This document shows positions 1-64,000 of a stretch of DNA of 64,000 bases, one piece after another. Under the pieces are notes generated by a model that was not told the origin of the DNA, ran no database searches, and saw only the letters and a program-made list of their open reading frames with translations. A program made the translations under genes and the position numbers. The DNA is taken from positions 29,385 through 93,384 of the forward strand of contig JAFIHF010000021.1 of assembly GCA_017848855.1 (NCBI GenBank), read 5' to 3'. Source of the stretch: Rhodanobacter denitrificans. Lineage in GTDB: Bacteria > Pseudomonadota > Gammaproteobacteria > Xanthomonadales > Rhodanobacteraceae. Position 1 is the stretch's first letter. Every line of letters starts with the position of its first letter.

Positions 1-848
1 TCGGAGAACGATTCGGTGTCGCGCGAGCGCAGGCGTTCGATCAGCGAGGCGGTGATGATCGGGGCGGGCACATCGAGGTCGATCGCCTCGTCCACGGTCC
101 AGCGGCCTTCGCCCGAATCGACCACGTACGGTGCGATGCCGTCCATGGTGGGGTTCTTGCCCAGCGCGTCGGTGGTGAGGTCGAGCAGCCAGGAGCGCAC
201 CACGCTGCCGTAGCGCCAGATCTCGCCGATCTGGTGCAGGTCGAGGCCGAACTCCTTTTTGTGCGCGAGGATGGAGAAGCCCTCGGCGTAGGCCTGCATC
301 AGGCCGTATTCGATGCCGTTGTGGACCATCTTGGTGAAGTGGCCCGAACCCACCGGGCCGACGCGGCCCCAGCCCTGGTTCGCGGCGGGCGCCAGCGTTT
401 CGAAGATGGGTGCCAGCGCCGCGACGGTCTTTTCGTCGCCGCCCACCATCATGCTGTAGCCCTCCTGGAGACCCCAGATGCCGCCGCTGGTGCCGGAATC
501 CACGTAGCCGAGGCCGTGTTCGGCGTACAGCGCGGCGCGGCGCAGCGTGTCCTTGTAGTTGGAGTTGCCGCCGTCGATCACGGTGTCGCCTTTCGACAGC
601 AAGGGAATCAGCGCGTTGACGGTGTCGTCGGTGATCTTGCCGGCGGGCACCATCAGCCACAGCACGCGCGGCGCGGGCAGCGCCCGGACCAGCGCCGCCA
701 GCGAGTCGGCGCCGGCCACGCCCTTGGCCGCCGCCGCCTGGCGCGCGTCGGCGCTGGGGTCGAAACCGGTGACCTTGTGGCCGCCCCGCACCAGCCGCTC
801 CGCCATGTTGGCGCCCATCTTGCCCAGCCCGACCATGCCCAGTTCCAT
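1..848 (-). CDS. gnd: 6-phosphogluconate dehydrogenase (decarboxylating), 3' end outside window
   Basis: About 282 N-terminal residues are visible, reading leftward and running off the window edge. The start gives MELGMVGLGKMGANMAERL, the Rossmann dinucleotide-binding motif (GLGKMG). It is followed by the substrate-binding stretch VDSGTSGGIWG and the catalytic Lys region GSGHFTKMVHNGIEYG, both typical of 6-phosphogluconate dehydrogenase. The arrangement resembles the short (about 300-residue, YqeC/GndA-like) forms, which convert 6-phosphogluconate to ribulose-5-phosphate with CO2 release. The start at 848 is the first ATG before the Rossmann fold. It lies 61 bp after the stop of the upstream GH144-like gene on the same strand, so co-transcription is possible. 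Cofactor preference (NAD or NADP) cannot be judged. Confidence 0.9.
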   Translation of the reverse strand, partial: MELGMVGLGKMGANMAERLVRGGHKVTGFDPSADARQAAAAKGVAGADSLAALVRALPAPRVLWLMVPAGKITDDTVNALIPLLSKGDTVIDGGNSNYKDTLRRAALYAEHGLGYVDSGTSGGIWGLQEGYSMMVGGDEKTVAALAPIFETLAPAANQGWGRVGPVGSGHFTKMVHNGIEYGLMQAYAEGFSILAHKKEFGLDLHQIGEIWRYGSVVRSWLLDLTTDALGKNPTMDGIAPYVVDSGEGRWTVDEAIDLDVPAPIITASLIERLRSRDTESFS

Positions 849-909
849 CGCATTGCTCCGTTTGAAGTAAGGGAAAACGGCGGCGCGGCGCGCGCCTGCC
901 GCGAGAGTG

Positions 910-2235
910 TCAGGGCCGGCGGCCCTGCGCGTCCAGCCAGCCGCCGCCGAAGCCGGCGGCGCGCAAGCCGTCCACGATGTACCGGCAGCTGCGCAGCAGC
1001 CGCCACAGCAGGCCGCTGCGCTGGTTCTCGATCATCAGCAGGATCGGCCCGGTATTGATGCCGAAGAAGTACGGCGAGATCCAGCCGCAGGCGCTGTCGC
1101 CACCCCAGGTGGGGTTGAAGCTGGCCTCGAAGCCATAGGGGTGCTTGTCGTGCAGCGCCAGCGTGTGGATGTAGTGGTGCAGCGTGGGCAGCACGATCTC
1201 CGGCGCGAACGGCAGCGCGGCCGCCACCGCCCACGGCGACAGCGTGCCGTCGTCGAGGCCCCACGGCGCGCCGCGGCCCGCGTAGCCGTAGAACCGGCGC
1301 TCGACGCCGTCGATGCGGCGGCTGGTTTCGCCCGGGCCGTCGCTGGCGGTGATGCCCCAGCTCGACGCGCCGTAACCCTTGAGGCCCAGCGGGTTGTCGA
1401 TCGCGTAGCGCTGCTGCACCAGGCAGGCGCGGCGGCTGTTCTCGAAGTAGTCGATGCCCTTGTCGCGCATGAAGGCGTCGCGGATGCCGCGGAAGTCGAT
1501 CCACAGGTGCGACAGCTGGTGGGTGAACAGCGGTCCGCAGTACAGGTAGTCGAGGTCGTAGGCGTGCTTCCACTCGTAGGTGGCGGCCCAGGCCGCGAAC
1601 GCGGCGGGCGGCAGCGCGTGGCTGGGCGAGCCCAGCGCCAGCACGTACAGCAGCAGGCCCTCGTCGTAGCCCTGCCAGCGGTGCGCGATGAAGCCGCTCT
1701 CCGGCCGCCAGCCGTGGCCGATGGTGCCGTCCGCGGCCTGTGCCCAGGCCCAGTCGGCGCGTCGGTACAGCAGCTCCGCCAGCTCGCGGATCTCGCGCTG
1801 CTGCGGCGTGTCGGCGCGGAAGTAGGCCGCCGCGGTGAGCATGCCGGCGAACAGGAAGGCGCTGTCCACGGTGGAGAGTTCGCACTGCCACGCGCGCCGG
1901 CCCGTGCGCATGTCGAGAAAGTGGTAGTAGAAGCCGCGATGACCCGTGGCGTCCGCCGCCTCGCCCTGCACGCTGTCGCGGAAGAAGCGCAGCGTGGCCA
2001 GCGTGCGCGCGACTGCCGTGCGCTCGTCGAGCAGGCCGCGCTCCACCGCCACCGGATACGCGGTGAGCGCCATGCCGGTGGCGGCGATGCTGGCGGGCCA
2101 GTCCGGCGCGGTCTTGTCCGCCACCAAGCCGTTGAGCGGATTCGTCTCGTACTGGAAATACGCCCAGGCCTTGTTCTGCAGATGCTGCAGCTGCGGGCCG
2201 GATTCCAGCGGGGGATGCGGGGTGGCGATGGGCAT
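910..2235 (-). CDS. Glycoamylase-family (GH144-like) glycoside hydrolase, probable beta-1,2-glucan active enzyme
   Basis: The product is 441 residues from the ATG at 2235. The sequence (YFQYETNPLNGLV near the start, then FYYHFLDMRTGRR, WQGYDEGLLLYVLALGS, LFTHQLSHLWIDFR, WGITASDGPGE and NPTWGG) matches the Glycoamylase family (PF10091). That family includes GH144 endo-beta-1,2-glucanases and the middle domain of cyclic beta-1,2-glucan synthase. No signal peptide is seen from this start, so a cytoplasmic location is likely. The frame stays open upstream to about 2730, but that part lies antisense to the divergent GH94-type gene and is not expected to be coding. The divergent partner looks like the next module of the same synthase, which suggests a shared role in making or degrading beta-1,2-glucan. 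The exact substrate is inferred from family only. Confidence 0.8.
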   Translation of the reverse strand: MPIATPHPPLESGPQLQHLQNKAWAYFQYETNPLNGLVADKTAPDWPASIAATGMALTAYPVAVERGLLDERTAVARTLATLRFFRDSVQGEAADATGHRGFYYHFLDMRTGRRAWQCELSTVDSAFLFAGMLTAAAYFRADTPQQREIRELAELLYRRADWAWAQAADGTIGHGWRPESGFIAHRWQGYDEGLLLYVLALGSPSHALPPAAFAAWAATYEWKHAYDLDYLYCGPLFTHQLSHLWIDFRGIRDAFMRDKGIDYFENSRRACLVQQRYAIDNPLGLKGYGASSWGITASDGPGETSRRIDGVERRFYGYAGRGAPWGLDDGTLSPWAVAAALPFAPEIVLPTLHHYIHTLALHDKHPYGFEASFNPTWGGDSACGWISPYFFGINTGPILLMIENQRSGLLWRLLRSCRYIVDGLRAAGFGGGWLDAQGRRP

Positions 2236-2314
2236 GCGGTGAAGCGCGGCGTGGTGTGCGCCGGCCAGCGTGCCCAGCGGCGTGCATTGACGCCGTGAAT
2301 GCGCGCGGCCTCGC

Positions 2315-5300
2315 ATGCTCGGCGCTTCCCCGCACGAAGCCCCGCCGATGATCGCCGCCGCGCCGCGCCACTGCCTGCTTTCCAACGGTCGCGCCACGGT
2401 GATGCTCGATCGCCACGGCGCCGGCTGGAGCCGCTGGCGCGGCCTCGCGGTGACGCGCTGGCGCGAGGACCCGACGCTCGACGACTGGGGCAGCTGGCTG
2501 CTGCTGCGCGACGAGGACAGCGGCGAGGCGTGGTCGCCCACGCGGCAGCCGTTCGGCCACGACGCGCCGGACGACGCCGTGCGGTTCGAGCCGGGCCGCG
2601 CCACGTTCCGGCGCCGCCACCTCAGCCTGCACGCCACGCTGGAGGTGGCGGTGGCCGCCGATGCCGACGTGGAACTGCGCCGGCTCGTGCTCGGCAACCA
2701 CGGCGACCGCGCGCGGCATCTCGCGATCACCAGCTACGCCGAGCTGGTGCTGGGCCCGGCCGGCGCCGACGACGCGCATCCCGCGTTCTCCAAGATGTTC
2801 GTGCAGACCGAGTGGGATCCCGCGCGCGGCCTGCTGCTGGCCACGCGGCGCAAGCGCGCGAACGACGAGGCCGCGGTCTGGGCCGCGCAGGCGCTGCGCA
2901 TCGTCGGCACAGTCGACACCGCCGCGCCGGAAATCGAAACCGACCGCATGGCCTTCCTCGGCCGCGGCCGCACGCTGCGCCATGCACGGGCGTTGCAGCC
3001 GGGCGCGGCGCTGGGCGGCGGCACCGGCTGCGTGCTCGATCCGGTGTTCGCGCAGCGCCGCCACTTCACCCTGGTGCCGGATGGTGAGGTGACGGTGCTG
3101 CTGTGGACGCGCCTGGCCGAGCGCCGCGACGACACGCTGACGCTCGCCGCGCAGGCGGGCGATGCGGCGGCCGCCGCGCGCCTGTTCGACGGCGCCGCGC
3201 GGCAGGCCGAGGCGCGATTGCGGCAATTCGGCATCGACGACGCGCAAGCCGCCCGCGCCGCGCACTGGCTGGATGCGCTGCTGGTCACGGACGCCGCGCA
3301 GCGCGCCGCGCCGGAAGCCATCGCGCAGGGCCGCGGCGGCGCGCCCACGCTGTGGGCGGCCGGCATCTCCGGCGATCGCCCGATCGCGCTGCTGCGCGTG
3401 CGGGGCGAGGCCGACTTGTCCCGCGTGCAGGAATTGCTGCAGGCGCAGCGGCTGTGGCGCGCGCAGCGTTTCGCGATGGACGTGGTGCTGCTCGATGCGG
3501 GCGATGCTTCGGTGCAGGCCGCACTTGCTCCGCTGCTGCAGGCGCAACGGGCGCAGCTGCAAGCCGGCGGCGAGCTGCCCAAGGCCGAGCTGTTCGCGCT
3601 GCAGGAGGGCGCGCTCGGCGACGACCTGCGCCACGGCCTGGCCTGCGCGGCGCGGCTGCTGCTGGACGCCGCTGCGGCACCGCGGCCCGCCGCTGCGGCC
3701 GTCACCGCCGCACCGGCGCCGCCGCTGCGCGCCCGCGCGCCGGCACGCGTCGCCGTCGTGGCCGACGTGGCGCCGGAGTTCCCCAACGGCATCGGCGGTT
3801 TCGTCGAGCGGGGCCGCGCCTACCGCATCGAGCTGAATGGCGACCGCTGCACGCCGCAGCCCTGGGTGAACGTGATCGCGAACCCGGGCTTCGGCTGCCT
3901 CGTCGCGGCCGAGGGCGGCGGCTACGCGTGGTCGATCAACAGCCAGCAGAACCCGCTGACGCCGTGGCCGAACGATCCGGTGAGCGACCGCCCGCACGAG
4001 GTGCTGTACCTGCGCGACGAGGACAACGGCGCGCTGTGGAGCGCCACCGCGCTGCCGATCCGCGTGGCCGGCGCGCGTTACGTCGCGACCCACGGCAAGG
4101 GCTGGAGCCGCTTCGAGACCGACGCCCACGGCGTCGCCGTGGAAGTCCTGCAATGCGTGCCGGTGGACGACCCGCTGAAGCTGGCGCGCGTGCGCCTGAT
4201 CAACCGCAGCGCGCGCACGCGGCGGCTGTCGTTCACCGCCTACGTGGAATGGGCGCTGGGCCCGAACGGCGCGGTGCCCGCGCCCTTCGTGCAGACCGCG
4301 CGCGACGCGCAGACCGGCGCGCTGTTCGCGCGCAACCGCTGGCGGCCGGACTTCGGCGAGCGGGTAGCCTTCGCCGACCTCGGCGGCATGCAGCAGACGA
4401 TGAGCGGCGACCGCGCGGCCTTCCTCGGCCCGCTGGGCAGCGTCGATCGTCCCGCCGCGCTGCACGGCGCCGCGCCCTTGTCCGGCCGCCTCGGCGCGGG
4501 GCTCGATCCCTGCGCCGCGCTGCAGCTGCGCGTCGAGCTGCCGCCGTACACCGAGCTCGAACTGCGCTGGCTGCTGGGCGACGCCGCCGGCGAAGCCGCG
4601 GCGCAGGCGCTGGTGGCGAAGTACCGCGCGATCGACCTCGATGCGGTGCTGGCCGCGGTCGTCGCACAATGGAACGGCCTGCTCGACGCGGTGCAGGTGC
4701 GCACGCCCGACCGCGCGCTGGACCTGCTGCTGAACGACTGGCTGCTCTACCAGGTCGTCGGCTGCCGGCTGTGGGCGCGCACCGCCTGTTACCAGGCCAG
4801 CGGCGCCTGGGGTTTCCGCGACCAGCTGCAGGACGCGATGGCGCTGTGCGTGAGCCGCCCCGACCTCGCGCGCGAACACCTGCTGCGCGCGGCCGGCCGC
4901 CAGTTCGCCGAGGGCGACGTGCAGCACTGGTGGCTGCCGCCGAACGGGCAGGGCATCCGCACCCGCATCAGCGACGACCGCGTGTGGCTGGCCTTCGTCG
5001 CCGCGCACTACGTCGAGGTCACGGGCGACACCGCGGTGCTCGACGAAACGCTGCCTTTCCTCAGCGGCCCGGCGATTCCCGACGGCGCCGCCGACGCCTA
5101 TTTCCAGCCCGGCATTGCGGACGAAACAGCCAGCCTGCACGAGCACTGCGCCCGCGCGCTGGACTCCGCGCTCAAGCGCGGCGCGCACGGCCTGCCGCTG
5201 ATGGGCACCGGCGACTGGAACGACGGCATGAACGCGGTGGGCGCGGGCGGCCGCGGCGAAAGCAGCTGGATGGGCTGGTTCCTGATCCGCACGATCGAGG

Positions 5301-6178
5301 CCTACGCGCCGCTGGCCGCGGCGCGCGGCGACGCGGCGCGCGTGCAGCGCTGGCGCGACTGCGCCACGGCGCTGCGCGCGGCGCTGGAGCAGGCCTGGGA
5401 CGGCGCGTGGTACCGGCGCGGCTACTACGACGACGGCACGCCGCTGGGCTCGGCGCAAAGCGAGGAATGCCGCATCGACACCATCGCGCAGTCGTGGAGC
5501 GTGCTGGCCGGCGCCGCCGATCCCGCGCACGCGGCGCAGGCGATGGCCTCGAACGAACGCGAGCTGGTGGATCGCGAGCACCGGCTCTCGCGCCTGTTCG
5601 CGCCGCCGTTCGACCGCGCCCGGGAGAACCCCGGCTACATCAAGGGCTACCCGCCCGGCGTGCGCGAGAACGGCGGCCAGTACACGCACGGCGCGGTGTG
5701 GTCGATCTTCGCCTGGGCCGCGTTGGGCGACGGCGACCGCGCCGGCGAACTGTTCGGCTTCCTCAACCCGATCCGCCACAGCGGCGATGCCGACGCGGCG
5801 GCGCGCTACCGGGTCGAACCCTATGTCTCCTGCGCCGACGTGTACTCGGTGGGCGAACTGGCCGGGCGCGGCGGCTGGACCTGGTACACCGGCTCGGCCG
5901 CGTGGCTGTACCGCGCGGGGCTGGAAGCACTGCTCGGCTTCCGCAAGCAGGGCGACGCATTGCGTCTCGACCCCTGCATACCGCGCGCGTGGCCCGGCTT
6001 CGAACTCGGCTACCGGCATCGCGGCCGCACCCGCTACGCGATCCGCGTGGAAAACCCGCGCGGCGTCTGCCGCGGCGTGACAATGCTGGAACTGGACGGC
6101 CGGCCGCTGCCCGCGGACGCAGCTGTCGCGCTGCTCGACGATGGCGGAAACCACGTGCTGCGCGTGGTGCTGGGCTGA
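2315..6178 (+). CDS. GH94-type glycoside phosphorylase / C-terminal module of cyclic beta-1,2-glucan synthase
   Basis: The product is 1287 residues, or 1276 if the ATG at 2348 (MIAAAPRH) is used; neither start has a strong ribosome site. Two Glyco_transf_36-type beta-sandwich domains are visible. One is near residues 20-250 (LLSNGRATVMLDRHGAGWSR, TRWREDPTLDDWG) and one near 490-770 (FPNGIGGFVERGR, WSINSQQNPLTPWPNDPVSD). An (alpha/alpha)6 catalytic domain follows, with FRDQLQDAM and GTGDWNDGMN near residue 966; the Asp there is the usual GH94 general acid. The architecture equals the C-terminal part of NdvB-type cyclic beta-1,2-glucan synthase without its glycosyltransferase, or a 1,2-beta-oligoglucan phosphorylase. 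It is divergent from the GH144-like gene with a gap of about 80-110 bp. Phosphorolysis versus transglycosylation cannot be told from sequence alone. Confidence 0.85.
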   Translation: MLGASPHEAPPMIAAAPRHCLLSNGRATVMLDRHGAGWSRWRGLAVTRWREDPTLDDWGSWLLLRDEDSGEAWSPTRQPFGHDAPDDAVRFEPGRATFRRRHLSLHATLEVAVAADADVELRRLVLGNHGDRARHLAITSYAELVLGPAGADDAHPAFSKMFVQTEWDPARGLLLATRRKRANDEAAVWAAQALRIVGTVDTAAPEIETDRMAFLGRGRTLRHARALQPGAALGGGTGCVLDPVFAQRRHFTLVPDGEVTVLLWTRLAERRDDTLTLAAQAGDAAAAARLFDGAARQAEARLRQFGIDDAQAARAAHWLDALLVTDAAQRAAPEAIAQGRGGAPTLWAAGISGDRPIALLRVRGEADLSRVQELLQAQRLWRAQRFAMDVVLLDAGDASVQAALAPLLQAQRAQLQAGGELPKAELFALQEGALGDDLRHGLACAARLLLDAAAAPRPAAAAVTAAPAPPLRARAPARVAVVADVAPEFPNGIGGFVERGRAYRIELNGDRCTPQPWVNVIANPGFGCLVAAEGGGYAWSINSQQNPLTPWPNDPVSDRPHEVLYLRDEDNGALWSATALPIRVAGARYVATHGKGWSRFETDAHGVAVEVLQCVPVDDPLKLARVRLINRSARTRRLSFTAYVEWALGPNGAVPAPFVQTARDAQTGALFARNRWRPDFGERVAFADLGGMQQTMSGDRAAFLGPLGSVDRPAALHGAAPLSGRLGAGLDPCAALQLRVELPPYTELELRWLLGDAAGEAAAQALVAKYRAIDLDAVLAAVVAQWNGLLDAVQVRTPDRALDLLLNDWLLYQVVGCRLWARTACYQASGAWGFRDQLQDAMALCVSRPDLAREHLLRAAGRQFAEGDVQHWWLPPNGQGIRTRISDDRVWLAFVAAHYVEVTGDTAVLDETLPFLSGPAIPDGAADAYFQPGIADETASLHEHCARALDSALKRGAHGLPLMGTGDWNDGMNAVGAGGRGESSWMGWFLIRTIEAYAPLAAARGDAARVQRWRDCATALRAALEQAWDGAWYRRGYYDDGTPLGSAQSEECRIDTIAQSWSVLAGAADPAHAAQAMASNERELVDREHRLSRLFAPPFDRARENPGYIKGYPPGVRENGGQYTHGAVWSIFAWAALGDGDRAGELFGFLNPIRHSGDADAAARYRVEPYVSCADVYSVGELAGRGGWTWYTGSAAWLYRAGLEALLGFRKQGDALRLDPCIPRAWPGFELGYRHRGRTRYAIRVENPRGVCRGVTMLELDGRPLPADAAVALLDDGGNHVLRVVLG

Positions 6179-6231
6179 TGCACCGGAAAACCGGATCGCC
6201 CCAGGAGCGCATCCCGTGCGCGGGGGAGAGG

Positions 6232-6317
6232 AGTGAGTGAAGAGGAGTGAGAAGTGAGAGAGGAGCAGCACGTCACCGCGCATGCTTTCTCTATCTGCTC
6301 ACTCCTCTTCACTCACT
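6232..6317. repeat. Inverted repeat with 20-bp perfect arms (AGTGAGTGAAGAGGAGTGAG)
   Basis: The left arm at 6232-6251 is the exact reverse complement of the right arm at 6298-6317. The right arm runs through the 3' end of the convergent acyltransferase gene and supplies its last codons and TGA stop. The arms are themselves built of GAGTGA-like units. It lies between two convergent genes and could act as a bidirectional transcription barrier, but no T-run is obvious. Confidence 0.8.
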
Positions 6318-7211
6318 TCCTGCTTTTTCGGCGTCGTAGGGGCTGACGAGGCCGTGCGCCGACCAGCGCTTGTACTGCCACTGGTACTGGGCGAAGGCCA
6401 GCTCCACGCAGGCCTCCACGCCGCGGTTGAGCGCCGCGCAGGCCACGCCGAGGTCGGCGTCGGCGAGGCCGTCCGGCGCGGGCAGGAAGTGGATGCGGTA
6501 GCCGGCGCCCCGCGGCAGGCGCTCGGCGAACGCGTACAGCACGGTGGCGCCGGTGCGCGCGGCCAGCCGTGGCAGCAGCACCATGGTCAGTGCGTCGCGG
6601 CCGAAGAACGGCGCGAACTCGCCCTCGCCCGCGCGCGGCTTCTGGTCGGGCAGGATGCCCACCGTGCCGCCCGCGGCCAGCCGCTTGTACAGCGTGCGCA
6701 CGCCGGCGCCCTCGGCGCGCACCTGCTCGGGCGCCAGCGCGCCGCGCACCTTGCGCAGCAGGCCCTCCACCGCGGCGATGCGCGGCGGGCGGTACAGGAT
6801 CGCCATCGGCGTCTTGCGGCACAGCCAGTAGTTCAACAGTTCCCAGCACCCCAGGTGCGGCGCGGCGACGATCACACCCTTGCCCGCGGCCAAGGCGGCG
6901 TCGAACAGCGCCTCGCCGCGCACCTCGCGCACCAGCCGCAGGGAACGCTCGGCGCCGCTGCCCCAGATCTTCACGATCTCGGTGGCCGACTTGCCGCTCT
7001 CCGCCATCGCCGCGCGCAGCAGCGCGGCCTGCGCGGACGCATCCAGCCCGGGCCGGGCGATCGCGAGGTTCACCGCCACGTGCTGCGCGGTGCGCGTGCG
7101 CCGCCACAGCGCGAGGCGGCCCAGCCCGGCGCCGGCGGCCTGCAGCGCGCGCAGCGGCAGCAGGGCGAACAGGCGCAGCAGGAGATAGAGGAGGTACATG
7201 TCGGCACGCAT
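6309..7211 (-). CDS. LpxL/HtrB-family lysophospholipid acyltransferase
   Basis: The 300-residue protein begins with a hydrophobic segment ([14 protein letters not shown]) and carries the acyltransferase motif HLGCWE near residue 119, the H-x4-E/D catalytic signature of the LpxL/LpxM/HtrB family. LPDQKP and [17 protein letters not shown] are further family signatures. These inner-membrane enzymes add secondary acyl chains to lipid A. Related paralogues act on other lipids, so the exact acceptor is uncertain. The last residues (AGSE, stop) are encoded by one arm of the inverted repeat at 6232-6317, so the C-terminus has probably been altered by repeat insertion. It is divergent from dtd, with 82 bp between the starts. 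Confidence 0.87.
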
Positions 7212-7293
7212 CGGCGCAGTGTACGGGATGGCCGCGCTTCCACCGGCCGCATGGCGCGCTTATGCTGCGCACTTCGTCTCCCGCCGAGTCGCC

Positions 7294-7734
7294 ATGATCG
7301 CCCTGATCCAGCGTGTGCTCTCCGCCCGTGTCGAGGTCGAAGGCGAAACCGTGGGGGCGATCGGCCCGGGCCTGCTGGCGCTGGTGGCGGTGGAGCCGCA
7401 CGACGGCGAGCCGCAGGCGCAGCGCATGCTGCAACGCCTGCTCGGCTATCGCGTGTTCGCCGACGAGGCCGGCAAGATGAATCGCTCGCTCGCCGACACC
7501 GGCGGCGGCCTGCTGCTGGTGAGCCAGTTCACGCTCGCCGCCGACACCCGCTCCGGCATGCGCCCCAGCTTCACCGGCGCGGCGCCGCCCGAGCACGGCC
7601 GGCGCTGGTTCGAGCGGCTGCTGGAACTGGCGCGCGCCGCGCATCCCGAGGTGGAAACCGGGCGCTTCGGCGCCCATATGGTGGTGAGCCTGGTCAACGA
7701 CGGGCCGGTGACGTTCCGGCTCGATACCGGCTGA
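7294..7734 (+). CDS. dtd: D-aminoacyl-tRNA deacylase
   Basis: The 146-residue length is typical of Dtd. The start [18 protein letters not shown], the motif [17 protein letters not shown] (residues about 78-94) and the C-terminal [12 protein letters not shown] are the two conserved cross-subunit motifs that form the active site. The enzyme hydrolyses D-amino acids mischarged on tRNA and also Gly-tRNA(Ala). The ATG at 7294 is chosen because the conserved N-terminus begins directly there. It is followed by a 157-bp gap that holds the rpoD promoter. Confidence 0.96.
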
Positions 7735-7830
7735 ACGCCTGGCGCCGTCCTCGTCACGCAAGCCCGCGATCTGGCGCGATTTTTGCTGTCGGTTCCGGCG
7801 GCGTTCCGGCGGAATTTCCACCTTGAAAAC

Positions 7831-7859
7831 TGGTCAAAAAAGCAGCACATCGCTATAAT
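7831..7859 (+). promoter_or_regulatory. Sigma-70 promoter for rpoD
   Basis: A consensus -10 TATAAT at 7854-7859 is preceded by TGGTCA (7831-7836, 4 of 6 matches to TTGACA) with a 17-bp spacer. It lies 33 bp before the rpoD start. The surrounding A-rich tract (7837-7842) stands out in this GC-rich sequence. Confidence 0.75.
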
Positions 7860-7891
7860 GTCCGGTTCTTGAACCCTGCGGCGGTCGGTGA

Positions 7892-9766
<1,875 letters not shown>

Positions 9767-9777
9767 TCCTTCTTGCG

Positions 9778-10120
9778 CCCCTCTCCCGCGAGCGGGAGAG
9801 GGGTTGGGGAGAGGGGCTCTGTTTTCGCGTTGTCGCTGGATTCAAAGCGGTTTCGAGCGCCTGCCGGCGCCCGAGTTACTTCTCCTTTGCTTGTCCAAAA
9901 GAGAAGTAACCAAGAGGAAACGACACCCCGCGGCGCCGCTCTCCGGGCATCCTGCCCTGCGAGTCCGTGAGTCGGGGCCGGGCTTTTCGAGCGGGCTCCT
10001 GCCCGCGCGAAAAGGCGTTGCCATCCCTGGCAACGCCCGCTGCGCGGCCTTGTCGTCCCCGCCTCACCGTCGCCGAGGGGCCCCGGGAAAAGCAGCGCGC
10101 TCCAAGCGCGCAGAAGCAAC
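9778..10120 (+). repeat. Composite multi-hairpin repeat, copy 1 (forward)
   Basis: This fills the gap after rpoD. In order it has: an A-type hairpin (CTCTCCCGCG/AGCGGGAGAG plus TTGGGGAGAGGGG, 9778-9818); a B hairpin whose arms GTTACTTCTC and GAGAAGTAAC flank the loop GCTTGTCC near 9875-9911; a C hairpin at 9983-10014 with a TCCT loop and an internal A-G mismatch; and a GCGCGC/GCGCGC D hairpin near 10095-10112. The same order of elements recurs at 33343-33739. Open frames across it are by-products of its base composition. Confidence 0.8.
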
Positions 10121-10335
10121 GGCCAGAGCCAAACCCAAAGCTCAGAGCAAAGGCATTGGGCCCCAGCTTGACCAGCCTTCGGCTGTTGAAAAGCGCCTCG
10201 CTGGGGCGACGAGCTTTATGTCCTCAGTTTCCAGATACGTCGCGGGGTGGCCACTGTGGGGCGACGTGTCGGCGGGAGTTGGTCCAATCCCCTCGACACA
10301 GCGGGCTTGTAGGGTCGGCGGATTGAACCAGGCCA

Positions 10336-10475
10336 TTTCTCTTGGCTACTTCTCTTTGGGCCAGCAAAGAGAAGTAGCTCGGGCGCCGGCAGGCGACCGA
10401 AACCGCTTTGTCGCTTGCGAAATCGCACGATCCTAAGCCGCTCTCTCGCCAGCGGATGGATTGGAGAGAGGGTAA
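10336..10475 (-). repeat. Composite repeat, copy 2 (reverse orientation, partial)
   Basis: Read on the minus strand this carries a degenerate A hairpin (about 10440-10472), the GCCTGCCGGCGCCCGAG linker, and the B hairpin with arms GCTACTTCTCTTTG and CAAAGAGAAGTAGC around CTGGC (10345-10383). The C and D hairpins of the other copies are not recognisable in 10121-10335, which holds no gene that I can support. With copy 1 it makes an inverted pair. Confidence 0.7.
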
Positions 10476-10599
10476 CGACCACCACCACTTCGGGATGCGG
10501 CATTCCGGGCGTAGCGCTCGCGGCGCGGAAATGCCACAGTTCCGGCCACCGGCAGGGGCCACCGGCAGCACCGAAACGACCCCAGGAGCGCGCAACCCC

Positions 10600-11166
10600 A
10601 TGATGCCAACGCCATCCACCGTTGCCGCACCCGCGGCGGCGAGCCGCTACGACCGCACCACGATCGTGCTGCACTGGCTCACCGCGCTGCTGGTGCTCAC
10701 GTTGTTCACGCTGGCCATGCTGTGGGACTTCGCGCCCCGCGACACGCGCAAGCAGATGCAGTCCCTGCATATCTCGCTGGGCATCGTGCTCGCCGTGGTC
10801 GTCGCGGTGCGGCTGGCGTGGCGCGCCACGCGCGGCCGGCGGCTGCCGCTGGCCGTGGCGGGGCTGCAAGGCAAGGCGGCCAAGGCGGTGCATTACCTGC
10901 TCTACCTGCTGCTGGCGACGCAGGTGGTGCTCGGCTTCAGCTGGCGCTGGGCGCAGGCCGAAGCGTTCCAGTTCTTCGGGCTGTTCCCGCTGCGCTTCGC
11001 CGACGTCGGGAACAAGCCGCTGGCGCACACCCTCGGCGACCTGCACGACGCCGTCGGCTGGACCATCGTGATCGTGGCCGGCCTGCATGCCGCGATGGCG
11101 CTGGTCCACCACTACGTGCTCAAGGACGGCGTGCTGCGGCGGATGCTGGTCGGGAGCGGGACATGA
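10600..11166 (+). CDS. Cytochrome b561-family membrane protein
   Basis: The 188-residue protein has four predicted membrane segments and the haem-ligand pattern of the bacterial b561 (PF01292) family. His residues are in YDRTTIVLHWLTALL, MQSLHISLGIVLA, AVHYLLYLLLA and AGLHAAMALVHHYVL. Such proteins pass electrons from quinol in the inner membrane; family members include superoxide:quinone oxidoreductase. The start at 10600 has AGGAG 11 bases upstream. Its stop overlaps the start of the VIT-family gene (ATGA), so translation of the two is probably coupled. Confidence 0.88.
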   Translation: MMPTPSTVAAPAAASRYDRTTIVLHWLTALLVLTLFTLAMLWDFAPRDTRKQMQSLHISLGIVLAVVVAVRLAWRATRGRRLPLAVAGLQGKAAKAVHYLLYLLLATQVVLGFSWRWAQAEAFQFFGLFPLRFADVGNKPLAHTLGDLHDAVGWTIVIVAGLHAAMALVHHYVLKDGVLRRMLVGSGT

Positions 11167-11858
11167 GCCGCCTGCACCGGGAATCGCATCGGACGAGCCG
11201 GGCCGGCTGGCTGCGCGCCGCGGTGCTGGGCGCCAACGACGGCATCATCTCCACCGCCAGCCTGATCCTCGGCGTGGCCTCGGCCGCCTCGGGCCGTGGT
11301 GAGGTGCTGCTTGCCGGCCTCGCGGGCTGGGTCGCCGGCGCCATGTCGATGGCGGCGGGCGAATACGTCTCGGTGAGTTCGCAGTCGGACACCGAACATG
11401 CCGACCTGGCGCGCGAGCGCCGCGAGCTGGCGGAAGACCCGGCGTCGGAAGCGAAGGAGCTGGCCCAGATCTACGTGACGCGCGGCTTGACCAGGGAGCT
11501 GGCGCAGCAGGTGGCGGAGCAGCTGATGGCTCACGATGCGCTCAGCGCCCACGCGCGCGACGAGCTGGGCATTTCCGAGTTCACGACCGCGCGCCCGGTG
11601 CAGGCCGCGCTGACCTCGGCCGCGACCTTCTCCGTCGGCGCCGCCGCACCGCTGCTGCTGGTGCTGGCGGCACCGGAGTCCCGGATGGTGCCGGTGGTGG
11701 CCGTGGGCTCGATCCTGGGCCTGGCACTGCTCGGCGTGGCCGGCGCCCGGACCGGCGGCGCCGATGCCCTGAAACCGGCGATCCGCGTCGTGCTGTGGGG
11801 CGCCCTGGCCATGGCGCTGACCGCCGGCATCGGCTTGCTGGCCGGCAAGGCCGTGTAG
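11163..11858 (+). CDS. VIT1/CCC1-family iron/manganese transporter
   Basis: This 231-residue membrane protein has the N-terminal VIT1 motif LRAAVLGANDGIISTASLILGV shortened around a first helix. AGAMSMAAGEYVSVSSQSDTE follows, then a cytoplasmic helical segment rich in Glu (residues about 75-145) that in homologues binds metal. Three hydrophobic helices end the protein. Family members move Fe(II) or Mn(II) out of the cytoplasm. It overlaps the b561 gene by 4 bp, which points to a joint role in metal or redox homeostasis; that link is inference. Confidence 0.88.
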   Translation: MSRLHRESHRTSRAGWLRAAVLGANDGIISTASLILGVASAASGRGEVLLAGLAGWVAGAMSMAAGEYVSVSSQSDTEHADLARERRELAEDPASEAKELAQIYVTRGLTRELAQQVAEQLMAHDALSAHARDELGISEFTTARPVQAALTSAATFSVGAAAPLLLVLAAPESRMVPVVAVGSILGLALLGVAGARTGGADALKPAIRVVLWGALAMALTAGIGLLAGKAV

Positions 11859-11897
11859 CGGGAAGCTGCGCGCGCCGGCCGCGCAGGCGGCACCGCC

Positions 11898-12269
11898 TCA
11901 ACCCATGTCGTAGAAGAACTGCTCGCTCACCACCTTGCCGGCGCGCACGTGGTACACGCCGATCTCGGACATTTGCTCGCGGCCGCGGCCCTTGAACGTC
12001 ACGTCCATCGACATCGCCACGCTGAACCAGTCGCCGGCCACCAGCGGATCGCTGACGGTGCCGCCATGCATCGTCTCCACCATCGCGGCGAACTGGCGGC
12101 CCTTCGCATAGATCGCCTCCAGCCCTTTCGCGTCGCCCAGCGCACCCGCCGGCGCGCCCGGCATCTCGATGCTCACCGCATCCTGCGCATACAACTCCCG
12201 CTGCGCCTGCTCGTACTCGCCCTTGCGGCACAACTCGACCAAACGCTTCGCCACGGCTTCGGCGTTCAT
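11898..12269 (-). CDS. NTF2/SnoaL-like small protein
   Basis: This 123-residue protein begins MNAEAVAKRLVELCRKGEYE. Its pattern is that of the SnoaL-like fold: N-terminal helices, then SVAMSMDVTFKGRGREQMSE and IGVYHVRAGKVVSEQFFYDM as beta strands. Proteins of this fold range from polyketide cyclases to stress proteins of unknown activity, so no reaction is assigned. It stands alone, convergent with the VIT-family gene and facing away from the tRNA. Confidence 0.7.
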   Translation of the reverse strand: MNAEAVAKRLVELCRKGEYEQAQRELYAQDAVSIEMPGAPAGALGDAKGLEAIYAKGRQFAAMVETMHGGTVSDPLVAGDWFSVAMSMDVTFKGRGREQMSEIGVYHVRAGKVVSEQFFYDMG

Positions 12270-12434
12270 GGGGAGATCCCCACCGGGATGGAGCGAACAG
12301 CCTACGCCCTCCTGCTGACAAGGTTCTGTCAGCAGCCTGGATCGGCTCGACGCTCACATTCCCTGCCGCTACCATGCCAAGTTCATCGCGACGAGCGTGG
12401 CACGCATCATGGCGCTCGTTGTTGCGTTTTCAGT

Positions 12435-12510
12435 GGGCCTGTAGCACAGCGGTTAGTGCAGGGGACTCATAATCCCTTGGTCGAAGGTTCGAATCCTTCC
12501 GGGCCCACCA
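12435..12510 (+). tRNA. tRNA with CAT anticodon, probably tRNA-Ile2 (lysidine type); tRNA-Met possible
   Basis: This is a 76-nt cloverleaf with an acceptor stem of GGGCCTG (12435-12441) against CGGGCCC (12500-12506) and an encoded CCA end. The anticodon loop CTCATAA puts CAT at 12468-12470, and the T loop is TTCGAAT. The anticodon arm and variable loop (ACTCATAATC, CTTGGTCG) resemble E. coli ileX more than elongator metT, which favours the isoleucine isoacceptor modified by TilS. Confidence 0.88.
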
Positions 12511-12539
12511 CTTTCCTCAGCACATCCCTCTTGTGCGGG

Positions 12540-12576
12540 AAACCATAAAGTGACCGCTTTGGCCACTTTATGGTTT
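12540..12576. terminator. Perfect 13-bp inverted repeat after the tRNA
   Basis: AAACCATAAAGTG (12540-12552) pairs exactly with CACTTTATGGTTT (12564-12576) around an 11-nt loop. The A/T-rich stem is unusual in this genome. It lies 29 bp past the tRNA and could end its transcript or mark an insertion edge. No clear T-run follows on the plus strand. Confidence 0.5.
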
Positions 12577-12676
12577 CGTTGAAAAGTGGGGTCGGCCAGA
12601 TGCAGCTCGACTTGTCGCAGTACGGTTTGAAGCAAGATTCAGTCTGGAGAACGTCCGGGAGCTTCTGATCGCGCTG

Positions 12677-12860
12677 CCAACTTTCCCGGAGCAGGGCGCA
12701 TCGTCTTCCACCTCGACGTTCAGTGCGGTCGACTGCTGAAGCTCCGCAACGAAGACGAACAGGCCATCGATCTGCTCAAGAAACACAGCAGTACGCCGAT
12801 CCCCGCTGCTGTCACCGGCAAGATCGACATGCGCAACCGGACATTGGAGACAACTGCATG
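12677..12860 (+). pseudogene. Remnant reading frame before the HNH gene
   Basis: A frame without an ATG at a plausible start runs to a TGA at 12858-12860 and overlaps the HNH start (ATGA). The translated text (HLDVQCGRLLKLRNEDEQ, IDLLKKHSSTPIPAAVTGK) looks like real protein with polar helices. It may be the C-terminal scrap of an operon partner lost upstream. I do not recognise a family. Confidence 0.4.
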
Positions 12861-13673
12861 AAGCAACAACTGTCGCGCTCGGAGATCGTGATGTTGCTGA
12901 TCCGGCACGGCTTTGTTCGGGACAGCAGGCCGCAGGTGCATGCCGAAGCGTGGACATGGCATGACGAGCGGATCTATCTCAAGAGCGGCAACCGCTTTCC
13001 GTTAGTCATCGATCCAAAGCATGAGATCCGGTTGTGCGTGCTGTTGTCTGTGCCGGGCGTCGTGGGCAGCCCAGAGCGTTATGCCCACAACAGCAACTTC
13101 ACCGGCTTCGATCGACGGATGCATACCGGCAAGACGCCGATTGCATACGGGCTGGATTTCGGTTTCCAGTCGGTGGCGGCATTGGATGCATTCCTCGAAG
13201 TCGTTGCAGGCAAGGCGGTTGTGCTGCCAAGTGCAGCAGTAGACATAGAGAGCGCCACCGACCTGCCCGAGCGCGAGACCGAGCGTCAGGCTGTGATCGC
13301 GGCCCGGCGGGGGCAAGGCTTGTTTCGCGAATTGCTGGACCAGCGCTGGGGAAATTGCGCAGTAACGGCGTGCGCGACGCGAGAGTTGCTACGTGCCTCT
13401 CACATTCGCCCGTGGCGTGAATCCAGTAACGCCGACCGGCTCAACCCGGACAACGGCCTGCTGCTGGCGGCGCATCTGGATGCGGCGTTCGACCAAGGGC
13501 TGATCAGCTTCGCCAACGACGGGTGCATCCTCATCCATGCGCGCCTGCCAAGCGCTGATGCGGAGGCCATCGGTATCTCGGCGGGGATGCGGCTGCGCGA
13601 AGTCCGGTCGGGGCATCGGCCGTTTCTCGCGCGCCATCGCGAGCTGCATGGATTTCCACCTTCGCGGCAATAA
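12858..13673 (+). CDS. HNH endonuclease-domain protein
   Basis: The product is 271 residues. The C-terminal half carries the HNH_2-type signature (PF13391): LLRASHIRPWRESSN, then RLNPDNGLLLAAHLDAAFD, with the expected His and Asn residues of the beta-beta-alpha metal nuclease fold. The N-terminal 150 residues are not assigned. Similar stand-alone HNH proteins accompany restriction or DNA-damage loci, but no partner enzyme is seen here. Codon use is less GC-biased than in the flanking housekeeping genes. With its position beside a tRNA, this suggests acquisition by transfer. Confidence 0.8.
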   Translation: MKQQLSRSEIVMLLIRHGFVRDSRPQVHAEAWTWHDERIYLKSGNRFPLVIDPKHEIRLCVLLSVPGVVGSPERYAHNSNFTGFDRRMHTGKTPIAYGLDFGFQSVAALDAFLEVVAGKAVVLPSAAVDIESATDLPERETERQAVIAARRGQGLFRELLDQRWGNCAVTACATRELLRASHIRPWRESSNADRLNPDNGLLLAAHLDAAFDQGLISFANDGCILIHARLPSADAEAIGISAGMRLREVRSGHRPFLARHRELHGFPPSRQ

Positions 13674-13787
13674 CGAGGTGAAGGCGGTTTCGCGTTTCCA
13701 TGCACCCGCGCCAGATTCGTTCAGAGTCTCTGCCACCAGCCGGCGGCGCTTGTTGCATGTTGCCTTTTTGGCCACATTCGTTGCCCA

Positions 13788-14417
13788 ATGAGCAACACTT
13801 CCGCCCTGATGGACCTGCTGTTTCCCGCCAAACGCCAACGGGTGTTGGCGCAGCTGTTGCTGGAGCCCGATGCCAGCCTGCATCTGCGCGAGCTGGCGCG
13901 GCTCACCGGCAGCCATGCCGGCACGCTGGGCCGTGAGCTGGACAAACTGACGGAGGCGGGGCTGGTGTTGCGCAGCGAGCAGGGCAACCAGGTGCGCTAC
14001 CAGGCCAATGCGCAGTGCCCGCTCTTCCCTGAGCTGGCAAGCATGTTCCGCAAGACGCATGGCATGGTGCCGCTGCTGCGCGAGGCGTTGGCGCCGCTGG
14101 CCGGACAGGTTCGGCTGGCGCTGGTGTTCGGCTCGATGGCGCGAGGGACGCAGGTGGCCGGCAGCGATATCGACCTGCTGGTGGTGGGCGAGGTGGGTTT
14201 CGGCGAGTTGGTGCAGGCGCTGTATCCGGTGCAGCAGGCGCTGCAGCGCGAGATCAATCCGGCGCTCTACGCGCCGGCGGAGTTTCGACGGCGGGCGCGG
14301 GAGGGCGAGGCGTTCGTTCGCCAGTTCCAGCAGAACCCGAACGTGTTCCTGAAGGGAGACAGGAATGACCTTGCAGAACTTGCTGGCGATCAGGCGGCTG
14401 CTGGCGCACGCGCCTGA
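13788..14417 (+). CDS. Winged-helix/nucleotidyltransferase (MNT-type) protein
   Basis: The 209-residue protein has an N-terminal winged helix (LHLRELARLTGSHAGTLGRE). From about residue 105 it has a minimal nucleotidyltransferase domain with the signature GSMARGTQVAGSDIDLLVVG, that is GS-x9-D-x-D. MNT proteins paired with HEPN proteins act as antitoxins that neutralise the HEPN RNase, in known cases by AMPylation. The next gene overlaps it by 53 bp and encodes a HEPN-like protein, which fits that arrangement. The winged helix may let the protein autoregulate the pair; this is inferred. Confidence 0.82.
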   Translation: MSNTSALMDLLFPAKRQRVLAQLLLEPDASLHLRELARLTGSHAGTLGRELDKLTEAGLVLRSEQGNQVRYQANAQCPLFPELASMFRKTHGMVPLLREALAPLAGQVRLALVFGSMARGTQVAGSDIDLLVVGEVGFGELVQALYPVQQALQREINPALYAPAEFRRRAREGEAFVRQFQQNPNVFLKGDRNDLAELAGDQAAAGARA

Positions 14418-14928
14418 CGCGACCGCGATCCGCAAATTGCTGGAGGCCGCGCGGCGCAACCTGGCCGATGCGCGCGTCGCCGCGATCAGCACGGACAACC
14501 GCTTCGATGCGGCCTACAAGTGCCTGATGCAGTGCGCGATGCTGGGTTTGTGGGCGAGCGGTTATCGCACTGCGACCAGTCAGCCAGGCCATCACCAGAC
14601 CGCGATCCAGTGCCTCACGCTGACCATGGAGGTACCGCCGGCGACGGTGATCGTGCTCGATGCCCTGCGCAAGCAGCGCAATCTGAGCGACTACGAGGGC
14701 GACCCGATCTCGGGGGAGCGACAGGTGCGTCGCCGTTGGATATTGCGTGCACCTCGTCAGCCGAAACCAGTCAGACGTTCTTCATCACGGCCGCTGCTCC
14801 TCGTGCGGTTCCGGATGGCTCCGATGCAGCGGCTCAAGCCATATCGGCGAACCCCGGACAGCTCACCCTTCCCAGCCAGTCCTCCAGCTGCTGCAGCACC
14901 TGGCCGCGGCCGGGTTCGGCTTCGTTGA
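14365..14928 (+). CDS. HEPN-like protein, C-terminus probably disrupted
   Basis: The first 115 residues look like an all-helical HEPN protein (LLEAARRNLADARVAA, FDAAYKCLMQCAMLGLWASG, RTATSQPGHHQTAIQ). They end with the family-like KQRNLSDYEGDPIS. The sequence after residue about 118 is Arg/Pro/Ser-rich, has no helical pattern, and overlaps the 3' end of the convergent lipase gene by 95 bp. The natural C-terminus is therefore probably lost by frameshift or deletion near 14715. The start has GGGAGACAGGA just upstream. If the RNase site (R-x4-6-H) is incomplete, the toxin may be inactive. Confidence 0.6.
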   Translation: MTLQNLLAIRRLLAHAPDATAIRKLLEAARRNLADARVAAISTDNRFDAAYKCLMQCAMLGLWASGYRTATSQPGHHQTAIQCLTLTMEVPPATVIVLDALRKQRNLSDYEGDPISGERQVRRRWILRAPRQPKPVRRSSSRPLLLVRFRMAPMQRLKPYRRTPDSSPFPASPPAAAAPGRGRVRLR

Positions 14929-15724
14929 ACAGCTCGTGGTACAGCGCCGCGAAGTAGCGCGTGGTGAGGCATTTCGTGCGCGAGGCGGCGGTGGAGAAAT
15001 CGCGGCTGCCGCTGGCGTCGACCAGCGCGTCGTCGCCGGCCACCAGCAGCAGGGTGGGCAGGTCGAGCCGACCGGCGTCGGCGATGCAGGAGGCGCCGGC
15101 GCGGAAGATGAAGTCGGCGAGACGCGGGCTGACGCGGTCGTGGCACAACGCGTCGGCGCGGTAGGCGGCGACGACCCGCGGGTCGTGGCTGAGGCGTTCG
15201 AGGTCGAGACCGTTGCGCAGGCGCAGGTTCGGCGCAAGGCGCGCCAGGGTCGCGGCCAGCCGGCGCAGGGCGGGCGAGGCGTGGCTGCGCAGCGCGGGCG
15301 AGGACAGCACCAGCGCCTTCGGCGTGATGCGCTCGTCCAGCACCGCGCGCAGCGCGACCAAGCCGCCCATGCTGTGACCGAGCAGCAGCGGCGCGCTGCC
15401 CAGCGTGCGTGCGTAGTCGGCGTATACCACGGCGAGATCCGCCAGCAGGTCGTCGGGATGACGGAGTACGCCGCGCGGTCCGGGGCTTTCGCCGTGGCCG
15501 CGCTGGTCGTAGCTGCGCACGGCGTGGCCCTGCGCGTTGAACCAGCGCGCGAGGCGGTCGTAGCGGCCGGCGTGTTCGCCCAGCCCGTGCACGATCAGCA
15601 CGCCGCCGCGCGCCTGCGGCAGCGGCCAGTCGTGCAGGCGCAGGGGTTGGCCGTCGGGGGTACTCAACCACGACTCTTGCTGCTGGCCGGCTTCGGCACG
15701 GTCTTTTTGCACGTCAAACCTCAT
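14834..15724 (-). CDS. Alpha/beta hydrolase, monoacylglycerol lipase-like
   Basis: The product is 296 residues. It has the oxyanion segment VLIVHGLGEHAGRYD (residues about 43-57), the motif SYDQRGHGES and the nucleophile elbow GHSMGG with Ser118. It also has the acid in VAGDDALVD and a late His in YHELFNE. This set matches the Hydrolase_4 / monoglyceride lipase family (PF12146), including lysophospholipases of the PldB type. No signal peptide is seen. Substrate is uncertain. The 3' end overlaps the convergent HEPN-like frame. Confidence 0.85.
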   Translation of the reverse strand: MRFDVQKDRAEAGQQQESWLSTPDGQPLRLHDWPLPQARGGVLIVHGLGEHAGRYDRLARWFNAQGHAVRSYDQRGHGESPGPRGVLRHPDDLLADLAVVYADYARTLGSAPLLLGHSMGGLVALRAVLDERITPKALVLSSPALRSHASPALRRLAATLARLAPNLRLRNGLDLERLSHDPRVVAAYRADALCHDRVSPRLADFIFRAGASCIADAGRLDLPTLLLVAGDDALVDASGSRDFSTAASRTKCLTTRYFAALYHELFNEAEPGRGQVLQQLEDWLGRVSCPGFADMA

Positions 15725-15792
15725 CCCGGGATTTCGTCGATCTGCTTTGATCACTGCGCATGCCCCGCCCAACGGCGCCGGGGAATGGTCGA

Positions 15793-17793
15793 TCAAGGGT
15801 CGCTGATCCGCAGGTCCTTCGTCAGCAGGTCGAGCTTGCGCTTCATCTCGTCCTGCGAGTGGCTGCCTTCCACCCCGTAGAACGGGCTGTACAGCACGGT
15901 CGGACTCCCGGCATCGGCGACAGTGGAAGCAGCGACGCCGTTGATCTTCATCAAACCATCCTCCTGGCGCGCCACGGCGTTGTAGGGATAACTGCGCTGC
16001 GACACTTTCTGCCACGTGCTGGTCAGGTCTTCTTCCAGCCCAGCCGGCGGCGCGACGAAACGCTGCACGACCACGTTGTTCTTGTCGTCGGAGGCCGGGG
16101 TTTTCCATACCACCACCGCGCCGACGTCCCAGGCCGGCTTTTGCTTGTCCAGCAGGAATCGAAAGCCCAAATACAGCAGGTTGTCCGGCTTGATGGGCTG
16201 CAGTTCGGGCGTGTACGAGAAGGCCATCCGCTGCGAGGCGTAGCCGAAACGATGGTCGTAGTCGAACTCGACGCGGATGTTCCGGAACGCCGCCGGCAAC
16301 AGGGCCGGCATCGCGAGGAATTGCTTCCACTGGGCCAGCGTGCCTTCGTAGGTGACGTAGACGAAATTGCTCAGCTCGTCCATGTCGAGTCTGGCGTCGT
16401 GCTCCCCGGACGCGGGAACCAGCCGGGTCAGCATCACGGTGCCGTCGGGTACCGGCAAGGAATAGAAGATCATCAGGGTGTTGGCATAGGGCAACGGCCA
16501 GACTTCGACATGCCATGGACGCTGCCAGCGATCCATGCGCACCGTCTCGAAGCTCGGCTTTCCGAACGAGGTGATCTTGACGTTCTCGCTGCCTATCGCG
16601 CGCTGGAACATGCCGGTCTTGGCCATCAGGTCCATGCGTACCTTCGCGTCGGCATAGAACCGGGTGGCGTCAACGCCATCGGGGCGGCGCAGGTGTGCCA
16701 AGCCATTGCGGCCCACGCCACCCACGTGCAGATAGCCGTTGCCATCCAGCGGAAGGCGCTGTGTGCCGCTGCCATCGAGGCTCCATTCGCCGGTGCTTCC
16801 GCGCCTGATCAGATGCGGAAAGGCGCTCAACTGCGTCTGCTGGTACAGCAATCTGGCGGAGCCCTGGCCATTGGGAAACAGGTTGGGCGACTCCTTCGCC
16901 AACAGTGCCTTGATCTGCTCGTCGCTGAAGGCGTCGAAATGTTTTTGGTACTCGCGGTAGAACTGCGCAAGGCTGAGCGGCAGCTTGAACTGCGCCTTGA
17001 GGGTGCCATTCTGGCGCGCGTCGAACAGATCGAGCTGGTAGGCGCCGCGGACGTCCATGACCGCCTGGCCCTCGGGCGCGGCGATTATTTCGCGGATCGG
17101 CAGCGCATAGTTCAGATTCTCGTTGGCCGACTTCATCAGCACGATGCCGATCAGCCTGCCGTTCGCGTCGAGCAGCGGGCCACCGCTGTTGCCGGGCGAT
17201 GCCGCCGCAGAGAAACGCATCCATTTCCAGCGGCCGTCCTGTTCCTCCGGGGTATCCGAGGTGTAGAGGCCGTCGCGGATCACCACGCCGGTACCCAGCG
17301 CATTGCCGACCGCATACACCACCTCGTTCAACGTCGGCTTCGAATTGACCTCGAGCGCGGCTGCCGCGGCTGGCTGCTCGGCCAGCGTGAACACCACGAA
17401 ATCCTGCTGCAGCGAGAACTTTTCGACCTTGCCGATGGCATACACGCGGCCGGTGGCGTCGCGCAGCGCAGGCTCGCCCCACAGGCTGTTGATGCCGACC
17501 TGCAGCACATGTGCTGCCGTGACGTAGCGGTTGTTGCCCAGCGCGAAGGCGGTGCCGACCGAATAGTACTTGTCGGTGCGCTCCTGGTAGGGCAGCAAGT
17601 CCAGCGGCAGCGGTTTCTCGTAGGTCAGCGGATCGGCGGTCGGCTTGGCCGCCACTACCTCGAAAGTGGCGGCCTGGATCTTCGGCAGCAGGGCGGAGTC
17701 GAGACTCGCCGCATGCGCCGTCGATACGCCCAGCCCCGACACCCATACCAGCACGCCGATCCGGCGGATCGCCCTATCGCACCATGTACGCAT
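15793..17793 (-). CDS. Secreted trypsin-like serine protease with large uncharacterised C-terminal region
   Basis: The product is 666 residues from the ATG at 17793. A signal peptide ([18 protein letters not shown]) suggests export. The trypsin-like triad is His95 (YVTAAHV), Asp131 (QQDFVVF) and Ser203 (SPGNSGGPL). The remaining 430 residues have no repeats or membrane helices and match no family I can name; they hold a long mixed segment with [20 protein letters not shown]. Serine proteases with such an extension are known in this order but are little studied. It is divergent from the Lhr gene, about 200 bp apart, with no shared function evident. Confidence 0.8.
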
Positions 17794-17994
17794 ACGTGTC
17801 CTTCGCATGGAGGCGCGGCCCGCGGACTCCCCTCGGCATCCTCGCGGGCGGCAGCCAGCATGCATCTTGGCATGGCGCCGCAGCGCTTGCATGGCAGGCG
17901 GCGGCCGTTGCGCATGCGGAATGCGGGCAAGCGCGTGGTGGCGAACGGCGCGCGTAGAATCGAAAGCCCCGACTGCCACCGCGCCCCTGCCTGC

Positions 17995-20900
17995 ATGCAA
18001 GCGGATGCCTCCCCGCTGAGCGGCTTCCATCCCGCCGTCGCCGCCTGGTTCGACAGCCGCTTCGCCGCGCCCACCGCGGCGCAGGCGCAGGCGTGGCCGG
18101 CGATCCGCGCGGGCGGCCACGTGCTGGTGGCCGCGCCCACCGGCTCGGGCAAGACGCTCACCGCCTTCCTCGCCGCGATCGACGCGCTGGTGTGCGAGGG
18201 CGTGGCGCACGGCGGCGCGCTGCCGGACGAGACGCGGGTGGTCTACGTGTCACCGCTGAAGGCGCTGTCGAACGACATCCACGTCAACCTGGAAGAGCCG
18301 CTGGCAGGCATCCGTGCCGAACTGGAAAAGCTGGCCTTGCCCGAGGTGGCGATCCGCACCGCCGTGCGCACCGGCGACACGCCGCAGACCGAGCGCGCGT
18401 GGATGCGCAAGACGCCGCCGCACATCCTGGTGACCACGCCGGAGTCGCTGTACATCCTGCTCGGCTCCGCCTCCGGCCGCGAGATGCTGAAGAACACGCG
18501 CAGCGTGATCGTGGACGAGATCCACGCCGTGGCCGGCAGCAAGCGCGGTGCGCACCTGGCGCTGACGCTGGAGCGGCTGGAGGCGCTGTGCCAGCGGCGG
18601 CTGCAGCGGATCGGGTTGTCGGCGACGCAGAAGCCCATCGAAGAAGTGGCCGACTTTCTGGTCGGCACAACATCACCCTCTCCCCTTTGGGGTACGCGGG
18701 GAGCGGCCATGGATGGCCGCGGCTCTGAGGAGCGAGGAGAGGGTGGGGGTGAGGGGACAACCTCGCCGCAGTCTCCATCGGAGCGCACTCTTGGCGACGT
18801 TCCCGCGAGCACCCGCCCCTCACCCTGCCCTCTCCCCGACGGGGAGAGGGAAAACATCGCGATCATCGACACGGGCCACACGCGCAAGCGCGACCTCGCC
18901 CTCGAACTCACCCCGCTGCCGCTCGAAGCGGTGATGTCGAACGACGCCTGGGCGCTGCTCTACGATCGCCTCGCCCAGCTGGTGCAGGCGCATCGCACCA
19001 CGCTGGTGTTCGTCAACACGCGGCGGCTGGCCGAGCGGGTGGCGCGGCACCTGTCCGAGCGGCTGGGCAAGCAGGCCGTGGCCGCACACCACGGCAGCCT
19101 CGCCAAAGAGCAACGCCTCGACGCCGAGCAGCGGCTGAAGCGCGGCGAGCTGGCGGTGCTGGTGGCCACCGCCTCGCTGGAGCTGGGCATCGACATCGGC
19201 GACGTGGACCTGGTCTGCCAGCTCGGTTCGCCGCGTTCCATCGCGGCTTTCCTGCAGCGCGCGGGGCGCTCCGGCCACCATATCGGCGGCACGCCGAAGG
19301 CGCGGCTGTTTCCCACCACGCGCGACGACCTGGTGGAATGCGCGGCCCTGCTCGACGCCGTGCGCCGCGGTGAACTCGATGCGCTGGTGCAGCCGCCGCA
19401 ACCGCTGGACGTGCTGGCGCAGCAGCTGGTGGCCGAGGTGGCCTGCCGCGAGTGGGACGAGGATGCGCTGTACGCGCTGGTGCGCGGCGCGTATCCGTAT
19501 CGCGCGCTGTCGCGGGCGGACTTCGACGCCGTGGTGCGCATGCTGACCGAGGGCTTCACCACCCGCCGCGGCGCGCGTGCGGCCTACCTGCATCGCGACG
19601 CCGTGCATCGCCGCCTGCGCGCGCGGCGCGGCGCGCGGCTGGTGGCGCTCACCTCCGGCGGCGCGATCCCCGACACCGCCGACTACCTCGTGGTGCTGGA
19701 GCCGCAAGGCACCGTGGTCGGCTCGGTGCACGAGGACTTCGCGGTGGAGAGCCTCGCCGGCGACATCTTCCAGCTCGGCAACACCAGCTACCGCATCCTG
19801 CGCGTGGAGCGTGACCGCGTGCGCGTGGAAGACGCCCACGGCGTGCCGCCCAGCATCCCGTTCTGGCTGGGCGAGGCGCCGGGGCGCACCGACGAACTCT
19901 CGTTCGCGGTGTCGCGGCTGCGCGAGGAGGTCGATGCTCTGCTCCCCTCTCCCCCCGGGAGAGGGGTCGGGGGTGAGGGTTCGGTGCTCGCCGAACCTTC
20001 CAGCACAGCCGAACCCTCACCCCCAACCCCTCCCCCGGAGGGGGAGGGGAGTAAAGCCCGTGCATTGGCGTGGCTGCGCGACGAACTCGGCCTCGGCGAA
20101 GCCGCCGCGCAACAATTGCTCGACTACCTCGCCAGCGCGAAGGCCGCACTCGGCGTGCTGCCCACGCAATCCACCCTGGTGTTCGAGCGCTTCTTCGACG
20201 AATCCGGCGGCACCCAGCTCGTCATCCACGCGCCGTTCGGCAGCCGCATCAACCGCGCCTGGGGGCTGGCGCTGCGCAAGCGCTTCTGCCGCCAGTTCAA
20301 CTTCGAGCTGCAGGCCGCGGCCACCGAGGACGCGATCGTGCTGTCGCTTTCCACCAGCCACAGCTTTCCGCTGGAGGAAGTCGCGCGCTACCTGCACTCG
20401 AACACGGCCGAGCATGTGTTGATCCAGGCCCTGCTCGACGCGCCGCTGTTCCCCGCGCGCTGGCGCTGGAACGCGGTCACCGCGCTGGCGCTGCCACGCT
20501 TCGCCGGCGGCAGGAAGGTGCCGCCGCAGCTGCAGCGCATGAAGAGCGAGGACCTGCTCGCCGCGGTGTTCCCCGACCAGGTCGCCTGCCTCGAAAACAT
20601 CGTGGGCGAGCGGCAGATTCCCGACCACCCGCTGGTGGCACAGACCCTGCACGACTGCCTGCGCGAGGCGATGGACGTGGACGGCCTGCTGCGCCTGCTG
20701 CGGCGACTGGAAGATGGCGCGATCCGCCTCGTCGCGCGCGACCTCGCCGCGCCCAGCCCGCTCGCCGGCGCGGTGCTCAACGCCGCGCCCTACGCCTTCC
20801 TCGACGACGCGCCGCTGGAGGAACGCCGCACCCGCGCCGTGCGCCAGGATGTTCCCGCCAACGCCGGCGACCTCGGCCGGCTCGATCCCGACGCCATCGC

Positions 20901-22884
20901 TGCGGTGCGCGCGGAGGCATGGCCCGCGGTGCGCAGCGCGGACGAGATGCACGAGGCGCTGGATGCGCTGGGTGGCATCACGGTGGACGAAGCGGCGGCG
21001 AACGAGGGCTGGAGCGACAAGCTGGAAAAGCTGGCGCACGACCAGCGCGCCACGCGTCTTCAACTCCCTCTCCCCCTGCTCATGGCAGGGGGAGAGGGTC
21101 GGGGTGAGGGGGGAGCTCTTGTTTCTACGACAACAGGGCGAGGCAAGGCCCCCCTCACCCCACCCTCTCCCCCAACAAAGTTGGGGGAGAGGGAGAAAAG
21201 CCAGGTCTGGACCAGCGCCGAAAAACTGCCGCTATGGCAAGCCGTGCATCCCGACGCTGCGTTGAAGCCCGCCATCGCCGCGCCCGCCGAATACGCCGCG
21301 CAAGCCTGGACCCGCGAAGACGCGCTGCGCGAGCTGGTGCGCGGCCGACTGCTGGGCCTGGGGCCGGTGACGGTGGCGGCGCTGGCCGCATCGCTGGGCG
21401 TGGCGCCGGCCGAGGTGGACGCCGCGCTGCTGCGCCTGCAAGGCGAGGGCTACGTGATCCAGGGCCGCTTCGATCCCGCGCTCGACGCGACGCAGTGGTG
21501 CGAGCGCCACCTGCTGGCGCGCATCCACCGCTACACGCTGGGCCGGTTGCGGCGCGAGATCGAGCCGGTGAGCCGGCGCGAGCTGATGCGCTTCCTGCTC
21601 GACTGGCAGCACGCGAGTCCCGCCACGCAGCTGCGCGGCCCCGATGCGCTGCCGGCCGTGCTGGCGCAGCTGGAGGGCTACGAAGCGGCGGCCGGCGCGT
21701 GGGAAGCAGAAATCCTGCCCGCACGCATCGCCGACTATTCGGCGAGCTGGCTGGATGAATTGTGCCGCGCCGGTCGCATCGCCTGGAGCCGCCTGCGCGC
21801 GGGCGGCGGCAGCGGCCCGGTGCGCGCCACGCCGATCGTGCTGCTGCCGCGCCGGCAATTGGCCGTCTGGACGGCCATCGCGCAGGCCTCCGAGCCGCAG
21901 GACAGCCTGCTGTCCTCGCGCGCGCAGGCGGTGGCCGACGCGCTGCGCGAACACGGCGCGCTGTTCTTCGACGAGCTGCAGTCCAGCGTGCACCTGCTGC
22001 GCACCGAGCTGGAGGATGCGCTGGGCGAACTGGTCGCCGCCGGCCGCGTCAGCTCGGACAGCTTCGCCGGCCTGCGCGCCCTGCTGCTGCCCGCGGCGAA
22101 GCGCGAGGCGCCGCGGCACCGGCGCATACGGCGGCATGTGTTCGGCGGGATCGAGGATGCGGGGCGCTGGTCGCTCGTCCGTTCTTCCCTTCTCCCCGTT
22201 GGGGAGACAAATCGGCAGGACAGCCGATTTGCACGGCGCGAGCCGCCCGAAGGGCGAGGGCCAGGGATGGCCCGAGTGCAGGTGCCCGGCAGAGCCTGCC
22301 CCGGACTTGATCCGGGGGCGGATGAGGGGCGGGTGCTCGCGGAAGCACAGCTTGATGCGGACAGTGGCAAGAATGTCCCCTCACCCCAACCCTCTCCCCA
22401 AAGGGGAGAGGGAGAACATCTGGAGCACATTGCGCGCGCCCTGCTCGCCCGCTACGGCGTGGTGTTCTGGCAGTTGCTGGAGCGCGAGGCGCCGTGGCTG
22501 CCGCGCTGGCGCGAGTTGTCGCGGGTGTATCGGCGGCTGGAGGCGCGCGGCGAGATTCGCGGGGGGCGTTTCGTGGAAGGGCTGGTGGGCGAGCAGTTCG
22601 CCTTGCCGGAGGCGATCGCGCCGCTGCGCGCGATCCGCCAGCGCGCGGACGAGGGCGCGCTGGTCGTGGTGGGCGGTTGCGATCCGTTGAATCTGGTGGG
22701 CAGCGTGCTGGCCGGCGACAAGGTGCCCGCGGTGCCGGGCGCGCGCGTGCTCTACCGCGACGGCCTGCCGCTGGCGGCGCAGGTGGCGGGCAAGTTCGTG
22801 CCGCTGGCGGAGCTGTCCGCCGCGGAGACGCAGGCGGCGCGGCAGGCGTTGCAGTTGCGCGGCGCGCTGCGCCTCACAGCTTGA
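17995..22884 (+). CDS. lhr: Lhr-family ATP-dependent helicase carrying four in-frame repeat insertions
   Basis: The 1629-residue product has superfamily 2 motifs: I APTGSGKT (about 46-53), II DEIH (174-177), III SAT (209-211), [19 protein letters not shown] and [10 protein letters not shown] (about 421). The winged-helix and large C-terminal region of Lhr follow. Lhr unwinds DNA or RNA-DNA hybrids during repair. Four low-complexity Pro/Gly/Glu-rich stretches, at about residues 224-287, 648-688, 1022-1070 and 1395-1475, are translated copies of the CTCTCCCC repeat family. Each falls in a linker, and conserved sequence resumes in frame after each (for example [14 protein letters not shown]). 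Without them the length would be about 1400, near family norm. The stop overlaps the convergent nagX-like gene by 11 bp. Confidence 0.9.
18664..18857. repeat. In-frame palindromic repeat insertion 1 in lhr
   Basis: Opens with CCCTCTCCCC near 18670 and ends CTCTCCCCGACGGGGAGAGG near 18850. Inside are GGAGAGGGTGGGGGTGAGGGG and, in reverse orientation, GCGAGCACCCGCCCCTCACC. The left hairpin arm has been split by extra sequence containing GCGGCCATGGATGGCCGC. It adds about 64 residues between FLVG and IAIIDTGH, just after helicase motif III, without a stop. Confidence 0.85.
19938..20055. repeat. In-frame palindromic repeat insertion 2 in lhr
   Basis: The left end is CCCCTCTCCCCCCGGGAGAG then GGTCGGGGGTGAGGG, and the right end is CCCTCACCCCCAACCCCTCC then CCCGGAGGGGGAGGGG. 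The centre GTTCGGTGCTCGCCGAAC is also palindromic. It adds about 39 residues between LREEVDAL and [10 protein letters not shown], in a linker of the winged-helix region. Confidence 0.85.
21060..21206. repeat. In-frame palindromic repeat insertion 3 in lhr
   Basis: Starts with CTCCCTCTCCCCCTGCTCAT, continuing GGCAGGGGGAGAGGGTCGGG, and ends with CCCCTCACCCCACCCTCTCC, continuing CCCAACAAAGTTGGGGGAGA. The two ends are inverted copies of each other. About 48 residues are added between RATRL and [11 protein letters not shown]. Confidence 0.85.
22180..22422. repeat. In-frame palindromic repeat insertion 4 in lhr
   Basis: This is the longest of the four. The left end is CTTCTCCCCGTTGGGGAGA and the right end is CCCCTCACCCCAACCCTCTC followed by CCCAAAGGGGAGAGGG. 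The conserved core GAGGGGCGGGTGCTCGCGG is at about 22324-22342. An extra block between (CAAATCGGCAGGACAGCCGA and neighbours) holds further small palindromes. It adds about 80 residues between AGRWSLVR and [12 protein letters not shown]. Confidence 0.85.
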
Positions 22885-23938
22885 GGTAGATGCGCCGCCG
22901 GTCCATCCACCACACGATGGCCCACCAGCACGCCACGAATACGACGGCGTAGGCCAGCGAGGCGAGCTGGTCGCCGCCCCAGGGCGCGATCCAGCGGGCG
23001 AAGCCGCGTTCGTAGATCGGCTGCTGCCAGCCCAGCGCGGGCAGCGCCACCTGCATGAGTTCCGAGCCCGCATAGGCGGCGATCGCGTTGACGCCGAAGC
23101 GGCGGCCCAGCGCCGGCCAGCCGTGCAGGTCGATGAGCCAATGGCAGGCGAGCAGCGCCAGCATCGCCCAGCCGCCGGTCCACAGCACGAACGAGGGCGT
23201 CCACAGGTTCTTGTTGAACGGCAGCCACGTCGAACACAGCCAGCCCAGCGCCACGGCCACCACGCCGGCGACGAGTAGAACCTTGAGCTTGCGCGCCCGC
23301 AGCCACACGCCGGCGACCAGCCCGAGCAGGCTGCTGGCGATGGACGGCAGGGTGCTGAGCAGGCCTTCGGGGTCGTGCACCTGGCCGGTGGCGGGGTTGT
23401 GATCCCACACGTAATGGCCGAACACCGCGCCGTCGACGCGGTCGACGATGTTGCTCCACTGGTCCAGCGTGCCGCCTGCCAGCAGCAGGATGGCGTAGCC
23501 CACCAGCAATGCCGCGATGGCGATCCACCATGCGCGTTTGGGCGTATAGACGGCCATGGCCGCCACAACCGCGAAGCACACGGCGATGCGCTGCAGTACG
23601 CCGGGCCAGCGCATGTCGCGGCCCGGCAGCCACCACGCCGCCAGCGCGTTGATCGCCAGCCCCAGTGCGAGGATGCGCAGCGCGCGCCACAGCGCCGCGT
23701 TGCGCAACACGGCCGGCGCCGCGCCCTGCTCCAGCCGCGGCAGGATCGCCAGCGCCACCGACACGCCCATCACGAACAGAAAGAACGGGAACACCAGATC
23801 GGTGGGCGTGCAGCCGTTCCAGGCCGCGTGCTCCAGCGGCGGATACACGTGGTCCCAGCTGCCGGGGTCGTTGACCAGCAGCATGCCGGCCACGGTGAGG
23901 CCGCGCAGGGCGTCGAGGGAGGCGAGGCGTTGCTTCAT
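22874..23938 (-). CDS. nagX: NagX-like membrane protein (DUF5009, heparan-alpha-glucosaminide acetyltransferase related)
   Basis: The product is 354 residues with about ten hydrophobic segments. The start [20 protein letters not shown] is the conserved opening of the DUF5009/HGSNAT-like family; [20 protein letters not shown] follows and [18 protein letters not shown] comes later. In Xanthomonas, nagX belongs to the N-acetylglucosamine regulon and is thought to act on GlcNAc or its oligomers at the inner membrane, but its reaction is unproven. It is the last gene of the leftward cluster, separated from the GH20 gene by a REP pair. Confidence 0.82.
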
Positions 23939-23960
23939 GCGCGATGGCTCCGATGCTGTT

Positions 23961-24036
23961 GTAGGAGCGCACCCTGTGCGCGAATGCTTTTGCTCCGATC
24001 GGCGCCAGAGCATTCGCGCACAGGGTGCGCTCCTAC
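23961..24036. repeat. GTAG-type REP pair (BIME) 1
   Basis: GTAGGAGCGCACCCTGTGCG at 23961-23980 is the inverted copy of the sequence ending in CTAC at 24036, around a 20-odd-base spacer. Each arm also contains its own small palindrome (GCGCACCCTGTGCGC). The GTAG start is the hallmark of REP elements mobilised by RAYT transposases in Stenotrophomonas and Pseudomonas. It lies between the GH20 and nagX-like genes and could trim or attenuate the shared transcript. Confidence 0.85.
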
Positions 24037-24044
24037 AGGTTGGG

Positions 24045-26366
24045 TTACGGCATGGTTTGCAGGGACACCCGGCCCAGCGCATACAGCGGCCCGTCGACGG
24101 GCGCGGTGTAGACCAGGCACAGCGAGTGCTCGCCGCTCTGCGCGGGCAGTTTCGCGTCCAGCTTGAACTCGCGCGGGGCGTGCGCGGGATCGGGCAGCGG
24201 CATGGTGGCGAGCAGCGGGCCGTCGCAACGGTCGGCATGCACTACCAGCTCGCCGAACGGCGTCGCGTGCGGGCGCGACACCACCAGTTTCTGCTCGTGC
24301 GCCAGCTGGAAGTTGCGCGGCAGACGCACCGCGTCGACCTGGATCGCTTTGATGCCGTCCATCAGCGTGGGCGGGAACAGCTGGCAGGCGTCGAACACGT
24401 TCACCGCGTACACCGGCTGGGTGCTCGTCGCGTCGGGCATCGGCTGCAGGCGCAGGCGGAAGTCGCTGCCGGGGCAGTTCGCCAGTGCGGTGCCGGGCAG
24501 GCTGAGCAGGGCGGCGCGGCTGATCGCGCGCGTGCGCGGCGCGGCGAGTGCGCTGCCGTCATTGGCGAAGCTGGCGGCGCGCACGGTGGCGGGCAGCGTC
24601 AGGTTGATCGGCGACTGATACAGCGGCGAAGCCGGCGTGGGCGCGCTGCCGTCCAGCGTGTAGTGGATCGCGCCGAAATCGGCCTGGTCGGCCAGCGTCA
24701 CCGTGGCCTTGCCGGTGGCCAGCGCCACGTTGCGGTCGACATGGATGGCCACCGCGAACGCGCTGTCGGCGTAGTCCACATGCTGGGCGCGGTAGCGCGC
24801 GAGCTGGGCCGGCAGGCGCGCGAGGAAGCCGCGCCAGTTATTGCTGGCGGCCGGCGACCAGGCCACTTCGCTGAGCGCGTCCAGCCGCGGGAACACCGCG
24901 TGTTCCACGTGGGCGAACGTGGGGATGTGCTCGGTCCACACGTTGGCCTGCAGGCCCAGCACGTGCTTCGCCTGGGTCGCGTTCAGCACGTCCGGCACCA
25001 CCTGCAGGCCGTACACGTCCTTGAGCGATTCCACGCCGAGGCGGCCGGCGTACTCGTCGGCGAGGTCGCCCTGCACGTGGTCGAAGTACAGGCCCGGCGA
25101 GGGCGACATCACCACGTCGTGGCCGAGCAGCGCCGCCTTGATCCCGCCGTCGATGCCGCGCCAGGACATCACCGTGGCGTCCGCCGGCAGGTTGTCGCCT
25201 TCGAGAATCTCGTCCCAGCCGATCAGCTTGCGGCCGTGCTTTTCCAGGTACTGGCCGATGCGGCCCATGAACCAGCCCTGCAGCGCGTCTTCATTGCTGA
25301 TGCCGAGCGCGCGCATCTTCGCCTGCACCGTGGGCGAGGCCTGCCACTGGTCCTTGATCGCCTCGTCGCCGCCCACGTGGATGTACGTCGACGGGAACAG
25401 CGCCATCACCTCGTCGAGCACATGGTCGATGAAGGCGAAGCTGGCGTCGTCGACGTTGTACAGGTACGGGTTCACGCCCCAGTCGACGGATACCGGCGGA
25501 CGCTTGCCGGTGACGCCGAGCTGCGGATAGGAGGCCACCGCGGCTTGCGCGTGGCCAGGCATGTCCAGCTCCGGCACGATGGTGACGTGGCGCGCGGCGG
25601 CGTAGGCCACCACGGCGCGGATTTCGTCCTGCGTGTAGTAGCCGCCGTAGCGTTTCGGCTCGCCGTCGCGGCCGGCGTCGGGCGGCGTGCGCCAGGCGCC
25701 GATCTTCGTCAGTTCCGGATAACGCTTGATCTCGATGCGCCAGCCCTGGTCGTCGGTGAGGTGCCAGTGCAGCACGTCGAGCTTGTGCTGGGCCATCTGG
25801 TCGATCAGCTTTTCCACCTCCGCCACGCTCTGGAAGTGGCGCACGGAGTCGAGCATCAGCCCGCGCCAGGCGAAGCGCGGCCAGTCGCGGATGGCGAGCG
25901 CGGGCACGTCCACCGCGCCTTGCCGCGCGTCGGGCGTGAGCAGCTGGTACAGCGTCATCGCGCCGTGGAACAGGCCGGCGTCGTCGCGCGCACGGACGCG
26001 GATGCCTTGCGGCGTGACGTCGAGCGCATAGCCTTCGGCCTGCGCCACCGGCGCCTGCGGGTCGCGCTGCAGCACGATCGCGTGCGCGGCTTGGCCGTCG
26101 GCGGCGAGCTGCAGCTGCAGGCCGCGCGTGCGCGCCTCGAGCGCGATCAGGTAATCCGCGGCCTGCTTCGTCGCGGCGTCATCGCTCGCGAGCACCACGG
26201 GCGTGTGCGCGTCCACGGCGAAGCCGCCGTGCTGCAGCTCGATCTGCGCGGGCAGCGGAATCAGTGCGGGCGGCGCCGCGTCATCGGCGCGTGCGGCCTG
26301 CGCCGGCAGCAGGGCGAGCGCGAGCAGCAGGCCGGCGCAGCGGGACAACAGGGCGGGACGGTTCAT
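24045..26366 (-). CDS. Beta-N-acetylhexosaminidase, GH20
   Basis: The product is 773 residues with a signal peptide (LLLALALLPAQAARA), so it is periplasmic or exported. A GH20b-type domain (about 35-155) is followed by the catalytic TIM barrel (about 165-500). This carries WHLTDDQGWRIEI, ELDMPGHA and the catalytic pair Asp334-Glu335 in HVGGDEA. A chitobiase C-terminal-like domain (YTLDGSAPTPASPLY) and a further 120-residue beta-rich end follow. It releases terminal GlcNAc from chitin oligomers or N-glycans. It lies downstream of the receptor gene on the same strand but after a terminator, so it may have its own promoter or depend on read-through. Confidence 0.93.
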   Translation of the reverse strand: MNRPALLSRCAGLLLALALLPAQAARADDAAPPALIPLPAQIELQHGGFAVDAHTPVVLASDDAATKQAADYLIALEARTRGLQLQLAADGQAAHAIVLQRDPQAPVAQAEGYALDVTPQGIRVRARDDAGLFHGAMTLYQLLTPDARQGAVDVPALAIRDWPRFAWRGLMLDSVRHFQSVAEVEKLIDQMAQHKLDVLHWHLTDDQGWRIEIKRYPELTKIGAWRTPPDAGRDGEPKRYGGYYTQDEIRAVVAYAAARHVTIVPELDMPGHAQAAVASYPQLGVTGKRPPVSVDWGVNPYLYNVDDASFAFIDHVLDEVMALFPSTYIHVGGDEAIKDQWQASPTVQAKMRALGISNEDALQGWFMGRIGQYLEKHGRKLIGWDEILEGDNLPADATVMSWRGIDGGIKAALLGHDVVMSPSPGLYFDHVQGDLADEYAGRLGVESLKDVYGLQVVPDVLNATQAKHVLGLQANVWTEHIPTFAHVEHAVFPRLDALSEVAWSPAASNNWRGFLARLPAQLARYRAQHVDYADSAFAVAIHVDRNVALATGKATVTLADQADFGAIHYTLDGSAPTPASPLYQSPINLTLPATVRAASFANDGSALAAPRTRAISRAALLSLPGTALANCPGSDFRLRLQPMPDATSTQPVYAVNVFDACQLFPPTLMDGIKAIQVDAVRLPRNFQLAHEQKLVVSRPHATPFGELVVHADRCDGPLLATMPLPDPAHAPREFKLDAKLPAQSGEHSLCLVYTAPVDGPLYALGRVSLQTMP

Positions 26367-26407
26367 CGGCGGCTCCGGCGGATTGGTTTTCGCCTGGTTT
26401 CAATCTG

Positions 26408-26515
26408 GGGATCCCGTTCGCGCTGAGCGTAGCTTGCGTCAGCAAGCGAAGTCGAAGCGTCCCCACAAAGTGCCCTTCGACTTCGGCCCTTCGGGCCTAC
26501 GCTCAGGGCGAACGG
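26408..26515. repeat. Inverted repeat, CCCTTCGACTTCG family
   Basis: GTTCGCGCTGAGCGTAGCTT at 26408 onward and its counterpart CCTACGCTCAGGGCGAAC ending at about 26513 form imperfect arms. Within them GCTTGCGTCAGCAAGC and CGGCCCTTCGGGCC are small hairpins. It lies between the GH20 and receptor genes, in the only stretch that could hold a promoter for GH20. Confidence 0.75.
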
Positions 26516-26540
26516 TGAGTGCTTGCTCGGCCATTCCAGA

Positions 26541-26576
26541 CAAAAAGACGGGCCCGCAAACCGAAGCCGGGCCCGC
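26541..26576 (-). terminator. Rho-independent terminator after the TonB-dependent receptor gene
   Basis: Read leftward, CGGGCCCG, an 11-nt loop and CGGGCCCG are followed by TCTTTTTG. The stem and T-tract lie about 50 bp past the receptor stop codon, in the right direction to end its transcript. Confidence 0.75.
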
Positions 26577-26623
26577 ACGGGGAGAGTGCAGGCCGTCCAT
26601 GGCCCGCGGGTTGTCGCGGCGGG

Positions 26624-29320
26624 TCAGAACTTCAGGTGCGCGTTCAGGTAGTACTGGCGACCGTTCTCGTAGAACGCGGTCGGGATGTACGCGCTCTGGT
26701 AGTACTTGGTGGTCGGGTTGTTGAGGTTCAGCGCATCCAGGCTGAAGCTCAGCCAGTCGGTGGCCTTGTAGCTGAAGGACGCACCCAGCGTGCCGTACGA
26801 CGCCTGGTAGTACGGCACCGCGCCCTGCAGGCCGATCAGGAACGCCGAGCGCCAGCTGTAGCCGATGCGCGCGCCGAACGTGTCGTTCTCGAAGTAGGCA
26901 CCGAGGTTGTAGGTGTTCTTCGAGGTGCCGAGCAGGTTGTGGCTGCCGTCCGCCCAGGTGAAGGACGAGGAGCCGTCGACGTAGGTGTAGTTGGCGTTCA
27001 CGCCGAAGAACTGGCCGATCGGCTGGTTGTAGGTCAGTTCCAGGCCGGACAGGCGGGCGTCGGCATTCAGCGGCACGGCCACCTTGTAGGTCTCGAGCTT
27101 GTGGGTCAGCTCGCTGAAGAGCTGCTGGTCCTCGGTGCCGAACGCCACGTAGTTCTTCATGTTCATGGAGAACGCGTTGGCGGCGAGCAGGCCGCGCGGC
27201 ATGAAGTACCACTCCAGGCCGGCGTCGAAGTTGGTCGACAGCACCGGTTTCAGGTGCGGGTTGCCGCCGCCGCCGGTCTTGTCCAGGTCCGAACCCCAGG
27301 AGGAGGCGCCGAGCGCGGAGTAGTCCGGCAGGGTCTGGGTCTGCGACACCGCGAAGCGGGCGATCAGGTCCTCGGCGATGTTGAACTTCAGGTTGAAGCT
27401 CGGCAGGAAGCGGCCGTAGTGGTTCGTGTAGTGGCGGCGGTCCCACTGGCCGAACAGGCTGCTCACGTCCGCCGGCTGCCCGGCCGGCACCGCGAAGTAG
27501 GTGTCGATGCCTTGGTTGATGTTGACGTAGCGCAGGCCGGCGTTGCCGCTCCAGTTCTCGCCCTGGAAGTTGGCCTGGAAGTACGCCGCGGCGTTCTTCT
27601 CGTCCACCCGCCACTCGCCGCCGTAGTTGTGGCGGCCGGTCGGGCCGTCGTTGTTGGAGAGCCAGGTGGAGTTGGCGTTGATCGCGCTTTGCAGCGCGGC
27701 CGGGGTGAAGTACCAGATGTTGCGCGGGAACTGGCCGCCGATGCCCTGGGCGAAATTGCCCGGGTAGTTCGCGGTGGCGCCGTTCTGCAGCGCGGCCCAG
27801 ATGTTGCCGGGCGAGGCGCCCTCGGGCGACAGCGCGGCGCGGTCGTGCTTGGCGTAGCGCACGCCGTAGTTGAACGAGTTCAGCACGCCGGCGTTGAAGT
27901 ACTGGGTGAAGTCGGCGGTGAACCAGTTCTCCTTGTCGGTGGCCTTGACGATCTGGTTGCCCCAGGTGCCGAAGCTGGTCACGCCGGACGGGCCGCCGTT
28001 GCCGCCCACGCTCCAGTCCACCGGCGAGCCGTTGCCGTGCGTGGTCCAGCTGGCGCCGCCGCCGTTGTTGCCGGTCACCTCGGCGATGAACTGCTTCGGC
28101 GTGGCGCCGGTGCCCTTGGTGGTGCCGGCCTGGAACGTGGCCGTGAGGTTGTCCGAGACGTTCCAGTCGGCATCGGCGGTGTAGTAGTAGGTCTTCGCCG
28201 AGGCCTTGCGGTCGATCATGTCGTACACGGTGTAATCCGTGCCCGGCTTGCCCGCATAGGTGGCGTTGGTGAGCACGCCGTTCTGCACGGTGTAACCCGG
28301 GTTCGGCGCCTGCGAGGTGGCGAAGTTGCCGCCCCACAGCATGTAGTTGCGGTTGTAGTTGTCGGCGTCGAGCTTGGAGTAGAAGCCGCTCAGGCCGAGG
28401 GTGAGGTCGTTGTTCGGGCGGAACTGCGCCTCGAGCAGGCCGCCGGTGCGCTTGCGGGTCTGGGTGAACAGCGTGGAGCCGAGCAGCGACGGAATGTACA
28501 CGCCGACCAGGTCGGGGTTGGTGGCGGCCACCGGATCGGTGGCGGCGATCTGCTGGAAGCCGCCCGGAAGCTCCTGCGCCTCGCGCTGCAGGTGGCGCTT
28601 CTCGTCGAACACCTGGGCCAGCACGCCGAACGTGCTGTCGTCGTTCTTCCAGTTGAACAGGCCGGAGAACTGGCCGTCGGTGGTGGATGCCGTGCTGGAG
28701 TACACGCCGCCGATGCTGGCGTCCGCGGTGACCTGCTTGTCGAAGTCCAGCGGCTTGCGGGTGATGATGTCGACGTTGCCGGTGGTGCCGCCGTCCTGGA
28801 AGCGGGCTTCGGAGGACTTGTGCACTTCCACGCGGCTGACGATCTCGGACGGCAGCAGGGTGTAGCTCACGCTGCGGCCCACGGTGTTGCCCTGGCTCAG
28901 CACGAACCAGTCGGCGGAACCCACGCCGTGCCCGTTGATCAGCGTCTGGGTCAGGCTCGGGCTGGTGCCGCGCAGGCTGACGCGGTCGGCTTCGTCGAAG
29001 CCGCCTTCCTGGGCGCTGGAGGACTGGATGTCCACGCCGGGCAGGTTGCGCAGGGTATCGGCCACGTTGTGCGCGGGCAGCTTGCCCACGTCTTCGGCGG
29101 TGACCACCTCGATGTTGGAGTTGGCGTCCTTCTTGATGTCGAGCGCCTTCTCGGTGGAGCCGCGGATGCCGGTGACGGTGACCGTCGACAGGGTTTTCGC
29201 TTCCTTCTTGCTCGCAGCGTTGCCGTTCTGGGTCGTCGTGCCGTCCTGCGCGTAAGCGCCGACGGACAGGCACAGGCCGGCGACGATGCTCGCGGCAAGC
29301 AGTGACTTGCGGTGGTTCAT
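26624..29320 (-). CDS. TonB-dependent outer-membrane receptor (chito-oligosaccharide or GlcNAc uptake by context)
   Basis: The product is 898 residues with a signal peptide ending AYAQ, then a short linker and the TonB-box region STVTVTGIR. The plug domain (about 60-180) contains VTAEDVGKLPAHNVADTLRN, LPGVDIQ and RVSLRGTSPSLTQTLINGHG. The beta-barrel ends in the outer-membrane signature with a terminal Phe (NAHLKF). This form is typical of carbohydrate-transport receptors in Xanthomonadales. Its place between the glucokinase-family and GH20 genes suggests GlcNAc oligomers as substrate. It needs the TonB-ExbB-ExbD complex, a set of which lies at 61.3-63.6 kb. Confidence 0.93.
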   Translation of the reverse strand: MNHRKSLLAASIVAGLCLSVGAYAQDGTTTQNGNAASKKEAKTLSTVTVTGIRGSTEKALDIKKDANSNIEVVTAEDVGKLPAHNVADTLRNLPGVDIQSSSAQEGGFDEADRVSLRGTSPSLTQTLINGHGVGSADWFVLSQGNTVGRSVSYTLLPSEIVSRVEVHKSSEARFQDGGTTGNVDIITRKPLDFDKQVTADASIGGVYSSTASTTDGQFSGLFNWKNDDSTFGVLAQVFDEKRHLQREAQELPGGFQQIAATDPVAATNPDLVGVYIPSLLGSTLFTQTRKRTGGLLEAQFRPNNDLTLGLSGFYSKLDADNYNRNYMLWGGNFATSQAPNPGYTVQNGVLTNATYAGKPGTDYTVYDMIDRKASAKTYYYTADADWNVSDNLTATFQAGTTKGTGATPKQFIAEVTGNNGGGASWTTHGNGSPVDWSVGGNGGPSGVTSFGTWGNQIVKATDKENWFTADFTQYFNAGVLNSFNYGVRYAKHDRAALSPEGASPGNIWAALQNGATANYPGNFAQGIGGQFPRNIWYFTPAALQSAINANSTWLSNNDGPTGRHNYGGEWRVDEKNAAAYFQANFQGENWSGNAGLRYVNINQGIDTYFAVPAGQPADVSSLFGQWDRRHYTNHYGRFLPSFNLKFNIAEDLIARFAVSQTQTLPDYSALGASSWGSDLDKTGGGGNPHLKPVLSTNFDAGLEWYFMPRGLLAANAFSMNMKNYVAFGTEDQQLFSELTHKLETYKVAVPLNADARLSGLELTYNQPIGQFFGVNANYTYVDGSSSFTWADGSHNLLGTSKNTYNLGAYFENDTFGARIGYSWRSAFLIGLQGAVPYYQASYGTLGASFSYKATDWLSFSLDALNLNNPTTKYYQSAYIPTAFYENGRQYYLNAHLKF

Positions 29321-29405
29321 GATGTCCTCCCCTCAGAGGCTGGATCAGTTGGGACCGTGTGGTCGTGGTGGTCTTGCTTGATGGACGGCGTTCGGCGCCG
29401 TGTCG

Positions 29406-30503
29406 CTAGAGCGGTGGCATGGCTGGATCTCCCTGCCGCTCGTCCAGAAACCAGCTGGCGGCGCCGATGACACCTAGCTGGCCGTGCTCGATCAGTCGTA
29501 CGGGAACCTTTTGCAGGAAGGCGCGCATCACGCCCTTGTTGAAGTAGCGCTCGGCGAAACGGCTGGCGCGCAGGAAGCCGTGCAGTTGCGGCAGGATGCC
29601 GCCGGCGAGGAACACGCCGCCGCTGGCGCCGTACAGCATCGCCAGGTCGCCGGTGAAGCTGCCGAGCAGGCCGCAGAACACCTCGAGCGTTTCCAGCGCC
29701 GTGGCGTCGTGGCCGGCCAGCGCGGCGCCGGTGACTTCCGCCGGCGTCATCAGCGCCACCGCGCTGCCGCGCAGCTCGCACAGCGCGTGGTAGAGCTTGA
29801 GCAGGCCGGGGCCGGAGAGCGCGTCCTCGTAGGAGACGTAGGCGCGGCCGCGCGCGAGCACGCGCAGGATCGCGATCTCGCGTTCGTTGCCGGGCGCCAG
29901 CGCGATCTGGCCGGCTTCGGTGGGCAGCACCTGCGCATGGCCGGCGCGCGGCAGCAGCACCGCCGAGCCCAGCCCGGTGCCCGGCCCCATCACCAGCACC
30001 GGGCCGCGCGGCGCCGGCTGCGTGGTTTCGATCACCGGCAGCGTCTCGTCCACGTCCAGGAACTGGGTGGCCCAGGCCACCGCCTCGAAATCGTTGATCA
30101 CTTCCAGCTGGCTCAGGCCGAGCTGCTCGCGCAGCGCGCCGATCGCCACCGGCCAGGGCAGGTTCTCGTTGACGATCGCGTCGTCCAGCACCACGCCGGC
30201 GCAGGCCACCACGCAGCGGCGCACGCGCGCGGCGAGCGCGGCGTGGCCGGCGGCCGGCAATTGCGCCATGAAGTCGCGCAGCACGGCGCCGAGGCCGGCC
30301 CAGTCGGCGCAGCAGTAGCGCTGGTAGTGCAGCACGCTGACCGGCTGCCGGCCCGCAGGCGTGCCGAGCACCAGGCCGATGCGCGCATGGGTGCCGCCGA
30401 CGTCGGCGGCGAGGAACGGCTCGCCCCGGTCGAACGCGCCGTGCGGCGCCGGCGGCTGCGGCGACGGCGGGGCGGCATGACGCTGGCTGGCGAACTCTCC
30501 CAC
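29406..30503 (-). CDS. Glucokinase-family sugar kinase (probable GlcNAc kinase, NagK role)
   Basis: The product is 365 residues from a GTG at 30503 that has AAGGGGAAA 5 bases upstream; no in-frame ATG lies near a sensible start. It carries FLAADVGGTHARIGLV (phosphate-binding), LEVINDFEAVAWA (catalytic Asp), VMGPGTGLG and TEAGQIALAP, all marks of the Glk family (PF02685) and not the ROK family. In the Xanthomonas GlcNAc pathway a kinase of this family phosphorylates the imported sugar. A palindromic operator lies about 90 bp before the start. The receptor gene follows after 85 bp, so the two are probably one transcript. Confidence 0.88.
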   Translation of the reverse strand: MGEFASQRHAAPPSPQPPAPHGAFDRGEPFLAADVGGTHARIGLVLGTPAGRQPVSVLHYQRYCCADWAGLGAVLRDFMAQLPAAGHAALAARVRRCVVACAGVVLDDAIVNENLPWPVAIGALREQLGLSQLEVINDFEAVAWATQFLDVDETLPVIETTQPAPRGPVLVMGPGTGLGSAVLLPRAGHAQVLPTEAGQIALAPGNEREIAILRVLARGRAYVSYEDALSGPGLLKLYHALCELRGSAVALMTPAEVTGAALAGHDATALETLEVFCGLLGSFTGDLAMLYGASGGVFLAGGILPQLHGFLRASRFAERYFNKGVMRAFLQKVPVRLIEHGQLGVIGAASWFLDERQGDPAMPPL

Positions 30504-30592
30504 TGGATTTCCCCTTGCTCCGCGGTGTCTGGACGGCGTGGCGCGTGGTGTGCGGCTGCCGGGAACGCTTTGGGCGGAGTCTGGAAGCGGTA

Positions 30593-30606
30593 TGACAACG
30601 TTGTCA
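30593..30606. promoter_or_regulatory. LacI-family operator (putative NagQ box) facing the kinase gene
   Basis: TGACAACGTTGTCA is a perfect 14-bp palindrome with the central CG step usual for LacI-family operators. On the minus strand it begins TTGACA, a perfect -35 hexamer aimed at the kinase gene, so a bound repressor would block polymerase. A weak CAGACT sits 18 bp further on. Confidence 0.7.
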
Positions 30607-30696
30607 AGTGGCTGTCCCGGGATTGTCACCATCGTCGGGCGCGCCGTGCAACATGACTGTTGGCAGGGGGGCGATACACGCGCTGTGTCGTACGCC

Positions 30697-30764
30697 GTAG
30701 GAGCGCACCCTGTGCGCGATCAAGCTTTCCGCAAGAGCCGTTCGCGCACAGGGTGCGCTCCTAC
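30697..30764. repeat. GTAG-type REP pair (BIME) 2
   Basis: GTAGGAGCGCACCCTGTGCG starts at 30697 and its inverted copy ends CTCCTAC at 30764. It has the same arms as the pair at 23961-24036 but a different spacer. It lies inside the divergent control region between the kinase and permease genes, between the two operator-like palindromes. Confidence 0.85.
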
Positions 30765-30795
30765 GCGCTCCGCCGGATGGGATTGCAGCTGCCGG

Positions 30796-30810
30796 TTGAC
30801 AACGTTGGAC
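30796..30810 (+). promoter_or_regulatory. Second putative NagQ box with embedded -35 for the permease gene
   Basis: TGACAACGTTGGAC at 30797-30810 matches the operator at 30593 in 11 of its first 11 bases. With the preceding T it contains TTGACA (30796-30801), a perfect -35 for the rightward permease gene. An AT-rich CAATAA at 30819-30824 is the best -10 candidate at 17 bp. Confidence 0.65.
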
Positions 30811-30894
30811 TTTGCAGCCAATAAAGGAGCCCTCGGCAGCCGCGGCTGCCGCTATGCTCACGGCCGTCCACGCCGTACCCCGGGGAGAGAAATC

Positions 30895-32178
30895 ATGGCA
30901 AGCACGCTGGCGGCCGCGCCGTCCGAACGCTCCTACATCGGCCCGATGATCGTCATCGGCGTGCTGTTCTTCATCTTCGGCTTCGTCACCTGGCTCAACG
31001 GGCCGCTGATCACCTTCGTCAAGCTGGCGTTCCAGCTGCCCGACGCCTACGCGTTCCTGGTGCCGTTCGCGTTCTACATCTCCTACTTCGTGTTCTCGCT
31101 GCCGGCCTCGTGGGTGCTGCGCCGCACCGGCATGAAGAAGGGCATGGCGCTGGGCCTGTTCGTGATGGCGGCCGGCGCGCTGCTGTTCGGCCAGTTCGCC
31201 ACCATGCGCGTGTTCGCCGGCGCGCTCACCGGCCTGTTCGTGATCGGCGCGGGCCTGTCGCTGCTGCAGACCGCCTCGAACCCCTACATCAGCATCCTCG
31301 GCCCGATCGACAGCGCGGCGCAGCGCATCGCCTTCATGGGTATCTGCAACAAGCTCGCCGGCATTCTCGCGCCGCTGGTGCTCGGCGCGCTGGTGCTGCA
31401 CGGCATCGGCGACCTCGACGCGCAGGTGAAGGCCGCCGACCCGGCGCTGCGCGAGGGCCTGCTGAACGCGTTCGCCGCGAAGGTGCACCTGCCGTACATG
31501 GCGATGGGCGGCCTGCTGCTGCTGCTCGGCGTGTGGGTGCTGCGCTCCTCGCTGCCGGAGATCAAGCCGGCCGGCGCGAACGACGAGCACGCGATCGGCC
31601 ACACCGGCCGCACCATCTACAGCTTCCCGCACCTGTGGCTGGGCGTGCTGTGCCTGTTCCTGTATCTGGGCGTGGAGGTGATGGCCGGCGACGCGATCGG
31701 CACCTACGGCGCCGGCTTCGGCCTGCCGCTGGACCAGACCAAGTTCTTCACCGCGTTCACGCTCGGCGCGATGCTGCTCGGCTACCTGGCCGGCCTGGTG
31801 CTGATCCCGCGCGTCGTCTCGCAGCAGCGCTACCTCGCGGTGTCCGCGGTGCTCGGCGTGCTGTTCACGCTGGGCGCCTACTTCACCACCGGCTACGCCT
31901 CGGTCACCCTCGTCGCCGCGCTGGGCTTCGCCAACGCGATGATGTGGCCGGCGATCTTCCCGCTCGCGATCAAGGGCCTGGGCCGCCACACCGAGGCCGG
32001 CTCGGCGCTGCTGATCATGGGCATCGCGGGCGGCGCGCTGATCCCGCTGGCCTTCGTGCACCTGAAGGAGGTCATCAACTTCCAGGCGGCGTTCGCGCTG
32101 CTGATGGTGCCCTGCTACCTGTACATCCTCTACTACGGCCTGCGCGGCCACCGCGTCGGTCAGCACGCGGCGGGCTGA
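30895..32178 (+). CDS. nagP: NagP-like sugar permease of the major facilitator superfamily
   Basis: The product is 427 residues with twelve predicted membrane segments. IGVLFFIFGFVTWLNGPLIT and LLQTASNPYISILGP are typical of the FucP/GluP/NagP sugar:H+ symporters. Xanthomonas NagP imports N-acetylglucosamine across the inner membrane. The start at 30895 is preceded by GGGGAGAG. It is transcribed away from the kinase gene and towards the LacI-type regulator, with 100 bp between them. Confidence 0.9.
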   Translation: MASTLAAAPSERSYIGPMIVIGVLFFIFGFVTWLNGPLITFVKLAFQLPDAYAFLVPFAFYISYFVFSLPASWVLRRTGMKKGMALGLFVMAAGALLFGQFATMRVFAGALTGLFVIGAGLSLLQTASNPYISILGPIDSAAQRIAFMGICNKLAGILAPLVLGALVLHGIGDLDAQVKAADPALREGLLNAFAAKVHLPYMAMGGLLLLLGVWVLRSSLPEIKPAGANDEHAIGHTGRTIYSFPHLWLGVLCLFLYLGVEVMAGDAIGTYGAGFGLPLDQTKFFTAFTLGAMLLGYLAGLVLIPRVVSQQRYLAVSAVLGVLFTLGAYFTTGYASVTLVAALGFANAMMWPAIFPLAIKGLGRHTEAGSALLIMGIAGGALIPLAFVHLKEVINFQAAFALLMVPCYLYILYYGLRGHRVGQHAAG

Positions 32179-32278
32179 GATCGCGTGCGGCAGGCGCGCA
32201 GCGGTCCGCTAGACTGTGCGGCGCGTCGGCGCGGCCGTGCCGCGCGTCCCTTCGCATCTCGAATCTGAGGTCTCCCGC

Positions 32279-33328
32279 TTGCGCAGCGCCACCATCAAGG
32301 ATGTAGCCGAGCAGGCGGGCGTGTCGCTGAAGACCGTCTCGCGCGTCATCAACAACGAGCCCTCGGTGCACGCGCGCACGCGCGAGAAGGTGCAGCGCGC
32401 GATCGAGGCGCTGGACTACCGGCCCGATCCCTCCGCGCGCAGCCTGCGCAGCACGCGCGCCTACGCGGTGGGCCTGGTCTACGACAACCCCAACCCGCAC
32501 TACATCATCAGCATGCAGAGCGGCGTGCTGGACGCCTGCCGCAAGAGCGGCTACGGCCTGCAGATCCATCCCTGCGACTCCACCTCGCCGCGGCTGGCCG
32601 AGGAGCTGGTGGCGCTGGTCGGCAACGCGCGGCTGGCCGGCCTGGTGCTGGCGCCGCCGATGTCCGAGCAACCGGAGCTGATCCGCAAGCTGGCGGCGGC
32701 GAAGATCCCGTTCATGCGGGTGATCTCCGCGCGGCAGGATCCCAAGGACGGCTATCCCTGCGTCTACGTGGACGACCGCGACGCCGCCTACGCGATCACC
32801 GAACACCTGATCCAGCTCGGCCACACCCGCATCGGCTTCCTGTGGGGCGGCCGCGACCACCGCTCCAGCCCCGAGCGCTACCAGGGCTATGAGGACGCGC
32901 TGAAGGACTACGGCATCGCGCTCGACCGCAAGCTGATCCTGCCCGGCGACTACTCCTTCGACGACGGCTTCCGCGGCGCGCGCAAGCTGCTCGCGCTGAA
33001 GGACCGCCCCACCGCGATCTTCGGCTCCAACGACGAGATCGCCGCCGGCGTGCTCGCCGCCGCGCACTCCAGCGGCATCAGCGTGCCGTGGGAACTCTCC
33101 ATCGCCGGCTTCGAGGACAGCCCGTTCTCCAAGCAGTCCTGGCCCGCGTTGACCACCGCGCGCCAGGCCACCGAGGACATCGCCCGCCACGCCGCGCAGC
33201 GGCTGATCGCCAACCTGCAGCATGAGGCGAACGGCGAGCCGCTGGAGGAGGGCAACGAGGGCTTCAGCCCCGAACTGGTGGTGCGCGGTTCCACCGCGCC
33301 GTTGCGGAGCGCGCCGGCGAAGCGTTGA
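32279..33328 (+). CDS. nagQ: LacI-family transcriptional regulator (probable NagQ)
   Basis: The product is 349 residues if the TTG at 32279 is used; this has TGAGG 9 bases upstream and places ATIKDVAEQAGVSLKTVSRV at the very N-terminus, as in most LacI proteins. A GTG at 32216 would add 21 residues. The helix-turn-helix is followed by the hinge (YRPDPSARSLRS) and a periplasmic-binding-like effector domain. Adjacency to the permease, and operators with a central CG in the control region, fit a repressor of GlcNAc genes. The effector is inferred from Xanthomonas. Confidence 0.85.
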   Translation: MRSATIKDVAEQAGVSLKTVSRVINNEPSVHARTREKVQRAIEALDYRPDPSARSLRSTRAYAVGLVYDNPNPHYIISMQSGVLDACRKSGYGLQIHPCDSTSPRLAEELVALVGNARLAGLVLAPPMSEQPELIRKLAAAKIPFMRVISARQDPKDGYPCVYVDDRDAAYAITEHLIQLGHTRIGFLWGGRDHRSSPERYQGYEDALKDYGIALDRKLILPGDYSFDDGFRGARKLLALKDRPTAIFGSNDEIAAGVLAAAHSSGISVPWELSIAGFEDSPFSKQSWPALTTARQATEDIARHAAQRLIANLQHEANGEPLEEGNEGFSPELVVRGSTAPLRSAPAKR

Positions 33329-33342
33329 CGCGCTCGCTCTTC

Positions 33343-33739
33343 TCCCTCTCCCCCCGTCGGGGAGAGGGTGGGGTGAGGGGCGAGTGCTCGCGACAGCCTT
33401 GCTTTTCTGTCGTCGCTCTATGGGGAAAAGGCTGCTGCTCTTGTGCACGCTTGGCAAGCGACAAAGCAGTTTCGTGCGCCTGCCGGCGCCCGAGCTACTT
33501 CTCTTTTGCTTGTCCAAAAGAGAAGTAGCCAAGAGAAAACGACACCCCGATGGCGCGCCCTCCGCCCATCCATGGGCTCCGGGTGCGCGGGCGGGTGGCG
33601 GGGTTTTTCGACGGGACTCCTGTCCCGGCGAAAAACTGGCCCGCATCCGTGCGAGCCATCCTGTCGGACTTTCCTCCACCCGCCCGCCGCGCCATAGGGG
33701 CCCCGGAAGAGCAGCGCGCTCCCAGCGCGCAGAAGCAAC
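33343..33739 (+). repeat. Composite multi-hairpin repeat, copy 3 (forward)
   Basis: Same order as copy 1. The A element is at 33343-33395 (CTCTCCCCCCGTCGGGGAGA then GTGGGGTGAGGGGCGAGTGC). The B hairpin has arms GCTACTTCTCTTTT and AAAAGAGAAGTAGC around GCTTGTCC near 33494-33529. The C hairpin is at 33603-33636 with the TCCT loop and the A-G internal mismatch, and the D hairpin GCGCGC/GCGCGC is near 33714-33730. An extra A-like palindrome (CCCTCCCCTGCGTGCAGGGG, 33768-33787) follows. No gene is supported between 33329 and 34279. Confidence 0.8.
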
Positions 33740-33843
33740 AGCAAGATCAAGAGCACCCCACCCCAGCCCTCCCCTGCGTGCAGGGGAGGGGGCGACAGCC
33801 GGCAAGCTCGCGGCGCTTCGCTCTTGCTCTTGCTGTTGCTCTT

Positions 33844-34206
33844 GCTTCTGGCGCGCACGATGCGCGCCTGCTCCTCCGGGGCCCCTCGGCGGCGGCGAGA
33901 CGGGGACGATCAGGCCGCGCAGCGGGCATCGCCATGGAGGGCGATGCCTTTTCGACCGGACAGGAGTCCGGCCGAAAAGCCCGGCCACGGCTCACGCACT
34001 TGCCGGGCAGGACGCCCGGCAAGCGCCGCCGCGGGGTGCCCTTTCTCTTTGGCTACTTTCTCTTTGGGCACGCAAAGAGAAAGTAGCTCGGGCGCCGGCA
34101 GGCGTCCGAAACCGCTTTGTTCCTTGCGATGTAATGGCAAAGCCAATCGACAATCAGCGAGATCATCGCGAGCACCCGCTCCCGACTCCCGCCAGCGGGA
34201 GAGGGG
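33844..34206 (-). repeat. Composite multi-hairpin repeat, copy 4 (reverse)
   Basis: Read on the minus strand: an A hairpin (CTCTCCCGCTGGCGGGAG, 34169-34206), the GCCTGCCGGCGCCCGAG linker, then the B hairpin with arms GCTACTTTCTCTTTG and CAAAGAGAAAGTAGC (34043-34088). The C hairpin (33948-33979) and D hairpin (33850-33868) follow. With copy 3 it forms an inverted pair that fills the whole gap after the LacI gene. Confidence 0.8.
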
Positions 34207-34279
34207 ACATGCAGCGCTGTCGCAACTTCCGAGATCGCCGACCGGCATGCTCGCTCCGTCACCCCGCGAGGAAGCCGCC

Positions 34280-34531
34280 ATGCGCCCCACCGTCATCGAC
34301 CATCGCCGCCACGAACGCCTGCTCGGCATCGCCCTGCTGTGGCTGGCCGCCGGTGTCGCGCTGCTCGCCACCACGCTGGTGCCGGCGCATACCGCGCTGC
34401 TGGGTTGGGCGCCGCTGGTGTGGTTGCTGCTGGCGCCGCTGGCGTTGCTGCTGATCCTCGAACCGGGCCTGCCGCGGCAGTTGCTGGCGTGGCGGCCGGT
34501 GCGGCGCGGGCGGGCGCTGCGCCGTTACTGA
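34280..34531 (+). CDS. Small membrane protein of unknown function
   Basis: The product is 83 residues with GAGGAA just before the ATG. Two hydrophobic stretches (LLGIALLWLAAGVALLATTL and WLLLAPLALLLILEPGL) are separated by a short loop, with basic ends (RRHER; RRGRALRR), as expected for a two-helix inner-membrane hairpin. I do not recognise a family. It stands alone between the repeat gap and the convergent RimK-like gene. Confidence 0.55.
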   Translation: MRPTVIDHRRHERLLGIALLWLAAGVALLATTLVPAHTALLGWAPLVWLLLAPLALLLILEPGLPRQLLAWRPVRRGRALRRY

Positions 34532-34688
34532 TTCCATCTGGCAGTGGAGCGGCCGCGACAGGCTGGTCGCGGCCAGGGTGGTCGGGTGGGGGCGGAGGCC
34601 CTGCATCGCTCGACAGCGCGAGGGAACGCGCCGGCTGCCGGTTGCTGCAGGGACGCAGCGGCCGGCGTGGCCCGCCGGCGGCGGCGCG

Positions 34689-36173
34689 TCAGTGGCCGAT
34701 GCCTTGCCGCTTGCGTTCCATCCGGCGCAGGAATTCGCGCATCACGCGCAGGTACAGCTCGCTGCCCAAGTGTTCGTCCTCGATGCCGGCGTCGATCGAG
34801 GGGTTGTCGTTGACTTCGATCACCACCGGCTTGTCGTCCACCTGCTTCAGGTCCACGCCGTAGAAGCCGTGGCCCACCGCGCTGGTGGCCTTCAGCGCCA
34901 GCTTCACCACCTCGGGCGGCGCGCGGTCCACCGGCAGCGTTTCGAAATCGCCCGACTTCGCTTCGCCCTTGGCGGCGTGGTTGTAGATCTGCCAGTGGCC
35001 GCGCGACATGTAGTACTTGCAGGCGTACAGCGGCTCGCGGTTGAGCACGCCGATGCGCCAGTCGAATTCGGTGTAGACGTATTCCTGCGCCAGCAGCAGC
35101 GCGCTGTGCTGGAACAGTTCGCCGCTCGCCTTGTCCAGCGCCGCCTCGTTCTCCACCTTCACCACGCCGCGCGAGAACGAGCCGTCGGGGATCTTCAGCA
35201 CCAGCGGGTAGCCGAGCCGCGCCGCCACTTCCTTCATGCCCTTGCCGTCGTCGCGGTAGAGGATCTCGGTGCGCGGCACGGCGAGCTTGCGCGACACCAT
35301 CAGGTCGTTGAGGAAGATCTTGTTCGTGCAGCGCAGGATCGAGGCCGGGTCGTCGATCACCACCATGCCTTCCTTCTCCGCGCGGTGGGCGAAGCGGTAG
35401 GTGTGGTTGTCGCTGGCGGTGGTCTCGCGGATGAACAGGCCGTCGTACTCGGCGAGGCGCTGGTAGTCGTTCTTGCCGATGGTGTCGACCTCGATGCCGA
35501 GCTCCTTGCCGGCGGCGACGAACTGCTTCAGCGCCTTCCTGTTCGACGGCGGCATCTTCTCGTTCGGGTCGACCAGCATCGCGAGGTCGTAGCGGTACAG
35601 CTTGCGCGCGCGCGGCTTGCGCCACAGCTTGCGCGAGAAGCGGTCCAGCTCCTCGGCGAACGCGTCCTCCTGCGCGTCGTCCAGCGTGTGCAGGCCCACC
35701 GGCTTGATCGAGCTGACCTGCCACACGCGGTCGCGCTCGAACTCGATGCGCAACAGCGGGCAGGGGAAGGATTCGAACACCTGCCGCGCCAGGTCCTGCA
35801 GCGCGGGGTAGGCGGTTTCGCCGAAATAGACCAGGATGCCGAAGTCGGTGGTGTCGCGGCCGCCCGCAGGCAGGAAGTGGGTGAGCTTGGTGTTGAGATC
35901 CTCGATGTCCACGCCGTACAGCGAGCGCCGGCCCAGGTCGTTGATGGTGCGCACCGAGGGCATCACCTTGTGCCCGCGCGCCTCGGCCAGCAGCGACACG
36001 TAGTAGCCGGTGCCCAGGTACTTGTAGCTGCGGCACAGGTTGATGACGTGGGTGCGCTCGTCGTCGCTGCCCGCCGGCTCGCGCAGGTAGTCCATCGCGC
36101 TGACCACGTCCACCGAGGGGTAGTAGGAACCCCAGTCGGAGGCTTTCTCGACCACGATGACCAGACGGGCCAT
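34689..36173 (-). CDS. RimK-like ATP-grasp ligase with N-terminal RLAN domain
   Basis: The product is 494 residues. The N-terminal part (MARLVIVVEKASDWGSYYPS, INLCRSYKYLGTGYYVSLLA) is the RimK-like ATP-grasp N-terminal domain. The C-terminal ATP-grasp fold shows YPLVLKIPDGSFSRGVVKV (ATP-binding Lys and loop), QEYVYTEFDWRIGVLN and GVDLKQ...VIEVNDNPSIDAG (Mg-binding). Such enzymes join an amino acid to a carboxylate. This subfamily is predicted to work with an adjacent GNAT enzyme on an unknown small molecule or peptide. A GNAT gene starts 215 bp away in the opposite direction. The ATG at 36173 gives the conserved beginning. Confidence 0.88.
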   Translation of the reverse strand: MARLVIVVEKASDWGSYYPSVDVVSAMDYLREPAGSDDERTHVINLCRSYKYLGTGYYVSLLAEARGHKVMPSVRTINDLGRRSLYGVDIEDLNTKLTHFLPAGGRDTTDFGILVYFGETAYPALQDLARQVFESFPCPLLRIEFERDRVWQVSSIKPVGLHTLDDAQEDAFAEELDRFSRKLWRKPRARKLYRYDLAMLVDPNEKMPPSNRKALKQFVAAGKELGIEVDTIGKNDYQRLAEYDGLFIRETTASDNHTYRFAHRAEKEGMVVIDDPASILRCTNKIFLNDLMVSRKLAVPRTEILYRDDGKGMKEVAARLGYPLVLKIPDGSFSRGVVKVENEAALDKASGELFQHSALLLAQEYVYTEFDWRIGVLNREPLYACKYYMSRGHWQIYNHAAKGEAKSGDFETLPVDRAPPEVVKLALKATSAVGHGFYGVDLKQVDDKPVVIEVNDNPSIDAGIEDEHLGSELYLRVMREFLRRMERKRQGIGH

Positions 36174-36388
36174 GTCACCACTCAGGCTGCGATTGCGGGG
36201 GACGCCCCGCACGAGGTGACGGGGAACGCGAGCGCGCAGTGTCGCACGGCACCGGCAGCGCGCAAGGCGCGGCGCTGAAGCTCGCGTAAACACCGCCCGC
36301 GCACTTGCGATTGCCACCTCGCCGGCCGGGCACTACAGTCCGCCCGGCTTGCCGTCGGGCCGGTCGTCCGCTCCAGGGAATCCACGCC

Positions 36389-36853
36389 ATGTCGCCAGCC
36401 CACGTGCGCATCCGCTCCGCCGAACTCTCCGACCTCGACGACCTGGTGGCGCTGGAGCAGCACAGCTTCACCAGCGACCGGCTGAGCCGCGCGCAGTTCC
36501 GCCGCCACCTCGACAGCGACAGCGCGAAGGTGCTGGTGGCCAGCACCGGTCCGCACCGCTTCCTCGGCACCGCCGTGGTGTTCTTCCGCAAGCGCAGCGG
36601 CGTGGCGCGCCTGTACTCGATCGCCACCCACCACGCCGCGCGCGGCCAGGGCGTGGGCACGGCCCTGCTGGCCGCCGTCGAACAACTCGCCCGCCGCCGC
36701 CGCTGCCGCGCGCTGCGGCTGGAAGTGCGCGCCGACAACCCCGGCGCGGTGCGCCTGTATGAGCGACTGGGCTACCGCCGGCTGGCGGCGCTGGCGGGCT
36801 ATTACGAGGACGGCGGGGATGGTTGGCGGTACGAGAAGCTGCTGACCGCCTGA
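36389..36853 (+). CDS. GNAT-family N-acetyltransferase
   Basis: The 154-residue GNAT domain shows the acetyl-CoA loop HAARGQGVGTALLAAVEQLA (R/Q-x-x-G-x-G/A) and LEVRADNPGAVRLYERLGY near the end, as in RimI-like enzymes. It starts MSPAHVRIRSAELSDLDDL at 36389. It is divergent from the RLAN/ATP-grasp ligase gene, a pairing seen in many genomes and thought to form a peptide-like metabolite or modify a protein. The true substrate is unknown. Confidence 0.85.
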   Translation: MSPAHVRIRSAELSDLDDLVALEQHSFTSDRLSRAQFRRHLDSDSAKVLVASTGPHRFLGTAVVFFRKRSGVARLYSIATHHAARGQGVGTALLAAVEQLARRRRCRALRLEVRADNPGAVRLYERLGYRRLAALAGYYEDGGDGWRYEKLLTA

Positions 36854-36866
36854 GCAATCGCGCGGA

Positions 36867-37376
36867 TCACGGCTGGCGCGTCTCGACGCCTTTCGCCATC
36901 GGCATCCAGTGCACCTGGTCCAGCGAGTATTCCTGCCGGTAGTCGATGCGGTCGCGGCCGTTGAACACGTTGACGGTGCGCGCGTAGACGGTCTTGCCGT
37001 GGTCGCTGAACTGCCACGGGAAGGTCCAGCGCTCGCCGTCCACGACCAGCGTGCCGTCGCCGCCCGCGCGGCCGTCGGCGGGGATGGCGTGCGTGACGTA
37101 GTGGTCGTCGTCCTTGCCGCGCTGGAACACGATCAGCGTCTTGGGTTGGCCGTCCACGATCTGCTCGCAGGCGTAGAACGCGCGGCCGCGCCAGCAGTCG
37201 TTGTGCAGCACGCCGGTTTCCGTGCCGGCCTTGCTGTAGGGCGTGGCGTAGTGCTGGGCCTGCGTGTGCCAGGTGCCGGCGTACACCGCGATGCGGTCCA
37301 ACCCGCCATCGGCTGCCGCGGCGGCGGCGCTGACGAACAGCAGGCCGGCGCAGCACAAGAATGAACGGCTTCGCAT
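36867..37376 (-). CDS. Secreted protein of unknown function
   Basis: The product is 169 residues with a signal peptide (FLCCAGLLFVSAAAAAADGG). The mature part begins with LDRIAVYAGTWHTQAQHYAT and continues NDCWRGRAFYACEQIVDG, a pattern of strands like small lipocalin-fold or DUF1579-type proteins. One disulphide (the two Cys of that segment) is possible. No function is assigned. It is convergent with the GNAT gene, with 13 bp between stops. Confidence 0.65.
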   Translation of the reverse strand: MRSRSFLCCAGLLFVSAAAAAADGGLDRIAVYAGTWHTQAQHYATPYSKAGTETGVLHNDCWRGRAFYACEQIVDGQPKTLIVFQRGKDDDHYVTHAIPADGRAGGDGTLVVDGERWTFPWQFSDHGKTVYARTVNVFNGRDRIDYRQEYSLDQVHWMPMAKGVETRQP

Positions 37377-37488
37377 GGCTACGACTCCCCGTCGATCCGG
37401 CCCGCCGCGACGGCGGCGAGGTCAGGCGAATCTAGCGCGGCCGCGCTTCAAGTTCCTGCGCCGCCGTTCGTTCGGCGGGCGAACGGCG

Positions 37489-38178
37489 CTAACCGCCCAG
37501 CGGCGAACTGATGCGCCGCTCGGTGGCCGCGTCCGGCCGCGCCACCAGCGCGCCGGTGCGCGACAGGCTCACGCTGTAGTGGCCGCCGTCGACCAGCGGC
37601 AGGTAGGCGCCGCTGCCGTAGAGCGCATCCACCATCGGCAGCGCGCGCGGGTATTGCCGGCGCAGGCCGAGCAGGTCGAAGCCGTCGGTGGAGCCGAGGC
37701 CGATCACGGTGCGCGGCGCGCTCGCCTCCTGCTGCGGGTCGTCGTAGCGGCCGTCGATGCGGTCGAGCCGGTACAGCGGCGGCAGGCCGGCGAGCACGGC
37801 GGGCAGCCGCCACTTCAGCACCACCGCCTCGACGCGCCAGTCGTCGCCGGCCAGCTGCAGCCGGCGCGTGCTGCCGTCGGGCCAGCTGAGGGTGACGGCC
37901 CAGCGCTGCGGCGAGAGGATGTGCGCCTCGATGTCGACCACCGGCGCTTCCTCGCCGAGGAAGCGGTAGCCGCGCAGCGCCCAGCCGCCGACGCCGAGCA
38001 GCACGGTCAGCACCAGGCAGGCCACGCACAGCAGCGCATGCCCGCCCGCGGCCAGCCGTGCGCCGGCATCGAGGCGGCGGCGCAGCAGCACCAGTTGCAG
38101 CAGGCAGGCCAGCAGCAGGATCGCGGCCAGCACCAGCAGCACGGTGGCGGGCAGGCGCAGCAGCTCGATCGGGTTCAT
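37489..38178 (-). CDS. Membrane protein of unknown function
   Basis: The product is 229 residues. Two N-terminal membrane helices (TVLLVLAAILLLACLLQLVL and ALLCVACLVLTVLLGVGGW) precede a soluble region of beta pattern (ILSPQRWAVTLSWPDGSTRR, YRLDRIDGRYDDPQQEASAP) ending near the stop. Homologues in Xanthomonadales are often labelled cation/multidrug efflux pump without evidence. The short two-helix form does not look like a transporter. It is divergent from lptM, about 90 bp apart. Confidence 0.7.
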   Translation of the reverse strand: MNPIELLRLPATVLLVLAAILLLACLLQLVLLRRRLDAGARLAAGGHALLCVACLVLTVLLGVGGWALRGYRFLGEEAPVVDIEAHILSPQRWAVTLSWPDGSTRRLQLAGDDWRVEAVVLKWRLPAVLAGLPPLYRLDRIDGRYDDPQQEASAPRTVIGLGSTDGFDLLGLRRQYPRALPMVDALYGSGAYLPLVDGGHYSVSLSRTGALVARPDAATERRISSPLGG

Positions 38179-38269
38179 CGGGGTTTCCGCGGGGGAGGGC
38201 GCGCGCATGATAAGCCGCTGCGGCACGCTCGCTATACTGCAACACCCCGTTTCGCCCCAGGTTCCGTCC

Positions 38270-38455
38270 ATGCGCCGTCCGCTGCTGCTGCCGCTCTGCC
38301 TCGCCGCCGCCCTGCTTGCCGGCTGCGGCAACAAGGGTCCGCTGTACCTGCCGAACAATCCGCATCCGCCGGTGTACGTGCCGCCGCAGGCGCAGCCCGC
38401 CCCGGCCGCCACGCAGGCGGCGCCGGCCACGGCGGCCAGCAGCGCCACGCACTGA
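38270..38455 (+). CDS. lptM: Small lipoprotein LptM (YifL-like)
   Basis: The product is 61 residues with a lipobox LLAGCGNKGPLYLP (Cys at residue 19). The CGxKGPLYxP motif defines LptM, which helps the outer-membrane LPS translocon LptD mature. The rest is Pro/Ala-rich. As in E. coli it lies directly before dapF, 8 bp away. A TATACT -10-like hexamer is at 38233-38238. Confidence 0.88.
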   Translation: MRRPLLLPLCLAAALLAGCGNKGPLYLPNNPHPPVYVPPQAQPAPAATQAAPATAASSATH

Positions 38456-38463
38456 GCGCGACG

Positions 38464-39297
38464 ATGCTGCGCTTCTCCAAGATGCACGGGCTGGGCAACG
38501 ACTTCGTCGTGCTCGACTGCCGCAGCGCGCCGTTCGCGCTGGACACGGCGCAGATCCGCGCGCTGGCCGACCGCCGCACCGGCGTCGGCTTCGACCAGCT
38601 GCTGAGCGTGGAGCCGGCGCGCGATCCCACCTGCGCGTACTACTACGGCATCTGGAACACCGACGGCTCGCCCTCGGGCCAGTGCGGCAACGGCGTGCGC
38701 TGCGTGGCGGCGTGGCTGCACCGCGCCGGCGCGCTGGCGCTGGACGAAGCGGTGCGATTGGAAAGCCCGTCCGGCCCGGTGACGGTGCGCCTGCTCACCC
38801 CGCACGAAGTCACCGTGGACATGGGCGAACCGGTGTTCGCGCCGGCGCGGATTCCGTTCGCGGCGGCGGCCGAGGCGGGGCGTTACGCGATCGAGGTCGA
38901 CGGCGTCGCGCTGGAGATCGGCGCGGCGTCGATGGGCAATCCGCACGCGGTGCTGATGGCGGATGAACTCGGCGGCGCCACGCCGGAACGGCTGGGCCCC
39001 GCGCTCAGCACGCATCCGCGCTTCGCCGCAGGCGTGAACGCCGGCTTCGTGCAGCGCCTCGGCCGCGACCACATTCGCCTGCGCGTGCACGAGCGTGGCG
39101 CGGGCTGGACGCAAGCCTGCGGCACCGGTGCCTGCGCCGCGATGGCGGTGCTGCGCCGGCGCGGCGAAGTGGACGAAAGCGTGCAGGTGGACCTGCCCGG
39201 CGGCGCGCTGCGCATCGCCTGGCGCGGCCCCGGCCACACGCTGTGGATGACCGGCCCCGCCGCGTTCGCGTTCGAGGGAACCTGGCTCGCGGATTGA
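38464..39297 (+). CDS. dapF: Diaminopimelate epimerase
   Basis: The 277-residue length is normal for DapF. It begins MLRFSKMHGLGNDFVVLDC. The two catalytic cysteines are in SGQCGNGVRC (about residue 76) and ACGTGACAAM (about 220). It converts LL- to meso-diaminopimelate for lysine and peptidoglycan synthesis. The order lptM-dapF-DUF484-xerC is the common gammaproteobacterial one. Confidence 0.96.
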   Translation: MLRFSKMHGLGNDFVVLDCRSAPFALDTAQIRALADRRTGVGFDQLLSVEPARDPTCAYYYGIWNTDGSPSGQCGNGVRCVAAWLHRAGALALDEAVRLESPSGPVTVRLLTPHEVTVDMGEPVFAPARIPFAAAAEAGRYAIEVDGVALEIGAASMGNPHAVLMADELGGATPERLGPALSTHPRFAAGVNAGFVQRLGRDHIRLRVHERGAGWTQACGTGACAAMAVLRRRGEVDESVQVDLPGGALRIAWRGPGHTLWMTGPAAFAFEGTWLAD

Positions 39298-39352
39298 TCC
39301 CCGCGCGCGTCCATCGCACACTCCGGGCATGACCGGCCCGAGGAAAACGCGC

Positions 39353-40039
39353 ATGAACGCCCCCCTGTCCGACGACACCAGCGAGGCCGGCGCCGTCGCG
39401 GCCTACCTGCAGCAGCACCCGTCCTTCCTCAGCGACTATCCCGAGCTGGCGGCGCAACTCACCGTGCCGCGCGAGCAGGGTCCGGTGGCCTCGCTGGCCA
39501 CGTACCAGTTGCAGCAGCTGCGCGAGAAGAACACGGAGCTGGAGCGGCGGCTCGCCGAACTCAAGGCGATCGCCGCCGACAACGAACGGCTGATGGAGCG
39601 CGTGCACGCGCTGAACGTGGCGCTGCTGCGCGCGAACACGCTGGAGGTGACCACGCGCACCGTGATGGCCCGGCTCAGCGAGGATTTCCACACCGAGCAG
39701 GTGCGACTGCTGCTGTTCGGCAACAACCCCGACCTGCCGCGCTCGGACTGGCTGCGCCAGGTCGGTGGCGGCGCCGCGGACCTGCCCGAACTGGCCGAAC
39801 TGCTGGAACGGCAGGAACCCGTCTCCGGCCGACTGTCGGCCGACAAGCTGGCGCGGCTGTTCGGCGACGAGGCGGCCACGATCCGCTCCGCGGCGCTGAT
39901 GCCGCTGGGTGAGGCCGGCATCCTCGCGATCGGCAGCCAGGACCCCGACCGCTTCCAGCCCGGCATGGGCACGCTGTTCCTGAAGATGATCGCCGCCACC
40001 GTCACCGCTGCGCTGGCGCGGGCGCGGGATCTCGCCTGA
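39353..40039 (+). CDS. DUF484 (GAF-like) family protein
   Basis: The product is 228 residues from the ATG at 39353, which has AGGAAA 6 bases upstream; an ATG at 39329 would add 8 residues. The N-terminal helical part (VAAYLQQHPSFLSDYPELAA, then a coiled-coil QLREKNTELERRLAELKA) precedes a GAF-like domain. DUF484 proteins sit between dapF and xerC in many gammaproteobacteria; their role is unknown. Stop and xerC start are 7 bp apart. Confidence 0.88.
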   Translation: MNAPLSDDTSEAGAVAAYLQQHPSFLSDYPELAAQLTVPREQGPVASLATYQLQQLREKNTELERRLAELKAIAADNERLMERVHALNVALLRANTLEVTTRTVMARLSEDFHTEQVRLLLFGNNPDLPRSDWLRQVGGGAADLPELAELLERQEPVSGRLSADKLARLFGDEAATIRSAALMPLGEAGILAIGSQDPDRFQPGMGTLFLKMIAATVTAALARARDLA

Positions 40040-40046
40040 GCGAAGC

Positions 40047-40931
40047 ATGACACCGGAGCAACAGGTCGAAGCCTGGCTGGCCCGCCTTGCCGGCGAGCGG
40101 CAGGCCTCGCCGCACACCGTGGACGGCTACCGCCGCGACCTCGCCAAGCTCACCGCCTGGATGGCGGCGCAGGGCATAGCCGAGTTCGCCGCGCTGGAAC
40201 CGAATCGCCTGCGCCACTTCGTCGCCGCGCAGCATCGCGCGGGGCTGGCGCCGAAGAGCCTGCAGCGCCTGCTGTCCTCCTGTCGCAGCCTGTTCCGCCA
40301 GCTCAGCCGCGAAGGCGCGCTGGCGCACGATCCGCTGGCCGGCGTGCGCGGCCCCAAGGTGCAGCGCAAACTGCCGGTGGTGCTGGACGTGGACGAGGCC
40401 GCCAGCCTGGTCGAGGCGGGCGGCGAGGGCGCGCTGGGCGTGCGCGACCGCGCGATGCTGGAGCTGTTCTATTCCAGCGGCCTGCGCCTGTCCGAACTGG
40501 TCGGCCTGCGCTGGGGCGACCTCGACCTCGACGGTGGCGAAGTGCGCGTGCTGGGCAAGGGCCGCAAGACGCGCATCGTGCCGGTGGGCCGCCACGCGGT
40601 GACCGCATTGCGCGCGCTGGGCGAGGCCGAGGGCCGGGCGCCGGAAGCGCCGGTGTTCCGCGGCCGCGGCGGCGCGCCGATCAGCCCGCGCACCGTGCAG
40701 GCGCGGTTGCACAAGCTCGCGCTCGCGCACGGCTCGGCCAAGCACGTGCATCCGCACCTGCTGCGCCACACCTTCGCCAGCCACATGCTGGAATCCTCCG
40801 GCGACCTGCGCGCGGTGCAGGAGCTGCTCGGCCACGCCGATATCGCCACCACGCAGATCTACACGCACCTGGATTTCCAGCATCTGGCGAAGGTGTACGA
40901 CGCGGCGCATCCAAGGGCTCGTAGAAAGTAG
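40047..40931 (+). CDS. xerC: Tyrosine recombinase XerC
   Basis: The product is 294 residues. It has an N-terminal SAM-like core-binding domain (EAWLARLAGERQASPHTVDG). The catalytic domain carries SGLRLSELVGLRW (Arg), GKGRKTRIVP (Lys), HPHLLRHTFASHML (His, Arg), LLGHADIATT (His) and the nucleophile Tyr in TQIYTHLD. XerC acts with XerD at dif to resolve chromosome dimers. Operon context supports XerC over phage integrases. Confidence 0.94.
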   Translation: MTPEQQVEAWLARLAGERQASPHTVDGYRRDLAKLTAWMAAQGIAEFAALEPNRLRHFVAAQHRAGLAPKSLQRLLSSCRSLFRQLSREGALAHDPLAGVRGPKVQRKLPVVLDVDEAASLVEAGGEGALGVRDRAMLELFYSSGLRLSELVGLRWGDLDLDGGEVRVLGKGRKTRIVPVGRHAVTALRALGEAEGRAPEAPVFRGRGGAPISPRTVQARLHKLALAHGSAKHVHPHLLRHTFASHMLESSGDLRAVQELLGHADIATTQIYTHLDFQHLAKVYDAAHPRARRK

Positions 40932-40950
40932 ACGCGCTTGTTGCGTTTGC

Positions 40951-41084
40951 TCCCTCTCCCCTCCGGGGAGAGGGTTGGGGAGAGGGGCGGGTGCTCGCGG
41001 TACCGTTTCTTTGGAACGCGCTTCGATGTAATTCGTCGCGAGATTGACCCCTCACCTCAATCCTCTCCCCGGAGGGGAGAGGAG
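40951..41084. repeat. Complete A-type palindromic repeat between xerC and hslV
   Basis: The left end is CCCTCTCCCCTCCGGGGAGA then GGGTTGGGGAGAGGGG, followed by the core CGGGTGCTCGCGG. The right end is CCCCTCACCTCAATCCTCTC then CCCGGAGGGGAGAGG. This intact intergenic copy gives the template for the four in-frame insertions in lhr. It leaves only about 80 bp before hslV for a promoter. Confidence 0.88.
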
Positions 41085-41165
41085 GCGAACGTGCCGGGCG
41101 GTACCGCTTCGTATTGAAGCCGCAGCCAACCACCCCCACCTCGGGATTTCACCTCTGGAGCTCTC

Positions 41166-41738
41166 ATGGAATCCTTCCACGCCACCACCATCGTCAGCGT
41201 GCGCCGCAACGGCAAGGTCGTGATCGGCGGCGACGGCCAGGTCACCTTCGGCAACACGGTGATGAAGGCGAACGCGCGCAAGATCCGCCGGCTGGGCAAG
41301 AACGCCGACGTGCTGGCAGGTTTCGCCGGCGCCACCGCCGATGCGTTCACCCTGTTCGAGCTGTTCGAGCAGAAGCTGGACAAGCACGGCGGCAACCTCA
41401 CCCGCGCCGCGGTGGAGATGGCCAAGGAATGGCGTACCGACCGCCGTCTCGGCCGCCTCGAAGCGATGCTGGCGGTGGCCGACAAGGAGGCCTCGCTCTT
41501 GATCTCCGGCAACGGAGACGTGCTCGAACCCGAGCACGGCCTGATCGCGATCGGCTCCGGCGGTCCCTACGCGCAGTCCGCCGCGCTGGCGCTGATGGAG
41601 CACAGCGAGCTCGACGCCCGCGCCATCGTGGAGAAGGCGCTGAAGATCGCCGGCGACATCTGCATCTACACCAACCACAACGTGTCCATCGAAGAGCTCG
41701 ATGGACGGGATACGGGATTGGGGATTCGGGATTCGTAA
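41166..41738 (+). CDS. hslV: ATP-dependent protease peptidase subunit HslV with repeat-derived C-terminus
   Basis: The product is 190 residues. The short leader MESFHA precedes [19 protein letters not shown]; the first Thr is the N-terminal nucleophile after processing. [25 protein letters not shown] and [16 protein letters not shown] are all HslV hallmarks. Homologues end near EEL. Here the extra residues [12 protein letters not shown] come from a GGGATT-rich repeat that begins inside the gene. HslV's C-terminal region lies near the HslU contact surface, so the tail could matter. It pairs with hslU 79 bp downstream. Confidence 0.93.
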
Positions 41739-41812
41739 GAGCCGAGTCCCGCACTCTCGCGACACACCCGCCTTTCCGAATCCCCAATCCCCAATCCCCA
41801 ATCCCGAATCCC
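41707..41812. repeat. GGGATT/AATCCC inverted repeat spanning the hslV-hslU junction
   Basis: The left arm at 41707-41730 has four G-tracts (GGG, GGG, GGGG, GGG) separated by ATAC, ATT and ATTC. The right arm at 41782-41812 has five C-tracts separated by AAT or GAAT. The arms can pair with each other, or each can form a G-quadruplex on opposite strands. The right arm ends 4 bp before the hslU ATG. Confidence 0.85.
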
Positions 41813-41816
41813 GGCT

Positions 41817-43157
<1,341 letters not shown>

Positions 43158-43288
43158 GCGGGAAACGCCTGCAGCATGCCGGCGTCACACCCACAAATCA
43201 GCATCGATATCATGTTTTGGCAGCACGTTCGCCGAACTTATGCCATTTGAACAAGCCGCGGCGGCCACTCTGCTAAAATAAACCTGCT

Positions 43289-43909
43289 ATGGCAAAGATT
43301 CTCGAGTTCAAGACCAACGGCCTGCGCGCCCAACTGCGCGAGGCCCAACAGCAGCAGACGATGGTGCGCCTCTGGCGCGGCGAGCTGGAACACGGCAGCT
43401 TCTGCGGTTACGTGGGCGGCGTGGGCCGCGAGTTCGTGCTGCTGTGGGTGGTCGGCGACGGCCTCACCGACGACGGCATCTACGTGATGCGCCACCGCGA
43501 CATCACCGAGCTGGAATCGCCCGAGCGCCACCACGTGTTCATGGCCAAGGCGCTGGCGCTCAAGGGCATCGCCCCACGCCTGCCGCGCGGCTTCCCGCTG
43601 GATTCGATCCGCGACGCCGTGCAGGCCGCCGGCGCGATGTCGCCGGTGATCGGCGTGCATGTGGACACCGAGGAAGAAGAGGAGGTCTGCTACATCGGCC
43701 ACCTCGTGCGCGTCGACGACGACGGCTTCTACCTGCAGGAACTCAGCCCCGACGCGGAGTGGATGCGCCAGGCCTCGTTCTTCGCCTGGGACGAAGTCTC
43801 CACGCTCAGCATCGGCGACGGCTACGCCCAGTCCTTGCTCGCCGTGGCCGGCGAACCGCCCGCGCTGGAACCGGAACCCGGCGACGCCGGCATCGGGCGC
43901 ATGCACTGA
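43289..43909 (+). CDS. Conserved protein of unknown function downstream of hslU
   Basis: The product is 206 residues, soluble and acidic. It begins AKILEFKTNGLRAQLREAQQ and continues with beta-rich segments (GSFCGYVGGVGREFVLLWVV, EEEEEVCYIGHLVRVDDDGF). No signal peptide or membrane segment is seen. I do not recognise a family. A TAAAAT at 43273-43278 lies only 10 bp before the ATG, so if it is the -10 the transcript would be nearly leaderless. No clear ribosome site is present. Confidence 0.7.
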   Translation: MAKILEFKTNGLRAQLREAQQQQTMVRLWRGELEHGSFCGYVGGVGREFVLLWVVGDGLTDDGIYVMRHRDITELESPERHHVFMAKALALKGIAPRLPRGFPLDSIRDAVQAAGAMSPVIGVHVDTEEEEEVCYIGHLVRVDDDGFYLQELSPDAEWMRQASFFAWDEVSTLSIGDGYAQSLLAVAGEPPALEPEPGDAGIGRMH

Positions 43910-44033
43910 CGCCGCATCCCATCGCCTTGCCTCGACGCCCGCCGCAACCCGGCGGGCGTTTTGTTTGGGCTTTGCGCATCCTGTCCGCAAAGGCACACTG
44001 CGCTCTGCGCCCCACAACGCACAGGAACCCCGC

Positions 44034-44936
44034 ATGCCCCGCATCGTCGTCGTCGGCAGCATCAACATGGACCTGGTCACGCTGGCGCCGCGCTTCCCCG
44101 GCCCCGGCGAAACCCTGCTCGGCAGCCGCTTCCTCACCGCGCACGGTGGCAAGGGCGCGAACCAGGCGGTGGCCGCCGCGCGGCTGGGCGCCAGCGTGAG
44201 CATGGTCGGCGCGCTGGGCCGCGACGCGTTCGGCGACCAGTTGCACGCGGGCTTGGCACAGGAAGGCATCGACCTCGCCCACGTCGCCCGCCTCGACGAC
44301 GAAGGCAGCGGCACCGCCTCCATCACCGTGGCGGAAGGCGAGAACCAGATCATCGTGGTGCCCGCCGCGAACGCGCGCGTCAGCCCGGCGCAGGTCGAAA
44401 CCGCGCGCGCCAGCATCGCGCAGGCCGACGCCGTGCTGGTGCAGCTGGAAATCCCGTTCGATACCGTCGAAGCCACGCTGCGCCTGGCCCGCCGCGAGAA
44501 CGTGCCGGCAATCCTCAACCCCGCCCCCGCGCAAAAGCTGCCCGCCGAGTGGCTGCAACTCGCGAGCTACCTCACCCCGAACCAGCACGAACTCGCCACC
44601 GCGCTCGGCGCCGGCGCGGCCACCGACTTCCGCGAGCTGATGCGCCGCGCCCCGTGCCCCGTGGTGCTCACCCGCGGCAGCGAAGGCGCGTGGTATCGCG
44701 ACGCCGCCCACCCCGAACCCGTGCACCAGCCCGGCTTCAAAGTCGAAGTCGTCGACAGCACCGGCGCCGGCGACACCTTCAACGGCGCGCTTGCGGTGTT
44801 CCTCCGCGAAGGCCTGCCGCAAGCCGTGCGCAAGGCCTGCGCCGCCGCCGCGCTGTCGGTGACCAAGCTGGGGGCGCAGGGCGGAATGCCGACGGCGCGG
44901 GAGCTGGAAACCTTGCTGACGCGACAGGCCAAGTAG
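44034..44936 (+). CDS. rbsK: Ribokinase (PfkB family)
   Basis: The product is 300 residues. VVVGSINMDLV opens the protein, and AHGGKGANQAVAAARLGASV is the first PfkB signature. LTPNQHELATALG is characteristic of ribokinase, and VVDSTGAGDTFNGALAV is the second signature with the catalytic Asp. It phosphorylates ribose to ribose-5-phosphate. No ribose transporter or rbsD is beside it, so it may serve nucleoside salvage. GACGCCC-type hairpin sequence near 43937-43960 could end the gene before it. Confidence 0.9.
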   Translation: MPRIVVVGSINMDLVTLAPRFPGPGETLLGSRFLTAHGGKGANQAVAAARLGASVSMVGALGRDAFGDQLHAGLAQEGIDLAHVARLDDEGSGTASITVAEGENQIIVVPAANARVSPAQVETARASIAQADAVLVQLEIPFDTVEATLRLARRENVPAILNPAPAQKLPAEWLQLASYLTPNQHELATALGAGAATDFRELMRRAPCPVVLTRGSEGAWYRDAAHPEPVHQPGFKVEVVDSTGAGDTFNGALAVFLREGLPQAVRKACAAAALSVTKLGAQGGMPTARELETLLTRQAK

Positions 44937-44966
44937 TCCATTCCAATCCGAGAGCTTTGACGACGT

Positions 44967-46301
44967 TCACTTTAAGACCCTCCAGCGGCTGCCCTTGGTG
45001 CGCCCCACACGCTGCAAGCGCTGGGCCTTGATCAACCGGGACGCGGCCCGTTCGACCGCACTGACCGACTTGCCGATGTGCACTGCCACCTCGGCCAGCG
45101 TCATCGTAGGGTGATCGGCCAGCGTCGCCAGTACCAGATCGGGCGTTTTTCCCGGCGTTTTTCCCGGCGTTTTTCCCGGCGTTTTTTCCTGACGCTGCGT
45201 CGACCCAAAATCGAACTCCACCCACAGACCCCGCACCTCCTCGCGCAGCATGGGTTCCGGCGAGCCCTGGGCCAGGCACGCGCGACGCATTTTCTCGATA
45301 CCCAGTCCCCACGACTCGATCATGCCGGCGCGGAAGAAGGCGTTCGCAATGTCCGGGTTGGGCGGCTGCGAGGCATGCCTGCCGCGCAGGGTCGCGATCG
45401 TCCAGCCGTCCTGCAGCTCCCCGCTGTTCCAGAACACGATGCGGTCGTCGTAAACGCTGATCTGCACCGGCACGCCACTGGCGTAATCCTTGTGTGCGAC
45501 GGCATTGAGCAAGGCCTCGCGCAGCGCTTCTTCGGGCACCGGATAGGTTTCGGTACGCTGCACGCCCGCATAGGCAATACGCGCTTCCAGGTACTTGGTG
45601 AGCAGCAAGTCCATCGCGCGGTCGACCTGTTCGAACAGATCGCCATGCACTTCGTCCTGGTAGCGCAGGTCGCCCTCGCCGCTGAAGCGGCCGATCTTCA
45701 GGTACGCACCGGTGACGTAGCGCTCGGGATCCGGATGAAACAGCAGCACCGCTGCACGTCGGAGGTACACGCTGTCGACAAGATGCAGCTTGTCGACCAG
45801 CAGGGCATCGTCTTCGCGCAGGAGTTCCTGCGACAGCCGCTTGCTCTTGCCGGCCGATCGCCGAAACCGCGCCAGCGCCGTCGCGGACAAGTCGGTGATG
45901 GCGACACCAGGCACCGGCACGCCGTCCCAGTGGCGTCCCTGCTTGCGCAGCAGGAAGCGATCCAGCGCCGTTCCCCTCAACGTCTGGTTGGTGCTGCCGC
46001 TGCGGTAGTAGTACTCGCCCCGGTAGCTGATCGGGTTGGGGTAGGCCGGCACCGCGATATCCAGATAGTCCAGGCCTGCCTCGCTGTGCAGATTCACATC
46101 GACCATGATGCCAAGCAGGTCGCGTACCTTGTTCGGCAACTCCTCCAGCAAGCGGCGCGCATCGGGCAGGCCGATCACCACACCCGCGTCGTCCCGCCCG
46201 ATCACCAGCACACCGCCTTCGGCATTGGCGAAGCCGCAGACCCATTTCAGGTACTCGTCACGCCAGGAGGCCTTCCATTCCTCGTGCTGGTGTTCGCTCA
46301 T
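44967..46301 (-). CDS. AlbA_2/Schlafen-type DNA-binding and RecG-like ATPase-fold regulator
   Basis: The product is 444 residues. The N-terminal AlbA_2 domain shows EEWKASWRDEYLKWVCGFAN and GGVLVIGRDDAGVVIGLPD. The middle carries the GHKL-like half PVPEEALREALLNAVAHKDY and IVFWNSGELQDGW seen in RecG-like putative transcriptional regulators. A winged helix (LAEVAVHIGKSVSAVERAAS) ends the protein. A tandem KTPG repeat links the last two parts. Such proteins occur near defence or stress genes; no target is known. The SNF2 gene ends 66 bp upstream on the same strand, so one transcript is possible. Confidence 0.8.
   Translation of the reverse strand: MSEHQHEEWKASWRDEYLKWVCGFANAEGGVLVIGRDDAGVVIGLPDARRLLEELPNKVRDLLGIMVDVNLHSEAGLDYLDIAVPAYPNPISYRGEYYYRSGSTNQTLRGTALDRFLLRKQGRHWDGVPVPGVAITDLSATALARFRRSAGKSKRLSQELLREDDALLVDKLHLVDSVYLRRAAVLLFHPDPERYVTGAYLKIGRFSGEGDLRYQDEVHGDLFEQVDRAMDLLLTKYLEARIAYAGVQRTETYPVPEEALREALLNAVAHKDYASGVPVQISVYDDRIVFWNSGELQDGWTIATLRGRHASQPPNPDIANAFFRAGMIESWGLGIEKMRRACLAQGSPEPMLREEVRGLWVEFDFGSTQRQEKTPGKTPGKTPGKTPDLVLATLADHPTMTLAEVAVHIGKSVSAVERAASRLIKAQRLQRVGRTKGSRWRVLK
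45142..45189. repeat. Tandem 12-bp repeat coding for KTPG units
   Basis: GGCGTTTTTCCC is repeated three times and followed by a near copy (GGCGTTTTTTCC). On the coding strand it gives GKTPGKTPGKTPGKTP. Units of 12 bp keep the frame, so copy number could vary between strains and only change linker length. Confidence 0.85.
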
Positions 46302-46367
46302 GTCAGCGGATCCCTCGATAAGCGGTTTTTGCGCCAGGTTTGAAGGTGTTCAGCGATGCCTCGGGCG

Positions 46368-48896
46368 TCACCGCCGCCGTGCGAGAGCAGCAGCCAGGCC
46401 GGCAAGCATGTCGGCGATTCGACCGATGGTTTCGGGTTCGGGCAGCGGCAGCTTGAGATGGGCTTGCCCGCTTTGCGCGTCGCGCTCGATCCAGGGATGA
46501 TCCGCCGCCTCTCCTGCCGAAAGGCGGGCTGCCGCGAGTGCATCAACCAGTTGCGCACCGACATCGAACAAGGCCGCCCATGGTGCCGTCGCGGAGTTTG
46601 TGGCGGCAGCGGTTGGCGCATGGTCCGCACCGTTGTGCCTGAGTGCCTGACTATCCGCAGCGCCGGGCTGGCCGGGTTGCTCCGGCAGCTCTTCCGGTTC
46701 GGTGGCGACGACGGCCATTTCTTCGACGGCGGCGATCGGCTCGCTCGGCGCAACGGCGCCGGTGACGGCTTCGACCTCTTTCATGAAACGCGACAACCGG
46801 GTACCTTCCAGCGCGACCTCGGCGCGGCCTCCGTCGAGGATGCCGGCGGCCAGCGAGCGTTTGAAAGCGAGCACCGACAACATGCCTTCTTCGATGGTAC
46901 CGCGCGCCACGAAGTTGATGACGCGGATCGGATGACGCTGGCCGAGGCGATGGATGCGCGCCACGCGTTGCTCGAGTACGGCCGGGTTCCACGGCAGGTC
47001 GATGTTCACCAGCGTGGCGGCGTGCTGCAGGTTGAGTCCGGTGCTGCCGGCGTCGGTGGCAAGAAACAGACGGCATTGCGGATCGTCGCGGAACCGGTCG
47101 ACCAGCGCCTGGCGCTTGTTCGACGGCACGCCGCCGTGGAACAGCACATGGCCCCAGCCGCGCGCCTCGAAGCGGCGGATCAGCACTTCGTGCATGCGCA
47201 GCCACTGGCTGAACACCACCACTTTCTCGTGCGGGTCGGCGAACAGTTCGTCGAGCAGCGCGACGAGTTCGTCGGCCTTGACGCCATGATCGGTTTCCGG
47301 GTCGATCAGATGGCTGCTGTCGCAGGCCATGCGCATGTTCTGCAGTGCGCAGGTGAGCCGCAACTGGTCGGACTCGGACAGGAATCCGCTGGTGCGCCAA
47401 CGCTGCACGATGCGCGCCGCAACTTGCGCGTTGTCTTCGTGCATCGCGGCCTGCAGCTCGGTCATCGGCACCAGTACCTGCTGGTCGGTGCGCGCCGGAA
47501 GCTGCGTCAGCACCTCGGCCTTGCGGCGGCGAATCATGATGGGCGCAAGGCTGCGCGCGATCCGGTCCAGTCCGGTGTAGCCGGTCACCCGGCCGCTCTC
47601 GTCGCGCACGGTGTGTTCGTGCATCAGCTTCCAGGTCGGCCCGAGACGATGCTGGTCCACGAACTGCACGATGGAGATCAGTTCCTCGAGCTTGTTTTCC
47701 AGCGGTGTTCCGGTGAGCACGATCGCATACGGGCTGTCGATGCGCTTGATCGCGCGCGCGGCGATGGTGTTCCAGTTCTTGACCCGTTGCGCCTCGTCGA
47801 CGATGACCAGTTCCGGTGCCCATGCCTGGATCAGATCCAGGTCGGTGCGCAATTTTTCGTAGTTGGTGATCTTGCAGAAATCATCCGCCGCGAAGAGGTC
47901 GCGGCGCAGCTGGCGTCCACCGTCGATCACTCGCGCCTGCCTGTCGACAAACCGCGCGATCTCGCGCTGCCACTGGTACTTGAGCGAGGTCGGACAGATC
48001 ACCAGCACGCGCCGCACGCCGAAATGACGCGCGAGGATTTCCGCCGCGGCGATGGCCTGAATGGTCTTGCCCAGGCCCATATCGTCGCCGATCAACGCAC
48101 GCCCGGCGGCCGCGGCAAACAACGCTCCCTCCGCCTGGTAGGGATAGAGCGGCACCTTGACGAGCTTTGCCAGTGCCGGACTCGATGCCCCCTGCACGAA
48201 CGCATTCGCCAGCACGTCGTGCCGCCGCTGGGCGTCGCGCAGTCCGGCCAGATGCTCGCGTGCCGCTTCGTCGATGCGAAGCTCATGCCCAAGCTTGTTG
48301 CACAGGCTGACGAAAGCATCCAGGTTCGTGCTGTCGTCCGCATCGAGCCGATAGCCCGGCGCATCTTCCTCCGACCCGGCGCGGAAGGTTCGGCGCGCCC
48401 ATTTCGCTACGGCTTGCGGTGCCTCGCTCCCCAGCCGAAGGCGCAGGGTTCGGGGGTGCCCTTGTTGCAGGAGCAACTCGCTGTGCGGCGGGCAAAACCC
48501 GCGCCGCAACGCCGACTTGGCGCCGCGCTTGCGCTCCAGGCGGGCAAGCACGAATTCGACATGCTTGCAGGTGCCCAGCTCGTTGGTACGAAAATCCGGG
48601 CAATCGCATTGGTTGTCGCCCGGCGCCAGGCCACGAATGCGCACCCGATAGCCTCCGCCCGACTCCGGATTGCGTACCCGAAACTCGGAAAACAGCGGCG
48701 CGTCGCCGATGTTTTCCATTTCAAACGCCTGCTCTCGCCCGAACTGGCGGCGCAACCCGCGCTGCCAATCTTCCGTGCGCATGCCATCGGGTTCCTTGCG
48801 TGGCGATAGGCGCGGTTCGGCAGGCTTGCGCGGCTTTTTCGCGCGTGAACCGGCGGCAGTCTTGGCTGTACCGGAAGGGCGGCGGGTCTGGGACAT
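46368..48896 (-). CDS. SWIM zinc-finger SNF2-family helicase
   Basis: The product is 842 residues from the ATG at 48896; a GTG at 48941 would add 15. An N-terminal SWIM motif (CDCPDFRTNELGTCKHVEFV, C-x-C...C-x-H) precedes a Snf2 ATPase with GDDMGLGKTIQAIAAAEI (motif I), DEAQRVKN (II), LTGTPLENKLEEL (III) and LATDAGSTGLNLQHAA. The helicase C part ends with QRVARIHRLGQRHPIRVINF. The C-terminal 130 residues are Ala/Pro/Glu-rich. Such proteins move along or remodel DNA; bacterial members are sometimes found with defence genes. The AlbA_2 gene follows directly. Confidence 0.9.
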   Translation of the reverse strand: MSQTRRPSGTAKTAAGSRAKKPRKPAEPRLSPRKEPDGMRTEDWQRGLRRQFGREQAFEMENIGDAPLFSEFRVRNPESGGGYRVRIRGLAPGDNQCDCPDFRTNELGTCKHVEFVLARLERKRGAKSALRRGFCPPHSELLLQQGHPRTLRLRLGSEAPQAVAKWARRTFRAGSEEDAPGYRLDADDSTNLDAFVSLCNKLGHELRIDEAAREHLAGLRDAQRRHDVLANAFVQGASSPALAKLVKVPLYPYQAEGALFAAAAGRALIGDDMGLGKTIQAIAAAEILARHFGVRRVLVICPTSLKYQWQREIARFVDRQARVIDGGRQLRRDLFAADDFCKITNYEKLRTDLDLIQAWAPELVIVDEAQRVKNWNTIAARAIKRIDSPYAIVLTGTPLENKLEELISIVQFVDQHRLGPTWKLMHEHTVRDESGRVTGYTGLDRIARSLAPIMIRRRKAEVLTQLPARTDQQVLVPMTELQAAMHEDNAQVAARIVQRWRTSGFLSESDQLRLTCALQNMRMACDSSHLIDPETDHGVKADELVALLDELFADPHEKVVVFSQWLRMHEVLIRRFEARGWGHVLFHGGVPSNKRQALVDRFRDDPQCRLFLATDAGSTGLNLQHAATLVNIDLPWNPAVLEQRVARIHRLGQRHPIRVINFVARGTIEEGMLSVLAFKRSLAAGILDGGRAEVALEGTRLSRFMKEVEAVTGAVAPSEPIAAVEEMAVVATEPEELPEQPGQPGAADSQALRHNGADHAPTAAATNSATAPWAALFDVGAQLVDALAAARLSAGEAADHPWIERDAQSGQAHLKLPLPEPETIGRIADMLAGLAAALARRR

Positions 48897-49030
48897 CGGG
48901 CGACGGGCTTGGCTGAAGAAAAGGGTGGAACCCGATGGCACGCGTCGGCGATCGGATCACCGGAGTCTACAGGCCGCGCAACGGTGGAATCGACCTGATG
49001 GCGGTTGCGCGTCCGGGCATCTTCTCCAGG

Positions 49031-50374
49031 CTACTTGCCGATGCAGAACGAACCGAAGATCGCGCCGAGCAGGTCGTCGCTGGTGTAGTCGCCGGTGATT
49101 TCGCCCAGCGCGTGCTGGGCCTGGCGCAGTTCTTCGGCGGCGAGTTCGCCGGCGCGGGTGGCGGCGAGGGCGTGGGCGGTGCGGTCGAGGTGCTCGCGCA
49201 CGGTTTCGAGCGCGAGCACGTGGCGGCGACGTGCGCTGAACGCGCCTTCGCCACTGCCGGCGCCGGCGAGTTGCTTGAGGTGTTCGCGCAGGGCGTCGAG
49301 GCCGGCGCCCGTCTTGGCCGAGGCCCACAGCCAGCGGATGCCATCGCGGGTTTCCGCATGCGGCGCGGCGTGGGCGAGGTCGATCTTGTTGACGAGCACC
49401 ACGCGCTCGGCGCCGGCGGGGAGAGCGCCGAACAGGGCGAGGTCGGCGGCGGCGTGTTCGGCGTCGGTGACCAAGAGCGCGGCGTCGGCGCGGGCGAGCT
49501 CGCCGTGGGCGCGGCGCACGCCTTCGCGTTCCACTTCGTCGTCGGTGTCGCGCAGGCCGGCGGTGTCGGCGAGTTCCAGCGCCACGCCGTCCAGCGCCAC
49601 GCTTTCGCGCAGCACGTCGCGGGTGGTGCCGGCGATGGCGGTGACGATGGCGCGCTCGCTGCCGGCGAGTGCGTTGAGCAGGCTGGACTTGCCCGCGTTG
49701 GGACGGCCCACGATGGCCACGCGCAGACCGTCGTTCAGGCGCAGGCCGCGTTGCGCCTCGCGCAGCAGTTCGGCGAGTTCGGCGCGCAGGGCTTCGAGTT
49801 GCGCATTGATGGCGGGGTTGGCGAGGAAGTCGATCTCTTCCTCTGGGAAGTCGATGGCGGCTTCGATATGCACGCGCAGCGCGATCAGGGATTGCCGCAG
49901 CGCCTCGACCTTGCGCGAGAACACGCCCTCCATCGAACGCAGCGCGGCGCGCGCGCCGGCTTGCGAGCGGGCGGCGATCAGGTCGGCCACGGCTTCGGCC
50001 TGGGCGAGGTCGAGCTTGCCGTTCAGGAACGCGCGCTCGGTGAATTCGCCGGGGCGTGCGAGCCGCGCGCCGAGTTCGCAGACGCGGCGCAGCAGCGCGT
50101 CGAGCAGCACCGCGCTGCCGTGGCCTTGCAGCTCCAGCACGTGCTCGCCGGTGTAGGAGGCGGGGGCGGGGAAGTGCAGCAGCAGGCCGTGGTCGATCGC
50201 TTCGCCGTGCGCGTCACGGAAGCTGGCGAAGTGCGCGTGGCGTGGCTGCGGCGCGCGGCCGAGCAGGGCCCGCGCGATGGCCGGCACCCGCGGCCCCGAC
50301 ACGCGCAGCACACCCACCCCGGCGGCGCCGGGCGCGCTGGCAATGGCGGCGATGGTGTCGGTGTGTTCACTCAT
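49031..50374 (-). CDS. mnmE: tRNA modification GTPase MnmE
   Basis: The product is 447 residues. The N-terminal folate-binding domain (DTIAAIASAPGAAGVGVLRV; GRPNAGKSS starts near 220) is followed by the G domain with IAGTTRDV, DTAGLRDTDD and NKID. The C-terminal motif FCIGK holds the catalytic Cys. With MnmG it makes cmnm5U34 in tRNA. The order yidC-mnmE near the origin is widely conserved. Confidence 0.97.
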   Translation of the reverse strand: MSEHTDTIAAIASAPGAAGVGVLRVSGPRVPAIARALLGRAPQPRHAHFASFRDAHGEAIDHGLLLHFPAPASYTGEHVLELQGHGSAVLLDALLRRVCELGARLARPGEFTERAFLNGKLDLAQAEAVADLIAARSQAGARAALRSMEGVFSRKVEALRQSLIALRVHIEAAIDFPEEEIDFLANPAINAQLEALRAELAELLREAQRGLRLNDGLRVAIVGRPNAGKSSLLNALAGSERAIVTAIAGTTRDVLRESVALDGVALELADTAGLRDTDDEVEREGVRRAHGELARADAALLVTDAEHAAADLALFGALPAGAERVVLVNKIDLAHAAPHAETRDGIRWLWASAKTGAGLDALREHLKQLAGAGSGEGAFSARRRHVLALETVREHLDRTAHALAATRAGELAAEELRQAQHALGEITGDYTSDDLLGAIFGSFCIGK

Positions 50375-50393
50375 GGGTGGCAGCGTAAACGAA

Positions 50394-50425
50394 GACGGCC
50401 GCGGCGGTTGCCCGGCGCGGCCGTC
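50394..50425. terminator. GC-rich hairpin between yidC and mnmE
   Basis: GACGGCCGCG (50394-50403) pairs perfectly with CGCGGCCGTC (50416-50425) around 12 bases. It lies 20 bp before the mnmE start. Read leftward, TTCGTTT follows. It could end the yidC transcript or fold in the mnmE leader. Confidence 0.45.
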
Positions 50426-50544
50426 GTGAAGCGGAAAAGAACCAAGCAGTGAATCAGCAGGTCAACGTCCCCCCGGCGAGGCATGACTTTGCACCGTGGA
50501 AGGCCGCAGGCACTGGATTCCAGCTTTCGCTGGAATGACGAGCT

Positions 50545-52260
50545 TCAAGCCGCCTTCGCCGCCGCTTCCTCGCGATCCACATGGTGGGTGATCCACCACT
50601 GCTGGCCCAGGCCCACCAGGCCGTTCACCGCGTAATAGAGGCACAGGCCGGCGGGGAAGAAGGCGAACATCACGGTGAACAGCAGCGGCATCACCTTCAT
50701 CATCTTCGCCTGGGTCGGGTCCATGCCCGCCGCGGCCGGGTTCAGCCATTGCGTGCCCAGCATCACCAGCGCGTAGATGACCGGCAGGATGTAGTACGGA
50801 TCGGGCGCGCTCAAGTCGGGCATCCACAGGAACGGCGCGTGGCGCAGTTCCAGCGAATACTCCAGCACGTAGAACAGGCCGTAGAACACCGGCAGGGTGA
50901 TCAGCACCGGGAAGCAACCCGCCATCGGGTTCACCTTCTCCTTCTTGTACAGCTCCATCTGCGCCTGCTGCAGCTTCACCTTGTCGTCGCCGTAGCGCTC
51001 CTTGAGCGCCTGCACGCGCGGCATCAGCTTGCGCATCTTGGCGCTGGAGCGGTACTGCATCGCGGTGAGCTTCCAGGTGGCGGCCTTGATCGCCAGCACC
51101 AGCAGGATGATCGCGAGGCCCCAGTTCTTCACGATGGCGTGGAAGAACGACAGGATGCCGTGCATCGGCACGGCGATCGCCTTGAACATGCCGTAGTCGA
51201 TGGTGAGATCCAGCCCCGGCGCGATCGCGTCGAGCTTGCCCTGCAGGTTCGGGCCCACGTAGAGGCGCGCGCCGGTGTCCGCGCTCTGCCCCGGCGCCAC
51301 GCTGAGCGTGGGGCCGATCGCGCGGATCAGGAAGCGCGGATGCGCGCTGCCCGGGTTCACCGTGTCGGTGGCGTAGTGCGCGGTTTCATTGGCCGGCGGA
51401 ATCCACGCGGCGAAGAAGTACAAGCGCAGCATCGCCGCCCAGCCGCCCTTGAAGTCGGCGTTGAGCGTGTCCTTGGGTTCGGCGAAGTCCTTGAACGGCA
51501 GCTTCTCGAACTTCGCGCCGGTGTACCACGCCGCGCCCTGGAAGCTGCGCGACTCGGGATCGGAGATGTTCTTCAGCCAGTTGCCGGTGTGCGGCGGCTC
51601 GCTGCGCAGCAGCTGGGTGTAGGCATTGCCCTGCCAGGCCGCGCTGCCGCCGTTGTCGATCTTCTGGTCGAGCGCGATCACGTAGCTGCCGCGAGTGAAG
51701 CGGTAGGTCTTGGTGACCTTGAGGCCCTTGGCGTCCTGCCAGGTCAGCGGCACATCGAGTTCGTTCTGGCCCGGCGCCAGCGTGTAGCTGGACTGCGCGG
51801 CGGCGAACACGGCGAGGTGGTTGGGCTGGTCCGCGGCGGCGGGATCGCTGCTGCTGACCAGGCCGTTCTGCGCCACGAAGTAATGCGTGTCGGTGTCGTC
51901 GAACAGGGTGACCGGCGCGGGGTTCGGATCCTTGTGCGTGCGCGGCGCCACCGGGTAGTCGAGCAGTTGCGCCTTGACCAGGCTGCCGCCGCGGGTGTCG
52001 ATGGTGAGGCGCAGCACGTCGGTGGTGACGGTGACCAGCGCCGCGGGCGCGTTCGCGCCGGCGGCGTTGCTGATCGCCGGCGCGGCGGCCGCGCTGCCGG
52101 CCTGGGCATTCGGCACGCCGGGCGCGCTGGCCGCGTTCGCGACGCTGCCGCTTGCGGCGGGAGCCGGCGGCGGCGTCATGTAGTCCTTCTCCCAGGCCAT
52201 GAACAGCAGGTAGGCCACGGCGAGCAGGGCGAACAGGAGGAAGTTGCGGGTCTGGTTCAT
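50545..52260 (-). CDS. yidC: Membrane protein insertase YidC
   Basis: The product is 571 residues. The first helix (FLLFALLAVAYLLFMAWEKD) is followed by a Pro/Ala-rich linker and the large periplasmic P1 domain (about 85-350). Five conserved C-terminal segments come next, including GILSFFHAIVKNWGLAIILL and NPMAGCFPVLITLPVFYGLF. The hydrophilic groove Arg region is YRSSAKMRKLMPRV. It inserts and folds inner-membrane proteins. It follows rnpA after 92 bp; yidD, which usually lies between, is absent here. Confidence 0.97.
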   Translation of the reverse strand: MNQTRNFLLFALLAVAYLLFMAWEKDYMTPPPAPAASGSVANAASAPGVPNAQAGSAAAAPAISNAAGANAPAALVTVTTDVLRLTIDTRGGSLVKAQLLDYPVAPRTHKDPNPAPVTLFDDTDTHYFVAQNGLVSSSDPAAADQPNHLAVFAAAQSSYTLAPGQNELDVPLTWQDAKGLKVTKTYRFTRGSYVIALDQKIDNGGSAAWQGNAYTQLLRSEPPHTGNWLKNISDPESRSFQGAAWYTGAKFEKLPFKDFAEPKDTLNADFKGGWAAMLRLYFFAAWIPPANETAHYATDTVNPGSAHPRFLIRAIGPTLSVAPGQSADTGARLYVGPNLQGKLDAIAPGLDLTIDYGMFKAIAVPMHGILSFFHAIVKNWGLAIILLVLAIKAATWKLTAMQYRSSAKMRKLMPRVQALKERYGDDKVKLQQAQMELYKKEKVNPMAGCFPVLITLPVFYGLFYVLEYSLELRHAPFLWMPDLSAPDPYYILPVIYALVMLGTQWLNPAAAGMDPTQAKMMKVMPLLFTVMFAFFPAGLCLYYAVNGLVGLGQQWWITHHVDREEAAAKAA

Positions 52261-52352
52261 CGGCTCACGGATCCGGACGACGCCACGCGGCACGCGGCCA
52301 CAGGGGAAAGGGAAAGGTCAACGCGCGATTGTGGCGGCGGCAACCATCGGCA

Positions 52353-52751
52353 TCAATGGTGCGGGGCCGCGGCCGGCGCGGCATCGGCGGTGGCTGGCGG
52401 CGGCTGGATCGCGGCGAGGCGCCGCCACAGCGCGTCGGCGTCGGCCAGCAGCTCCGCGCCGGGCAGGCCGGCGGCCACGTCGCGCGCCATCACCACCACG
52501 TCCACCGGCGGCAGCTGGCCGCGGATGCGGCGGAACGATTCGCGCAGCAGGCGCTTCAGGCGGTTGCGTTCCACCGCGCGCTTGGAGACGCGCTTGGAAA
52601 TCGCCAGGCCAAGCCGCGCATGCGCCAGCCCGTTGGGCCGGTAGCGCAAATGAAAACAGCGGCCGCCGAGGCGACCGCTGCTCGTGCGCAACGCTGCGAA
52701 GTCGCCGGCCAGACGCAGCCGCAGCTCGCGCGGCAGTCCGGCAGGGTGCAT
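52353..52751 (-). CDS. rnpA: Ribonuclease P protein component
   Basis: The product is 132 residues. It has the RNA-binding signature SKRVSKRAVERNRLKRLLRE (residues about 53-72) and the N-terminal RELRLRLAGDFAALR. It binds the RNase P RNA and helps mature tRNA 5' ends. The C-terminal 25 residues are Pro/Ala-rich and not conserved. It lies 14 bp after rpmH on the same strand, the standard pair. Confidence 0.95.
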   Translation of the reverse strand: MHPAGLPRELRLRLAGDFAALRTSSGRLGGRCFHLRYRPNGLAHARLGLAISKRVSKRAVERNRLKRLLRESFRRIRGQLPPVDVVVMARDVAAGLPGAELLADADALWRRLAAIQPPPATADAAPAAAPHH

Positions 52752-52765
52752 GGCGCGCGTGCCGC

Positions 52766-52900
52766 TTACGGGATCAGGCGCTTGCGGCCCTTGGCGCGGC
52801 GGGCGTTGAGGACTTTGCGACCGTCGGCGGTGGCCATGCGGGCACGGAAGCCGTGGGTGCGCGCGCGCTTGAGCTTGCTGGGCTGGAAGGTCCGCTTCAT
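52766..52900 (-). CDS. rpmH: 50S ribosomal protein L34
   Basis: The 44-residue basic protein begins [20 protein letters not shown] and ends GRKRLIP, an unmistakable L34. It is the first gene of the rpmH-rnpA-yidC-mnmE group and points away from dnaA. Three residues shorter than many homologues, it is otherwise intact. Confidence 0.97.
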
Positions 52901-52923
52901 GGCGTTGCTCCGAAGGGAAGGTA

Positions 52924-53021
52924 TGTGGATAAAAAGGCTGGAAATTATGCGGGGTGCCCAGCCGCGATGTCAAATCGGCGCGCCTTGCCGGGCGGGACAG
53001 CGGGCCGCGGCTTGTGGATAT
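52924..53021. promoter_or_regulatory. DnaA boxes between rpmH and dnaA
   Basis: TGTGGATAA at 52924-52932 is a perfect DnaA box on the minus strand (TTATCCACA), and TGTGGATAT at 53013-53021 differs by one base. They lie in the 219-bp divergent region and probably allow DnaA to control its own gene and rpmH, or form part of a bipartite origin. Confidence 0.7.
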
Positions 53022-53119
53022 CCGTGTGGACGAACCGGGGACGGCGGGCCGGAGCGTGCTGCTAGACTAGTCCGTCCACCCCGCGCGCAAGCGCCCCTGC
53101 CTGTGGACGAGAAACATTC

Positions 53120-54460
53120 ATGAGTGAGTTGTGGCGGCGCTGTCTGGAGCGTCTGGAAGGCGAATTGAGCGCCGAGGATCTGCACACCTGGCTGATGCCG
53201 CTGCAGGCCCGCGAGGACGAGCACGGACTGGCGCTGTTCGCCCCCAACCCGTACACGCTGGACACGGTGCGCGAGCGCTATCTGCCGCAGATCGGCACCC
53301 TGCTCGGCCAGCTGGCCGGCCGCGAGCTGCCGGTGCGGCTGGAAGTGGGCTCCAGCGCGCCGCGCGCCGCCGCCAAGCCCGCCGCCGCGCCCCGCGCCGG
53401 CGCGGTGGCCGAGCCGGCCGCGCCGCCGGCGCCGGCGTTCAGCCACAACCTCGACCCGCACTACACCTTCGAAACCTTCGTCGAGGGCAAGTCCAACCAG
53501 CTCGGCAAGGCCGCCGCGATGCAGGTGGCGCAGAACCCCGGCCGCGCCTACAACCCGCTCTTGCTGTACGGCGGCACGGGCCTCGGCAAGACCCACCTGA
53601 TGCACGCGGCCGGCAACCTGATGCGGCAGAACAACCCCGGCTGCAAGGTGCTGTACCTGCGCTCGGAGCAGTTCGTGGGCGCGATGATCGAGGCGCTGCG
53701 CACCAAGAGCATGGACCAGTTCAAGCTGCGCTTCCGCTCGGTGGACGCGCTGCTGATCGACGACATCCAGTTCTTCGCCGGCAAGGACACCACGCAGGAG
53801 GAGTTCTTCCACACCTTCAACGCGCTGTTCGAGTCCAAGCAGCAGATCATCCTCACCTGCGACCGCTACCCCAAGGAAGTGGACAAGCTGGAGCCGCGGC
53901 TGAAGTCGCGGCTGGGCTGGGGCCTGTCGGTGGCGATCGAGCCGCCGGACTTCGAGACGCGCGCGGCGATCCTGCTGGCCAAGGCGCAGGACAAGGGCGT
54001 GGCGGTGGACGAGCACGTGGCGATGCTCTTGGCCAAGCGCATCCGCTCCAACGTGCGCGACCTGGAAGGCGCGCTCAACACACTGGCGGCGCGCGCGAAC
54101 TTCTACGGCAAGCCGATCACCACCGATTTCGCCGAGGAAACCCTGCGCGACCTCTTGGCCACCCACGCGCAGGCGGTGACGGTGCCGAACATCCAGAAGA
54201 TCACCGCCGAATACTTCAACGTGCGCCTGCAGGACCTGCTCTCCAAGCGCCGCGTGCGTTCGCTGGCGCGGCCGCGGCAGATCGCGATGGCGCTGTCCAA
54301 GGAACTCACCGACCACAGCCTGCCCGAGATCGGTGAGGCGTTCGGCGGCCGCGACCACACCACGGTGCTGCACGCCTGCCGCACGATCAAGAAGCTGTGC
54401 GAGGCCGACGCGCGCATGCGCCAGGACTGGGAACAGCTGATCCGCACCCTTACCGGTTGA
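53120..54460 (+). CDS. dnaA: Chromosomal replication initiator DnaA
   Basis: The product is 446 residues. Domain I is at the start ([20 protein letters not shown]), then an Ala/Pro-rich domain II (about 80-105). The AAA+ domain III carries [20 protein letters not shown] (Walker A), [12 protein letters not shown] (Walker B) and the arginine-finger region. Domain IV has the DnaA-box reader [20 protein letters not shown]. It melts oriC to begin replication. Perfect DnaA boxes lie on both sides. Confidence 0.98.
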
Positions 54461-54712
54461 GTTTTTCGCCCGGCATGCGCACAAGTTCTTGATAAGCTGG
54501 GCGGGAAGCTGTGGATAATGGGTGGATGACGGCAGCCAGAAACTTATCCACATTCCACCCACGCCGAAGGCACCGCTTTCCGCACACCGGAAAAATCAAG
54601 CAAGTCATTGATTTCAAACGAATGATCGGCCAAAAAAAGTTATCCACGCCGTCTACAGCAACCACCAACTTTCTTTCAAAGACAGAACAGCAGGCATAGG
54701 GGACGCGCAGAC
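54461..54712. other. oriC: Replication origin oriC
   Basis: The 252-bp dnaA-dnaN gap is AT-rich for this genome. It holds TGTGGATAA (54510-54518), TTATCCACA (54544-54552) and TTATCCACG (54640-54648). AT-rich tracts CAAGTCATTGATTTCAAACG and CCAAAAAAAG (54600-54640) lie between boxes and are candidates for the unwinding element. Gene strands switch from leftward (rpmH side) to rightward (gyrB side) here. Confidence 0.85.
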
Positions 54713-55813
54713 ATGCAATTCAGCATCCAACGAGAAGCTCTGCTCAAGCCGCTGCAGCAGGTCGTGGGCGTGGTGGAACGCCGCCAGACCCTGCCGGTGC
54801 TGGCCAACCTGCTGGTCAAGGTCACGGACGGCCAGCTGTCGCTGACGGGCACCGACCTCGAAGTCGAGATGATCGCCACCACGCCGGCCGACAAGCTGGT
54901 CGACGGCGAGATCACCATTCCCGCGCGCAAGTTCTTCGACATCGTGCGCGCGCTGCCGGACGGCGCCGCGATCGAGCTCAAGCTCAACGGCGACCGCGTG
55001 GCGATGAACGCCGGCCGCAGCCGCTTCACCCTGACCACCCTGCCGGCCAGCGAATTCCCCACCATCGACTCGATCGAGCTGGTGGAAAAGGTCAGCCTGC
55101 CGGAAGAGGCGCTGCGCGACCTGATGGAGCGCACCGCGTTCGCGATGGCGAACCAGGACGTGCGCTACTACTTGAACGGCATGCTGCTGGACCTGCAGGA
55201 GCACAGCCTGCGCTGCGTGGCCACCGACGGCCACCGCCTCGCGATGAAGGAAACCAGCCTGGCGACCTCGGTGAAGACGCGCCGCCAGATCATCATCCCG
55301 CGCAAGGGCGTGGGCGAGCTGATCGGCCTGCTGGAACCGGGCGAGGGCACGGTGGAGCTGGAATTCGGCCGCAACCACCTGCGCGTGCGCCGCGGCGGCG
55401 TCACCTTCACCTCCAAGCTGATCGACGGCCGCTTTCCCGACTACGAGGCGGTGATTCCGCTCGGCGCCGACAAGACCGCCACGCTGGACCGCGAGGTGCT
55501 GCGCGGCGCGCTGCAGCGCGCCGCGATCCTCTCCAATGAGAAGTACCGCGGCGTGAAGCTGGAACTGTCGCCGGGCAAGCTGCGCATCGTGGCGCACAAC
55601 CCCGAGCAGGAAGAGGCGGTGGAGGAGGTCGAGGCCGACACCCATGTCTCCGACCTCGCCGTGGGCTTCAACGTGGGCTACCTGCTGGATGCGCTGTCCG
55701 CGCTGCGCGGCGAGCAGGCCCGCCTGAGCCTGCGCGATGCGCAGTCCAGCTGCCTCGTGCAGGAACACGATGGCGAGCAGGCCCGTCACGTGATCATGCC
55801 CTTGCGCCTCTGA
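54713..55813 (+). CDS. dnaN: DNA polymerase III beta sliding clamp
   Basis: The product is 366 residues, the normal length for three repeated clamp domains. MQFSIQREALLKPLQQVVGV and VVERRQTLPVLANLLVKV open it; ATDGHRLAMKE and SRLIDGRFPDYEAVIP-like text mark the second domain; the end is HVIMPLRL. The dimer ring tethers polymerase III to DNA. It follows the origin and precedes recF. Confidence 0.98.
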   Translation: MQFSIQREALLKPLQQVVGVVERRQTLPVLANLLVKVTDGQLSLTGTDLEVEMIATTPADKLVDGEITIPARKFFDIVRALPDGAAIELKLNGDRVAMNAGRSRFTLTTLPASEFPTIDSIELVEKVSLPEEALRDLMERTAFAMANQDVRYYLNGMLLDLQEHSLRCVATDGHRLAMKETSLATSVKTRRQIIIPRKGVGELIGLLEPGEGTVELEFGRNHLRVRRGGVTFTSKLIDGRFPDYEAVIPLGADKTATLDREVLRGALQRAAILSNEKYRGVKLELSPGKLRIVAHNPEQEEAVEEVEADTHVSDLAVGFNVGYLLDALSALRGEQARLSLRDAQSSCLVQEHDGEQARHVIMPLRL

Positions 55814-55902
55814 CGCATGCCGCATCAGCCGCCGTACGGCAGCACGCAACGCCGGAGCCGTCGCGAGACGCTCCGGCGTTCTTGCATGGGGCAGGGCCGG
55901 GC

Positions 55903-56982
55903 ATGAGGCTGGAACGCCTGCGCATCCAGGACCTGCGCTGCCTGCACGAGGTCGAGTTGGCGCTCGCGCCCGGCCTCAACGTCTTCGTGGGCGCGAACGG
56001 TGCCGGCAAGACCAGCGTGCTGGAAGCCGTGTTCCTGCTTTCGCATGCGCGCTCGTTCCGCAGCGGGGCGCGCGAAGCCTTGCTGGCGCGGGGCGCGGCG
56101 CGGCTGTCCGTATTCGCCGAATTGCGCCAGGGTGGGGATCGCCTGCTGCGGCTGGGCCTGGGCCGCGCGGCCTCGCGTTGGGAAGCGCGCCTCGAAGGCG
56201 AGGGCGCCAGCCTGGGCGAACTGATCGCCGAGTGCGCGGTGACCTGCTTCGAGCCGGGCTCGCATGCACTGATCGCTGGCGCCGCCGAGGAGCGCCGCCG
56301 CTTCCTCGACTGGGGCGTGTTCCACGTGGAACACGCGTTCCTGGACAACTGGCGCCGCTACCAGCGCGCGCTGAAGCAGCGCAACAGCCTGCTGCGCGCG
56401 GGCACGGAACCGGGTTCGCCCTTGTACGCCCCGTGGGAAACCGAATTGGCCGCGCTGGCGGACTGGATCGACAATCAGCGCCGCAGTTATCTGGCCCGCC
56501 TGCGGCCACTCCTGCATACCTGCGTGGCCGCCTTGCTGCCGGAGCTCGGCGCGCCGGAACTGCGCTACCGCCGCGGCTGGGCCGAGGAACGCGAGCTGCG
56601 CGAACAACTGGAAGCCCAGCGTGGCCGCGACCTCGCCCGCGGCCATACCAGCCTCGGCGCACACCGCGCCGACTGGTCGCTGGCCTTCGAACACGCGCCC
56701 CAGCGCGAGCATCTGTCGCGCGGGCAGGAAAAGCTCGCCGCGCTGGGCTGCCTGCTGGCGCAGGCGCGGCTGTACGCCGAACAGCACGGCGACTGGCCGA
56801 TCATCTGCCTCGACGACCTCGCCTCCGAACTGGACGAGGCGCACCAGGCCGCGGTGATCGCCCAGCTCGCCGGCAGCGGGGCGCAGGTGCTGGTGACCGG
56901 CACCGAGCTGCCGGCGCCGCTGCGCGGGCTGCCGCACCGCCTGTTCCACGTGGAACAGGGCCGGCTGACGCGCCTGCTATAA
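55903..56982 (+). CDS. recF: DNA repair protein RecF
   Basis: The product is 359 residues from the ATG at 55903. RLRIQDLRCLHEVELAL and the Walker A GANGAGKTSVLEAVFLLSHA (about 32-51) are at the N-terminus. SRGQEKLAALGCLLAQARL is the ABC signature, and ICLDDLASELDEAH is Walker B. RecF loads RecA at gaps with RecO and RecR. A TTG at 55882 would add 7 residues but is less likely. Confidence 0.96.
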   Translation: MRLERLRIQDLRCLHEVELALAPGLNVFVGANGAGKTSVLEAVFLLSHARSFRSGAREALLARGAARLSVFAELRQGGDRLLRLGLGRAASRWEARLEGEGASLGELIAECAVTCFEPGSHALIAGAAEERRRFLDWGVFHVEHAFLDNWRRYQRALKQRNSLLRAGTEPGSPLYAPWETELAALADWIDNQRRSYLARLRPLLHTCVAALLPELGAPELRYRRGWAEERELREQLEAQRGRDLARGHTSLGAHRADWSLAFEHAPQREHLSRGQEKLAALGCLLAQARLYAEQHGDWPIICLDDLASELDEAHQAAVIAQLAGSGAQVLVTGTELPAPLRGLPHRLFHVEQGRLTRLL

Positions 56983-59481
<2,499 letters not shown>

Positions 59482-59489
59482 ATGTCCGC

Positions 59490-59513
59490 GCGGCAGGGCC
59501 CCGGCCCTGCCGC
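59490..59513 (+). terminator. Hairpin after gyrB
   Basis: GCGGCAGGG pairs with CCCTGCCGC around a six-base loop, 9 bp past the gyrB stop. No T-run follows, so it is a stabilising hairpin or a weak terminator. Confidence 0.5.
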
Positions 59514-59541
59514 ACGGCGGCGTGTGCAAGCGCATCAATGT

Positions 59542-59555
59542 ATTAATGCATTAAT
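59542..59555. promoter_or_regulatory. AT-rich palindrome between gyrB and the TPR gene
   Basis: ATTAATGCATTAAT is a perfect 14-bp palindrome in an otherwise GC-rich 318-bp gap. Flanking bases extend it imperfectly (CATCAATGT and TGTGCGATG). It could be a regulator site. The rest of the gap to 59715 shows no gene. Confidence 0.45.
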
Positions 59556-59715
59556 GTGCGATGCGGAGCAGCCGACGGTGTGGCCGCAGGGCGGCGCCGC
59601 GATTCCGGTGCGATTCGCGCGGCGTGGCGCAGGAAATGTCGGTCAATTCGCGCACGTATGGAGTGGGTTTACGCAAGTCATTGATCCGACAAGGGCTTTC
59701 TTGCCGCAATGCAAC

Positions 59716-59745
59716 TTGTCACGCACGCATCGCACAAGGTAGTCT
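59716..59745 (+). promoter_or_regulatory. Candidate sigma-70 promoter for the TPR gene
   Basis: TTGTCA (59716-59721) and TAGTCT (59740-59745) are spaced by 18 bp and lie 54 bp before the start codon. The match to consensus is moderate. Confidence 0.5.
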
Positions 59746-59799
59746 CAGCGATCCCCTGCGCATCACGCACTGCGTAAAACCCGGACATTGAGGATCGCC

Positions 59800-61092
59800 A
59801 TGAAGCACACGCCCCTGTTCACGATGCTGGCCGGCGCCGCGCTGGCGTTCACCTTCGCGGCGGCGCCCATGCCCGCCCACGCGGCGGGTGCGTCGAAAGA
59901 GAAGCCGGCCGTGCAGTATCCGAACACCACGCGTGTCGCGCCGAAGCTCGACCTCACCAGCGAGAAGGATCAGAAGGCGCTCAACGCCGGCCTCGACGCG
60001 GTGAACGCCGGCGACAAGGCCAAGGCCGAGCAGCTGCTGCAGCCCATCGTCGACGGCAGCAAGAGCAAGTACGCGCAGGCGATCGCGCTGCAGGGCCTGG
60101 CCAACGTCGCCTACAACGCGGGTGACGTGAAGGGCGCGATCCCGCTGCTGAAGCGCGCGCTCGACAACGGCGTGATGCCGAACGACACCTACTTCCAGCT
60201 GATGTACGAACTGGCCCAGATGTACGCCGCCGACGAGCAGTACCAGGCCTCGCTGGACACCGTCGCCAAGTGGCGCGCCGAGGGCAAGAAGGAAACGGCG
60301 GACTCCTACGGCCTGGAAGGCATGGACTACTACCGCCTCGAGAAGTACCCGGAGGCGATCGCGGCGATCCAGAAGGCCAAGTCGCTCACCGACAAGCCGC
60401 AGGATTCCTGGAACCAGATCCTGATGGCCAGCTACGCCGAATCCGGCAAGGGCGGCGACGCCGCGAAGATGGCGGTCGACGAATACCAGAAGAACCCCAC
60501 CGACAGCAGCATGCTGCACAACGCCAGCGCGATCCTGCTGCAGCAGCAGGACTACGCCGGCGCGGTCAAGGTGCTGGAGCAGGGCCGCGCGAACGGCGCG
60601 CTGAAGGACGAGGGCGACTGGATCAACCTGGTCAAGGCCTACCTGCTGCAGGCGCAGAACGGCGGCGACGCCAAGAGCGGCAGCGCCAAGGCGCTGGCCG
60701 TCTTCGACGACGGCGAGAGCAAGGGCGCGATCAAGCCCAGCGCCGCCAACTACAAGCTGGCCGGCGACGCCGCCGTGATCGGCGAGAACGACGCCAAGGC
60801 GATCGGCTACTACCAGAAGGGCGCTGCGCTGGCCAGCGACGGCGAGCTCGATGTCGCGCTGGGCCGCGTCTACTTCCAGGACCAGAAGTTCTCCGACGCG
60901 CGCAAGTACCTCAAGCAGGGCCTCGCCAAGGGCGTCAAGCACAAGGGCCAAGCCTACATGGTGCTGGCCGAGACCGAGCGCCAGTTGAAGGACAAGGCCG
61001 GCGCGGTCACCGCGATGATGGAAGCCGCCAAGGACCCGGAAACCGCCAGCAAGGCCAACGATTGGCTGCGCAAGTCCGGCGTGGGCAAGTGA
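59800..61092 (+). CDS. Exported tetratricopeptide-repeat protein
   Basis: The product is 430 residues with a signal peptide (TMLAGAALAFTFAAAPMPAHA). From about residue 55 it is almost all helical with TPR-like units: DAVNAGDKAKAEQLLQPIVD, NVAYNAGDVKGAIPLLKRAL, DYYRLEKYPEAIAAIQKAKS, ILLQQQDYAGAVKVLEQGRA and YFQDQKFSDARKYLKQGLAK. It is likely periplasmic. Its place 195 bp before tonB recalls TPR proteins of Xanthomonadales encoded beside the TonB system, suggesting help in nutrient uptake; that role is inference. Confidence 0.8.
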   Translation: MKHTPLFTMLAGAALAFTFAAAPMPAHAAGASKEKPAVQYPNTTRVAPKLDLTSEKDQKALNAGLDAVNAGDKAKAEQLLQPIVDGSKSKYAQAIALQGLANVAYNAGDVKGAIPLLKRALDNGVMPNDTYFQLMYELAQMYAADEQYQASLDTVAKWRAEGKKETADSYGLEGMDYYRLEKYPEAIAAIQKAKSLTDKPQDSWNQILMASYAESGKGGDAAKMAVDEYQKNPTDSSMLHNASAILLQQQDYAGAVKVLEQGRANGALKDEGDWINLVKAYLLQAQNGGDAKSGSAKALAVFDDGESKGAIKPSAANYKLAGDAAVIGENDAKAIGYYQKGAALASDGELDVALGRVYFQDQKFSDARKYLKQGLAKGVKHKGQAYMVLAETERQLKDKAGAVTAMMEAAKDPETASKANDWLRKSGVGK

Positions 61093-61286
61093 TTGCCTGA
61101 CAAGGAAACACGGGACGGATGGACGTCCATCCGCCCGCCCCGCGAGCGCTATACAAAAGTCAGACGCTGTTGTACCGTTGAAACCTCCCCTGCGTAGCCC
61201 CTACGGTGCGTCCCGTCCATATGCCGGATGGGACTTGCCGGGTCGGCGGCGACGCTTTCTCCGTTCCCAGCTCCAGATAGTCACAG

Positions 61287-61946
<660 letters not shown>

Positions 61947-61996
61947 TCCTCGTTACAGCCTCCACAGTTCACGCTTGACTTCCCAAGGGTAGCGTT

Positions 61997-62746
61997 ATGT
62001 TCCTACAGACTCCTGCACCGACCGAAGCCGCCGCCCAGGTGGCTGGCAATTCCAACGCCGAAGCCATGAAGCAGATGGGCTTCGCCAACCTCGCCCACGG
62101 CTTCGACTGGCTGGGCTGGGTGGTGTTCGTCACCCTGGTGGTGATGTCCTTCCTGTCCTGGTACTTCATCATCGCCAACACCATCCGCAACGGCTTGGTG
62201 AAGGGGCGCGCCGACGGCGTCATCAACGGCTTCTGGAACAACCCGTCCACCCAGGACGCGATCCGCGAGCTGGAAAACCAGCCCAAGGGCGAACCGTTCT
62301 CGAAGATCGCGCTGGACGCCGCCTCCGCGGTGGCCCACCACCAGCAGTCGAACAAGGGTGGCCTGGCGGAGTCGCTGAGCCGTTCCGAGTTCGTCGACCG
62401 CGCGCTGCGCCAGGCCGTGGCCCGCGAGAGCCTGCGCCTCGAAGGCGGCCAGACCCTGCTCGCCACGGTGGGTTCGGCGGCGCCGTTCGTCGGTCTGCTC
62501 GGTACCGTGTGGGGCATCTACCACGCGCTGATCGGCATCGCCGCCAGCGGCAACGCCTCGATGAGCGCGGTGGCCGGCCCGGTGGGCGAGGCGCTGATCA
62601 TGACCGCGATCGGTCTGTTCACCGCGATCCCGGCCCTGCTCGCGTTCAACTTCTTCAACCGGTCGAACCGCGTCATCTTTGCCCGTTTCGACGAGTTCGC
62701 GCACGACCTGCACGACTTCTTCGCGACCGGCTCGCGCGTCGAGTGA
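61997..62746 (+). CDS. exbB: ExbB proton-channel subunit
   Basis: The product is 249 residues. Three membrane helices are seen: LGWVVFVTLVVMSFLSWYFI, LATVGSAAPFVGLLGTVWGI and ALIMTAIGLFTAIPALLAFN. The second and third carry the conserved polar residues of MotA/TolQ/ExbB channels. It forms the pentameric channel around ExbD. tonB ends 50 bp upstream and exbD follows after 11 bp. Confidence 0.96.
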   Translation: MFLQTPAPTEAAAQVAGNSNAEAMKQMGFANLAHGFDWLGWVVFVTLVVMSFLSWYFIIANTIRNGLVKGRADGVINGFWNNPSTQDAIRELENQPKGEPFSKIALDAASAVAHHQQSNKGGLAESLSRSEFVDRALRQAVARESLRLEGGQTLLATVGSAAPFVGLLGTVWGIYHALIGIAASGNASMSAVAGPVGEALIMTAIGLFTAIPALLAFNFFNRSNRVIFARFDEFAHDLHDFFATGSRVE

Positions 62747-62757
62747 GGGATTGACCC

Positions 62758-63183
62758 ATGGCAATGAGCGTCGGAGGCAATACCGGCGGTCCGGTTTCGG
62801 AAATCAACGTCACGCCGCTGGCTGACGTGATGCTGGTGCTGCTGATCATCTTCATGATCACCGCGCCGTTGATGTCCCACCCGATCACCGTCACGGTGCC
62901 GACCGCAAATCCGAAGAGCAGCGAGGAGAAGGCGCCGGAAACCCCGCCGCTGGACCTGGCGATCAAGGAAGACGGCACGATGTACTTCCAGGACCACCAG
63001 ATCGGCGAGGCGGAGCTGAAGTCCCAGTTCGCGGTGAACGCGCAGAAGTCGCCGCAGCCGGAGCTGCAGATCCGCGCCGACAAGGCGATCGAGTGGAAGA
63101 CCGTGCGCAAGGTCATCAGCGACGCCAAGGGCCAGGGCATGGTGCACGTCGGCTTCATGACCACCGCGCCGGCGAAGGAGTAA
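62758..63183 (+). CDS. exbD: ExbD subunit 1
   Basis: The product is 141 residues. SEINVTPLADVMLVLLIIFM carries the proton-binding Asp (ADVML) in the single membrane helix. The periplasmic part follows, with LAIKEDGTMYFQDHQIGEAE. Together with ExbB it uses the proton gradient to drive TonB. It is 5 bp from the second exbD. Confidence 0.95.
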   Translation: MAMSVGGNTGGPVSEINVTPLADVMLVLLIIFMITAPLMSHPITVTVPTANPKSSEEKAPETPPLDLAIKEDGTMYFQDHQIGEAELKSQFAVNAQKSPQPELQIRADKAIEWKTVRKVISDAKGQGMVHVGFMTTAPAKE

Positions 63184-63188
63184 GCAGC

Positions 63189-63599
<411 letters not shown>

Positions 63600-63632
63600 G
63601 CCCGCGACCGCCGTACCCAAGCGTTACCCGCG

Positions 63633-63665
63633 CCAACCCCCGCCTTGTGCGGGGGTTGGCGTTTG
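63633..63665 (+). terminator. Rho-independent terminator of the tonB-exb operon
   Basis: CCAACCCCCGC (63633-63643) pairs perfectly with GCGGGGGTTGG (63649-63659) around CTTGT, followed by CGTTTG. It lies 34 bp after the exbD2 stop. Confidence 0.8.
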
Positions 63666-63810
63666 TGCGGCCGGAAATGTTTGGACGTCTGGGCGTCTGT
63701 GCTGATTCGGAGGCAAAGATGTCCCGGTCCATCTTTGACTTCAAGAGGCGTCACGCCCGTGCAAGCACACTGCTTTCCGGAATATCTCGTCGGTGATCTG
63801 CACCCCTCTC

Positions 63811-64000
63811 TTTCCGGGACGGGTGCTCGCGAGAACCATTGGATTCCGCGCCTTGGCTCGCCTGCCGCAGCGCGCTTTTCCCCTCTCCCACTGGTGGGAG
63901 AGGGGTTGGGGGAGAGGGGCTTTTGCCCTCGCGCTTCCGCAAGGAACAAGGCGGTTTCGGACGCCTGCCGGCGCCCGAGTCACTTCTCTTTGCTGGCCCA
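63811..64000 (+). repeat. Composite multi-hairpin repeat, copy 5 (forward, cut by window end)
   Basis: CGGGTGCTCGCGAG (63822-63835), then the A hairpin CTCTCCCACTGGTGGGAGAG (63883-63902) with GGGTTGGGGGAGAGGGG, the GCCTGCCGGCGCCCGAG linker, and the left B arm GTCACTTCTCTTTGCTGGCC. The window ends inside the B hairpin. The stretch 63666-63810 shows no gene. Confidence 0.75.

Follow-up and report, generated by a model that had tools for sequence, protein, structure and literature searches.

In the 64,000-nucleotide stretch of Rhodanobacter denitrificans DNA analysed here (the window), the gene for the large helicase-related protein Lhr has four sites, each flanked by two Pfam domains, that contain CTCTCCCC/GGGGAGAG repeat DNA. 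We consider it probable that in-frame copies in linkers are the only ones to survive, with the frame constrained and the predicted peptide hardly so. Repeat identity, frame, inter-domain position, presence and absence among species, the occurrence of different repeat families at one site and an insert dN/dS above that of the core are directly supported. A single uninterrupted frame of 1629 aa spans lhr, and its Pfam domains follow the order DEAD, Helicase_C, WH_Lhr, DEAD_assoc, WH3_Lhr and WH4_Lhr. The gene, its inserts (S1 to S4) and the elements nested in them are:

17995..22884, + strand: lhr, large helicase-related protein (one open frame, Pfam domains)
18667..18882, + strand: S1, repeat dimer, aa 225-296, after DEAD (aa 27-216) and before Helicase_C (aa 325-427)
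18703..18720, + strand: GCGGCCATGGATGGCCGC, a palindrome nested within the left S1 hairpin; similar composites at own-genome loci L219, L222 and L216
19933..20058, + strand: S2, repeat dimer, aa 647-688, after WH_Lhr (aa 455-618) and before DEAD_assoc (aa 722-924)
21040..21213, + strand: S3, repeat dimer, aa 1016-1073, between DEAD_assoc and WH3_Lhr (aa 1192-1266)
22177..22419, + strand: S4, repeat dimer holding other, nested palindromes, aa 1395-1475, WH3_Lhr (aa 1192-1266) to WH4_Lhr (aa 1474-1554)
22208..22288, + strand: element F nested in S4, 77-81% similar to the S1 DNA of L042, L113 and L141
22299..22317, + strand: palindrome CCCCGGACTTGATCCGGGG nested in S4

An earlier note on this DNA had described four repeat segments in lhr, and all four are present where it put them, free of stops in the lhr frame and, as it also held, in linkers between domains. 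Its figure of about 230 extra residues is somewhat too high; the added length is ∼190 aa relative to unoccupied-site medians. With boundaries set by alignment of 106 Lhr proteins, and thus including some native linker, S1 to S4 measure 72, 42, 58 and 81 aa in the window, compared with medians of 20, 10, 17 and 19 aa at unoccupied sites and 65, 43, 44 and 58.5 aa at occupied ones. AlphaFold fragments give pLDDT below 50 across the inserts (N fragment, residues 223-281 and 653-678; C fragment, residues 132-165 and 498-570), which is weak evidence of disorder given models of mediocre quality (mean pLDDT 64) that are low in other stretches too.

The repeat is abundant. The window contains 23 occurrences of CTCTCCCC where 2.2 are expected (100 shuffles; shuffle maximum 7), and the repeat core has 109 exact matches in the genome of the window, its reversed control having 0. 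Counting was limited to exact matches because allowing two mismatches gave 132 matches for the reversed control against 185 for the genome. The commonest genomic form in a column consensus of 99 half-elements is CCCCTCACCCC[AG][AG]CCCTCTCCCC, part of which is fixed by the very pattern that collected them. Further copies in the window, none with an assigned strand, are:

40951..41084: variant dimer of the same family, outside lhr
33344..33380: one arm only, from the same family and likewise outside lhr
9778..9816: one hairpin only, belonging to a related subtype and recognised by eye
63880..63919: another lone hairpin, also of a related subtype and recognised by eye

The dimer at 40951-41084 had been taken as the intergenic copy that gives the consensus. 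The copy exists, but it does not have the commonest form because its left head (GGGGAGAGGGG) and right arm (CCCCTCACCTCAAT) make it a variant. As to a tyrosine transposase as the driver of spread, Y1_Tnp (a domain wider than RAYT) and core-match abundance did not co-occur across 37 genomes: 8 of 13 genomes with at least 10 core matches have the domain, as do 15 of 24 with fewer, and it is absent from genome G021 with its 94 core matches.

To follow the sites through relatives, we scored repeat motifs in the 106 Lhr genes. Within a clade of 68, 51 genes carry a motif at one site or more and 103 of 272 sites are filled, compared with 1 of 152 sites outside the clade. In the cultured species Dyella jiangningensis, lhr has repeats at S1, S3 and S4. 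Altogether 54 of the 106 genes, 17 of them within the clade, are free of the motif at all sites. This scoring is loose at its edges: L153 and L172 have doubtful calls at S2, on linkers of 15 aa, and a degenerate S1 insert in L033 was scored as empty. Sequencing errors that hide frameshifts had been named as a possible refutation; repeat-bearing lhr genes occur in many assemblies, including L124 (CP007444.1, a record titled complete genome), and are not the artefact of one assembly. It is scarcely credible that the segments are spliced out as inteins or introns, that lhr is decaying or that its frame is a sequencing artefact. Two of 119 loci do have lhr split into two open frames (L146 and L172, both metagenome assemblies), but the window gene and the first 38 relatives examined each have one main open frame, and a core dN/dS of 0.05-0.24 speaks against decay. 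As regards splicing, no intein domain is among the Pfam matches of lhr, and no intron family was found in the window at the Rfam gathering threshold, the sole match being a tRNA.

Unrelated repeat families can fill one and the same site in different species. The sister species L036 and L040 (support 0.96) have different families at S2, and a GTAG-type REP, itself multi-copy (142 exact matches in the genome of the window), occupies S3 of L060, L110, L119, L133 and L140 and S2 of L039. The tag is present in this second family at S3 of L060, L110 and L119 (GTAGGAGCGCACC...). These differences bear on a serious alternative, compatible with the main reading and to our minds only somewhat short of an even chance, in which the clade's ancestor received a single insertion at each site, and losses in some species and gene conversion with genomic copies, instead of repeated new insertion, came afterwards. 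The same linkers are used across genera, and S2, S3 and S4 of the window score best against orthologous inserts. Additionally, insert dS is lower than core dS in some pairs (0.195 against 0.708 for L112-L138), and the right arm of S4 is identical over 40 bp to the own-genome copies L217 and L194. Against a single ancestral insertion stand the unrelated families at one site, the differing sister species and S1 of the window, whose best match, unexpectedly, is an insert at S3 in a Dyella (L122), via the nested palindrome.

The minimum numbers of changes at S1 to S4 are 18, 6, 15 and 17, with shuffled means of 20.1, 9.5, 21.5 and 18.9 and shuffled minima of 15, 6, 14 and 14. S1 and S4, with counts near the shuffled means, look hardly inherited, which again disfavors one ancestral insertion, and S2 and S3 look inherited to a greater degree. 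Window-like inserts are also found on other branches, at S2 of L128 and S3 of L146, a likeness for which old descent or exchange would account no less well than repeated insertion. Target-site duplications were sought by eye; the linkers are too diverged to judge.

The frame in which the repeat is read varies. Across species, left-arm motifs occur in two frames and right-arm motifs in three; therefore, no single peptide is kept. Element F is read in a different frame in S4 of the window than at S1 of L042, L113 and L141. The phase of GGGGTGAGG is GEG in 42 cases, GVR in 8 and the stop phase in 0; after the hairpin end, the GEG and GVR phases number 38 and 7. In 41 of 41 pairs, chosen and non-independent, dN/dS of the insert (0.39-1.04) exceeds that of the core, as is expected of any linker. 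A third-position excess persists in many insert pairs (for example 14, 11 and 25 for L138-L139).

We regard it as improbable that the inserts are functional, whether in peptide form or through mRNA hairpins that tune lhr expression. Many species have the sites filled with repeats, dN/dS is below 1 in many insert pairs and two of the folds are very stable: S2 reaches -98.5 kcal/mol (z -10.4 vs shuffles), with both arms of the inverted dimer in one long stem, and S3 reaches -105.5 kcal/mol (z -9.5), with two hairpins around a stem of the inner heads. For single arms from S1 and S4, four of which were folded, z was -3.2, -3.0, -1.35 and -2.9. Function of this kind is difficult to reconcile with a family and a frame that vary between species and with the motif-free Lhr genes, including those within the clade.

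The earlier note had also suggested a repeat selected to stay open in a frame. This was not upheld, and selection of the family for translatability now seems very unlikely. Every insert seen is open, and in a first test on 88 copies (4.76 open frames vs 5.27 and 5.08) four of the six frames were more open than shuffles and one less, a test that was biased because the collecting pattern fixes TGA in the remaining frame. For 93 copies collected by hairpin alone, excluding lhr and the other host-gene loci, an average of 4.33 of 6 frames are open, compared with 4.43 in shuffles and 4.57 in random window pieces, and 179 of 200 shuffle sets were at least as open.

Under the reading we prefer, copies of a high-copy palindromic repeat, with inverted arms and often nested palindromes, would have entered lhr and been retained because they landed in flexible inter-domain linkers and left the frame open. 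Copies probably land at many places in genes, and selection would purge those that break frame or fold, so that the remaining set reflects survivorship. The insert peptide would need no particular sequence, and inserts may later drift, gain nested elements, be swapped or shrink by in-frame deletion.

Palindromic elements inside protein genes of Rickettsia (RPE) were reportedly described by Ogata, Claverie and colleagues. The analogy with them, drawn by the earlier note, holds in that palindromes are multi-copy in and outside frames, linker inserts are in frame and the core is under purifying selection. RPE are likewise multi-copy palindromic DNA that also lies in frame within genes staying intact, according to PMC3733652. 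Here the host is another, the sequence is probably another, and there are four copies in one gene, several families per site and more than one frame. In-frame intragenic REPs are already known: PMC3733652 describes GTAG/CGTC-tagged REPs in frame inside genes. Many of them are dimers, the encoded stretches are 20-30 aa long and reach 82 aa, many hosts serve DNA synthesis and repair, recB has REPs at roughly corresponding positions in X. campestris and X. oryzae, and linker REPs are suggested to be neutral (PMC3733652). The inserts here also form inverted dimers and the second family is GTAG-tagged, whereas neither a GTAG nor a CGTC tag is present in the column consensus of the main CTCTCCCC family. 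The main text of PMC3733652 contains none of CTCTCCCC, GGGGAGAG, Rhodanobacter and Dyella, and its accessible portion has no counterpart to the tracking of four sites in a single gene across 106 genes. RU-1 to RU-3 of enterobacteria, small mobile sequences that contain open frames and form part of annotated genes (PMC2759123), are similar as short mobile-like repeats within genes and differ in repeat and host. The host gene here is a bacterial Lhr with a C-terminal extension, and the available sections of PMC7437997 and PMC10953399 mention no repeat inserts for Lhr. In the open-access literature, from which print may differ, the DNA and peptide strings of the repeat, including GEGRGEG, were unmatched, the sole match to CCCTCTCCCC being an unrelated AAV integration paper.

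Among 88 clusters examined, 7 lie in a recognisable coding frame, two in lhr and one in each of five other genes. The pattern thus extends to at least six genes and several repeat families, beyond the one gene and one family first noticed. Four inserts in one 4.9-kb gene, with two of the seven intragenic clusters, are many, so tolerance alone may not suffice. We tentatively propose, as possible rather than probable, that in Rhodanobacteraceae the inter-domain linkers of housekeeping and DNA-repair proteins undergo constant rebuilding from abundant palindromic repeats by gain, swap, nesting and loss, in several families and frames, with repeat DNA a standing source of new disordered protein sequence and lhr a preferred landing gene. 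That DNA-repair genes attract or profit from repeats is a speculation of PMC3733652. The four sites offer dozens of natural states (empty, filled by one family or by another, partly deleted, nested) in a lineage with named strains in culture, which makes it testable whether embedded palindromes survive by linker tolerance alone or whether some genes attract them or profit. The five other host genes have repeat motifs at matching positions in some relatives.

The lhr gene (large helicase-related protein, Lhr; 17995-22884) encodes 1629 aa in one uninterrupted open frame. From the N-terminus, its Pfam domains are DEAD, Helicase_C, WH_Lhr, DEAD_assoc, WH3_Lhr and WH4_Lhr. All four of its repeat segments, designated S1-S4, fall between successive Pfam domains:

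S1, aa 225-296 of the window Lhr
S2, aa 647-688 of the window Lhr
S3, aa 1016-1073 of the window Lhr
S4, aa 1395-1475 of the window Lhr

The alignment of the window Lhr to the solved Lhr 7lhl is interrupted at S1-S4 and at one further point. AlphaFold models of two Lhr fragments (30-sequence alignments, mean pLDDT 64) gave pLDDT below 50 over most of the S1-S4 inserts and also elsewhere. When folded as RNA, both arms of S2 pair as one long stem (-98.5 kcal/mol, z -10.4), and the inner heads of S3 form a stem with two hairpins around it (-105.5 kcal/mol, z -9.5). For the arms of S1 and S4, z ranged from -1.35 to -3.2.

We collected 119 lhr loci, leaving 106 once duplicates were taken out; among named loci, those of Rhodanobacter are nearest to the window gene. 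At two of the 119 loci, L146 and L172, both from metagenome-assembled genomes, lhr appears as two open frames. Repeat motifs occupy at least one of S1-S4 in 52 of the 106 genes and all four sites in five (L001, L035, L036, L039 and L110). Within a 68-tip clade of relatives on the tree of the Lhr core (the sequence outside the inserts), motifs were found in 51 of 68 genes and at 103 of 272 sites. The 152 sites outside this clade served as a false-positive control for motif scoring, and a motif was found at one of them (S2 of L153). On the core tree, the minimum numbers of state changes for S1, S2, S3 and S4 were 18, 6, 15 and 17, versus shuffled means of 20.1, 9.5, 21.5 and 18.9; thus, occupancy of S1 and S4 shows hardly any clustering beyond that expected by chance. 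Paraburkholderia and Pseudoxanthomonas, which are without these repeats, have S2 inserts of another kind (up to 79 and 88 aa, respectively). The occurrence of other long inserts at these positions in repeat-free lineages indicates that the sites are tolerant linkers. The S1 insert of L031 contains long C and G runs and some Ns, which are probably an assembly artefact.

More than one repeat family occupies these linkers, in more than one frame. By motif, 41 genes carry the main palindromic CTCTCCCC family at S1 and three carry a CTCCCCCTGC family there; at S3 the counts are 21 genes for CTCTCCCC, five for a GTAG-type REP and one for the CTCCCCCTGC family. The S2 family is unlike between the sister species L036 and L040. 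The GTAG-type repeat is also multi-copy, with 142 exact matches in the own genome, and was found in 8 of 37 genomes; two of its inverted dimers lie in the window (23961-24036 and 30697-30764). The left-arm motif GGGGTGAGG was read in phase GEG 42 times and in GVR eight times (each time at S1), and never in the stop phase; after the hairpin end (n = 45) the tally was 38 GEG and seven GVR. The right-arm motif was seen in all three phases. In three other species, S1 contains DNA that is 77-81% alike to element F (22208-22288), which is nested in window S4, and that is read in another frame. Short S1 remnants in L037, L038, L131 and L140 resemble, by eye, in-frame deletions of the dimer.

The best-scoring matches of window S2, S3 and S4 are orthologous inserts of other species, which is not so for S1, and the right arm of S4 shares 40 identical bp with copies elsewhere in the own genome. 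Besides new insertion, there seem to be contributions from old descent, from exchange and from homogenisation with genomic copies. In 41 chosen pairs of insert-bearing lhr genes, which are non-independent (species are shared) and whose insert segments contain native linker, dN/dS was 0.39-1.04 for the insert and 0.05-0.24 for the core, and higher for the insert in all 41. The core values speak against lhr as a decaying gene. Substitutions by codon position were flatter in the insert than in the core for some pairs (10, 10 and 12 for S3 of L001-L036) and less flat in others (14, 11 and 25 for S1 of L138-L139), so the insert peptide may be under weak constraint. Among 93 copies outside host genes, collected by hairpin alone, there was no open-frame excess over shuffles. 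The anatomy of the inserts is best explained as survivorship, mobile-like palindromic repeats having persisted where they fell in linkers. Relative to the papers compared, what is new is a repeat family that lacks a GTAG or CGTC tag, the occupation of four sites within a single gene, and a record, over many species, of nesting, changes of frame and differing families at S1-S4.

The main family is abundant, with CTCTCCCC occurring 23 times in the window versus 2.2 expected. Its core CCCTCACCCNNNCCCTCTCCC has 109 exact matches in the own genome (reversed control, 0) and was found in 61 genomes when 299 Pseudomonadota genomes were sampled, representing 34 of 154 genera; thus, the repeat is not restricted to the lineage of the window. 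The column consensus of 99 half-elements, partly set by the pattern used for collecting copies, is CCCCTCACCCC[AG][AG]CCCTCTCCCC plus a return arm. Contigs C26, C31, C40, C48, C50 and C55 of the own genome each have a copy close to the end (at most about 2 kb away, in most cases no more than a few hundred bases), so the repeat may be undercounted in this assembly.

We inspected the surroundings of 100 of the 109 exact core places, grouped as 88 clusters. Seven clusters, two of them in lhr, lie within an open frame that shows coding signal to either side of the cluster; the other 81 were not placed in such a frame, four of them being too near a contig end to judge. The five further intragenic clusters fall one per gene in what are probably mfd, ppc, an lpd-like gene, ribD and an ABC-F ATPase. 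Thirty loci per gene, own genome counted, were compared at the homologous position; motifs occur in nine for the lpd-like gene, seven for ppc, five for ribD (two of these are places within a single genome), two for mfd (one more locus is truncated there) and two for ABC-F. Thus, lhr is the richest case found and not the sole one. By name, two of the six hosts are DNA-repair genes, which fits the bias of in-frame REP hosts to DNA repair described in the accessible part of PMC3733652; a set of six genes is too small for a test of this bias.

The mfd cluster (L081/L234, contig C1 of the own genome, ~195.6-196.1 kb) consists of three tandem in-frame copies, with 151 aa between anchors; relatives aligned at this position have 4-42 aa there (one locus is cut off). 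In the lpd-like protein of the own genome and eight relatives, the motif-bearing linker joins the lipoyl and dehydrogenase parts:

L187/L294, lpd-like locus with motif, own genome
L295-L298, L300, L304, L305 and L309, lpd-like loci with motif, relatives
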